A stretch of 46,007 nucleotides of DNA, from the NCBI GenBank assembly GCA_019347695.1, contig JAHWKT010000006.1:1-46007 (forward strand), read 5' to 3'. Below are positions 1 through 46,007 of this stretch, one piece after another. The notes under the pieces were generated by a model. It had not been told where the DNA came from. It saw only the letters and a list, made by a program, of their open reading frames with translations, and ran no database searches. The number at the start of each line of letters is the position of its first letter. The stretch's first letter is position 1. Both the position numbers and the translations under genes were made by a program. The stretch comes from Actinomycetota bacterium. GTDB lineage: Bacteria > Actinomycetota > Nitriliruptoria > Euzebyales > JAHELV01.

Positions 1-2
1 TC

Positions 3-521
3 GGCGGCGGCTGGTCGAGCATCGCCGTCGCACGGGCCTACCCGGAGGCGACGGCCGACGGCTTCGACGTCGACGAGGCGTCGGTCGAGATGGCACGACG
101 CAACGCCGCCGAGGCCGGCGTCGACGACCGGGTACGGTTCATCCACGCGGACGCCGGCGAGATCGACGGCGAGTACGACGCGGTGTGCTTCTTCGAGTGT
201 GTGCACGACATGCCACGCCCGGTCGAGGTACTGTCCGCCGCACGTCGCATCCTGCGGCCGGGCGGAATCGTCGTGGTCATGGACGAGGCTGTCGGCGACG
301 AGTTCACCGCGCCAGGCGACGAGGTCGAGCGCCTCATGTACGGGCTCAGCCTGCTGATCTGCCTGCCCGACGGTATGTCCCACCAGCCGTCGGCGGGCAC
401 CGGCACCGTCTTTCGCCCGAGCACGCTGCGCCGCTACGCGCAGGACGCGGGCTTCACCGACATCGAGGTGCTGCCCATCACTGACTTCGGGTTCTGGCGC
501 TTCTACCAGCTGCACGTCTGA
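3..521 (+). CDS. Class I SAM-dependent methyltransferase, 5'-truncated by the window edge
   Basis: Open frame from the window start; GGGWSSIAVARAYP motif I, then GFDVDEASVEMARRNA, LRPGGIVVVMDEAV and a C-terminal FGFWRFYQLHV. Confidence 0.85.
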   Translation, partial: GGGWSSIAVARAYPEATADGFDVDEASVEMARRNAAEAGVDDRVRFIHADAGEIDGEYDAVCFFECVHDMPRPVEVLSAARRILRPGGIVVVMDEAVGDEFTAPGDEVERLMYGLSLLICLPDGMSHQPSAGTGTVFRPSTLRRYAQDAGFTDIEVLPITDFGFWRFYQLHV

Positions 522-544
522 CGACGCCTGGACGCGCACGTCGG

Positions 545-2830
545 TCAGCGGTCGCCGAGGTCGTCGAGAACCGTGCGCATCCACGCGATCACCTCGTCGT
601 CGCGCATCGCCGCCCCGCGCTCGCGAGCGGCCGCACGCTGCCCCGGCGGCAGCCGTTCGGCCAGGGTGGCGTCGGCCGCGGCCAGGCGGTCGGCGTCCGC
701 ACCCCAGGGTTCGGTGGCGGTGGTCCGGGCCGACAGCGCGCCGTGCAGTGTGGCGGCCTGCTCGTTCGCGCCGAGGCGCACCAGCAGGCCCACGATGCTG
801 CGGGCCGCGATCCACTGCTGCGTCCAGTTGCCAGCTCGGTGCCAGCGGTCGACAATCTCGCGGAACAGCGGGACGGCGAGCGTCGCGTCGCCATGCCGTG
901 CATGCAGCGAGGCGACCGTCACCAGCGCCACGCCGGTGAGGAAGCGCTCGTCGAGCGCGCGGCTCCGCGTCAACGTCTGCTCGGCGATCGCCATGGCCCG
1001 CGGTGGGTCGATGTCGGCCAGGGCCTCGGCCAGGCAGTACAGCGCCCACGCGGTGGCGGCGTGGTCGTCGTCGCGATGGGCTGTCGCCAGCATCTGCTCG
1101 GCGGCGGCCACGGCGACCGGCCCGGCGCCCTGGTAGGCCTGCACCAGCAGCTCGCTGACCCGGGACCAGGTCAGTAGCGCGCGATGGCCGCGACGCAGGG
1201 GCAGGCGGCGGAGCCGGGTGCTGAGCCACCTGACGTCCTCGAGGCGGCCCTCGTACAACGCGATCTCGGCCAGGGTGTACAGCGCGATCGCGCCACCGGG
1301 GTCGCGCGGCCCGGTGGCGCCGGCGAGGCCACGATCGGCATAGGTCGTGGCCTGCGCGAGGTCGCCCCGGAACCGCGCGCTGAGCGCGGCGGCACCGTAG
1401 GCGTCGACCAGCCACGCGGACCTGCTGGCCACCTGCTCGGCCCGCTCGATCGTGCGTTCCGCCCAACTGAACGCCTCGCCGTGCGCACGCTGCTCGGCGT
1501 AGATCGGCAGCGCGGAGACCAGCCGCAGTGCCAGATCGAGATCGTTCGCGCACGCCCACGCGTGTGCGGCGCGCAGCTCGTCGATGACCTGGTCGAGCAC
1601 CGCCACGCGCGCGGGGTTGTCGGCGTCGTACAGGCCATCGGCGGTCGACTCGGCGAGCTCGACGAAGTACCGGGCGTGGGCGCGTCGCGTGGCCGGCTCG
1701 TGTCCGCTGGCCGCCAGACGCTCGCGGCCGTACGCGCGGAGCGTCTCGAGCAGCGAGTACCGCGCCGCACCGTCGCCCGTCGAGGCCACCACCATCGATG
1801 CGTCGACCAGGTCCGCGATCACGTCGGCGACGTCGGGCAGCTCGACGTCATCGCCGGCCATGGCGACGACCTGCTCGACCGCGGCGAGGGTGACGTCGCC
1901 CGCGAAGACCGACAACCGCTCGAACACCCGCTGCGCACGCGGATCGAGCAGGTCGTAGGACCAGTCGACCACGGCGCGCAACGTCCGATGCCGTTCGACA
2001 CCGCCGCCGCGCGCCCCACGCAGCACCCGGAACCGCCAGGTGAGCCGGTCGACGAGGTCATCCGGTCCCATCGACCGCATCCGCGTGGCCGCCAGCTCCA
2101 GCGCGAGCGGCACACCGTCGAGCCGCCTGCAGATGTCCGCGACCGTCTCGTAGTTGGCGTCGGTGAGCGTGAACGGACCCGCCGCCGCGGCGCGACGGGT
2201 GAACAACGCGATGGCGGGCACGGCCTCGGCCCGCGCGGCATCGGGGATCGTGCCGGGCGGTGGGACGGCCAGCGGGGGCACGGCGATCACCTGCTCGCTC
2301 GGCGCACCGATCCGTTCCCGGCTGGTCACCAGCACCCGGACTCCGGGGCAGTCCCGGACGAGCGCGGTGACCAGCGCGCCGACGTTGTCGACGACGTGTT
2401 CGGCGTTGTCGAGCACCAGCAACGCCCGCTGGTGCCGCAGGTAGTCGACGACACCCGACACGGGCGCCATGCCTGGCCGCAGCTGCGCGTCGAGCACCGT
2501 CATGACCATCTCGGTGACCGCGCCGCCGGCATCGAGTGACGCGAGCTCACACCACCAGGCGCCGTCGCGGTAGCCGGGGGCGAGCCCGCTGGCGGCCGCC
2601 ATCGCGACGCTGGTCTTGCCGACGCCGCCGGGTCCGATGAGCGTCACGACCGGGGCATCGCCGACCGTCTCGGTGATCTGCGCGACCAGCGACGCGCGTC
2701 CGATGAGCTCCGTGGGCGCCGGCAGGTTGCCCGGTCGTCCACCGGCGTCGACATCGATGGGCGACAGCGGCGACACGCCGTCGCCGGCAAGCGGGCGCGA
2801 CGGCCGCGGCGCGGGGGTCGCGGACGGCAC
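545..2830 (-). CDS. NB-ARC/TPR portion of an AfsR/SARP-type (BTAD) transcriptional regulator; probably one gene with the next feature, split by a frameshift
   Basis: P-loop LIGPGGVGKTSVAMAAA, LLVLDNAEHV, GVRVLVTSRERIG, GVPLALELAA, then TPR-like helices. The annotated start (GTG) lies inside a linker. Confidence 0.8.
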   Translation of the reverse strand: MPSATPAPRPSRPLAGDGVSPLSPIDVDAGGRPGNLPAPTELIGRASLVAQITETVGDAPVVTLIGPGGVGKTSVAMAAASGLAPGYRDGAWWCELASLDAGGAVTEMVMTVLDAQLRPGMAPVSGVVDYLRHQRALLVLDNAEHVVDNVGALVTALVRDCPGVRVLVTSRERIGAPSEQVIAVPPLAVPPPGTIPDAARAEAVPAIALFTRRAAAAGPFTLTDANYETVADICRRLDGVPLALELAATRMRSMGPDDLVDRLTWRFRVLRGARGGGVERHRTLRAVVDWSYDLLDPRAQRVFERLSVFAGDVTLAAVEQVVAMAGDDVELPDVADVIADLVDASMVVASTGDGAARYSLLETLRAYGRERLAASGHEPATRRAHARYFVELAESTADGLYDADNPARVAVLDQVIDELRAAHAWACANDLDLALRLVSALPIYAEQRAHGEAFSWAERTIERAEQVASRSAWLVDAYGAAALSARFRGDLAQATTYADRGLAGATGPRDPGGAIALYTLAEIALYEGRLEDVRWLSTRLRRLPLRRGHRALLTWSRVSELLVQAYQGAGPVAVAAAEQMLATAHRDDDHAATAWALYCLAEALADIDPPRAMAIAEQTLTRSRALDERFLTGVALVTVASLHARHGDATLAVPLFREIVDRWHRAGNWTQQWIAARSIVGLLVRLGANEQAATLHGALSARTTATEPWGADADRLAAADATLAERLPPGQRAAARERGAAMRDDEVIAWMRTVLDDLGDR

Positions 2831-3603
2831 CGGGTACAGCGGATCAGGGTCGGGTCGCCGCGCAGCACCCGCCGCTCGAGGTCCTGCAGCGCGGTCGACG
2901 GTTCGAGGCCGAGCTCGTCGCCGAGACGTGCCCGGTACCGCCGGTAGACCGCCAGCGCCTCGGCCTGCCGCCCGGCCAGGTGCAACGCGACCATCAGCTG
3001 TGCGTGCGGGCGCTCCCGCAGCGCCTGCCGTCCGATCAGCGGCTCGAGCCGGGCGATCGCGTCGTCGGTGTGGCCCTGTGCGAGCGCGGCCTCGACCCGC
3101 GCTTCGTGTGCGCCGACCCGCAGCTCCCCGAGCCGCGCGGCCTCGAACCGGGCGAACGTCTCGTCGCCGAACTCGGCGTACGCGTCACCACGCCACAGAT
3201 CGAGCGCACGGTCGAGATCGGCCGCTGCTCGGGCCGGGTCGTCGTCGAGCACCGTTCGCGCCTCCTGCACGAGCCGTTCGAACCGGCGGGCGTCGAGCTG
3301 GTCGTCATCGAGCGCCAGCACATAGCCGGGTGCGCGGGTCAGCAGGGTGACCGCGTGGTCCTCGGACGCGGCGGCGGACCGCAGCAGACGACGAAGGCGC
3401 GACACGAGGTTGTGCAACGCGCCGGTGCTGTGCTCGGGCTGGTCGTCGCCCCAGACCACGTCGGCCAGGCGGTCGGCCGAGACCACCCGAGTGGCGTCGA
3501 CGACCAGCGCGGCGAGCAGGCGCCGCAGCTTCGGTGAGGCCAGCGACACAGGCGCCCGGTCGTCAGCGACGATCTCGAGCGTGCCGAGCACCCGGACCTG
3601 CAT
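2644..3603 (-). CDS. N-terminal winged-helix/BTAD part of an AfsR/SARP-type regulator; real homology ends near 2840
   Basis: MQVRVLGTLEIVADDRAPVSLASPKLRRLLAALV...LDARRFERLVQEAR...HAQLMVALHLAGRQAEALAVYRRYRARLGDELGLEPSTALQDLERRVLRGDPTL; sequence after that is low-quality frame (RCTRCRPRPPRRGRRAR). Confidence 0.8.
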   Translation of the reverse strand: MQVRVLGTLEIVADDRAPVSLASPKLRRLLAALVVDATRVVSADRLADVVWGDDQPEHSTGALHNLVSRLRRLLRSAAASEDHAVTLLTRAPGYVLALDDDQLDARRFERLVQEARTVLDDDPARAAADLDRALDLWRGDAYAEFGDETFARFEAARLGELRVGAHEARVEAALAQGHTDDAIARLEPLIGRQALRERPHAQLMVALHLAGRQAEALAVYRRYRARLGDELGLEPSTALQDLERRVLRGDPTLIRCTRCRPRPPRRGRRARLPATACRRCRPSMSTPVDDRATCRRPRSSSDARRWSRRSPRRSAMPRS

Positions 3604-3651
3604 CGGCCTCCTGCCCGTCCCGACGGCGCTCGGGTCGAGCGCGGTCGTCGG

Positions 3652-4089
3652 TCATGTCACAACGCGATCGTACGCCGCACCGCCTCGACGAACCGCGACG
3701 ACGCCGTCGGCGGACCTGTTTCGACTACCGACCTGCTCGGCCGCGGTCGCCAGGTTGCGCAGGGCGGTCGCGATCGCCCGCAGCGTGTCGCGTTCGCCGC
3801 GCACGTGGTGGCGTCGGGCGACGTAGCGGGGGGCGTTCCAGGTGATGAACACGTCGCCCGCGGCGTCCTCGTCTCGGTCACCACCAGTCCGGGCACGGGC
3901 GGCCCCGACCATCATCGCCGACAGCGCAGTCCTGCGTCGCATCGCACCCGCCACCCCGTCGTTCCCGCCCGCGCACCGGTGGGACCAGTCACTGCACGGC
4001 ATGGCGGTGCCGGGGCGCGACCGTGACCGCTCGACCGGTGTGCGGCGATCGTGCCGCGCACTACGGTGGACGCCACGCGGAGACGACAC
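3652..4089 (-). CDS. Small hypothetical protein, possibly frame-disrupted at its C-terminus
   Basis: Segment GDVFITWNAPRYVARRHHVRGERDTLRAIATALRNLATAAEQVG looks protein-like; a neighbouring frame gives a better-looking end (RFVEAVRRTIAL*). Confidence 0.3.
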   Translation of the reverse strand: MSSPRGVHRSARHDRRTPVERSRSRPGTAMPCSDWSHRCAGGNDGVAGAMRRRTALSAMMVGAARARTGGDRDEDAAGDVFITWNAPRYVARRHHVRGERDTLRAIATALRNLATAAEQVGSRNRSADGVVAVRRGGAAYDRVVT

Positions 4090-4115
4090 GTCGAGTCACG
4101 ACGATTGGTGAGGCA

Positions 4116-4727
4116 ATGGGTCCGGTGATGTGGTGGTGGCGCTGGTGGATGGGGCTGGATCCCAACCGCGATCGCCAGCCGAGCACGGCCAGAAACGTGT
4201 CCGACGACGAGCGCACCGGGTCGGCCGGGCTACCCCCGCCACCGTACGACCGCAACGGTGAGCTCGAGCAGCTGCGAGGTCAGGTGGCCACGCTCACGGC
4301 GGCGAGCGCCGAGACCGACCGGCTGCGGGCAGCGCTCGACCAGGCCCGGGCCGAGGTGGCGCAGCTGCGCGCCCGCGTCGCGGAACTGGAGGCGCACGGG
4401 ACCGGTGCCGAGGTGGAGGACGCCGCGCCGGAGGCCGCGTCCACCACTGCCGACATGTCCGAGGCGAAGGCGGTGCTGGGCTCGTCGATCGCACACGACG
4501 ACCTGACCGCCATCGACGGGGTGGGCCCCAAGATCGCCGGTCTGCTGGTAAACGCGGGCATCGACACGTGGCGGGCGTTGGCCGACACCGATGTCGAGCG
4601 GCTGCGTGCGGTGCTCGACGACGCGGGCCCGCGCTACCGCATGCACGACCCGTCGCACTGGCCCCGCCAGGCCGCCCTGCTCGCCGACGGCCGGTGGCAG
4701 GAGTTCAAGGAGGCGACACAGGCGTAG
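4116..4727 (+). CDS. Coiled-coil plus C-terminal helix-hairpin-helix protein
   Basis: C-terminus DDLTAIDGVGPKIAGLLVNAGIDTWRALADTDVERLRAVLDDAGPRYRMHDPSHWPRQAALLADGRWQEFKE is a typical HhH-type 'GVGPKIAGLL' domain; coiled coil upstream; ATG at 4116 preceded by GGTGAGG. Confidence 0.8.
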   Translation: MGPVMWWWRWWMGLDPNRDRQPSTARNVSDDERTGSAGLPPPPYDRNGELEQLRGQVATLTAASAETDRLRAALDQARAEVAQLRARVAELEAHGTGAEVEDAAPEAASTTADMSEAKAVLGSSIAHDDLTAIDGVGPKIAGLLVNAGIDTWRALADTDVERLRAVLDDAGPRYRMHDPSHWPRQAALLADGRWQEFKEATQA

Positions 4728-4752
4728 CCGGCAGCAGCTCGCGAACGACCGT

Positions 4753-5103
4753 TCAGCGCAGCAGCACCGCGACGACCAGCACGACCGCGCTCAGCGTCGC
4801 CGCACTCCAGGCCAGGCGGACGCCGGCGCTCGCCTTGGCGAAGTGCCGCTGGACCCGCACACCCCGGTCGATCGCGGTGCGCAGCGCCCACTGCGCCCAG
4901 CGGAACCGCACGGCCAGCATCGCCAGCCCAACTGGGATCACGAGGATGGCGGGACCCGGCAGCACGGTCATGGCGACGCCGGCGACGATGACACCGAACG
5001 CGGCCACGAGCCACAACACCCGAAACGCGCGGCCGTGATCGTGGTAGTGCCGCTGGACCGCGTGCACCCGCCGTTGGATGTCCTGTCTCAGCTCTTCGGT
5101 CAT
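4753..5103 (-). CDS. PGPGW-type small transmembrane protein (TIGR02611-like)
   Basis: Hydrophobic VIVAGVAMTVLPGPAILVIPVGLAMLAVRFRWA followed by a second TM segment. Confidence 0.75.
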   Translation of the reverse strand: MTEELRQDIQRRVHAVQRHYHDHGRAFRVLWLVAAFGVIVAGVAMTVLPGPAILVIPVGLAMLAVRFRWAQWALRTAIDRGVRVQRHFAKASAGVRLAWSAATLSAVVLVVAVLLR

Positions 5104-5220
5104 CGCTCTGCCGTCGGCTCCGACACTGCCTGACCACCATCCTCGCACGCCACACCGCCGCCCGATCGCCCCGCGGCGCGTCGCACCGATAGCATCACAC
5201 TCCCGTCACAAGGACCCGAC

Positions 5221-6930
5221 GTGTCGATCCACACCCTGGCCGAGCAGTACTGGACCTACCTGCTGTCGATCGCGCCGTCATGGGCGACGCTGCTGGGCAT
5301 CCACGACCACGACGCCGAGCTCGAGGATCTGTCCCGCGACGCCGAAGACGACCAGCGGGCGCGGCTGGCCCGCTTCGTCGACGACGTCGAACAGCGTGAA
5401 CCCGAGGGGCACAGCGAGCGGGTCACGCACAGCATGCTGCGCGCCGAGCTGGACGGCCGGCTGCGAGCGCTGGGCGGCGCCATCGGTCACGGACCGTCGC
5501 ACGTCGTGATGTCGTGCAACCAGATGGGCGGTCCGCACCTGCTGCTGCTCCAGGCGACCGCGTCGATGACGTTTCCCGAGCCCGCACACGCGACGGCAGC
5601 GGTCCAGCGCTTCGGGCAGGCCGACCGCTATCTGGCGCAGGCGGTCGACCGGTTCCGCGAGGGCCTCGAGCTCGCGTTGCCGCCGGTCACCCGCAACCTG
5701 CGACACGTCCTTGGGCAGGTCGACGGCTACCTCGCGTCCCCGCTCGACACCGACCCGCTGCTGACCATGGCGGGGCCCGCAAACTGGGACGGCACGCAGG
5801 CCTGGCGCGACGACCTGCGGGCGGTCGCGTCGAACGTGATCCGGCCGGCGATGCAGCGGTACCGCGACGCGATCGAGGCCGAGCTCGTGCCGCACGGCCG
5901 TGACGACGAGCGCGCGGGGCTGTGCTGGCTCGATGGGGGCGACGCCATCTACCGCGACAAGGCGCGGATCTCGACCTCGACCGACATCGACCCCGACGAT
6001 GTGCACGCGGTCGGCCGCGACTACATCGACGGGCCCCTGGCGGCGGAATTCTCGGCGCTCGGCGAGCGGTTGTTCGCCACCACCGACATGACCGAGATCT
6101 TCATGCGCATGCGCAACGACGACGATCTGCGGTACCAGTCGGGCGAGCAGATGATCACCGACGCCGAGGAGGCGCTGACACGGGCTCGCGCCGAGACGAC
6201 CGATTGGTTCGGCCGGCTGCCGGTCGCCGACTGCGAGGTCAAGCCGGTGCCCGAGTTCCTGGCGTCCAGCGCGCCGCCCGCCTACTACATCCAGCCGGCG
6301 ACCGACGGCAGCCGCGGCGGCACCTACTTCCTCAACACCCGCCACGCGTCGGCGATGTTCCGGTTCGAGGGCCAGGCCACGGCCTTCCACGAGGCCATCC
6401 CCGGGCACCACCTGCAGCTGGCGATCGCCAGCGAGCTCGACGGCGTACCGGCGTTCCAGCAGCACTCGCTGCAGACGGCGTACGCCGAGGGGTGGGGGTT
6501 GTACGCGGAGCGCCTCGCCAACGAGATGGGCCTGTACTCCCAGGAACGGGATCTGCTCGGCATGCTCGCGCTCGACGCGTTCCGCGCGGCCCGTCTGGTC
6601 GTCGACACAGGGCTGCACGCGAAGGGATGGTCGCGCGAGCGCGCCGTGGAGTACATGCGCGACCACACGCCGCTGCCGTTCGAGACGATCGACGCGGAGG
6701 TCGACCGCTACATCGCCATCCCAGGTCAGGCGCTGGCGTACAAGCTCGGCCAGCTGGAGATCCGCCGACTGCGCGAGCACGCCGAGACCACGCTCGGCGA
6801 CGCCTTCGACATCGCCGGCTTCCACGACACCGTGCTCGGGTCCGGCATGGTGACCCTCGGCGTGCTCGGCGATCTGGTCGACGACTGGATGTCCGCGCAG
6901 GCGGACCGGTCGGACACGGCCGACGTCTGA
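5221..6930 (+). CDS. DUF885 family protein (putative metallopeptidase-like)
   Basis: FHEAIPGHHLQLAIASELDGVPAFQQHSLQTAYAEGWGLYAERLANEMGLY is the DUF885 HExxxGHH-type signature region. Confidence 0.9.
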   Translation: MSIHTLAEQYWTYLLSIAPSWATLLGIHDHDAELEDLSRDAEDDQRARLARFVDDVEQREPEGHSERVTHSMLRAELDGRLRALGGAIGHGPSHVVMSCNQMGGPHLLLLQATASMTFPEPAHATAAVQRFGQADRYLAQAVDRFREGLELALPPVTRNLRHVLGQVDGYLASPLDTDPLLTMAGPANWDGTQAWRDDLRAVASNVIRPAMQRYRDAIEAELVPHGRDDERAGLCWLDGGDAIYRDKARISTSTDIDPDDVHAVGRDYIDGPLAAEFSALGERLFATTDMTEIFMRMRNDDDLRYQSGEQMITDAEEALTRARAETTDWFGRLPVADCEVKPVPEFLASSAPPAYYIQPATDGSRGGTYFLNTRHASAMFRFEGQATAFHEAIPGHHLQLAIASELDGVPAFQQHSLQTAYAEGWGLYAERLANEMGLYSQERDLLGMLALDAFRAARLVVDTGLHAKGWSRERAVEYMRDHTPLPFETIDAEVDRYIAIPGQALAYKLGQLEIRRLREHAETTLGDAFDIAGFHDTVLGSGMVTLGVLGDLVDDWMSAQADRSDTADV

Positions 6931-7069
6931 CCGTCTTTGCGTCATCGCCCCCACATGATTGAATCAGCGCCGCTCGCCGCGGTGACGGCCGGCACGGCCC
7001 GCACGCCGTCAGGCCTGCCCGTCGCGGGTCGCTGATGCGCGCGATACCCCTCGGACACCGCAGGAGCGC

Positions 7070-10000
7070 ATGGAACCGACGACGACGCCAGCCCTTCCAG
7101 GCACGCTCCAGGCCACGTTCTGGCCGGGCGATCCCGTCCCGTCGCGCGGGCACCTGGCGCTGTGGGGCACCGACGACCTCGTAGGCGAGATGACGCGCCT
7201 CGGGTTCTCGACAGGCACGCCGGCGACGCTGCCCACCGTGCTACCGCGTAGCCCACGGGCCTACAAGCGCACCCGCGTCGCGGACGTGCCCGCGCGACTG
7301 GTGCCGGTGCGCGGCGCGGCGGCCGCGCTGGCCGCGCTGCCGTCGCCTGCCACGCCGGCGCACCGCTGGCCGGGACGTCGCCGGCCGTCCGACTCGTTGC
7401 TGGCCTGGAGCGCCGCGGCGAAGATCGCGCTCGAGCTCGTCGCCGTCGGCCGCATCGTCCCGACTCTACGGGCGGCCGGCGACGTCGGTGTCGCCAGTTG
7501 GGCACTGGCTGGCGCGGGCGACGACCGGCTCGCCACGCTGGCAGTACGGCTGCCTCCGGCGGCGCATGCGGTGCGCATCGACGGCGAGGACGTGGTCTGG
7601 TCGCCGGTCGGCCTGGTCGCCACGTTCGCGGATGCCGTCGCCGACGCGTTCGCCCGCGAGGCGGCGACGAACCGCACGACGGGTGCCCGCCGACGCAGCG
7701 ACACGACAAGCGGCGCGGTCGCGCGGCGCCGTGGCCAGTGGCCCCACACCTGGGTCGGCGGTCTGACGGACCGGGCCGACCCCGTGGTCGGGGGCCTCGA
7801 CGGTGACGCGACGCTGCATGCCGAGCAGCTCGCCCAGTGGAGCGCGCCGGTCCGCACCCGCCGCGACGGCGGCGCGCGGCTGTGCCTGCGACTGGCCACG
7901 CCGCCGCCGGTGGGGCCCAGCGACGAGCCGTGGTGGCGCGTCGACTACCTGTTGCAGGCGGCCGACGACCCGAGCCTGATCGTCGAGGCCGACCGCGTGT
8001 GGGACGCCGCCGACGCCCGCGTCGATCTCGGCGGCCTGCGGGTCGGCGACGCGCACGAGGCGCTGATCCGCGGGCTGGCCGAGGCCGCCCGCCTGTTCGA
8101 TCCCCTGCGCCCCAGCCTGTCGCTGGCCCGGCCGGCGGGCGTCGATCTCGACACCGACACCGCCGCCGACCTGCTGGACGCATCGGGCGACCTCGCCGCC
8201 GCCGGGCTCGGCGTGCTGTTGCCGACCGAGCTGACCAGCGACGGGCAACGGCGCCTGCGCGCGCGGATGCGGGTCGGCGCGACGACCGAGACGCCCGGCG
8301 CGGGCCTCTCGGGCGCGGGACTCGACGCCGAGACGTTGGGCGCGTTCACCTGGGAGGTGGCGTTGGGCGACGACACGCTCGACGCCGACGAGTTCGCCGA
8401 GATCGTCGCGCTCAAGCAGCCGCTGGTCTCGTGGCGCGGCCGGTGGGTACGTGTCGACCCCGACGAGGCGTTGCGGCTGGCCGACCTGGCCGCCACGACC
8501 GGCCGGCTGGCGCCCGGCGAGGCGCTGGCGGGGGCGCTGGCCGGCGAGCGTGACGACCCCCACCTGGGCCGGGTCGAGACGGTCGCCGACGGCCACCTGG
8601 CCGACCTCGTCACGCGGCTGCGCGACGGCGCCGCCCGCGACACACCCGATCTCACCGGCATCGTCGCCACCCTGCGCGACTACCAGCACCGCGGCGTGGC
8701 CTGGCTCCAGGCGATGGCAGGCCTGGGCCTCGGCACCGTGCTGGCCGACGACATGGGCCTGGGCAAGACGCTGCAGTCCATCGCGCTGCTGGCGTCGCGG
8801 GCGCAGGACCGCCCCCACCTGGTGGTGTGCCCGACATCGGTGGTCGGCAACTGGGAGCGCGAGCTGGCACGGTTCGCACCCGACCTGCCCGTGTTGCGCC
8901 ACCACGGCCCGGAGCGCGCGACCGAGCGCGACGCGTTCGTGCCGGGCTCGGTCGCGGTGACCAGCTACGGGCTGGTCCGCCGCGACGTGGACCTGCTCGC
9001 CGACGTCGACTGGGACACCGTGGTGCTCGACGAGGCCCAGCAGGTCAAGAACCACGCGTCGAAGGCCGCGCGCGCCGTGCGCCGGTTGCCCGCCCAGGCC
9101 CGCGTGGCGCTTACCGGCACGCCGGTCGAGAACCGCCTCGCCGAGCTCTGGGCGATCGTCGACTTCGCCGATCCGGGCCTGCTGGGGCCATTCACGCGTT
9201 TCCGCGAGCACTACGCGGTGCCCGTCGAGCGCTGGGGCGACACCGACGCCGCCGCCCGCCTGCGCCGCATCGTCGCGCCGTTCCTGCTGCGCCGCACCAA
9301 GTCGGAGGTGGCGACCGACCTGCCTCCCAAGCAGGAGGGCACGGTCGTGTGCAACCTCACGCGCGAGCAGGCCACGCTGTACCAGGCGGCCGTCGACCGC
9401 GTCTTCGACGAGGGGCTCGCCGACGACGGCATCGACCGGCGCGGCCAGATCCTGGCGCTGCTGACCGCGCTCAAGCAGATCTGCAACCACCCCGCCCAGT
9501 ACCTGCGCGAGCGGGGACCGCTGCCGGGGCGCTCTGGCAAGCTGGCCCGCACCGCGGAGATGCTGGCCGAGGTCGCCGCCGCCGGCGACCGCGCGCTGGT
9601 GTTCACCCAGTACCGCGGCATGGGCGACCTGCTTGCCCGCCACCTCGCCGACCGGCTCGATGTCGCCGAGGTTCCGTTCCTGCACGGCGGTGTCACCGCC
9701 GCGGCGCGCGACGCGATGGTGGCGGCCTTCCAGTCGGGCGAGGACCCCTCGCCCGTGCTGCTGGTGTCGATCAAGGCCGGCGGCACAGGGTTGAACCTGA
9801 CCGCGGCGACCCACGTCGTGCACTACGACCGCTGGTGGAACCCCGCCGTCGAGGACCAGGCGACCGACCGCGCCTACCGCATCGGCCAGACGCGGTCGGT
9901 GACCGTCCACAAGCTGGTCACCGCCGGCACGGTCGAGGAGCGTGTCGCCGACCTGCTCGAGCGCAAGCGCGCCCTGGCCGACGCCGTCGTGGGCACCGGC

Positions 10001-10096
10001 GAGACCTGGATCACCGAGCTCGACGACGACGCGCTGCACGAGCTGGTGTCGCTGTCGACCGCCGACGTCGCCGACGAGGAGGGCGAGGCCGCATGA
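7070..10096 (+). CDS. SNF2/RapA-family DEAD/DEAH helicase
   Basis: GTVLADDMGLGKTLQSIALL (Walker A), VVLDEAQQVKN (DEAQ), ALTGTPVENRLAELW, FTQYRGMGDLLARHLADRL, GTGLNLTAATHVVHYDRWWNPAVEDQATDRAYRIGQ. Confidence 0.95.
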   Translation: MEPTTTPALPGTLQATFWPGDPVPSRGHLALWGTDDLVGEMTRLGFSTGTPATLPTVLPRSPRAYKRTRVADVPARLVPVRGAAAALAALPSPATPAHRWPGRRRPSDSLLAWSAAAKIALELVAVGRIVPTLRAAGDVGVASWALAGAGDDRLATLAVRLPPAAHAVRIDGEDVVWSPVGLVATFADAVADAFAREAATNRTTGARRRSDTTSGAVARRRGQWPHTWVGGLTDRADPVVGGLDGDATLHAEQLAQWSAPVRTRRDGGARLCLRLATPPPVGPSDEPWWRVDYLLQAADDPSLIVEADRVWDAADARVDLGGLRVGDAHEALIRGLAEAARLFDPLRPSLSLARPAGVDLDTDTAADLLDASGDLAAAGLGVLLPTELTSDGQRRLRARMRVGATTETPGAGLSGAGLDAETLGAFTWEVALGDDTLDADEFAEIVALKQPLVSWRGRWVRVDPDEALRLADLAATTGRLAPGEALAGALAGERDDPHLGRVETVADGHLADLVTRLRDGAARDTPDLTGIVATLRDYQHRGVAWLQAMAGLGLGTVLADDMGLGKTLQSIALLASRAQDRPHLVVCPTSVVGNWERELARFAPDLPVLRHHGPERATERDAFVPGSVAVTSYGLVRRDVDLLADVDWDTVVLDEAQQVKNHASKAARAVRRLPAQARVALTGTPVENRLAELWAIVDFADPGLLGPFTRFREHYAVPVERWGDTDAAARLRRIVAPFLLRRTKSEVATDLPPKQEGTVVCNLTREQATLYQAAVDRVFDEGLADDGIDRRGQILALLTALKQICNHPAQYLRERGPLPGRSGKLARTAEMLAEVAAAGDRALVFTQYRGMGDLLARHLADRLDVAEVPFLHGGVTAAARDAMVAAFQSGEDPSPVLLVSIKAGGTGLNLTAATHVVHYDRWWNPAVEDQATDRAYRIGQTRSVTVHKLVTAGTVEERVADLLERKRALADAVVGTGETWITELDDDALHELVSLSTADVADEEGEAA

Positions 10097-10136
10097 CGAT
10101 CCACACGCCGCGGCGGCATGCCAGAGAGGGCCGCGC

Positions 10137-10928
10137 ATGGTGACGCGCTTCGGGCTGACCTGGTGGGGCAAGCGGTGGATCGGCGCGCTGGAGGCACTCG
10201 GCGCCGTCTACGCCAACCGCCTGCCACGGGGCCGGACCTACGCGCGGCAGGGCCGCGTGACCAACCTGACCGTTGCTGCCGGCCGGGTGACCGCGCGGGT
10301 CCAGGGCCGGCGCGCCCGCCCGTACCGCGTGACACTGACGCTGCCCGTCTTCGACGACGCCACCTGGGACAGCGTGCTCGGGGCCCTGGCCGGCGAGGTG
10401 CGCCACACCGCCGCGCTGCTCGACGGCCGCATGCCCGACGACGTCGACGACGTGCTCCAGACCTGCGGCGTGTCGCTGTTCCCCCGCGCGCGGGAGCTGT
10501 CGACATCGTGCTCGTGCCCCGACGCTGCCAACCCCTGCAAGCACGTCGCCGCCGTGCACTACACGTTGGCCCAGACCTTCGACGACGACCCGTTCCTGCT
10601 GCCCCGGCTGCGCGGTCGCGACCGCGACCAGCTGCTCGCAGGGCTGCGCGCCCAGCGGGCCGGCGCCGACGAACCAACAGCCGACGCCGCAGCCGATGAC
10701 GCCCAGATCGCCGTCTCGGATCTGATCGCCCGCGACCTGTTCACCGCCCGCGGACCGCTCGACGAGATCGACCTGCGGCCCCGCCCGGCGAGCGACCCGA
10801 CCGCGACCCTGCGCCGCCTCGGGCCCCCACCCGCCGCCACCGCCGTCGAGGCCGACCTCCACGATCTCGCCACCGACGCCGCCGCCCTCGCCTGGCAGAT
10901 CCTCGCCGGCCCAGGCGATTCACAGTGA
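10137..10928 (+). CDS. SWIM zinc-finger protein
   Basis: SCSCPDAANPCKHVAAVHYTLA matches CxCx(n)CxH of SWIM; starts MVTRFGLTWWGKRWIGALEALG; 40 nt downstream of the SNF2 gene. Confidence 0.9.
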   Translation: MVTRFGLTWWGKRWIGALEALGAVYANRLPRGRTYARQGRVTNLTVAAGRVTARVQGRRARPYRVTLTLPVFDDATWDSVLGALAGEVRHTAALLDGRMPDDVDDVLQTCGVSLFPRARELSTSCSCPDAANPCKHVAAVHYTLAQTFDDDPFLLPRLRGRDRDQLLAGLRAQRAGADEPTADAAADDAQIAVSDLIARDLFTARGPLDEIDLRPRPASDPTATLRRLGPPPAATAVEADLHDLATDAAALAWQILAGPGDSQ

Positions 10929-10945
10929 GGTCGTCCGTCGCCGCC

Positions 10946-11211
10946 CTACCGCTGGCTCGCGTTCGGCACCGTCAGCAGTCCCCGTTGCGCGAAGTCGCGG
11001 TCGAAGGCGAACGCCTCCGTTCGTCTGCTCCTGCTCGATCAAGGCGAACGATGTCGCGTCGACGTAGCTCCACTCCTTGTCGTCATGCGCCTCGAGGATC
11101 TGCCATGCCCGGTCGTCCGCGTCCTCGTTGACGCGCAGCAGATCGATGGTCGTCCCGCACGGAAGGCCGCGCCCCAGCCAGCGGTACTGCGCGTCGTCGA
11201 GGTACCGCCAT
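10946..11211 (-). pseudogene. Degenerate PIN-domain (VapC-like) remnant
   Basis: Frame pieces MAV / YLDDAQYRW ... VNEDADDRAWQILEAHDDKEWSYVDATSFALIEQEQTN, then after a frame change AFAFDRDFAQRGLLTVPNASQR*. These are PIN C-terminal motifs spread over different frames, and the gene is too short for an intact PIN domain. Confidence 0.65.
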
Positions 11212-11236
11212 GGACTGGCCGGCGCACGTCTCGAGA

Positions 11237-12364
11237 TCAGATGGCCGACGGTATCGACGCGTCGGGGCTGGCGTGCGGTCTGGTAGCCATCCGCGTGGCG
11301 ATGGCGTCGGCGACGCGGGCGGCGTCGCGGCCCACGCCGTGGACCATGCCCGACGACACCGAGTGCAGGAAGTCCAGGCCGACGAAGTACAGGCCGGGCA
11401 GCTCGTCGACGAGGCCGGAACGGTGGCGGGGCTCCTGACCCTCGAACACGTCGAGGTCGACCCACGAGAAGCCGGGGTGGTATCCGGTGCACCAGATCAC
11501 GTTGGCCACCTCGAGCACGCGGCCGTCGGTGAGCAGCGGCAGGCCGTCGCGGACGCCCGAGACGCGGGCCACACGCTCGATGCCCGCCGCGCCAAGATCC
11601 CTGGGCCTGGTGCGGACCACCGTCGTGCGCAACCGGTCGACGTGGCGCCGGGCCCTCCGTCCGATCGCCGTGTCGACGGTGAGCACCCGGTGGAACAGCA
11701 CCCGCAGCACCAGCCGTGACAGCACGTACCGGTAGGCGACCCCGTCGATGTCGATCGGCACATGGCCGGGATGACGGCCCGACAGCCACACCCGGCGGCC
11801 GCCGGCGACATCGAGGGCGATCTCCACGCCTGAGTTGGCGGCGCCGACGACCAGCACATCGCCGTCCTTGAGCTGCGAGGGTCGCCGGTAGTCCACGGAG
11901 TGCAGCTGCACGATGTCCGCAGCGAGCTGCGGGGCGTAGGCGGGTATGCGTCCACGCTGATCCGTGCCCACCGCGACCACAACGTTGTCGGCTTCGATGA
12001 CGCGTTCGCCAGCGGCGACCCGGAACCGGGTACCGTCGTACGACAGACGGTCCACTTCGACGCCGAGACGGACCGGCAGGTCGAACCGGTCCGCGTACGC
12101 CTGCAGGTAGTCGGCCATCTCGTCTTTGGTCGGGTAGGTCGCACCCGGAGCGGGAAACGCCATGCCGTCGAGCCCGTCGTGGCGGGCGGGGGTGAACAGC
12201 CGCAGCGAGGCCCAGCGGTGGCGCCAGGCGTCGCCGATACGATCGTTGGCGTCGAGGATCACGAACGGCAGGTCGCGGCGGGCCAGGTGGTAGCCGACCG
12301 ACAGCCCGGCCTGGCCGCCACCGATCACGACGGTCTCGACGCGTTCGCGCTCGGACGCGGTCAT
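11237..12364 (-). CDS. Flavin-containing monooxygenase / FAD-dependent NAD(P)-binding oxidoreductase
   Basis: VETVVIGGGQAGLSVGYHLARRDLPFVILDANDRIGDAWRHRWASLRLFTPARHDGL; second Rossmann motif DVLVVGAANSGVEIALDVA. Confidence 0.9.
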   Translation of the reverse strand: MTASERERVETVVIGGGQAGLSVGYHLARRDLPFVILDANDRIGDAWRHRWASLRLFTPARHDGLDGMAFPAPGATYPTKDEMADYLQAYADRFDLPVRLGVEVDRLSYDGTRFRVAAGERVIEADNVVVAVGTDQRGRIPAYAPQLAADIVQLHSVDYRRPSQLKDGDVLVVGAANSGVEIALDVAGGRRVWLSGRHPGHVPIDIDGVAYRYVLSRLVLRVLFHRVLTVDTAIGRRARRHVDRLRTTVVRTRPRDLGAAGIERVARVSGVRDGLPLLTDGRVLEVANVIWCTGYHPGFSWVDLDVFEGQEPRHRSGLVDELPGLYFVGLDFLHSVSSGMVHGVGRDAARVADAIATRMATRPHASPDASIPSAI

Positions 12365-12536
12365 GGCTGCACCTGCCTGCTCCGCTCGCGTACCCGTTGT
12401 GCATCCGGCATCTGTCCGCTCCCGTTGGTGTCCGGGGTCCTGGCGACACCGTAGGAACCGCCCCGCTGCGCGTCGTCGGGAGGATTCCCGAGATCGCTGC
12501 GAAGGTGGACATGGGTGAAACCACCCACGCGACGAC

Positions 12537-14177
12537 TCAGAGAAGGTCGTGCTCGTACGCGAACGCGGCCGCGGCGGTCCGCGACGGGACACCCAGCTTC
12601 GCGAGGATGCTGGCGACGTGACGATCGACCGTCTTGACGGCCACGTACAACTCCTCGGCGATCGTCTGATTGGTCATGCCGGTGGCAACCAGGCGCAGCA
12701 CCTCCAGCTCCCGTGGGGTGAGCTCGTGGCCCTGCTCGTCGTCGCGGACAGCCAGACGCGCCAGATCTGACGCCGCGCCCAGCTCGCGGAAGACCCGGCG
12801 TGCCGCGTCGAGCTCCACTTGGGCCGTGTCGCGATCACCCAGGGCCCGACAAGCGCGACTGATCAACACCCGCGTGCGGGCGACCTCGTACGGCGCGTCG
12901 AGGGATCGCCACGCCGCGAGCGCCCGGCGCAGTGGGGCGGAAGCGGTGGTGGCGTCGCCCTCGGCCAGGAGCACCGCGCCACGGGCCCGGTCGGCCGCGG
13001 CGTGCAGCGCAGCTGTGCCGTACGTGGCGGCGTGGGCCGCGAGCTCCGTCGACGCGTCCGCCGCCGATGCCCGGTCGCCCGCGGCCAGCAACACCTCGAC
13101 GTGCGCGGGCAGCAGCTTGACGCGCTCGACTGTGTCGCTGCGCTCTGTCATCAGCCGGCGCAAGGTCGCCGCGGCGGTGGCAACGCGGCCCTGTGCCAGA
13201 CGCACCAGCGCCAGCCCCGGCTGCGGGTCGTGGCCCCACTCGCCGGCCTCGCGGAAGGCGTCCTCGGCCGCAGTCAGGTCGCCGCGGACACGGTGGACCT
13301 CACCCAGTTCGTACAGCGCCATCCCGGTCGCGGCCTCGTCGGCGGCGCCGGCGAACCGCTCGCACGCCCGCGTCGCCTCGCGTGCGGCGGCCTGCCATCT
13401 CCCGTGGCGGCGCAGGATCGTCGCTCGATGGGTCAGACACTGGCCGGTGAACGTGACCATCCCCCGCTGCTGCCCGCACCAGCGCGCGAGTGCGTCGGTC
13501 CACTCCCGCGCGCGGCGGAGCTCGGCGATCTGCTCGCACGCCTCGATCAGCGAGCAGTACACGGTGCCGGCGACCGGCGGCGACAGCGCTCCGGAGACGA
13601 CCGAGACCATCGCCTCGTCGAGCCGGGACAACCCTTCGGCGGGGCGTCCATCCATGATCGCGGCACGACCCGCGATGTTGAGCCCGAGGGCGACCAGATC
13701 CTCGTCGCGGCCCTGACGCCCGATGGCGACCACCTGGTCGGCTGTCGTCTGGGCGGCGGCGAACTGGCGCTCCACGGTCAGGAGGCGAAACGCGGTGACG
13801 CACTGCAGGTAGCCGTGCTCCGGGCAGTCGGCGGGCAGCTGTTCCAGCAGGTGGGCGGACCGCGCCAGCCAGCCACCGGCCTGCGCCACCTCCCCGCGGT
13901 TCAGCGAGATGAACGCGATCCAGAAGCCACACCGGACGGCTGCGGCGACATCGTCACCGTGGCCTTGGAACGCCCGCGCCTGCGCGTCGACCGCGGTGTC
14001 GACGTGTCCGAGCAGGTAGGCGGCGGTCGCCCACACTTCGAGATCGTCGGCCTGCAGCGGTGCGGCGGCGTCGGCGATCGAGAAGGCCGCGAACGCCTCG
14101 TCCCACGCGCGGCGCTCGGCCGCGGCCCGCGCCCGAGCGATCGCGCCGCTGTCCGTCGTGGTTGGGAGATCGGCCAC
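12537..14177 (-). CDS. LuxR-family transcriptional regulator with TPR-like N-terminal region
   Basis: C-terminal HTH LTPRELEVLRLVATGMTNQTIAEELYVAVKTVDRHVASILAKLGV; helical-repeat N-terminus; candidate GTG start at 14177. Confidence 0.88.
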   Translation of the reverse strand: MADLPTTTDSGAIARARAAAERRAWDEAFAAFSIADAAAPLQADDLEVWATAAYLLGHVDTAVDAQARAFQGHGDDVAAAVRCGFWIAFISLNRGEVAQAGGWLARSAHLLEQLPADCPEHGYLQCVTAFRLLTVERQFAAAQTTADQVVAIGRQGRDEDLVALGLNIAGRAAIMDGRPAEGLSRLDEAMVSVVSGALSPPVAGTVYCSLIEACEQIAELRRAREWTDALARWCGQQRGMVTFTGQCLTHRATILRRHGRWQAAAREATRACERFAGAADEAATGMALYELGEVHRVRGDLTAAEDAFREAGEWGHDPQPGLALVRLAQGRVATAAATLRRLMTERSDTVERVKLLPAHVEVLLAAGDRASAADASTELAAHAATYGTAALHAAADRARGAVLLAEGDATTASAPLRRALAAWRSLDAPYEVARTRVLISRACRALGDRDTAQVELDAARRVFRELGAASDLARLAVRDDEQGHELTPRELEVLRLVATGMTNQTIAEELYVAVKTVDRHVASILAKLGVPSRTAAAAFAYEHDLL

Positions 14178-14305
14178 GGGCGGTCCACCTCGTCGGGAGA
14201 TCCTCCTGGACAGGCTGCTGCGGGACGCGCAACATCGCGTCGTTGGCCACCATCGCACACACCCGTCACCGTCGTCAAGGCGCCGCGCTGGGTGGCCCAG
14301 GCGGA

Positions 14306-15493
14306 TCAGAAGAAGTCGCGCAGGAACGGCGTCGGGCCGGCGAAGGCGTCGGTCAGCGCGATCACGTCGGCGGTGGTCGCTCCGGGCAACCTGCCGTCGC
14401 GCGCCGCGTCGGTGGCCGTCAGGAACCCGGTGTACAGGCTCGACAGCACCGCGATGTCGATGGTGACCCGCCCGGTGCCGCCCGCGGTGAGCACCGCAGT
14501 GCGGTCGTCGAGCTCCAGCACGTACCGCCCCGCGTTGGTCGGATGCTGCGGGTCGACGATGTCGAGATGCACGGTGGCCGAGCCCGGCGGCCAGCCCCGC
14601 GCGCCGATCGCCGCCTGCACGTCGACCAGCCGGGTCATGAAGTGTGCGGTCGACGGGTCCGTCATCTCGAGGCCGTGCCGGAGGTCGAACAACAGCGGGT
14701 CGGCGGGGCGCGACACGAACGCGGTGCGCGGCGCGGTCGTGTGGTGGTGGGCAACGGCCCGCCACAGCGCCCGTTCGACGTCGCGGTCGACGCCGAACAG
14801 GCGGAGCACGTCGACGTCGTAGCTGCCGTGGGCCTCCGACGGCGCCGTCTTTGCCAGCAGCAGCAGTCCGACGACGCGGTGGTCGCGAACCGCCACATGG
14901 GCGATCTCGGGGTCGTCGGGGTCCGGCTGCAGGGCACGCTGCAGCCACCGTGTGCCGCACACCAGCCCACCGGGCTCGGTGGTCGTCACCGCGTCGTGCA
15001 CCGCGACCACGGCATCCAGGTCGCTGGCCGCATACGGCCGCAGCGTGACGTGAGTGACCGCCGGCGGCACGTCGAGCAGGTCGCGCGTGGCGATCCGGCG
15101 ACGCATCCGGACACCCGCGTACGCCCAGCCCCAGCGGCGATACGGCACCGGGGTGCTCGGATACAGCGTCGAGATCGCCATGCCGGCGTCGGCCATGTGC
15201 GCCAGGCCCGCCTCGAGCAGCCGGGTCGCGATCCCCTCACCCCGGCGATGGTCGGCGACGACGACCGCGCCGACGCCGCCCATCGGCACGGCGTGCCGGT
15301 GGAACGCCTGATTGAACGGCCAGACCCCGAGGTGGCCGACCACCTCGCCGTCGTCGACCGCGACGAGCCGGTGCTCGTCGGGGATGTAGATCTCGTCGGC
15401 GTCGTACTCGACGTGCGTGGCCCCGCTGAAGGCGGTGACCCGCAGCTGGAACGCCTGCTCGGCGTGCTCGGCGCGGTAGGGGCGGATGCGCAT
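14306..15493 (-). CDS. GNAT-family N-acetyltransferase, Eis-like (GNAT plus C-terminal SCP2-like domain)
   Basis: MRIRPYRAEHAEQAFQLRVTAFSG...PMGGVGAVVVADHRRGEGIATRLLEAGLAHMADAGMAISTLYPSTPVPYRRWGWAYAG. Confidence 0.85.
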   Translation of the reverse strand: MRIRPYRAEHAEQAFQLRVTAFSGATHVEYDADEIYIPDEHRLVAVDDGEVVGHLGVWPFNQAFHRHAVPMGGVGAVVVADHRRGEGIATRLLEAGLAHMADAGMAISTLYPSTPVPYRRWGWAYAGVRMRRRIATRDLLDVPPAVTHVTLRPYAASDLDAVVAVHDAVTTTEPGGLVCGTRWLQRALQPDPDDPEIAHVAVRDHRVVGLLLLAKTAPSEAHGSYDVDVLRLFGVDRDVERALWRAVAHHHTTAPRTAFVSRPADPLLFDLRHGLEMTDPSTAHFMTRLVDVQAAIGARGWPPGSATVHLDIVDPQHPTNAGRYVLELDDRTAVLTAGGTGRVTIDIAVLSSLYTGFLTATDAARDGRLPGATTADVIALTDAFAGPTPFLRDFF

Positions 15494-15681
15494 GCACCCC
15501 ATCCTCCCACGCTCGCCGGGCCGGTCCGCGCGGCGGGCGCGCGATGGATCCGGCAACGTTCGAAGGCTGCAGCGATCAGCTGTGCGCGGGACACTCACGC
15601 GGCACGTCGCGGTCGCGCGCTGCCTTTGCCGCCGGGGCCGAACGCCGACGGTGACGTCGACACCGTCGAGGGGAGAGCTGC

Positions 15682-16179
15682 ATGACCACCACCACCCGCA
15701 CGACCACGCCGGCCATGGTGCTAGCGCTCATCGTACTGCTCGCACTGCTGCTGTCGGTGCTGGGCGGCAACGCCGCCGTCGCGACCGACGACGCACCCGA
15801 CAAGGACACGACGTGCGCCCCGGACGACAGCGACGAAGACAGCGATGGCGGCGATGTGACCACCGACACCGCTGACGACTGCGAGGACGACGACGCCAAC
15901 GAGTTCACCGACGTCCCCGACAACCTGCCGCACGTCGAGGGCATCTCCTGGCTGTCGGCGACCGGAGTGACCAAAGGCTGTAGACAGGGCAAGTTCTGTC
16001 CGAACAAGCCCGTCACCCGTGCGGAGTTCGCCACGCTGGCCGGGAGGCTGCTCGGCGAGGTCGACGACAACGAGCCGGTCGCCGCGCCGGCAGACGAGCT
16101 GGAGGCCCTGCAGGACACGGTGGAGCAGCTCGAGCAGACGATCGAGGGTCTCGAGGAGCGTATCGAGGCGTTGGAGTAG
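15682..16179 (+). CDS. Small secreted protein with a single SLH-like domain and C-terminal coiled coil
   Basis: Signal-like N-terminus; acidic linker; FTDVPDNLPHVEGISWLSATGVTKGCRQGKFCPNKPVTRAEFATLAGRLLG; C-terminal LEALQDTVEQLEQTIEGLEERIEALE. Confidence 0.75.
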   Translation: MTTTTRTTTPAMVLALIVLLALLLSVLGGNAAVATDDAPDKDTTCAPDDSDEDSDGGDVTTDTADDCEDDDANEFTDVPDNLPHVEGISWLSATGVTKGCRQGKFCPNKPVTRAEFATLAGRLLGEVDDNEPVAAPADELEALQDTVEQLEQTIEGLEERIEALE

Positions 16180-16238
16180 ACGACAGCCATCGGCGTCGAC
16201 CACCCGCTGAATCAGGGCCGGTCCGTTATGGTCCCGGT

Positions 16239-16979
16239 ATGGACGACGACTCGGCGCTCGATGTCCTCCGCGGCGCCGCTGACACCCTCGCGCGGGACGC
16301 AGCCGGCGAACTGCACCGCGCCGTGCCCGCCTATCCGGAATGGTCGGTCGCGGATCTCGTGGTGCACACGGGCGGCATCCACCGCTGGGTCACGCACATC
16401 GTCGAGACCCGAGCGACCCAGCGGCCGTCACAGCCCGACATCGACCGGCGTCCCGACGACCTGATCGCGTGGTTCGAGGCCGGCGCACGCGGCGTTGCCG
16501 ACGTGCTGGCGGCGTGCCCGCCGTCGACCGACGTCTGGACGTTCGCTGGCGAGCGGACCGCGCGGTTCTGGCGTCGCCGCATGGCGTTGGAGACGACCAT
16601 CCACCGGTGGGACGTCCAGCAGGCGGTCGACCGCCCCGCGCCGATCGCCGATGACGTCGCTGCGGCCGGAGTCACCGAGGCGCTCGAGGTCTACCTCGGA
16701 CCCCGCTCGCGCGACACCGCGGTCGGTGGCGGAGGCGAGGTGGTGGTGCTGCGCGCCGCCGATGGGACGCGGGCGTGGGCGGTGCGCCTCCACTCCGACG
16801 CGATCGAGGTCGTCAGCGCCGACCACGCGGGCGACGTGGTCGTCACCGGCACGTCCGCCCGGCTGTGGTTGTTCCTGATGGGACGCGTGCCTGGCACTGC
16901 GTTGGCCGTCCGCGGTCCGACCGCCGTCAGCGAGCGGCTCGAGCGCGCGATCGCCGGCTTGGAACCGCCGTCACGCTGA
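16239..16979 (+). CDS. Maleylpyruvate isomerase family (mycothiol-dependent, DinB-like) protein
   Basis: YPEWSVADLVVHTGGIHRWVTHIV...FWRRRMALETTIHRWDVQQAV matches MDMPI/TIGR03083 pattern. Confidence 0.85.
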   Translation: MDDDSALDVLRGAADTLARDAAGELHRAVPAYPEWSVADLVVHTGGIHRWVTHIVETRATQRPSQPDIDRRPDDLIAWFEAGARGVADVLAACPPSTDVWTFAGERTARFWRRRMALETTIHRWDVQQAVDRPAPIADDVAAAGVTEALEVYLGPRSRDTAVGGGGEVVVLRAADGTRAWAVRLHSDAIEVVSADHAGDVVVTGTSARLWLFLMGRVPGTALAVRGPTAVSERLERAIAGLEPPSR

Positions 16980-17130
16980 CAGCGCGGATATTGCACATCG
17001 CCCTCGACCGCGCTGGCAATCGGGGGTACGCTGCATGGTCCAAGGCCGCCGGCGTGACGCCAGCAGAGGCGCAGAGGACTCAAGACCTCGCTGCTCTCGT
17101 CGGCGGTCGGGCGTGTGTGGCCTTCCGCGC

Positions 17131-17361
17131 TCATGTGTGACGCACCATGCGACCGTGCCGCAGCGACGCGAGGCAGATGGCCCGCAGCTCCCCGAGATAC
17201 GCGAGATGCCGTTCGAGGGTGTCGCGGTCGAGGGCCTGTTCGCGCCGGTCCGTGGCCCGCTGTGCCTCGGCGATCGCCCGTCGCGTCACGAACTCCAGCG
17301 CCTCCTGGCGGCTGTACCCCCAGCTCTCCACCGTGTTGATATCCTGCCGTGCTGACTGCAT
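17131..17361 (-). CDS. Small hypothetical protein (76 aa)
   Basis: MQSARQDINTVESWGYSRQEALEFVTRRAIAEAQRATDRREQALDRDTLERHLAYLGELRAICLASLRHGRMVRHT; plausible amphipathic helical composition. Confidence 0.45.
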   Translation of the reverse strand: MQSARQDINTVESWGYSRQEALEFVTRRAIAEAQRATDRREQALDRDTLERHLAYLGELRAICLASLRHGRMVRHT

Positions 17362-17468
17362 TGTGTGCCTTTCGCGCCGAGCGAATGTCCGGCCGTCGAC
17401 CGACGACCCACCTGCGTCTCGTGGCGGGCCCATCGGCCGCTGCGGGCGTCGTGCGACGGTCCGCTGGA

Positions 17469-17517
17469 CGTCTCGTGGAGCCCCACGAAGAATACCAAGC
17501 GTGTTATTCCTGAGACG
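17469..17517. repeat. Compact three-stem inverted-repeat structure
   Basis: Outer CGTCTC/GAGACG (17469-17474/17512-17517) enclosing CGTGG-agcc-CCACG (17474-17487) and GAATA-N10-TATTC (17490-17509). Confidence 0.5.
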
Positions 17518-17622
17518 CTGGGTCGTCATCCAGATTGGTGAATCCGGCGTGACGTCAACCACGTGTAACGAGAATGCGACCTGAGGTGACGTGCTCGTGC
17601 GCGCCACCGTGGCGGGGTCTGC

Positions 17623-18179
17623 GTGACCGCGGCCAATGCCGGGCCCGTCGCGCTGCTCGGCAGTGGTGAGTACCTGTCGACGATGCAGGCGGTCGAACGC
17701 GGCCTGCTGGCGGGACGACGGCCGCGCATGGCACAGCTGGCGACGGCCGCCGCACCGGAGGGCCACGAGCGACTGCGCTACTGGCACGGTCTCGGCCGCG
17801 ACGCCGCTGACCGCCTCGGCGTGGAGCAGATCGTCGTGCCCGTCGTCGATCGCGCCAGCGCCCAGGACCCGCGGATCGCGGCGCTGATCGACGACGTCGG
17901 CCTGGTCTACCTGTCCGACGGCAACCCCCGGTTCCTCGCGGCGACGCTGCGAGGCACGCGGGTGTGGGACGCGATCGAGCAGGCGTGGCGCGCCGGCACC
18001 GCGCTGGCCGGCTGCAGCGCGGGGGCGATGGCGCCGACGGAGCAGGCCATCGGTCCGTGTGGGAACTCACCGCCTCGGGGCGACGGCATCATCCCGCAGG
18101 CACCCGGATGCGCGTCGCGCCGCCCGATGGGTCGCGCCGGTCGGGACCGGCCTCGACGACCGGCGACCCGATCCGCTGA
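17623..18179 (+). pseudogene. Peptidase S51 / cyanophycinase-like, internally deleted
   Basis: VTAANAGPVALLGSGEYL...LVYLSDGNPRFLAATLRGTRVWDAIEQAWRAGTALAGCSAGAMA, followed directly by junk in frame and, in another frame, a C-terminal-looking VWELTASGRRHHPAGTRMRVAPPDGSRRSGPASTTGDPIR*. Confidence 0.65.
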
Positions 18180-18206
18180 CCGCACACACCACCGCGCTCC
18201 ACGGAC

Positions 18207-19289
18207 CTACGGGGTGAACACCGCCTTGACGATGCCCCCGGTGCGACGCGCGAAGCGGTCGTAGACCGCCGGTCCGTCGGCCAGCGGCACATCGGGATCG
18301 GTGATCACCACCTCGGCCAGCGACCGCAGTGCGTCACCTGCCAGCGGTGAGGTAGCACCGGCCGGCGCCAGCAGTTGGTCCATCGCTGCACGGACCGAGG
18401 CCCGCCCGAACCGCATGGTGATGTTCGCGTCGTACGCCTCGACGGGTGTGAACCCGAACTGCTCGGCGGTCTGCACGGCGATCACCGACAGGGTCCCGCC
18501 GGGCCTGACCATCGAGAACGCCAGCGCCTGCGCCGTCGGCGTGCCGGCCGCCTCGATGACCGCCGGCGCCGCCTGACCGGACCCGCACACCTCTGCGAGC
18601 CGCTGCAGCGCCGCCGCGGGCGCGGCCGCAACGGCGCCGAGCCTCACGGCGCGCTCCCGCCGTGCGGCGACCGGGTCGACCGCGAGCACCGTGCCCGCAC
18701 CGCCCCAGCGCGCGGCGGCGACGGCGCACAGCCCCACTGCGCCGAGGCCCACCACGACCACCGCGTCGCCGGGCGTCAGGTCGGCGCGGCGTACGGCGCA
18801 CCAGGCCGTCGGCAGGTTGTCGGTGAGCAGCACCGCGGAGCGGTCGTCGACGTCGTCGGGAACCTCGACGAGGGTGCCGTCGGCCCACGGCACCCGTACC
18901 AGCTGGGCCTGCCCACCGTGCAGCGGCGGTGCCGACGCATCGTGTGGCGAGCCGAATCCGAACAGCGCGCCATTGGCACAGCGCGCCGTGAGGCGCCGCC
19001 GACAAGGTTCGCACCGACTGCACGAGGTCGTGAACGGCACGACCACCCGCGCCCCGACCGTGAGGTCGCTGACATCGTCACCGACCGACACGATCCGACC
19101 GACCGCCTCGTGTCCGGGGACCACACCGAACCGGACCGCCTCTCGACCCTCATAGGGGTGCAGATCCGAGCCGCACAGGCCCGCCTGGGTGACCGCCACC
19201 ACGGCGTCGGTGGGCGCCTCGACCACGGGATCCGCCAGATCGTCGCGGAACCGCACGCAGCCCACGGCTTCGAGCACCAGTCCACGCAC
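18207..19289 (-). CDS. Zinc-dependent alcohol dehydrogenase family protein
   Basis: AGLCGSDLHPYEG, PGHEAVGRIVSVGDDV, CSRCEPCRRRLTARC structural Zn site, GDAVVVVGLGAVGLCAV. Confidence 0.92.
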   Translation of the reverse strand: MRGLVLEAVGCVRFRDDLADPVVEAPTDAVVAVTQAGLCGSDLHPYEGREAVRFGVVPGHEAVGRIVSVGDDVSDLTVGARVVVPFTTSCSRCEPCRRRLTARCANGALFGFGSPHDASAPPLHGGQAQLVRVPWADGTLVEVPDDVDDRSAVLLTDNLPTAWCAVRRADLTPGDAVVVVGLGAVGLCAVAAARWGGAGTVLAVDPVAARRERAVRLGAVAAAPAAALQRLAEVCGSGQAAPAVIEAAGTPTAQALAFSMVRPGGTLSVIAVQTAEQFGFTPVEAYDANITMRFGRASVRAAMDQLLAPAGATSPLAGDALRSLAEVVITDPDVPLADGPAVYDRFARRTGGIVKAVFTP

Positions 19290-19337
19290 CGTTCGCCTCC
19301 TGTCGCTGCCCGCGCGAACGACGCTACCGCCACAGCG

Positions 19338-19379
19338 GTGTCAGCAGCCTCGCGCCTGCTGACACGAAGCTGTCAGCAG
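19338..19379. promoter_or_regulatory. Inverted repeat plus third half-site upstream of the alcohol dehydrogenase
   Basis: GTGTCAGCAG-cctcgcgc-CTGCTGACAC (19338-19347/19356-19365) plus a third TGTCAGCAG at 19371-19379. Confidence 0.6.
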
Positions 19380-19388
19380 GCGTCCGTC

Positions 19389-19538
19389 ATGGTGGTCATC
19401 GCGACCAACGACGCGAAAGATGACACGCCAATGTCACATCCGCACATGGTGCCGCTGCTCATCACCGAGGACCTGGCGGCCACCCTCGACGACCTTCGCG
19501 CCACGATCGACCGTGAAGACGACGACACGGTGCGGTGA
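19389..19538 (+). CDS. Very small hypothetical ORF (49 aa)
   Basis: MVVIATNDAKDDTPMSHPHMVPLLITEDLAATLDDLRATIDREDDDTVR; weak support only. Confidence 0.2.
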   Translation: MVVIATNDAKDDTPMSHPHMVPLLITEDLAATLDDLRATIDREDDDTVR

Positions 19539-19692
19539 CCCGGCCGGGACCGGCCGCCATCCACGACAGCGGTGACCGCACGCCCGCGGCGGACCGCAGG
19601 ATCGCCGCGATGATGTAACGACCACGCCACAATCGGCGCGGAGGACGGCCGGACGGTTGGCATCGGGGCCCTACACCGGTGATCATTGGGTG

Positions 19693-21159
19693 ATGGCTGC
19701 CCCAGGTGACATGCTGGTCGACCGCTACGAGCTGCGCTCACGGCTCGGACGCGGCGGCATGGCTGAAGTCTTTCGCGCGTACGACCACCGGCTGTCCCGT
19801 GAGGTGGCGGTCAAGGTGCTGGCCGATGATCTGCTCGCCGACGCACGGTCCGTCGACCGCTTCGACCGGGAGGCACGGTCTGCGGCGTCGCTGAACCATC
19901 CGAACATCGTCAACGTCTACGACGCGATCTCCGACGGTGATACCCACGCCATCGTCATGGAGCTGATGCAGGGCCCGACCCTTGCGGATGTGATCGAACG
20001 CGACGGACCCCTCGAGCCGGCCGAGGCCGTACGCATCGGCATCGGCATCGCCGACGCGCTGCAGGCTGCCCACGACCGAGGTCTGGTCCACCACGACGTG
20101 AAGCCGCGCAACGTGCTGTTCGACAACGACGGCAGCCTGAAGGTCACCGACTTCGGCATCGCGCGTGCCGCCAGCAGCGACATCACGACCGTACAGGGGT
20201 CGCCGCCGTACCTCGCCCCCGAGCAGGCGCGTGGCGGCCAGTCAGATCGACGCAGCGACATCTACGCGCTCGGCTGCGTGCTGTTCGAGATGCTCGCCGG
20301 CCGACCGCCCTTCGAGGGTGACAGCTCGTCGGCCGTCATCATGGCCCACATCGACGAACCCGTCCCCCGGCTGTCCAGTCTCCGACCCGGCGTGCCACGC
20401 GAGCTGGAGACGATCGTCACGCGGGCGTTGGACAAGGATCCCGACCAGCGGTTCGACTCGCCGGCCGCGATGCGGGCGGCGCTCACCCGTGTGGCCAGCG
20501 GTCTGCCGTCCGATGCGACCATCGTGTCGTCGACCCGGGCGATGCCCCAGGACGCCACGATGACGCTGGACGACCAGTGGCACGAGCCGCCGCCGGAGCC
20601 CACCCGTCCCTACGACGATCGAGACCGGCGGCGTCGCGGCGTGTCCGCGCGTGCCATCGCGATCGCGCTCGCGGCGATCCTGCTGCTGGTGGTGCTGGCG
20701 ATGGCGTGGGCCGACAACCAGGGGCGCCAGACCGCGGACCCCGATCCCGTCGCCAGCGAGGAACCCGCCGAGCCGGATCAGGAGGCGGCAGCCAACGACG
20801 ACCAGCCCGACGGGGACCAGTCCAACCAGGACCAGGGCGGCGACGGCGACGCCGAGCGCGAGATCGACCGGTTGAACCGGCTGACCAACCGACTCCAGCG
20901 CCTGCTCGAACGCGGCCGCGCGGCCGATGAGGCGACGCAGGACCGGATCGACGAACTGCAGCGTGAGCTCGAGGAGGCTCTCGAGCAGGGACCGCAGGAC
21001 GGCGACGGCGACGGGGATCTGTCAGCCAGCGAGGACACCCGCCTGGACCAGCTCCGCGAACGTCTCGATCAGCTTGCGGACAACGAGGCGATCAGCGATG
21101 GTGTCGCCGACCGTATCCGAGACCTGATCGATGAGATCAACCCGTTCGGTGAAGGCTGA
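19693..21159 (+). CDS. Ser/Thr protein kinase, membrane-anchored, with extracytoplasmic coiled coil
   Basis: YELRSRLGRGGMAEVFRAYDHRLSREVAVKVL, HHDVKPRNVLFDNDGSLKVTDFGIA, YLAPEQARG; TM IAIALAAILLLVVLAMAWA; C-terminal acidic coiled coil. Confidence 0.93.
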   Translation: MAAPGDMLVDRYELRSRLGRGGMAEVFRAYDHRLSREVAVKVLADDLLADARSVDRFDREARSAASLNHPNIVNVYDAISDGDTHAIVMELMQGPTLADVIERDGPLEPAEAVRIGIGIADALQAAHDRGLVHHDVKPRNVLFDNDGSLKVTDFGIARAASSDITTVQGSPPYLAPEQARGGQSDRRSDIYALGCVLFEMLAGRPPFEGDSSSAVIMAHIDEPVPRLSSLRPGVPRELETIVTRALDKDPDQRFDSPAAMRAALTRVASGLPSDATIVSSTRAMPQDATMTLDDQWHEPPPEPTRPYDDRDRRRRGVSARAIAIALAAILLLVVLAMAWADNQGRQTADPDPVASEEPAEPDQEAAANDDQPDGDQSNQDQGGDGDAEREIDRLNRLTNRLQRLLERGRAADEATQDRIDELQRELEEALEQGPQDGDGDGDLSASEDTRLDQLRERLDQLADNEAISDGVADRIRDLIDEINPFGEG

Positions 21160-21161
21160 GC

Positions 21162-22070
21162 ATGCGGGCACTGGTTCCCAGCAACGACGAGGCGCTGGTC
21201 GAGATGGCCGACGTCGACGCACCATCCGCCGGGCGCGGTGAGGTGCTGATCGACGTCGAGGCCTTCTCGGTCAACCGCGGCGAGCTGGCGTTGCTCGCCG
21301 AGCCGCGACCGGACTGGCGGCCGGGTCAGGACATCGCCGGCACCGTGGTCACCTCGAAGGTCGACGGTCTCGCACCCGGCACGCGGGTGGTCGCGCTCGC
21401 CGACTGGGAGGGCTGGGCCGAACAGGCCGTGGTACCGGCCTCGCGGGTCGCGGTGATCCCCGACGAGATGACCGCCTCGCAGGCCGCCGCGTTGCCGCTC
21501 GCCGGTGTCACTGCGCTGCGGCTGCTGCGCCGTGCCGGCTCGATGCTCGGCGTGCGCCTGCTCGTCACCGGTGCCTCCGGTGGGGTCGGCCACCTCGTCA
21601 CGGAGCTCGCTGCCAACGCTGGCGCGCAGGTCACGGTGGTCACCCGCTCCGAGGAACGCGGTGCGGTGTTGCGCGAGTTGGGTGCCACGGCGGTGGTGCA
21701 CGACGTCGACGACGCCGAGGGCCCGTTCGAGGTCGTGCTGGAGTCGGTGGCCGGCGACGACTTCACCGCCGCGCTGCGCAAGACGGCGACCCACGGGCTG
21801 ATCCTGTGGTACGGACGCGCGAGCGGCCCGACGATCACGGTGCCGTTCGGTGATGCGATGGCCTCCCACGGCGTGCGGATCGAGGTGTTCAGCCATCACT
21901 CCACGCCGGCCGCGCGCGACGACGACGTCGCCACGCTGGTGCGACTCGTCGCCGACGGCCGACTCCACGTCGAGATCGGTCGCGAGGAGTCGTGGACCCA
22001 GACCAGCCAGGTCCTCGCGGACCTGCGCGACCGCAAGATCCGCGGCAAGGCGGTGCTGCTGGTCGACTGA
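21162..22070 (+). CDS. Zinc-type alcohol dehydrogenase-like / quinone oxidoreductase (MDR family)
   Basis: VNRGELALLAEPRPDWRPGQDIAGTVV...LLVTGASGGVGHLVTELAANAGAQVTVVTRSEERGAVLRELGA. Confidence 0.92.
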   Translation: MRALVPSNDEALVEMADVDAPSAGRGEVLIDVEAFSVNRGELALLAEPRPDWRPGQDIAGTVVTSKVDGLAPGTRVVALADWEGWAEQAVVPASRVAVIPDEMTASQAAALPLAGVTALRLLRRAGSMLGVRLLVTGASGGVGHLVTELAANAGAQVTVVTRSEERGAVLRELGATAVVHDVDDAEGPFEVVLESVAGDDFTAALRKTATHGLILWYGRASGPTITVPFGDAMASHGVRIEVFSHHSTPAARDDDVATLVRLVADGRLHVEIGREESWTQTSQVLADLRDRKIRGKAVLLVD

Positions 22071-22095
22071 CACCCGACGGCGGGAGTGGACCGGC

Positions 22096-22207
22096 ATGGG
22101 CAGCACCGGGCTGCCCGATACGGTCCGTGTGCTCGTGGGCGTCGGGTTCTGTGGCGCCTTCACCACGTTCTCGACGTTTCGCCGGCCTCCGGCTCGCAGG
22201 GTCGTAG
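22096..22207 (+). pseudogene. crcB: crcB/fluC fluoride-channel remnant
   Basis: ATG at 22096 gives LPDTVRVLVGVGFCGAFTTFSTF (FluC GFCGxxTTFSTF signature), then immediately, in another frame, a C-terminus-like FAGLRLAGS*. Most of the protein is absent. Confidence 0.65.
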
Positions 22208-22227
22208 CTCCGCGCTCGGGCGAGCCG

Positions 22228-22256
22228 TTGACACCTCAGAGCCCCATACCTACGGT
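22228..22256 (+). promoter_or_regulatory. Sigma-70-like promoter upstream of the amidase
   Basis: TTGACA (22228-22233) - 17 nt - TACGGT (22251-22256), 27 nt before the ATG at 22283. Confidence 0.6.
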
Positions 22257-22282
22257 ACGAACACGGCGACGAAGGGGATCCG

Positions 22283-23818
22283 ATGGCCTTCCAGATGCCC
22301 GACCAGCAGCAGCTCGCTGCGATCGCCCAACGCTACGGACTGCAGCTCGACAACGGCGATCTGACATCGTTCGGCCCGTTGGTCGAGGGGCTGCTCGGCT
22401 CGTGGGATGAGGTCGAGCAGCTGTACTCGAAGTCCGCCCCGGCGGCACCCACCGACCGTGGGTGGCAGTACCCGTCCGATGAGGACAACCCCTTGGGCGC
22501 CTGGTACGTGCGCACCGACATCGCCGGATCGTCACAGGGGCCACTGGCCGGGCGCACCGTCGCGATCAAGGACAACACCATGGTCGCGGGCGTGCCGATG
22601 ATGAACGGCTCGCACACCGTCGAAGGCTTCGTGCCGACACGCGACGCGACCATCGTCAGCCGCCTGCTCGACACCGGCGCCACGATCACCGGCAAGGCGG
22701 TCTGTGAGGACCTCTGCTTCTCGGGTGGCAGCCACACATCGGCCACCGGACCCGTGCGCAACCCGTGGGACCCCGAACGCAGCGCCGGTGGCTCGTCCAG
22801 CGGCAGCGCGGCACTGGTCGCCTCGGGCGCGGTCGACCTGGCGACCGGCGGTGACCAGGGCGGCTCGGTGCGCATCCCCAGCGCCTACAGCGGCATCGTC
22901 GGGCACAAACCGACGCACGGGCTGGTGCCCTACACGGGCGCGTTTCCCATCGAGCTGACCATCGACCACGTGGGGCCGATGACCCGAACGGTCGCCGACG
23001 CCGCGCTGATGCTCGAGGTGATGGCCGGACCCGACGGGCTCGATCCCCGCCAGCCCACCCACATCGACCCGGTCGACCACGTCGCCGCGCTCCAGGCCGA
23101 TCCCGCCGGCCTGCGTGTCGGTGTGGTCACCGAGGGGTTCGGGATCCCGGAGGTGTCACAGCCCGGCGTCGACGATGCGGTCAGAGCCGCCATCGAACGG
23201 CTCGGCGAGGCGGGCATCGAGTCCGCGGAGGTCTCGATCCCGTGGCACGCCGACGCCATGCACGTGTGGAACGTGATCGCCACCGAGGGCGCCACGGCGC
23301 AGATGGTCGACGGCAACGCCTACGGCATGAACTACAAGGGACGGTACGAACCCGAGCTGGTTGCACACTACGGCGCGCAGTGGCCCCGCGAGGCCGCCAG
23401 GTTCTCCGAGACCGTCAAGCTGGTGCTGCTCGCCGGACGCCACGCCATCGACAGCGGCCACACCCGCCACTATGCGATGGCGCGCAACCTCGCCTACGAG
23501 CTGCGTGGCGCGTACGACGACGCCCTCACCGAGTACGACCTGCTCGTCATGCCGACGCTGCCGCTGACCGCCACGGTGATTCCCGACGCCGACGCGCCAC
23601 GGGAGGAGTACATCGCCCGGGCGCTCGAGATGATCGGCAACACCGCCCCGTTCGACGTCACCGGCCACCCGGCGACGTCGGTGCCCGCCGGCCTCGTCGA
23701 CGGCCTGCCCGCCGGGATCATGATGATCGGCAGGCACTTCGACGACGCGACGTGCCTGCGGGTAGCGCAGGCCCTCGAGACCGTCGACGGCGGCTTCCCG
23801 ACACCTCCGTCGCCGTAG
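22283..23818 (+). CDS. Amidase (amidase-signature family)
   Basis: VAIKDNTMVAGVPM...RSAGGSSSGSAALVASGAVDLATGGDQGGSVRIPSAYSGIVGHKPTHGLVPYTG (Ser-Ser-Lys signature). Confidence 0.95.
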   Translation: MAFQMPDQQQLAAIAQRYGLQLDNGDLTSFGPLVEGLLGSWDEVEQLYSKSAPAAPTDRGWQYPSDEDNPLGAWYVRTDIAGSSQGPLAGRTVAIKDNTMVAGVPMMNGSHTVEGFVPTRDATIVSRLLDTGATITGKAVCEDLCFSGGSHTSATGPVRNPWDPERSAGGSSSGSAALVASGAVDLATGGDQGGSVRIPSAYSGIVGHKPTHGLVPYTGAFPIELTIDHVGPMTRTVADAALMLEVMAGPDGLDPRQPTHIDPVDHVAALQADPAGLRVGVVTEGFGIPEVSQPGVDDAVRAAIERLGEAGIESAEVSIPWHADAMHVWNVIATEGATAQMVDGNAYGMNYKGRYEPELVAHYGAQWPREAARFSETVKLVLLAGRHAIDSGHTRHYAMARNLAYELRGAYDDALTEYDLLVMPTLPLTATVIPDADAPREEYIARALEMIGNTAPFDVTGHPATSVPAGLVDGLPAGIMMIGRHFDDATCLRVAQALETVDGGFPTPPSP

Positions 23819-23890
23819 CCTTCGACCACCAATGTGGGGAACTCCACAACGCATCACCGCCGGAATCTTTCCCAGGATGCGGCCGCCCCG

Positions 23891-23937
23891 GATCGGGGAA
23901 GATGCCGAACAGATCGTTCGGTGATCTTCCCCAGATC
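23891..23937. terminator. Long hairpin between convergent amidase and ABC1 kinase genes
   Basis: GATC-GGGGAAGAT-g-CCGAAC-agatc-GTTCGG-tg-ATCTTCCCC-a-GATC; near-perfect dyad. Confidence 0.75.
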
Positions 23938-23946
23938 GCGATCGTG

Positions 23947-25260
23947 TCAGGTCGGGTCGAAGCCGGGGAGCCAGCGTTCGATCTCGGCGCGGACCGGCAC
24001 GGTGGCGCCGAGCTGGCACAGCACGCCCACGCAGCCGAGCCACACCCGGTGGGTGAACAGGTGCTCGGGCGGCATGGTCAGCTGCAGCGCAACGGCGAAG
24101 TCCGGATCGCGCGGGTCGTTGACCCGTGAGAACTGGCTCCGCAGCCACTCGCGGGTGAACGTGAACGTCTCGTGGCCGGCCGGCACGGTGAACGGCGCGA
24201 GATAGTCGGCGAGCTTGTCGGCGTCGACGGTGGCGCCCGGGCGCACGAAGCCCTCGTCGCGCAGCCCGGCGAGGACCTCGGCGGTGTCGCCGCGCCGCAG
24301 CACCGTCAGCAGCCGGCCGAAGGTCTTGGGCATGCCGTCGGGCATCGCCAGCGTCGACCCGAAGTCGAGCACGCCGAGGCGGCCGTCGTCGGTCAGCCGG
24401 AAGTTGCCCGGATGCGGATCCGTGTGCAGCCGCCCCGCCCGCTCCGGCCCCGACAGCAGGAAGCGCATGTACAGCTCGGCCGCCCGGTCGCGCTGCGCCG
24501 CCGTGCCTTCGCTGGCGACCACGACGAACGGCGTGGCATGCAGCCACTCGGTCACCAGCACCCGCGGTGTTGCGTGCACCACCTCAGGGATCACGACCTC
24601 GGGATCGTCACGGTACGCGTCGGCGAACGCCCGCTGCGCCGCCGCCTCGGCGTGGTAGTCCAGTTCCTCGGCCAGCCGGGCGCGCATCTCGGCGACCAGC
24701 GGCGGCAACGCCAGGCCCGGCGCGACCAGAGCGGCAGTGCGGGTCATCAGCGACACCACGCGCAGGTCCGAGCGCAGCGCGTCGGCTATGTCGGGGTACT
24801 GGATCTTGACCGCGACGGGACGACCGTCGCTCCAGACGGCGCGATGCACCTGCCCGATCGACGCCGCCGCCGCGAAGCGTTCGTCGAAGATCGCGAACCG
24901 GGCAGGCCACCCGGGTCCCAGCTCCGCCCGCAGCACAGGTTCGAGTTGCGCGAACACCACCGCGGCGTTGTGCTCGGGAACGTCGGCGAGTGTGCGCTGC
25001 CAGGTGGCCTCGGCGTCGGTCGGGAACAGCGCGTCGAGGGTTGCGAGCAGCTGGCCGGCCTTCAGCGCGCCGCCCTTCAGGTCGCCGAGCACGCAGCGGG
25101 TGCGCGCGGCGTTGCGGTGGCGCAGATCGCGGCGGACGACGTCGGCGTCCTGGCCGAGCAACCGCCGCACGCGCCCCTCGACCGCCAACGCCAGCGTGCC
25201 GAGCGGCACCCCGAGCAGCCGCAGCGCCCGCCCCGCCCGATGCACGACGCGCCGCTGCAT
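23947..25260 (-). CDS. ABC1/UbiB (ADCK) family atypical kinase
   Basis: LKGGALKAGQLLATLDALFP (KxGQ), AAAASIGQVHRAVWSDGRPVAVKIQYPDI, LHTDPHPGNFRLTDDGRLGVLDFGS. Confidence 0.93.
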   Translation of the reverse strand: MQRRVVHRAGRALRLLGVPLGTLALAVEGRVRRLLGQDADVVRRDLRHRNAARTRCVLGDLKGGALKAGQLLATLDALFPTDAEATWQRTLADVPEHNAAVVFAQLEPVLRAELGPGWPARFAIFDERFAAAASIGQVHRAVWSDGRPVAVKIQYPDIADALRSDLRVVSLMTRTAALVAPGLALPPLVAEMRARLAEELDYHAEAAAQRAFADAYRDDPEVVIPEVVHATPRVLVTEWLHATPFVVVASEGTAAQRDRAAELYMRFLLSGPERAGRLHTDPHPGNFRLTDDGRLGVLDFGSTLAMPDGMPKTFGRLLTVLRRGDTAEVLAGLRDEGFVRPGATVDADKLADYLAPFTVPAGHETFTFTREWLRSQFSRVNDPRDPDFAVALQLTMPPEHLFTHRVWLGCVGVLCQLGATVPVRAEIERWLPGFDPT

Positions 25261-25940
25261 CAGCCGATCACCGCGTACGCGCGGACCGGGAAGGTTCCGA
25301 ACCGCTGGATCGGGGCCGGCGCGGCATGGAACCGGAAGCCGTCGCGCGGCAGCTGTTCCAGCCCGCGCAGATGCTCGACCACCGGGGTGTTCGCGCCGAG
25401 CAGCAGCGAGTGCGCCGGTCGGCTGAGATCGGCGGTGTCGTCGATGTTGACCGAGTCGATGCCGACGAGCGCCACCCGCTGGTCGACCAGCCACTGCGCC
25501 GCGGCTCGGGAGACGAACGGCGCATCGGTCCCGTACGCGTCGCTGCCCCAGTGGCGGTCCCAGCCCGTCCGGATCAGCACGGCGCGGCCGGACACGTCGG
25601 CCGCCGCGAGGTCGTCGACCACCACGTCGCGCCAACCGCTCCCGCTGCGGTCGATGACGACGCCGTCGAGGTCGACGAGCCGGTCGAGCTGCAGACCGGC
25701 CAGGTCGGCGCCCTCGGCGTAGCGGTGGAACGGGCTGTCGACGTAGGTGCCGGTGTTGGCCACCATGGAGATGCGGCCGATGTGGAAGGTCACGCCCGCG
25801 CCGTAGCGCGCTTCGGCCTCCGCTCTGGTCAGATGATCACTGAGCTCGGGCCCCGGCAGACCGGGATAGGTGACCATGCCTTCGGCGATCGGGTGGCTGA
25901 GGTCGACGAGCCGGCGGGACGTGCGCTCCATGTCGCCCAT
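25260..25940 (-). CDS. Cyclase family protein (kynurenine-formamidase-like fold)
   Basis: LVDLSHPIAEGMVTYPGLPGPE...VANTGTYVDSPFHRYAEGADLAGLQLDRLVDLDGVVID...GIDSVNID. Stop overlaps the ABC1 start. Confidence 0.9.
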   Translation of the reverse strand: MGDMERTSRRLVDLSHPIAEGMVTYPGLPGPELSDHLTRAEAEARYGAGVTFHIGRISMVANTGTYVDSPFHRYAEGADLAGLQLDRLVDLDGVVIDRSGSGWRDVVVDDLAAADVSGRAVLIRTGWDRHWGSDAYGTDAPFVSRAAAQWLVDQRVALVGIDSVNIDDTADLSRPAHSLLLGANTPVVEHLRGLEQLPRDGFRFHAAPAPIQRFGTFPVRAYAVIG

Positions 25941-26081
25941 GCTCGCACGCCTCAGCGCACACCCGGCAGCGGGTTCCACCGCACTCGTCCGCGGGCCGAC
26001 GTGCAGGTTGTGGAGTGATGTCCGTCGCGGCGGGCAAGGTCGACACAACGGTTTCCCACCAGCGACGAGGAAGGCACCGAC

Positions 26082-26381
26082 ATGATGACGGTCATCACCC
26101 ATGTGACGCTACGCGACGGCGCGGCGTCCGAGTGGGACGACGCGATGCGTGCACGGCTCGACGGCGCCATCGCGCACGACGGCTGGATCGGCGGACAGTT
26201 GCTCATACCCCTCGACGCCCCCAACGAGCGCATGATCGTTGGGGTGTGGGACTCCCGCGCCGACTGGGAGGCGTGGCACGACGACGAGACCTTCACCGAG
26301 ACCCGTGAACGGCTCCAGGGTCTGCAGGAACAGCCCGACGAGACACGGTGGTACGAGGTGGCCACGGACGTGCGGCGCTGA
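26082..26381 (+). CDS. Antibiotic biosynthesis monooxygenase (ABM)-like small protein
   Basis: MMTVITHVTLRDGAASEWDDAMRARLDGA...GWIGGQLLIPLDAPNERMIVGVWDSRADWEAWHDDETFTETRERL. Confidence 0.75.
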   Translation: MMTVITHVTLRDGAASEWDDAMRARLDGAIAHDGWIGGQLLIPLDAPNERMIVGVWDSRADWEAWHDDETFTETRERLQGLQEQPDETRWYEVATDVRR

Positions 26382-26449
26382 GGCACGGTTGTCCGGAGTC
26401 GTGTCAGCAAGCACGTGCGACGGATGCCGATACCTGGCCTCGTCAGTCG

Positions 26450-28123
26450 CTAGTCGCTGTCCGGCGCGACCGACAGCTTGCGGTGCTCGCGGTTCTCCGG
26501 CTCGAGCATGCTCAGCGGCACCGGCTCGCAGCGGTGCCGGGACACGTAGCTGACGATCAGGATCGTCGCGAGGCTCGCGACCATCGCCAGGGTCCGGAAC
26601 GGGAACAGCGACGCGCCGTCCTCGACCCATGGGTACGGCAGGAACATCGGCAGGCCCAGCGTCGGCTCTCCACCGCCGAACCGGAGAATCACCGCCACCC
26701 ACAGCCCGGCGATGGCACCCCAGCGGTTGGCGTACTTGTAGAACATCGCGCACGTCAGCTGCGGGAACAGCAGGACGTAGACGAAGTCCGAGCACAGGAA
26801 CCACAGCTCGTAGACGCTCTGCACGTTGAGCGCCATGACGGTCGCGGCCACACCGACGATCACGATCAGCCGCTGGATGACCTTCTTGACCTGCGCGTCG
26901 CTGGCGTCGGGCTTGATCATGCGGCGGTAGATGTTCCACCCGCCCATCGACGACGCCGACAGGATCGACGAGTCGACCGACGACATGACCGCCGCGGCCA
27001 CCGCGCCGAGCCCGATCGCGCCCAGCACCGGCGGGGTGAGGTAGCGCAGCGCGTAGGGCAGCACGAGCGCCGGGTTGTCCAGCGGCGGCGCACCGAGCGC
27101 CACCCAGTCCACGTTGAACGCGATGATGCCGATCATCACGGCCGGGACCGCCGCGATCATCGCCAGGAACCCTGCACCGATCGACAGCCACCGCGCAGTA
27201 CTCTCGTCCTTGGCCGACAGCACCCGCTGGAAGTAGACCTGCCACGGGATGCCACCGAAGATCAGCAGCAGCGCGAAATCCCACCAGTTCCAGTAGAAGG
27301 TGCCCCAGTCGGGGTGGTTCCAGCCGGCCAGTGGCGGGAACAGCGCTGCGTAGGTGCCCATGCCCTCGCGGTACGCCTCCCAGGCCGGCGCGAACCCACC
27401 GACCTCCCCGAAAGCGAAGGGCAGGACCAGGAACAACCCGCCGATGATCAGCACGACCTGGATGACGTCGGTGTAGGCGACCGAGTACATGCCGCCGACC
27501 ACGGTGTAGGCGATGGCAACCGCCGCCGACAGGACGATGGAGCTCTGGAAGTCCAGGCCGAGGATCGTGCCGAACGTCGTTCCCAGCGCGGTGAGGATCG
27601 CCGCGCTCCAGAACACCTCGCCGAGCAACGCCGGCAGGTACATGACGCCCGCGGTGTTCTTGCCGAAGCGGATGTCGATGGGGTCGATCATCGTCATGAA
27701 CTCGCCGCGCCGCATCTTCGGCGCGAAGAAGATGCCACCGACGATCAGGCTGAGCGCGTAACCCCACGGCGCCTGGGCCCACGCGAGCCCGAACGAGAAG
27801 ACGGACTCTGCGGTGCCCGCGATGTAGCCGCCGCCCACCCACGTCGCAGTCATCGTCAGCGCAGCGATCCACAACGGCAGCGACCGCCCTGCCACCATCG
27901 TGTCCTCGAGCGTGCCCGAGCGTTTGCCCGCGGTGACTGCGCCGATGTAGTAGAAGATCGCGTAGAACACCAGCATGGCGATGAACCCGCCCCACTGGAT
28001 GTCGGTGTCGCGCAGGATGATGTAGCCGATCGCCAGCACGACGATCGTGACGAACACGCCCCACTTGACGCCCTGGGTCGCAGTCGACTCGTCCTGCGGC
28101 GTGTGCTGCTCGGTTGCGCTCAT
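26450..28123 (-). CDS. Sodium:solute symporter (SSS/SLC5), CHT1 choline-transporter-like
   Basis: MTMIDPIDIRFGKNTAGVMYLPALLGEVFWSAAILTALGTTFGTILGLD; LGAVAAAVMSSVDSSILSASSMGGWNIYRR; VYELWFLCSDFVYVLLFPQLTCAMFYKYANRWGAIAGLWVAVILRFGGGEPTL; many TM segments. Confidence 0.9.
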   Translation of the reverse strand: MSATEQHTPQDESTATQGVKWGVFVTIVVLAIGYIILRDTDIQWGGFIAMLVFYAIFYYIGAVTAGKRSGTLEDTMVAGRSLPLWIAALTMTATWVGGGYIAGTAESVFSFGLAWAQAPWGYALSLIVGGIFFAPKMRRGEFMTMIDPIDIRFGKNTAGVMYLPALLGEVFWSAAILTALGTTFGTILGLDFQSSIVLSAAVAIAYTVVGGMYSVAYTDVIQVVLIIGGLFLVLPFAFGEVGGFAPAWEAYREGMGTYAALFPPLAGWNHPDWGTFYWNWWDFALLLIFGGIPWQVYFQRVLSAKDESTARWLSIGAGFLAMIAAVPAVMIGIIAFNVDWVALGAPPLDNPALVLPYALRYLTPPVLGAIGLGAVAAAVMSSVDSSILSASSMGGWNIYRRMIKPDASDAQVKKVIQRLIVIVGVAATVMALNVQSVYELWFLCSDFVYVLLFPQLTCAMFYKYANRWGAIAGLWVAVILRFGGGEPTLGLPMFLPYPWVEDGASLFPFRTLAMVASLATILIVSYVSRHRCEPVPLSMLEPENREHRKLSVAPDSD

Positions 28124-28254
28124 CGCCGGCTCCGATCCCCTGAAAGGCACGCCGAAGATGCCATTTTCTGCAAGCCTTGGCTGGCAGGCCCGGTCTGTCA
28201 AGGCCTCACGCGGGGAAGCGCAAGGCTGCCGGCGCTGGCGTCCGGTGTGTAGCT

Positions 28255-28276
28255 CGGTCCCCGATATCGGAGACCG
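28255..28276. promoter_or_regulatory. 22-bp near-perfect palindrome upstream of the symporter
   Basis: CGGTCCCCGAT|ATCGGAGACCG, 10/11 matched positions, about 130 bp upstream of the symporter start. Confidence 0.55.
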
Positions 28277-28323
28277 ATACCACGCATCGGCGCGGACGTG
28301 CTGGCGCTGCGGGGGTGGCCGGG

Positions 28324-29289
28324 CTACTGAACGAGCGCCTGTACCTCGGCGACACGGACCGCCTCGGTCGCCTGACTGGTCAGCTCGCCGAGCGCTCCCC
28401 CGTCGCCGTCGGATCCCGTCCACGACGCATCCCAGACGACGGTGACGGTGATGTCGTACGCCTCGTCGGGCTGGCTGGCCGATGAGTGGCGGTAGGTGTA
28501 CTTGCAGTCGGTCGCCTCGGGCTGTCCGGCGAACCGCGGGCGGTACACGCGACCGGGACCGTCGCACGTCACGACGCTGCCGTTGCCCATGTCCCACTCC
28601 ACCCGGACCGGCCTCGCCGTGACGGTCGCCGACACCGGTCCTGCTGCCGCGGTGCGGTCCTGCGGTCCCCACTGCGACCGGTCGATCCACATCCACGATG
28701 GCAACTGCACGACGTGGTCATCGCCCGGGCTCATGCCGATCAACGGTGACGGCAGCGTCAGTTCCGCGAGCGCGAACTCGGCGAGCGTCGCGGACGACAC
28801 GGTGATGGTGGTCGTCGCCCCGGTGGTCAGCTCATCGGCGGGAATGGTGCCGGTGACCTCCCCGGTCACCGGGTCCCGCACGACGATCTCGCCGGTGCCG
28901 AACAACTCGGCGGTCTGTCCGCCTTCGTATCCGCCGTAGCCCGGGCAGACGTGGCCGTAGCGAAGTTGCCCGCTGGCGCTCGCGACGATGTGGTTGTAGC
29001 ACCCGGGCAACGCCGACCGACTCGACCGCGCGCGGCGCTCCGACACGGCCGCCGCGGGACTCCCCCGCTGGCTCTCGGCAGCCGACACCAGCTGCTGCGA
29101 GACCCCCCGTGTACCAAACTCAACAGCCTCGACCTGCCGCTTGTACGCCGCCTGCGCCGACGGCCTGGCTCCAGCTGCGACAAAGCCGCTTGTTTCCGCG
29201 GATGTCTCCGCTACCTGGGCGGAGACAGACCCTGGCGCAGCCAAGCCTATGAGTGCGGTTACCAGTACTGCTATTCGGGTGACGTGCAT
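28324..29289 (-). CDS. Secreted protein of unknown function
   Basis: Signal peptide MHVTRIAVLVTALIGLAAPGSVSAQ; LPSWMWIDRSQWGPQ...VRVEWDMGNGSVVTCDGPGRVYRP...CKYTYRHSSASQPDEAYDITVTVVWDASW. Confidence 0.8.
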   Translation of the reverse strand: MHVTRIAVLVTALIGLAAPGSVSAQVAETSAETSGFVAAGARPSAQAAYKRQVEAVEFGTRGVSQQLVSAAESQRGSPAAAVSERRARSSRSALPGCYNHIVASASGQLRYGHVCPGYGGYEGGQTAELFGTGEIVVRDPVTGEVTGTIPADELTTGATTTITVSSATLAEFALAELTLPSPLIGMSPGDDHVVQLPSWMWIDRSQWGPQDRTAAAGPVSATVTARPVRVEWDMGNGSVVTCDGPGRVYRPRFAGQPEATDCKYTYRHSSASQPDEAYDITVTVVWDASWTGSDGDGGALGELTSQATEAVRVAEVQALVQ

Positions 29290-30356
29290 TCGTTCAGTCT
29301 CTCTTCGATCACCGAAACGCTCGCGACCCTCCACTTGCCGCCACGATGTACAACGTCGGCGGCGTCGAGTCGGTAGGTTCCGGCGTCCGAGTTAGGTGAC
29401 GCCGGTGCATCCAGGTTTGCGTCGACCATCGCGTTGGCGCCGACTGTCACGCAGTCGTAGACGAATACCGACTCGTCCGAGTCCAGTGTCGAGATAGCCC
29501 ATGGATCGCGTGAACTTGGTTCGCCGCGGAAGGCCTTGCCCTCGGCGGCCAGTTCGGATGCGAACTCGCGGGCGGCGGACAACTGTGGGTCGACGGCGGT
29601 AGCAGCGAGTGCGGGAAGGTCCGGATCGGCCGGGCCCGTCCGACCGAGACCCAGCGCCGTGTCGTACGCCTCGCGGAAGGCTTCGTAGGCGGCGACGGCC
29701 TGTTGGGCGAGGTCGTCGGGGACGCAGCTCGGTGGGGCGGGGCCCTGGGCGGGGCCGCGGAGGAAGGGCGGATCGTCGGGTGGGGGCGGGACCGACCCGC
29801 TGCCGTCGCGCAGCGGCACCTTGAGGTTGCTGACGATCCACTCGCCGTCGCGCTGCTCGACCGTCGCTGTGACCGGCTGGCGCCACCCGGTGCGTTCGGT
29901 GATCACGCGGTCGGGATCGTCCGCGGCGACCTGCTCGAGATCGTTGAGCACGCAATCGGACACGGTGGCGACCGAGCCATCGCCGTCGATCTCGACGTCC
30001 GCAGTGGTCGCGGACGGCACCAGACCGCCGCTCACGACCACGTCGTCCTCGCGGTTCGCCCGCAGCCGCCGCCTCGCGTGCTCCAAGGCCTGATCGCTGG
30101 CCACCGCTGTAAGCTGCCCGTCATCCGCCCTGCCTTCCGACATCGCATCGACCGTCGTCGACAGGTACCGCTCGTACGCGTCGAGCGCCGCCTGCCGCGG
30201 TGTCGCGGGCGCCGACGTCGCGACCGGCGGCACTGACGGGAGGGGTGACACACGATCCGACGGTGTGGGTGCCACTACCTGGGACGCCCCGGACGTGCAG
30301 GCGGCAGCGATCACCACCACCGCGACCAGCAGCGCAAGGCGGAACCTCGTCGTCAC
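29271..30356 (-). CDS. Putative lipoprotein
   Basis: VTTRFRLALLVAVVVIAAACTSG lipobox; two related repeats (AALDAYERYLSTTVDAM / AVAAYEAFREAYDTAL); GTG start at 30356. Confidence 0.75.
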   Translation of the reverse strand: MTTRFRLALLVAVVVIAAACTSGASQVVAPTPSDRVSPLPSVPPVATSAPATPRQAALDAYERYLSTTVDAMSEGRADDGQLTAVASDQALEHARRRLRANREDDVVVSGGLVPSATTADVEIDGDGSVATVSDCVLNDLEQVAADDPDRVITERTGWRQPVTATVEQRDGEWIVSNLKVPLRDGSGSVPPPPDDPPFLRGPAQGPAPPSCVPDDLAQQAVAAYEAFREAYDTALGLGRTGPADPDLPALAATAVDPQLSAAREFASELAAEGKAFRGEPSSRDPWAISTLDSDESVFVYDCVTVGANAMVDANLDAPASPNSDAGTYRLDAADVVHRGGKWRVASVSVIEERLNECTSPE

Positions 30357-30578
30357 GGAGCTCCACCCTCCCGTCACGCGGTCTCGCCCCTCCCGTCCGC
30401 CGCGCTCCCGCGTGCCGTGCTGCGGCGAATTGGCATGGCAGCTTACAGGAGACCATGACACGAAGCGACTCCACTGGCTCGACCGCCCGGGCAAGTGCGC
30501 CCGACGCCGCACCGACGTGTGCGCAACCAGCTGTCGGGTAAGAAGGTCCGGCGCATCATCACTATTGAGGAGTACGCC

Positions 30579-30779
30579 ATGGCTGACCAGCATGACCACA
30601 AGAGCGAAGAGATGAAGGGCCGCACGAAGGAGGCCGCGGGCTCGCTGACGGGCGACGAGGACCTCAAGCGTGAGGGCAAGGTCGACCAGAAGAGCGCAAC
30701 GGTCAAGGACAAGGTCAGCGACGCCGCGGACCGTGTCAAGGACGCCCTGACGAGCGACGACGACTCGCGCAGCCGCTAG
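30579..30779 (+). CDS. CsbD family stress protein
   Basis: KSEEMKGRTKEAAGSLTGDEDLKREGKVDQKSATVKDKVSDAADRVKDAL. Confidence 0.92.
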   Translation: MADQHDHKSEEMKGRTKEAAGSLTGDEDLKREGKVDQKSATVKDKVSDAADRVKDALTSDDDSRSR

Positions 30780-30799
30780 ACCGTTCGAGCAGCGCGGAC

Positions 30800-31318
30800 A
30801 TGGCCGGGATCAGCGCACTCCAACTTGCCGTATCGGCCGTGGATCCGCTGCTCGACGACCTGCGGACCATGGTGCCAGCGGGCTCGGCCGTGCTCGAACC
30901 CGCCCACATCTCGTTCGGCTACCCGTGGATGGAACCGTCCGCAGGAAGGGCAGTGATCGACGACGTCGCCGAGGCGCTGGCCCGTGAGGCACCGTTCGAC
31001 ATCGAGCTCGCGGGTCCACGCCGCTTCGACCCGGATCCCAAGGGTCGGGTCACGGTGTGGCTGGAGCCCTATCCGGCGGCGGCGATCCATGCGCTCAACT
31101 GGGTGATCGCCGACGCGTCCGGCCACGACGTCGATGACTTCACACCACACTGCAGCCTCGTCCGCCTGCAGGCCGGAATCGAACCGGGTCCGCTCGAGCG
31201 GCTGGTTCATCAGCGACTGCCGCTGCGTGCGCGGCTCGACCGGGTCGAGTTCCACACCCGCGATGACGATGTGTGGCGACTCGAGCGCAGCCTCCCGTTG
31301 GGATCCACCCCGGCATGA
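30800..31318 (+). CDS. 2'-5' RNA ligase / 2H phosphoesterase family protein
   Basis: Two HxS/T-type motifs, AHISFGYPW and PHCSLVRL, appropriately spaced. Confidence 0.8.
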   Translation: MAGISALQLAVSAVDPLLDDLRTMVPAGSAVLEPAHISFGYPWMEPSAGRAVIDDVAEALAREAPFDIELAGPRRFDPDPKGRVTVWLEPYPAAAIHALNWVIADASGHDVDDFTPHCSLVRLQAGIEPGPLERLVHQRLPLRARLDRVEFHTRDDDVWRLERSLPLGSTPA

Positions 31319-32043
31319 CGCTGCGGATTGCCGATGAGTTCGCGTCCTATCGCGCACTGAGCTTCGACTGCTACGGCACCCTGATCGACTGGGAGAGCGG
31401 GATCGCCGGCGCGCTTCGCCCGTGGGCGAGCCGGCACGGTCTGGAGGTGTCGCGCGAACAGCTGCTCGCGGCGTTCTCGGCCACCGAGACGGTCGTGCAG
31501 TCCGAGCAGCCGACAGCCCGGTACCCGGACATTCTCGCCGAGGTGCTGCGTCGCATCGGCGCGCAGCTCGGCGTGGGCGTGTCGGCGACCGAGGCCGCGA
31601 CCTTTGGAGCGTCGGCCGGTGACTGGCCGGCGTTCACCGACTCGTCGAACGCGCTCCGCCGTCTGCAGTCACGTTTCATGCTGATCGTCCTGTCCAACGT
31701 GGACCGGCGGTCCTTTGCAAGCTCGAGCCGCCGGCTCGGCGTCGACTTCGATCGGGTGATCACCGCTGAGGACGTCGGCTCGTACAAGCCGGCACCTCGC
31801 AACTTCGAGGCGCTGCTCGAGCACCTCACCGACCTGGAGGTGCAGCCCGACCAACTGCTCCACGTCGCCGAGAGCCTCTACCACGATCACGCACCGGCCC
31901 ACGCCGTGGGGCTGCGGTCGGTGTGGATCCACCGCCGTCACGCGCTCGACGGATTCGGTGCGACCCCGCCGCCACAGCACGACGTGGAACCCGACTGGCG
32001 GTTCGAGTCGATGGCTGCGTTCGCGGACGCGGCAGGTGTGTAA
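31315..32043 (+). CDS. HAD-superfamily hydrolase (haloacid dehalogenase type II-like)
   Basis: ALSFDCYGTLIDWESGI, LIVLSNVDRRSF, VITAEDVGSYKPAPRNFEALL; ATGA overlap with the 2H gene. Confidence 0.9.
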   Translation: MTLRIADEFASYRALSFDCYGTLIDWESGIAGALRPWASRHGLEVSREQLLAAFSATETVVQSEQPTARYPDILAEVLRRIGAQLGVGVSATEAATFGASAGDWPAFTDSSNALRRLQSRFMLIVLSNVDRRSFASSSRRLGVDFDRVITAEDVGSYKPAPRNFEALLEHLTDLEVQPDQLLHVAESLYHDHAPAHAVGLRSVWIHRRHALDGFGATPPPQHDVEPDWRFESMAAFADAAGV

Positions 32044-32211
32044 GAGCTTGCGCCGGTAGGAGGCTCGATGAGTGAGCGTGACCAGGTGGATGCGTCGCGA
32101 GGCGGCGGAGGAGCACGTACCGGGGTTGTACGTGCGACGACGGCAACGACGTGAGGGGATGCAGTCCCCCGAGGTCACGCGCGAGCCGAGCAGCCCTACC
32201 GGCGCGAGCTC
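32044..32211 (+). ncRNA. Candidate structured RNA of unknown class (three-way junction, about 168 nt)
   Basis: P1 17 bp (32044-32060/32195-32211, one U-G); P2 6 bp (32062-32067/32182-32187); P3 8 bp (32076-32083/32173-32180); P4 7 bp with a 1-nt bulge (32091-32097/32138-32145); hairpin A 8 bp (32113-32120/32128-32135); hairpin B 5 bp (32155-32159/32165-32169). Confidence 0.6.
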
Positions 32212-32374
32212 TAAGCTAAGAGAAACTCGGCCCCGACGTGCGGCCGAACGGCGCTCATGGTCACGTGGCCGACGCCGACAGACATGGAATGCGCATGCGC
32301 GAACCGATGCCATGCGGGCAGCCGCGGGTGCCGTCGGCAGACGGCCTTGACGGGAGGACGAGAGACAGCACCTG

Positions 32375-35300
32375 ATGGTCGGCATCATCGCGACACCAGA
32401 ATGCGGCGCCGGCGCGCGACGAGCGCCGGACGCCGACGGCGCCTGCCGGGGCACGCCGCTGGCCGACCTGGTGCACCGCGGCTACACGAGCCCGGCCGCT
32501 CGTGCCCTGACCGGCGCCGCCGCACACCTGCGGGACGGCCTGTGCGCCGGCGGCCTCCAGATCCACTACCAGCCGATCGTCTCGCTGCCGGATGCACGCC
32601 TGCTCGGCTTCGAGGCGCTCGCCAGGCTGCGGACCAGCGACGGCGGGGTCGTGGCACCTGACCGATTCATCACGCTGGCGGAGTCGTCGGGCCTGATGGT
32701 CCCCCTCGGCCTGGAGGTGCTGGCGGCCGCCACGGCGACGTTGGCGCAGTGGCGCCGTGAGCCGGCGTTCGCGGGCTTGTATGTCAGCATCAACGTGTCG
32801 CCCGTCCAGTTGACCGACGCTGCGTTCACCACCGCGGTCGGCGACGTCCTGCGCACCTACGCGCTGCCGGCTTCGGCGATGGTGCTCGAGGTGACCGAGA
32901 GCAGCATCGCCGACAGCGACGCCGTCGAGGCGATGGGCGTCGTCGAGGCGACGGGCGTCCGCCTCGCGCTGGACGACTTCGGCACCGGCTTCGCCACGCT
33001 CGACAGCCTCAAGCGCCTTCCGGTCCAGATCCTCAAGCTCGACCGCACCTTCGTCAGCGGCATCGGCGACGGCGGGCCGGACCGGGTGATCGTGCGCAAC
33101 GTGCTCGACCTCGCCTACGAGCTCGACCTGTTGGTGGTCGCCGAGGGTGTCGAGACCCACGCCCAGGCTGCGAGCCTGGCCGCCTGGGGCTGCGCCGCCG
33201 CACAGGGCTGGCTGTTCGGCAGGCCCGCGCCCGCCGACCGGGTGACCGTGCCCGCGGAGACCGCCAACGGTCCGACGGCGGTCACGCCACGCCACGCGCA
33301 GCACGCCGAGCGCGCGGCGATCGCCGCGATCGCGCACGTGCTGGCACTGACCGACGAGGACGACGGCGAACAGCGGGCGCTCGTGCACGCGGTGGCGACC
33401 GGGATCGGCAAGGCGATGCGGTTGCCGGCACTCACGGTCGACGAGATCGGCCTGATCGCGCTGTGCCATGACGTCGCGCGGCTGCAGCCGCTGTGGCCGG
33501 AGCGCGATGACGGCACGGTGCTGCCAGCGGTGCTGCGGCCCCTGATCGACCGGCAGTGGGAACCCGACGACCATGGGTTGGCGGCACACGTGGTCACCGT
33601 CGCCACCACCGTCGTCACCGCGGCGGGCGCGCGTCCCACCGGCGGCCCAGAGCGGCTCGCCGAGGCGCTGGGCGCTGCGGCGCTCGACGAACCGCGCGGT
33701 ATCGCCCAGGCCATGCGCCAGCTCGCCGGCGACCTGCCCACCCTGTCTCCCGCGATGCGGGACCTGGCGCGCCTGCAGTCAACACTGTCGGACCCGGTAC
33801 AGTCGGTCGACGCTCGTCTGCACACGCTGCGCTCGCTGTCGTACGCGATCGACCCTGGCGGTGGCTTCCGCGATCTGGTCGGGGTGCTCGCCGACGAGGC
33901 CTGCGGGATCATCGGCGCCGCCTCGCTGTCGCTCGGCCGCTGGGAACGTGACGAGGGCGTCCTGCGTGTGCTGGTCAACGTCGGCCACCACAGCGCCACC
34001 CAGGAGCGCTTTCCGGACGACGAGGTCCATGCGATGGCCGAGTACGTGACGGCCAGTCGCATGCTGGCGGCGGGGCTGCCGCGCCTCGAGCGCCTGTCCG
34101 ACGCTGACGGCGATCCGGCCGTGCATGCCCGGCTGGCCGAGCGAGGGAGGGGCTCGTGCGTCGCGGTTCCGGTCTACACCGCGGATCGGCTGTGGGGGGA
34201 GCTGTACGTCACGACCGAGGTCGACGAGCCGCCGTTCACGGCGCGTGACACCGAGCTGTTGACGACCGTCGCCGACATCCTGGGTGGGGCGCTCGCGCAC
34301 GGCGAGCAGCTCGACCGGATGGCGCGGCTGGCATTCGAGGATCCGCTGACGGGCCTGGCCAACCGCCGGGCGATCGACGACCGGCTCGAGCAGGTGCTGC
34401 GCACCACCGACGCGCCGGTGACGGTCGTGATGCTCGACGTCAACGGCCTCAAGCAGGTCAACGACGAGTACGGACACCCGACCGGCGATCGCGCGCTGTG
34501 CGCGGTGGCCGACGCGCTGAGCACCGCGACACTGGAGGAGTCGGATGCCACGAGCGCGCGGCTCGGAGGCGACGAGTTCTGCGTCGTCGTGTTCGGCGAC
34601 GACGGCAGCGCCGCAGAGCGCATCATCCGACGGACGGGCGAGCAGCTGCGCGAAGCGCCGGCACCGCAGGTGACGATCTCCGCCGGCGTGGCGACGTCGG
34701 GAGGTGTGGGCCGGACGGTGCGCGCGCTGTTCACCACGGCCGACAAGGCCCAGTACGAGGCGAAGCGTTCCGGTCGTCTACTGCAGTTCGTCGACGTCGC
34801 CGAGCGCCCAGCGGGGCGTTCGAAGGATCCCGACCACCGAGGTGGACCGCGCACCGACGCGGCCGACACCAGCGGCACCCCTGTGGAGATCGTTTCGGGC
34901 CGGGTGGTGGACAGGCTCGGCCGACGTGGCACCACGCCGGTCTTCGATGTGCTGGAAGCGGTCGCCGACGTGATGGCCGACGCCTGCGACCTGAGCCGCT
35001 GGTCGCTGTCACGGGTCGACGACGACGGGGGGATCCGCACCCAGCGACTCCGCGTGCGGCGCGTCCGGCCGGTCTCTTACCATCGCAACGTCGTGCCGCC
35101 CGAGGACGAGTTCTACCTGCTCGACGACTACCCGCTCACCAGGGCGGCGATCGAACGCGGTGCGCCGTTCTGGGTCCACGTCGACCGCGACGACCACGAC
35201 CCCGCGGAGCGTGCGGTGCTCGACAACGACGGCATGACGGCCGTGGTCGGCCTGGGTGGCCAGGACAGCGACGGCGGGTGGCTGCTGGAGCTGTACGCCG

Positions 35301-35377
35301 ACGAGCGCAGCGACGATCTCGAGCCATACCTGCCGCTGGCCCGCGTCATGTCGCTTGTGCTGCGCGACGCCAGCTGA
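32375..35377 (+). CDS. Multidomain cyclic-di-GMP protein: EAL - HD-GYP-like - GAF - GGDEF - C-terminal GAF-like
   Basis: EAL: GFEALARL, NVSPVQL, EVTES, DDFGTG, KLDRTF, AEGVET. GGDEF: DPLTGLANRRA...DVNGLKQVND...ARLGGDEFCVVV. Middle IALCHDVARLQPLWP resembles a degenerate HD. Confidence 0.92.
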   Translation: MVGIIATPECGAGARRAPDADGACRGTPLADLVHRGYTSPAARALTGAAAHLRDGLCAGGLQIHYQPIVSLPDARLLGFEALARLRTSDGGVVAPDRFITLAESSGLMVPLGLEVLAAATATLAQWRREPAFAGLYVSINVSPVQLTDAAFTTAVGDVLRTYALPASAMVLEVTESSIADSDAVEAMGVVEATGVRLALDDFGTGFATLDSLKRLPVQILKLDRTFVSGIGDGGPDRVIVRNVLDLAYELDLLVVAEGVETHAQAASLAAWGCAAAQGWLFGRPAPADRVTVPAETANGPTAVTPRHAQHAERAAIAAIAHVLALTDEDDGEQRALVHAVATGIGKAMRLPALTVDEIGLIALCHDVARLQPLWPERDDGTVLPAVLRPLIDRQWEPDDHGLAAHVVTVATTVVTAAGARPTGGPERLAEALGAAALDEPRGIAQAMRQLAGDLPTLSPAMRDLARLQSTLSDPVQSVDARLHTLRSLSYAIDPGGGFRDLVGVLADEACGIIGAASLSLGRWERDEGVLRVLVNVGHHSATQERFPDDEVHAMAEYVTASRMLAAGLPRLERLSDADGDPAVHARLAERGRGSCVAVPVYTADRLWGELYVTTEVDEPPFTARDTELLTTVADILGGALAHGEQLDRMARLAFEDPLTGLANRRAIDDRLEQVLRTTDAPVTVVMLDVNGLKQVNDEYGHPTGDRALCAVADALSTATLEESDATSARLGGDEFCVVVFGDDGSAAERIIRRTGEQLREAPAPQVTISAGVATSGGVGRTVRALFTTADKAQYEAKRSGRLLQFVDVAERPAGRSKDPDHRGGPRTDAADTSGTPVEIVSGRVVDRLGRRGTTPVFDVLEAVADVMADACDLSRWSLSRVDDDGGIRTQRLRVRRVRPVSYHRNVVPPEDEFYLLDDYPLTRAAIERGAPFWVHVDRDDHDPAERAVLDNDGMTAVVGLGGQDSDGGWLLELYADERSDDLEPYLPLARVMSLVLRDAS

Positions 35378-35462
35378 GCCCGCCGAGCGGTTGCCACGTC
35401 GACCGGCGCGGGGCGCGGGCCTGGCGGACCGCGGCGACGCGCCCGACCGCATCCGCGGCCGC

Positions 35463-36107
35463 TCACTCGACGAGTCCCGCGTGGAAGGCCAGGACCACCG
35501 CCTGTGCACGGTCGCGAGCACCGAGCTTGGCGAAGACCCGGCTGACGTGGGTCTTGACGGTGTTCTCGCCGATGTACAGGTGCTCGGCGATCTCGGCGTT
35601 CGACAGCCCCCGGGCCATGGCCCGCAGCACCTCGCGTTCGCGATCGGTGAGCTGGCCGACCCACGCCGGTGCCGGTGTCTGGGGCTGCGTGTGCGTGAAC
35701 CGTTCGATCACCCGTGTGGTGACCGTCGGTGACAGCATGGAACCGCCGTCGACGACCACGCGGATCGCCTCGACCAACTGCTCCGGGCGGGTCCGCTTGA
35801 GCAGGAACCCGCTCGCACCGGCGGCCAGGGCGTCGAACACGTAGTCGTCGAGCTCGAAGGTCGTCAGCACGATCACGCGTGGCGGCGACGGCGCATCGAG
35901 GATGCGCGCGGTTGCCGAGATGCCGTCGAGCTCGGGCATGCGCACGTCCATGAGCACGACGTCGGGTTGCGTGCGATGCACCAAGCCCATCGCCTCGGCG
36001 CCGTCCGCTGCCTCGCCGACCACCGTGATGTCGTCGGTCTGCTCGAGGATCATCCGCAAGCCCGCCCGCATCAACGCGTCGTCGTCGACGAGTGCCACGC
36101 CGATCAC
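35463..36107 (-). CDS. NarL/LuxR-family response regulator
   Basis: MIGVALVDDDALMRAGLRMILEQTD...DVVLMDVRMPELDGI...LTDREREVLRAMARGLSNAEIAEHLYIGENTVKTHVSRVFAKLG. Confidence 0.96.
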   Translation of the reverse strand: MIGVALVDDDALMRAGLRMILEQTDDITVVGEAADGAEAMGLVHRTQPDVVLMDVRMPELDGISATARILDAPSPPRVIVLTTFELDDYVFDALAAGASGFLLKRTRPEQLVEAIRVVVDGGSMLSPTVTTRVIERFTHTQPQTPAPAWVGQLTDREREVLRAMARGLSNAEIAEHLYIGENTVKTHVSRVFAKLGARDRAQAVVLAFHAGLVE

Positions 36108-37234
36108 GCCGACCCTCCCATCGGGAGCCGTGCTGTCACGCGGAAGCCGCCCTCGGGACGGTCGCCGTGCTCCAGCGACCCGCCGTGCACCGCGACCCGA
36201 CTGGACATGCCGGCAAGACCGCGTCCCGACGGACCCCTGGCACCGTGCCCGTCATCGGTCACGGTGACCACCACCTCGGTGCTGTTGCGCTGCAGCTCGA
36301 CGAGCGCAGCGGTCGCCTCGGCGTGCTTGAGCGTGTTGGTCAACGCCTCCTGCACGATCCGGTAGACGGTCACACCCTGCGCGCCGCTGAGGTCGCCGCG
36401 GTTGACGTCCGAGCGCAACTCGACGTCCAGGCCGGCGTCCGCGACGCGTCCGATGAGGCCTGGGATGTCGTCGACCCCGGGCAGCGGGCTGCGCTGGGCC
36501 GGTCCCTCGCCGAGCATGCCGAGCAGGTCATCGAGCTCGTCGAGCGCCGACCTGCCGATCTGCTCGATGGTCTCCAGGGCCCGGCGGGCGTCGTCGGGGG
36601 AGGTCGCGCGCCGACCGGCGCCGGCGTGCACCACCATCACGTTGATGGTGTGGCCGACCAGATCGTGGATCTCGCGTGCCAGTCCCTGCCGTTGCGCCTC
36701 CAGGGCGAGCCGGGCGTCGCGTGCCTCGGCCGTCGCGACGGACAGGTCGCGCTCGTGCTCGACCGCGATGCGCGCACGACGGGCGAGCGTCGAACGGCCG
36801 GCCGCCCAGCCCAGCGCCCACAGCACCATGGTGAACGCGCCGAACAGCGGCTGCTGACCGAACGTCCAGAAGTAGTAGGCGACGCCGACGAGCCCCGTCG
36901 CCAAGCCGAGGACCGCCACCTGGGTCGATGCCACGGTGGCCATCGTGAACAGCAGCGCGAGGTTGGAGAACGGGTAGACGTCGCTAGGCACACCGACCAG
37001 CGTCGTGGCGACGACCGCGAGACCGTTGACGAAGTAGGCGGGGACCGGCGCGGTCGAGCGCAGCGCCAGCGTCGCCGCCATCACGGCCACCAGCGCCATG
37101 GCGGCCACCTGGGCACCCTGGCTCACCTCGTCTGCCCGGAACACCCAGATCTCGACCTGGGTCAGTCCGGCGAACACGACAGCGACGGCGGTGTCGAGGA
37201 CCCAGGTCCTGCGAACCGGGACGGCCGTGGTCAT
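36104..37234 (-). CDS. Sensor histidine kinase (NarX-type, HisKA_3)
   Basis: QGLAREIHDLVGHTINVMVVHAGAGRRA...YRIVQEALTNTLKHAEATAALVEL...GRGLAGMSSRV; N-terminal TM segments. Confidence 0.95.
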   Translation of the reverse strand: MTTAVPVRRTWVLDTAVAVVFAGLTQVEIWVFRADEVSQGAQVAAMALVAVMAATLALRSTAPVPAYFVNGLAVVATTLVGVPSDVYPFSNLALLFTMATVASTQVAVLGLATGLVGVAYYFWTFGQQPLFGAFTMVLWALGWAAGRSTLARRARIAVEHERDLSVATAEARDARLALEAQRQGLAREIHDLVGHTINVMVVHAGAGRRATSPDDARRALETIEQIGRSALDELDDLLGMLGEGPAQRSPLPGVDDIPGLIGRVADAGLDVELRSDVNRGDLSGAQGVTVYRIVQEALTNTLKHAEATAALVELQRNSTEVVVTVTDDGHGARGPSGRGLAGMSSRVAVHGGSLEHGDRPEGGFRVTARLPMGGSA

Positions 37235-38133
37235 GCCCGTAGCGTAACGGGCACGTGCCGGCTGCGGCGGGCGGCACGCGCTACGGTCGCGGTCGCCCAG
37301 CCCAACGCCGCAACGGACGCCGCGATCAGCGCGATCGACCAGGGCCGCAGTGCCAACGGCGCCAGCCCCGCGACGCTCTGGATCGTGGCGAACGTCAGCA
37401 GGCCGAGGTAGCCGGTGACCGCCACCCGCATGACGGTGGCGCGGCGGGTCGCGTCGGAGCCCGCCCCGTCGGCCATGGCGAGCAGCAGCGCGAAGAGCTG
37501 TATGCCGTGGAAGGAGACCGCGTGCGGGAACTTGGCGACCGCGTCACCGTTGGTCACCACCTCGGGCACGGCGCCGAACCGCGCGACGTGCTGGAACCCA
37601 AGATCGACGAGCCACTGGCCGATACCCAGGCCCGCGATGATCGCGGCCATGCCGCCGATCACCGCCCACCTGGTGGCTGCGTCAGCCGGGCGTTCGACCA
37701 GCGTCCACACGAACAGCGTGAGAAGCGCTGCCGACATCACGATGATCCCGATCCCCATCAGCCCGAAGATCGCGGCGTCGCCCGGCTCGAACACGTTGAA
37801 GTGGGAGGCCCGTCCACGCCATGTCTGCAGCACAATGAGTGCCGTCTCGATCGTCGACGCCACCGCGAACACCCAGGCGATGGCACCGGCCAGCCGCGGG
37901 CGTACGGTCGGCATGCGGTCGAGCACCCACCCCACGGCCCACAGCGTCAGGCTGATCGAGATCGAGAAGACGATCGGCTTGCGCCACGACACGGCGCCCG
38001 ACAGACTGCCGCCGTCGACGGCGAACACGCCGATGTGGAACACCGCGGAGGCGGCCCAGCCGAGCGCGGTCACCATGACCACGCGCGATGCCCGGCTCCG
38101 CGGGCGAAGCTGGCGGATCACTGCGCTGACCAT
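37231..38133 (-). CDS. Polytopic membrane protein co-encoded with the two-component system
   Basis: About 7-8 hydrophobic segments (VVMVTALGWAASAVFHIGVFAVDG...GLMGIGIIVMSAALLTLFVWTLV); ATGA overlap with the histidine kinase. Confidence 0.8.
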   Translation of the reverse strand: MVSAVIRQLRPRSRASRVVMVTALGWAASAVFHIGVFAVDGGSLSGAVSWRKPIVFSISISLTLWAVGWVLDRMPTVRPRLAGAIAWVFAVASTIETALIVLQTWRGRASHFNVFEPGDAAIFGLMGIGIIVMSAALLTLFVWTLVERPADAATRWAVIGGMAAIIAGLGIGQWLVDLGFQHVARFGAVPEVVTNGDAVAKFPHAVSFHGIQLFALLLAMADGAGSDATRRATVMRVAVTGYLGLLTFATIQSVAGLAPLALRPWSIALIAASVAALGWATATVARAARRSRHVPVTLRA

Positions 38134-38262
38134 GACGACCTCCGGTACTGGGTGCCATGACCGTAGGTAGGCACCACCGGGGTGTCGTCACACCACGCGG
38201 TGATCGTGGGTGGTCCTCGAGCATGAGCACCGTGACACCCATCGGTCGGTGGCACCTGCGGT

Positions 38263-38297
38263 GGACGGCTACCGTGCACTACGCACGGTAGACGTCC
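38263..38297. promoter_or_regulatory. Hairpin/dyad in the divergent intergenic region
   Basis: GGACG-g-CTACCGTGC-actac-GCACGGTAG-a-CGTCC. Confidence 0.55.
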
Positions 38298-38400
38298 GCG
38301 AAGCGCCGGCCCGTCCATGGCACCGCCCGCTACGAATGCCTGATCTGATGCACACTGGAAGCGGCCGGAGACGCCGGATGACACAGGACACGCCCACACG

Positions 38401-39984
38401 ATGACCACCGTTGCACCGCAGGACACGACGGAGCCGGCGGTCGTCACGTCCCCGCCACGGTGGATGGCCGCCGTCGCCGGACTGCTGGCGGCCGGTGCCG
38501 CCCTGGCGGCCGGGGAGCTGGTCGCCGCCCTCATCGACGGCGCCCGGTCGGCGGTCACGTCGATCGGTACGGTCGTGATCGACCTGGCGCCGCCGGCACT
38601 GAAGGATCTGGCGATCGAGACGCTGGGCACCGCGGACAAGCCGGTGCTCATCGCCACGGTGCTGGTCGTCCTCGCCGGTGCGGCGATGGCCGCGGGCATC
38701 GCCGCCGTCCGCCGGTTGTGGTGGGGCGTGCTCGGCGTCGTGGGGCTGGGCGTGGTGGGCCTGGCCGCCGCGTGGGCGGATCCCAGCGCCACGGGCGTGG
38801 TCGCGGCGCTGCCTGCGACGGCGGCAGTGATCGTTGGCGTGGGCGCGTTGTGGTGGCTGGTGCGGACGCTGGACAGCCGCGGCGCCACAGCTGACGACGA
38901 CGCGGCGGACGGCGACAGCCGTCGCGCGTTCCTGCAGGCGGCGACCACGGTCGGTGGCGCGGCGCTCGGTGCCGGCGCGCTCGGACGGTGGCTCACCACG
39001 CAGGCGGAGTCGTCGACGGCGCCGGCCACAGCGCCGTTTCCGTCACCCGACGTCGAGCTGGCCCCCATCCCCGCCGACGCCTCGCTGGCCATCGACGGGT
39101 TGACGTCGTTCATCACACCCAACGACGACTTCTACCGCATCGACACGGCGCTGCGCGTGCCGACCGTCGATGTTGACCATTGGACGCTGCGCATCCACGG
39201 GATGGTCGACAACCCGATCGAGCTGACCTACGACGAACTGCTCGACCATCAGATCGTCGAGGCGGACATCACGCTGGCGTGCGTGTCCAACGAGGTGGGC
39301 GGCGAGCTCGTGGGCAACGCGCGGTGGCGCGGGATCCGGCTGGCCGATGTGCTCGCCGATGCCGGCTTGCAGCCCGGCGCTGATCAGCTGGTGGGCCGCT
39401 CGGTGGACGGCTTCACCGCGGGATCGCCGTTGGCCACGGTGCTCGACGGCCGCGAGTCGCTCGTGGCGATCGGCATGAACGGGGCGCCGCTGCCCCGCAT
39501 CCACGGGTACCCCGCACGGCTCGTGGTGCCCGGGCTGTACGGCTACGTGTCGGCGACGAAGTGGCTGACGGAGCTCGAGCTGACCACGTTCGACGCGTTC
39601 GACGCCTACTGGATCCCGCGCGGGTGGGCGGAGCGGGCTCCGATCAAGACCCAGTCGCGCATCGACGTGCCGCGGGCGTTGTCGACGGTGTCGCCCGGCA
39701 CGGTCGCCGTGGCCGGAGTCGCGTGGGCACCGACCCGTGGGATCACGAAGGTCGAGGTCAAGGTCGACGACGGACCGTGGGAGCAGGCGCGCCTGGCCGC
39801 GGCGGTCGACGACGACACCTGGCGGCAGTGGGTGTACGAGTGGCAGGCCACGCCGGGACGTCACGACCTGCGGGTGCGGGCCACCGATGCGACCGGCGAG
39901 CCGCAGACCGCCGACCGCGAACCGCCACGGCCGGATGGCGCCACCGGACGCCATCACATCATCGTCACGGTCGCCGACAGCTGA
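38401..39984 (+). CDS. Membrane-anchored molybdopterin-dependent oxidoreductase (sulfite-oxidase-like)
   Basis: TM N-terminus then RRAFLQAATTVGGAALGAGALG; ITLACVSNEVGGELVGNARWRGIRLADVL; HGYPARLVVPGLYGYVSATKWLTELELTT. Confidence 0.93.
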   Translation: MTTVAPQDTTEPAVVTSPPRWMAAVAGLLAAGAALAAGELVAALIDGARSAVTSIGTVVIDLAPPALKDLAIETLGTADKPVLIATVLVVLAGAAMAAGIAAVRRLWWGVLGVVGLGVVGLAAAWADPSATGVVAALPATAAVIVGVGALWWLVRTLDSRGATADDDAADGDSRRAFLQAATTVGGAALGAGALGRWLTTQAESSTAPATAPFPSPDVELAPIPADASLAIDGLTSFITPNDDFYRIDTALRVPTVDVDHWTLRIHGMVDNPIELTYDELLDHQIVEADITLACVSNEVGGELVGNARWRGIRLADVLADAGLQPGADQLVGRSVDGFTAGSPLATVLDGRESLVAIGMNGAPLPRIHGYPARLVVPGLYGYVSATKWLTELELTTFDAFDAYWIPRGWAERAPIKTQSRIDVPRALSTVSPGTVAVAGVAWAPTRGITKVEVKVDDGPWEQARLAAAVDDDTWRQWVYEWQATPGRHDLRVRATDATGEPQTADREPPRPDGATGRHHIIVTVADS

Positions 39985-40105
39985 CGTAGCAGCCGGCGGA
40001 CGCGCGCCGCTCAACGACCCGCGTCGATTCTGCCTCCCGACCAATCCACGATCGTTGTCGTAGTGAATCACGGTATGACCCAACGCAACGATCCAAGGAC
40101 TCAAC

Positions 40106-40798
40106 GTGATTCGTGCACGACTCTTCCGCGTCACCGGGCTGCTCGTCGTCCTGGTGCTCACCCTCGCGGCGTGCGGTAGCGACGAGACGTCCAGTGACGA
40201 GTCGGCGGCCGCGGCGGCCGACAGCGGCAGCTCCGAGATGGCCAGCGAGCCGATGGAATCGGAGATGTCGGACGACATGTCGTCGGAGATGGCCAGCGAC
40301 TTGTCATCCGAGATGGCGATGTCGGAGTGTCAGCTCGAGCCGCTGCCAGAGGAGGGTGACGGCAGCGTCGACACGATGGCACAGCAGCCGGCGGCGACCG
40401 CCGCTTCGGGCAACCCGAACCTGACCACGCTGGTGCAGGCCGTGGATGCCGCCGGTCTGGTCGACACGCTCAACAGCGACGGCCCGTTCACGATCTTCGC
40501 GCCGGCGAACTGTGCGTTCGAGGAGATCCCCGAGGAGGACCTCAACGCGCTGCTCGAGGACACCGACCAGCTGACGACCGTGCTGACCTACCACGTCGTG
40601 CAGGGCGAGGCGCTGAGCGCTGACGAGCTCGCCGGCATGGACAGCGTGACCACCGTGCAGGGCGACGACGTCATGCTCGCCGCGGAGGGCGACACCCTGA
40701 CGCTCAACGACGGCACCGCGAGCGTCGTCGCGGCCGACGTCCAGGTCGGCAACGGCGTCGTGCACGTCATCGACGGCGTGCTGATGCCCGGCAGCTGA
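40106..40798 (+). CDS. Fasciclin-domain lipoprotein
   Basis: Lipobox LVLTLAACGSDE; Ser/Glu/Met-rich linker; NLTTLVQAVDAAGLVDTLNSDGPFTIFAPANCAFEEIP...LTYHVVQGEALSADEL...VHVIDGVLMPGS. Confidence 0.93.
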   Translation: MIRARLFRVTGLLVVLVLTLAACGSDETSSDESAAAAADSGSSEMASEPMESEMSDDMSSEMASDLSSEMAMSECQLEPLPEEGDGSVDTMAQQPAATAASGNPNLTTLVQAVDAAGLVDTLNSDGPFTIFAPANCAFEEIPEEDLNALLEDTDQLTTVLTYHVVQGEALSADELAGMDSVTTVQGDDVMLAAEGDTLTLNDGTASVVAADVQVGNGVVHVIDGVLMPGS

Positions 40799-40823
40799 TC
40801 CCGCGATCCATCACGACCTGCAC

Positions 40824-40853
40824 GCGGCCCGGGACGCAATCGTCCCGGGCCGC
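40824..40853 (+). terminator. Strong hairpin terminator after the fasciclin gene
   Basis: GCGGCCCGGGAC-gcaatc-GTCCCGGGCCGC, perfect 12-bp stem, 25 nt after the stop. Confidence 0.75.
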
Positions 40854-41019
40854 ACCCGCCAGCCGTTGGCCGGGCGTGCGTGTGCGGCCCTGCTGACCCG
40901 TCGTGCAGTCGCGGCGGACCTGCCGGCGGACCGCCGCGGCGGGCCCCGATGCGCCGATCGGCCCGGGTGGCGACTACGATCATGGCCGTCTGACACCCAC
41001 GAGCAGAGGACGGACACCG

Positions 41020-41133
41020 ATGGCGACGACGGCGCAGGCGTGGTGGCACGGGCGAAGGGCGAACCGGTCAGCGTCGAGGAGATCGAGGTTGGAGTCCGGC
41101 GACGTGCTGCGCTCGGTGGTGGTGGTCTGGTGA
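41020..41133 (+). pseudogene. S-(hydroxymethyl)mycothiol dehydrogenase (mscR-like) remnant, internally deleted
   Basis: Start MATTAQA, frame-shifted VVARAKGEPVSVEEIEV, then ESGDVLRSVVVVW* (ADH C-terminal pattern in the start-codon frame); intact MBL-fold hydrolase gene follows. Confidence 0.65.
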
Positions 41134-41197
41134 GCGCGTCAGCGGTCACCAGACCGGCCGGGGGGCAAGCTTCCCGCGCCAGCGGGGAGGTTGGGCG

Positions 41198-41815
41198 GTG
41201 ACGATCGAGCAGCTCACCACCGACGGCGTATTCACCATTGACGGACAGTCGTTCGACGTCACCAACAACGTGTGGCTCGTCGGCGACGACCGCGAGGTGC
41301 TCGTGATCGACGCGGCACATGACGCCGCGGCGATCGCCGATGCCGTGGGCGACCGGCGCGTGGCGATGATCGTCTGCACCCACGGCCACAACGACCACAT
41401 CAACGCGGCGGTCGAGCTCGCCGGGCTGGTCGACGCGCCGATCGCCCTGCACCCCAACGACCGCAGGCTGTGGGACGCCGTGCATCTCGACCGTGCGCCC
41501 GACCTTGACCTGAGCGACGGTCAGGTGTTGTCGGTCGGCGGCGCCGATCTGCAGGTGCTGCACACGCCCGGGCACTCCCCCGGCGGTGTCTGTCTGTACG
41601 GCGACGGCGTGCTGTTCTCCGGCGACACGCTGTTCCAGGGTGGGCCTGGCGCGACCGGTCGCTCCTACTCGGACTTCGACACGATCATCGCGTCGATCCG
41701 GGATCGTCTGCTCGTGCTGCCCGACGACACGACCGTGCACACCGGCCACGGCGAGTCGACGCGGATCGGCGACGAGGCCGTCGATCTCGACGAGTGGATC
41801 GCCCGCGGCCACTGA
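41198..41815 (+). CDS. MBL-fold metallo-hydrolase (mscR-associated type)
   Basis: CTHGHNDHINAA, LHTPGHSPGGVCLYGDGVLFSGDTLFQGGPGATGRS, VHTGHGESTRIGDE. Confidence 0.93.
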   Translation: MTIEQLTTDGVFTIDGQSFDVTNNVWLVGDDREVLVIDAAHDAAAIADAVGDRRVAMIVCTHGHNDHINAAVELAGLVDAPIALHPNDRRLWDAVHLDRAPDLDLSDGQVLSVGGADLQVLHTPGHSPGGVCLYGDGVLFSGDTLFQGGPGATGRSYSDFDTIIASIRDRLLVLPDDTTVHTGHGESTRIGDEAVDLDEWIARGH

Positions 41816-41826
41816 CCCCGGAGAGG

Positions 41827-42444
41827 CTAGCGTCGGACGCGATACATGAGGGCGATGCGCGGGCCGGCGGCGGCGACCTTGGGCACGCTGTGCTCGCAGG
41901 TCCGCTGGCACGATCCTCCCATGACGAGCAGGTCGCCGTGCCCGGCCGACCACGACAGGCTCGACCCTCCACCACGTGGGCGCACGCGGAACGGCCGAGG
42001 CTCGCCCAACGACACGATGGCGACGATCGCCTCGGGCAGGTCGCGGGCCACACGGTCGCCGTGCCATGCGACGCTGTCGCGGCCGTTGCGGTACAGGTTG
42101 CACGTGATGGCGTCGAGCCGCACACCGTAGCGATGGCTGAGTGCGTCGGACAGCAGCCCGAGCAACCGCAGGTCGGGCGGCAGCGCATCACGATCGACGC
42201 TCGCGACCAGCCGGGGCCGCGCGACCTCGCTGCCACGGATGCGCTCGGTACCGGTGCGCCACGGCAGGTGTGCCTCGGCAGCCTGGTACAGCTGGTCGGC
42301 GCCACTGACCCACCCCGGCTGCCGGTCGATCCACGCCGCGTCGGGCAGGCGATGGCGGCGCAGGTGGGCGAACGTCGGGTCGAACGTGGGTTCCGCGGTC
42401 GTCTGATCCAGCAGTGAGGCCTGGAACGTCAGCGTGTCGCTCAT
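41827..42444 (-). CDS. alkB: AlkB-like 2OG-Fe(II) dioxygenase (alkylated DNA repair)
   Basis: NLYRNGRDSVAWHGDRVARDLPEAIVAIVSLGEPRPFRVRPRG...GDLLVMGGSCQRTCEHSVPK. Confidence 0.93.
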   Translation of the reverse strand: MSDTLTFQASLLDQTTAEPTFDPTFAHLRRHRLPDAAWIDRQPGWVSGADQLYQAAEAHLPWRTGTERIRGSEVARPRLVASVDRDALPPDLRLLGLLSDALSHRYGVRLDAITCNLYRNGRDSVAWHGDRVARDLPEAIVAIVSLGEPRPFRVRPRGGGSSLSWSAGHGDLLVMGGSCQRTCEHSVPKVAAAGPRIALMYRVRR

Positions 42445-42506
42445 GCGTCCAAGCGTAGCCGAACGTGCGTTCGACCACCAGCAGTGCGCTACGCTTGCAC
42501 CCGCTG

Positions 42507-43148
42507 ATGCTGCAGATCGACCACGTCATCATCGCCGTCGCCGACCCCGACGCGTGGGCGGTGCAGCTGGACGACCGATCAGGGCTGACCGCCGTGCCCG
42601 GCGGCCGCCATGAGGGCACGGGGACGGGCAACTGGATCGTCCCGCTGGGCGGCTCCTACGTGGAGCTGATGACCGTCGTCGACCACAGCGAGGCGGAGTC
42701 CAGCACGCTGGGCCGCTGGGTGAGCGATCAGACACGCAACGGCGACCGCCTTGCAGCGCTGTGCCTGCGCACCGACGACATCGGCGGCATCGCCGCCCGA
42801 ATCGGCGACGAACCGGAGGCCATGAGCCGCACCACGGACGACGGGACCATCCTGCGCTGGCAGCTCACCGGGCTCGCGGCGGCGATGTCCGACGAGGGGC
42901 TGCCGTTCTACATCCAGTGGGACCTCGACGACGAGGAGCAGTACCCCGGACGCATGCCGGTCGAGCACCGCGTCGAACCGAGTGGCATCCACTGGATCGA
43001 GTACGGGGGCGACCCGCAGCGGCTGGCCGAGTGGTTGGGCGACCACTCCCTGCCGATCCGCAGCGTGGAGGACCACGCCGGCCCGCGCCGGGTCGCCATC
43101 GCGACCGCCGACGGCACCGTTCACCTCATGCCGACCGGTATCGCCTGA
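42507..43148 (+). CDS. VOC family / glyoxalase-like protein
   Basis: MLQIDHVIIAVADPDAWAVQLDDRSGLTAVPGGRHEGTGTGNWIVPLGGSYVELMTVVD. Confidence 0.88.
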   Translation: MLQIDHVIIAVADPDAWAVQLDDRSGLTAVPGGRHEGTGTGNWIVPLGGSYVELMTVVDHSEAESSTLGRWVSDQTRNGDRLAALCLRTDDIGGIAARIGDEPEAMSRTTDDGTILRWQLTGLAAAMSDEGLPFYIQWDLDDEEQYPGRMPVEHRVEPSGIHWIEYGGDPQRLAEWLGDHSLPIRSVEDHAGPRRVAIATADGTVHLMPTGIA

Positions 43149-43178
43149 CATTGCATGTGGCGAAGGTTCGCGAATTCC

Positions 43179-43199
43179 GTGTCGGGGGACTCCCCACAC
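43179..43199. terminator. Hairpin between convergent VOC and ABM genes
   Basis: GTGT-c-GGGG-gact-CCCC-ACAC. Confidence 0.5.
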
Positions 43200-43270
43200 C
43201 GCGCGGCATCGCCGCAACAGGGAGCATGCATCGACCCCGCGTGGCAGAGACCCCCAGACCGGGCTCCGGG

Positions 43271-43570
43271 CTACGGCGTCTTGGACGCCAGCAGGTCCGC
43301 CTCGTTGATCTCGGGGGGCGCGCTGAGCAGCCGGTCGGCGTTCTCCATGAGCGCTGCCGCGATCGGACCGTCGAGGTGGGCCTTGCGCTCCTGCTCGCCG
43401 GGGAAGGCGTCGACGATCCAGAAGGTGGACTGGTCGGTCCGCAGCGCAAACCACACGGGGGTTCCCTCCTCGTCATTCGCGAGGTCGACGGCGCCGGTGA
43501 GGAAGTCGGCCACCTCGTCCTCCATGCCGGACCGCGCGCTGAGCTTGACGACGAGTGCGACGTTGGTCAT
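43271..43570 (-). CDS. ABM-domain putative quinol monooxygenase
   Basis: MTNVALVVKLSARSGMEDEVADFLTGAVDLANDEEGTPVWFALRTDQSTFWIVDAFPGEQERKAHLDG. Confidence 0.85.
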   Translation of the reverse strand: MTNVALVVKLSARSGMEDEVADFLTGAVDLANDEEGTPVWFALRTDQSTFWIVDAFPGEQERKAHLDGPIAAALMENADRLLSAPPEINEADLLASKTP

Positions 43571-43671
43571 GCAGCCTCCGAGATCGTGGTCCCCCCGCGG
43601 ACGTCAGCGCCCCCTCCGGCCCAGACTCTACGCGCAACGCCGACGTGCCGCCGCAGCGCAACGCGCGCCGG

Positions 43672-44112
43672 TCATGGCGGCGGCATCGTGTAGGTGACCG
43701 CTGTGCCTTCGACCGCCACCACACCGTCACCACGGGTCACCGACATGCGACACCGCATGATCGGCTTGTCGTCACGCACCTCGAGCACCTCGACCTCGCC
43801 GGTGATCGTGTCGCCCGGCCGAACCGGCGCACGGAAGTCGACGGTGAGGTTCAGGAAGACGCTGCCGGGACCGGGCAGCTGCTCGGCGACGACCGCATTC
43901 AGGATTGCCGTCGACACACCGCCCTGCACCACCAGTCCGCCGAACGGGGTCGACGCCGCGTACTGTTCGTCGTAGTGCAACGGGTTGCGGTCGCCGCTGA
44001 TCTCGGTGAACAGCTCGATGTCACGCCGGCCGACCACACGCTCCATCCGCGCCGTGTCACCGACCGCCGGCGCGCCACCTGGCCAGGCGTCGGTCGACGT
44101 CTCGTCGCTCAT
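43672..44112 (-). CDS. MaoC-like acyl dehydratase family protein
   Basis: FTEISGDRNPLHYDEQYAASTPFGGLVVQGGVSTAILNAVVAEQLPGPGSVFLNLTVDFRAPVRPGDTITGEVEV. Confidence 0.92.
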   Translation of the reverse strand: MSDETSTDAWPGGAPAVGDTARMERVVGRRDIELFTEISGDRNPLHYDEQYAASTPFGGLVVQGGVSTAILNAVVAEQLPGPGSVFLNLTVDFRAPVRPGDTITGEVEVLEVRDDKPIMRCRMSVTRGDGVVAVEGTAVTYTMPPP

Positions 44113-44132
44113 CCGCGCTCCCCTTCGTCGGA

Positions 44133-45251
44133 TCAGTCGGTGAAGATGTCCGTGGGCAGCAGGGCGGTGACCACCATGTTGGGCACGTCGGGCAGCGCCG
44201 CGATCCGCAGGTCCACGGCGACGCTGCAGATCGCGTACGCCTGCTGCCGGTCGAAGCCGCGGTCGCCTGTCAGGTGGTCGATCATTTCATGCAGCGCCTC
44301 GCGGGTCGCGACGGTGACATCCTCGGAGTGGTTGACCCCGTCGGCATCGATCGACAGCCCGGTGGTGGCGTAGAAGGCGCGTGGCGCGGCGAACTCCGGC
44401 GCGACGAAGTAGTCGCTGCGTTCGAACCGCAGGCGGCGGATGTTGCGCTCGGCCGCCATACCCTTGCGCAGGTCGAAGCGGAACCGGAACGTCGATCGCA
44501 TCTCGATCGCCGTCCCGCAGCTCTCGTTGTCACCCTGGGCGTAGTGCGCGTCGCCGCCGGAGAACAGCCCGCCGTCGGTCCAGACCGGCAGGTACAGGCG
44601 GGCACCGACACCACACTGGCGGATGTCGACGTTGCCGGCGTTCTCGCGGGGCGGCACGGTGCGCAGCGCCTCGTCGGCGATGGCCGGATCCCGTGGCACC
44701 GCGCCGGCCGGGTCGGGCGGCAGCACCATGCCACCCCGCTCGAGCAGATCCTGCTCGCGGGCGGTGATGTCACGCAGCAGCTCGCGCGACGGGCCCACCC
44801 CGAAGGTCCCGAGGAACGGCGCCGCGGGGATCCGCACCCCGGGCAGATCGTCCGACGTCGCCCAGCCATCGGCGAGGTCCCAGCGGATGAGGTGCGGGTC
44901 GGGAAAGTCGTCTCGTAGGAACCCGAAGCCGGGGATCTGCACCGTGAACCCGAAGTCGGCCGGCGTGACGTCCACCACATCGACCACCAGGAGGTCTCCC
45001 GGTTCGGCGCCGTCGACGTACACGGGGCCCGTCAGCGGATGCACAGGCCCAAGGTCGGCGTTGGCCACGTCGTCGACCGTCGCGTCGCGGGTGATCTGTC
45101 CGTCAAGGGCGTCGCGGGTCTCCATGACGACCTCGTCGCCGGGTTCGCACCGCACCACCGGTGCGATGTCGGGGTGCCAACGGTTGTGTCCACGGTCGGG
45201 TTGTCCCGCCAGCGCCACCGAGTAGTCGACGCGGATCTCGTGCGTTGCCAT
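44133..45251 (-). CDS. fmdA: Acetamidase/formamidase family protein
   Basis: NRWHPDIAPVVRCEPGDEVVMETRDALDGQI...HPLTGPVYVDGAEPGDLLVVDVVDV...SGGDAHYAQGDNESCGTAIEM. Confidence 0.94.
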   Translation of the reverse strand: MATHEIRVDYSVALAGQPDRGHNRWHPDIAPVVRCEPGDEVVMETRDALDGQITRDATVDDVANADLGPVHPLTGPVYVDGAEPGDLLVVDVVDVTPADFGFTVQIPGFGFLRDDFPDPHLIRWDLADGWATSDDLPGVRIPAAPFLGTFGVGPSRELLRDITAREQDLLERGGMVLPPDPAGAVPRDPAIADEALRTVPPRENAGNVDIRQCGVGARLYLPVWTDGGLFSGGDAHYAQGDNESCGTAIEMRSTFRFRFDLRKGMAAERNIRRLRFERSDYFVAPEFAAPRAFYATTGLSIDADGVNHSEDVTVATREALHEMIDHLTGDRGFDRQQAYAICSVAVDLRIAALPDVPNMVVTALLPTDIFTD

Positions 45252-45289
45252 GCTGCCTCCCGTCTCCACGGCCACGACTGGACCATACC

Positions 45290-45301
45290 GGACACCTGTC
45301 C
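45290..45301. promoter_or_regulatory. Short palindrome between divergent formamidase and MBL genes
   Basis: GGACA-cc-TGTCC, nested in TGGAC...GTCCA (45279-45302). Confidence 0.35.
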
Positions 45302-45360
45302 ATGACGACACCACCGGGCGGTGCGTACGATCACAGGAGCTCGGAGTGGGACAGGTGATC

Positions 45361-46007
45361 ATGGTGGTCGAGGAGCGGGCGCCGGTGTGTCGGACCTGTG
45401 CGGTCCAGTACCCACCGGGGCGGCCACCGGCGGTCTGCATGATCTGTGCCGACGAACGGCAGTGGGTGCCGGCCGGCGGCCAGCGGTGGACGTCGATTGC
45501 CGCACTGCGCGCCGAAGGTCACCGCATCGAGGTCCGCGAGCTGGCCCCGGGCGTGACCGGTATCGGGGTCACACCGGACCTGGGCATCGGACAACGCGCG
45601 TGCCTCGTGCAGACCGACGCCGGCAACATCCTGTGGGACTGCGTCGGACTCATCGACGAGGCGGGCGTCGAGGCCGTCGCCGAGCGCGGGGGGATCACCG
45701 CGATCGCCGTGTCACACCCGCACTTCCACGGCGCGATGGTCGAGTGGAGTCACGCGTTCGACGACGCTGCGCTGCTGCTGCCCACCGCCGACCGCAGCTG
45801 GGTGCTGCGTGACGACACCCGGATCCGCTGGTGGGACGATGAGATCGAGCCGCTGCCGGGCGTGCACCTGGTGCAGTGTGGCGGCCACTTCGACGGCAGC
45901 GCTGTGCTGGTGGTCGACGTGGCGGCCGATGGCCGTGGCGCGGTGTTCGTCGGCGACACCGCTACGGTGGTGAAGGACCGCCACGTGAGCTTCATGCGCA
46001 GCTACCC
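45361..46007 (+). CDS. MBL-fold metallo-hydrolase with N-terminal Cys4 motif, truncated at the window end
   Basis: CRTCAVQYPPGRPPAVCMICADERQWV then MBL core ISHPHFHGAM variant (VSHPHFHGAMVEW) and GGHFDGSAVLVV...VFVGDTATVV; open to the window end. Confidence 0.85.
   Translation, partial: MVVEERAPVCRTCAVQYPPGRPPAVCMICADERQWVPAGGQRWTSIAALRAEGHRIEVRELAPGVTGIGVTPDLGIGQRACLVQTDAGNILWDCVGLIDEAGVEAVAERGGITAIAVSHPHFHGAMVEWSHAFDDAALLLPTADRSWVLRDDTRIRWWDDEIEPLPGVHLVQCGGHFDGSAVLVVDVAADGRGAVFVGDTATVVKDRHVSFMRSY

Follow-up and report, generated by a model that had tools for sequence, protein, structure and literature searches.

Directly after the stop codon of a HAD-like hydrolase gene in an actinobacterium of the class Nitriliruptoria (GCA_019347695.1), the sequence forms a long palindrome of 168 nt, followed by a co-oriented gene for a cyclic-di-GMP protein. 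This raises the question of whether the palindrome belongs to one of these genes, is an RNA gene of its own, or has arrived there by insertion. It lies in the window, the whole stretch of 46,007 nt of contig JAHWKT010000006.1 that was analysed. The earlier note on this DNA had described a structured RNA candidate and offered three readings: a riboswitch-like leader, a standalone ncRNA, or the ncRNA component of an undescribed element. Its coordinates, its sequence and the 17-bp closing helix (P1) match that description exactly, and on the sequence the first base past the HAD stop codon is indeed the start. Our analysis identifies the stretch as a copy of an undescribed mobile-element family of about 160 nt, present in actinobacteria including Streptomyces (Table 1). 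The third reading came close, the element being a transposable one with selection acting on the fold of its + strand.

The + strand has a predicted MFE of -98.0 kcal/mol, compared to -70.8 +/- 4.1 kcal/mol in 200 dinucleotide shuffles, none of which was as good (z = -6.6); in the comparison proposed by the earlier note, the energy therefore lies far below that of shuffled sequences. Folding of the - strand is likewise strong (z = -6.2), which a palindrome would be expected to show. According to the partition function, P1 and P3 form almost certainly, as does the apical GCACGUAC/GUACGUGC helix; the P2 helix is also predicted, with its register displaced by 5 nt (in the MFE structure, GCUCG pairs with the second CGAGC). 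P4 as drawn and a second hairpin, GGGGA-UGCAG-UCCCC, each have a probability of at most 0.01, and the shape predicted for the window copy is a long rod instead of the proposed three-way junction; rods are also predicted for relatives. The Rfam search gave no family at the gathering threshold and only noise at a relaxed one. A tRNA/tmRNA search returned none, and neither a U-tract terminator nor a sigma-70-like promoter was found.

Table 1. Features of the element copy and its neighbours in the window.
Feature	Position	Strand	Basis
Complete mobile element, family copy, 168 nt without target duplication	32044..32211	+	Fold z -6.6, other copies, boundaries
Left target duplication TAA, doubling as the HAD stop codon	32041..32043	+	Sequence; identical TAA after right end
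Right target duplication TAA	32212..32214	+	Sequence
Left terminal inverted repeat GAGCTTGCGCCGGTAGG, 5' strand of P1	32044..32060	+	Pairs over 17 bp, mostly with probability 1.0
Right terminal inverted repeat, 3' strand of P1	32195..32211	+	Pairing probabilities
Left core motif, here GCGAGGC (family GCAAGGC)	32097..32103	+	GC.AGG.G invariant in 31 aligned copies, diverged subfamilies
Right core motif AACGACGT (family AACGCmGC)	32145..32152	+	AACG..GC invariant in 31 aligned copies
Apical hairpin GCACGUAC-cggggtt-GUACGUGC	32113..32135	+	Pair probabilities 0.96-1.0
Copy-specific GGGGATGCAGTCCCC segment, right arm	32155..32169	+	Alignment; no hairpin in predicted ensemble (<=0.01)
Host HAD-like hydrolase gene, stop codon at insertion	31273..32043	+	PF00702 (E 1.5e-11), PF13419
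EAL-GAF-GGDEF cyclic-di-GMP protein, downstream neighbour (context only)	32375..35377	+	PF00563, PF00990, PF01590

The BLASTN search for homologues that the earlier note had suggested recovered more copies in relatives, and the window genome itself contains two further near-full copies (85-86% identity) plus several partial or truncated ones. Using a covariance model built from an alignment of seven copies, we found the family in 12 of the 66 genomes of the class and in 24 of 399 Actinomycetota genomes, with at most six strong matches per genome. With a Streptomyces-type copy as the query, 98 places were matched across 46 plasmid records from Streptomyces and Embleya, and most of the matches listed have no annotated feature beneath them; phages gave no match for the Streptomyces type. 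Neither an Rfam family nor a record annotation describing the family was found, nor a description in the open-access literature on actinobacterial MITEs and palindromes. The elements, multi-copy sequences of <300 bp without a transposase gene, measure 157-168 nt between their duplications (median 160), and 10-16 of the 16 terminal bases are complementary in all listed copies but one. Ends related to the left terminal inverted repeat of the window copy are found on copies in five other genomes (G015, G025, G037, G048, and G064). The GGGGATGCAGTCCCC segment is seen only in the window genome, in the window copy and the one on contig C141. With GCGAGGC in place of the family motif and a changed right arm that the C141 copy also has, the window copy is a somewhat degenerate family member.

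The copies vary in form. An ATG..TGA frame of 28 codons lies inside the window element (32068-32154), and since most other copies lack its ATG (GATCAG vs. GATGAG), it is probably a chance frame. Several copies are found at contig ends (G048, G064, G025), as is typical of repeats that break assemblies. In G048 (C243, L139), elements at 1501-1666 and 1705-1783 lie almost head to tail with a lone CTTAG between them, as if the terminal target site of one had received the other. A 73-nt internally deleted element in G025 retains both terminal repeats and is apparently a single copy read at two contig ends (C72 and C23; L151 and L159). A diverged copy in G001 (C127:14511-14721, L141) carries an insertion of ~50 nt in the apical loop. 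Short solo palindromes also occur (L215, G025:C127:8604-8620 on the - strand; L213, L219, L221, and L229), for example TAAG-AGCCCGCGCCATTAGG-TGGC-GCGGGCTC-TAAG, and look like what remains of a full element after its core was deleted between TGGC microhomologies. Near position 7312 of C11 in G000 (L009), a truncated element end is bordered by a near-perfect inverted repeat, GCGACCTCTGCGGCC/GGCCGCAGAGGTCGC.

Insertion can be followed to the base in Streptomyces sp. ADI95-16, where a copy of 159 nt (L256) occupies precisely a CTAG site that six close relatives have without an insert. The joined flanks of this copy, used as the query, matched end to end and in one piece in all six relatives at 98%. 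The empty site CCGCGCTAGGCG compares with the filled site CCGCGCTA-159 nt-TAGGCG, which demonstrates insertion with a TA duplication. Of 61 copies, 31 have an intact target duplication, which is TA/TA at CTAG in 25 and a repeated triplet in 6 (for example TAA, TTA, or TTC); the other 30 have none intact. The window copy is of the triplet type (TAA|GAGCTT...GAGCTC|TAA), a layout also found at L135 (TAA/TAA), L136 (TTA/TTA), and L137 (TTC/TTC). Near-identical copies occupy differing sites in G002, G003, and G015. Within the genus to which the window belongs, the HAD / EAL-GGDEF gene order is kept in the sister species G001 with no element in between, and no element follows the HAD genes in G002 and G003; as these species are diverged, they show absence rather than an exact insertion.

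The ends of the elements point to candidate transposases, whose identity is inferred from matching ends. At the threshold used, 41 matches of terminal inverted repeats were found near transposase loci compared to 18 with shuffled ends; therefore, only paired or well-placed matches were used, as single weak ones prove little. In Streptomyces, IS elements encoding an IS630-family transposase (L265 and L266) match the type-A ends of the copies (CTA|GTGCTGTGGCCGG...) on both sides. In G388, an IS with a PF13358 transposase (L315) has type-A ends on both sides, and the same genome carries type-A copies (L238 and L252). In G331, one visible end is common to IS630-type elements and the GTGTCGCGTGTCG copies of that genome, and IS5-family elements (PF13340) in G340 and G001 have one end matching the MITE ends of G340 and G003. 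Within Streptomyces, the ends combined with the common core are of at least four kinds (L256, L258, L260, and L261). The plasmid regions examined for IS partners of the Streptomyces B, C, and D ends had solo copies or no transposase. For the window-type ends, a pattern search of eight genomes found no transposase lying between an inverted pair of them, and no partner was found among the transposase loci either. Two further loci lie close to IS5-family genes: in G165 (C22, 1775-1937; L339), a family-type end pair ~160 nt apart adjoins an IS5-family transposase gene, and a solo type-A end is located between IS5 transposase and Imm51 immunity genes around position 240150 of NZ_CP108988.1 (L262).

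The arms also record which strand is selected. They were aligned with a strand-neutral score in 37 representatives (<85% identity), in which G.U pairs outnumber A.C pairs by 213 to 79, with the reservation that most of the diverged copies came via the + strand covariance model, possibly favouring G.U-rich copies. The sign is the same in copies found by BLAST (the window copy, C137, C141, and those of G025, G015, G037, and G050). G.U exceeds A.C in 34 representatives, with the reverse in 2; the outer arms alone give 131:33, copies with an antisense adjacent long ORF give 119:35, and the + strand fold is the more stable in 36 of 37. As a double-stranded palindrome would give equality, the fold of one single strand, the + strand, is under selection, a result compatible with either RNA or single-stranded DNA. 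Transcription-coupled C-to-T mutation as the source of the G.U excess was rejected, because its signal would follow gene orientation and the excess persists in antisense copies.

Conservation is concentrated in a short core. Subfamilies with divergent arms share GCAAGGC followed by AACGCnGC, usually 46-49 nt later (56 of 62 copies), and 12 positions are invariant in 31 aligned copies (G23, C24, A26, G27, G28, G30, A70, A71, C72, G73, G76, and C77, numbered by the first row of the alignment). The pair adjoining the core motifs is C-G in 18 copies, G-C in 11, and U-A in 2, and is broken in none. A covariation score of 0.36 stands against 0.12 in shuffled alignments; slid structures do not exceed 0.125, and two-sided compensated cells number 41 vs. 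13.5 +/- 2.6. Core helices are thus kept by compensatory changes across copies, the pattern by which the earlier note had proposed to judge the fold. A predicted GC/GC helix with an unpaired AA is placed identically in 30 of 34 individual folds.

Could the fold serve a neighbouring gene? Long ORFs (at least 100 codons) end at an element boundary in 43 of 62 copies, 24 in sense, 30 in antisense, and 11 on both sides, as expected because the target contains TAG. The CTAG at L256 contains the TAG stop codon of an MBL-fold gene, which the left end regenerates after insertion, and annotated Streptomyces genes also end at elements at L270, L271, and L274. An orientation bias to sense genes was apparent in the first loci and is gone in the set of 62 copies. 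A cis-acting RNA of the HAD or EAL-GGDEF gene, be it a riboswitch, leader, or regulated terminator, would fit the strong RNA-like fold, the covariation, and the position between two co-oriented genes, one encoding a cyclic-di-GMP enzyme. This explanation is largely refuted by the spacer of G001 and the HAD genes of G002 and G003, which lack a copy, by the unrelated genes beside other copies with no conserved tie to one gene class, by ORFs ending on either side, and by the negative terminator, promoter, and Rfam searches. The riboswitch-like leader of the earlier note falls with it, and a standalone ncRNA does not fit either, as the stretch is a copy of a dispersed mobile element and not a one-off RNA gene. 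Less drastically, the family could be an ERIC-like 3'-UTR module kept for setting the stability of the upstream mRNA, in line with its very stable fold and its location at stop codons in the window and at the four Streptomyces loci. We consider this unlikely: the absence of an orientation bias and a strand signal as strong in antisense copies argue that host-gene benefit did not shape the family.

Two further explanations concern DNA rather than gene regulation. In an ordinary palindromic MITE, quasi-palindrome templated repair alone would keep the arms alike and the RNA fold would have no role; template switching between arms can give symmetric changes without selection, the MITE features of size, ends, and target duplication are present, and deletion remnants of the palindrome exist. 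This reading predicts equal numbers of G.U and A.C pairs, at odds with the excess found independently of the orientation of neighbouring ORFs, and arm correction would erase the unpaired AA and AAC bulges that are near-invariant across subfamilies, making it improbable. The hairpin architecture, the single-strand selection, and the copies at gene ends would also suit an element of the REP/RAYT type, which a Y1/HUH transposase would move in the form of single-stranded DNA. Such an origin is very hard to reconcile with target duplications of 2-3 bp, an exact empty site, long terminal inverted repeats, and ends common to DDE-type IS elements, and REPs are 20-40 bp long (PMC3733652) compared to ~160 nt for the elements described here.

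We therefore favour, with a probability of roughly 0.88, a non-autonomous DNA transposon (MITE) moved in trans by IS-type DDE transposases and carrying a fold selected on the + strand. Its terminal inverted repeats would be cut and joined in trans at CTAG or CTNAG, duplicating TA or TNA. Because this target holds TAG or TAA and the left end restores the stop, an insertion on a stop codon would leave the protein unchanged; the stop codon is restored in the HAD gene of the window and in the annotated Streptomyces genes. The whole + strand would be selected to form a rod of ~160 nt around the near-invariant core with two A-rich bulges. This fold, acting either as RNA or as single-stranded DNA, may help the element itself to persist or spread, since the signal is independent of the orientation of neighbouring genes. 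At the window locus, the element would be transcribed as part of the HAD 3' end, where, by analogy with ERIC, it probably adds a hairpin that is inert or that stabilises or destabilises the mRNA. ERIC transcripts alter the stability of upstream mRNAs in an orientation-dependent manner, in the account of De Gregorio (2005) given in the review PMC2229807. An extension of the favoured reading, which we put forward tentatively as possible rather than probable, is that the core hairpin, as + strand RNA or single-stranded DNA, is a parasite that has repeatedly adopted the ends of unrelated transposases (IS630-type and IS5-type) across Actinomycetota and whose fold is needed for mobilisation or copy-number control, for example if the AA and AAC bulges bind a host or transposase protein.

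Bacterial MITEs are usually remnants of IS elements, each linked to a single IS and restricted to a few genera. In this family, one architecture of ~160 nt with near-invariant unpaired bases recurs phylum-wide with differing transposase-like ends and a single-strand signal, making it testable whether there are small transposons with functional RNA or single-stranded DNA cores that are able to switch transposases. Many unannotated hairpins 3' of actinobacterial genes, including those on Streptomyces plasmids, would then have arrived by recent insertion and would not be terminators or regulatory RNAs. Among known systems, ERIC (IRU, RU-1) of enterobacteria is likewise a short (127 bp) intergenic palindromic MITE with TA termini, whose transcript forms a long stem loop without a need for coding (PMC2229807). 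It is a functional analogue set apart by description, as the present family is longer (~160 nt), has another phylum and core, matches several IS lineages with its ends, and targets CTAG/CTNAG at stop codons. In Streptococcus pneumoniae, RUP is also a non-autonomous palindrome with a TA target and ends matching an IS630 element, IS630-Spn1 (PMC2229807, PMC3049150), but is a single streptococcal family of 107 bp, in contrast to a phylum-wide core with differing, partly IS5-like ends. NEMIS/Correia elements share the long terminal inverted repeats, TA termini, and folded transcripts, proposed in their case as RNase III targets (PMC2229807), and differ by description in their hosts, the present family having a phylum-wide core with near-invariant unpaired bases. 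REP/REPIN sequences resemble the family as palindromic extragenic repeats with strand-asymmetric hairpins; the elements described here are not palindromes of 20-40 bp without target duplication, having instead ~160 nt, terminal inverted repeats, a TA/TNA target duplication, and DDE-type partners. The family works like ERIC, RUP, and NEMIS and has the size, copy number, terminal inverted repeats, and target duplications of a MITE, yet it is not one of the known families, and what is unusual about it is the combination of a core conserved across the phylum with different ends.
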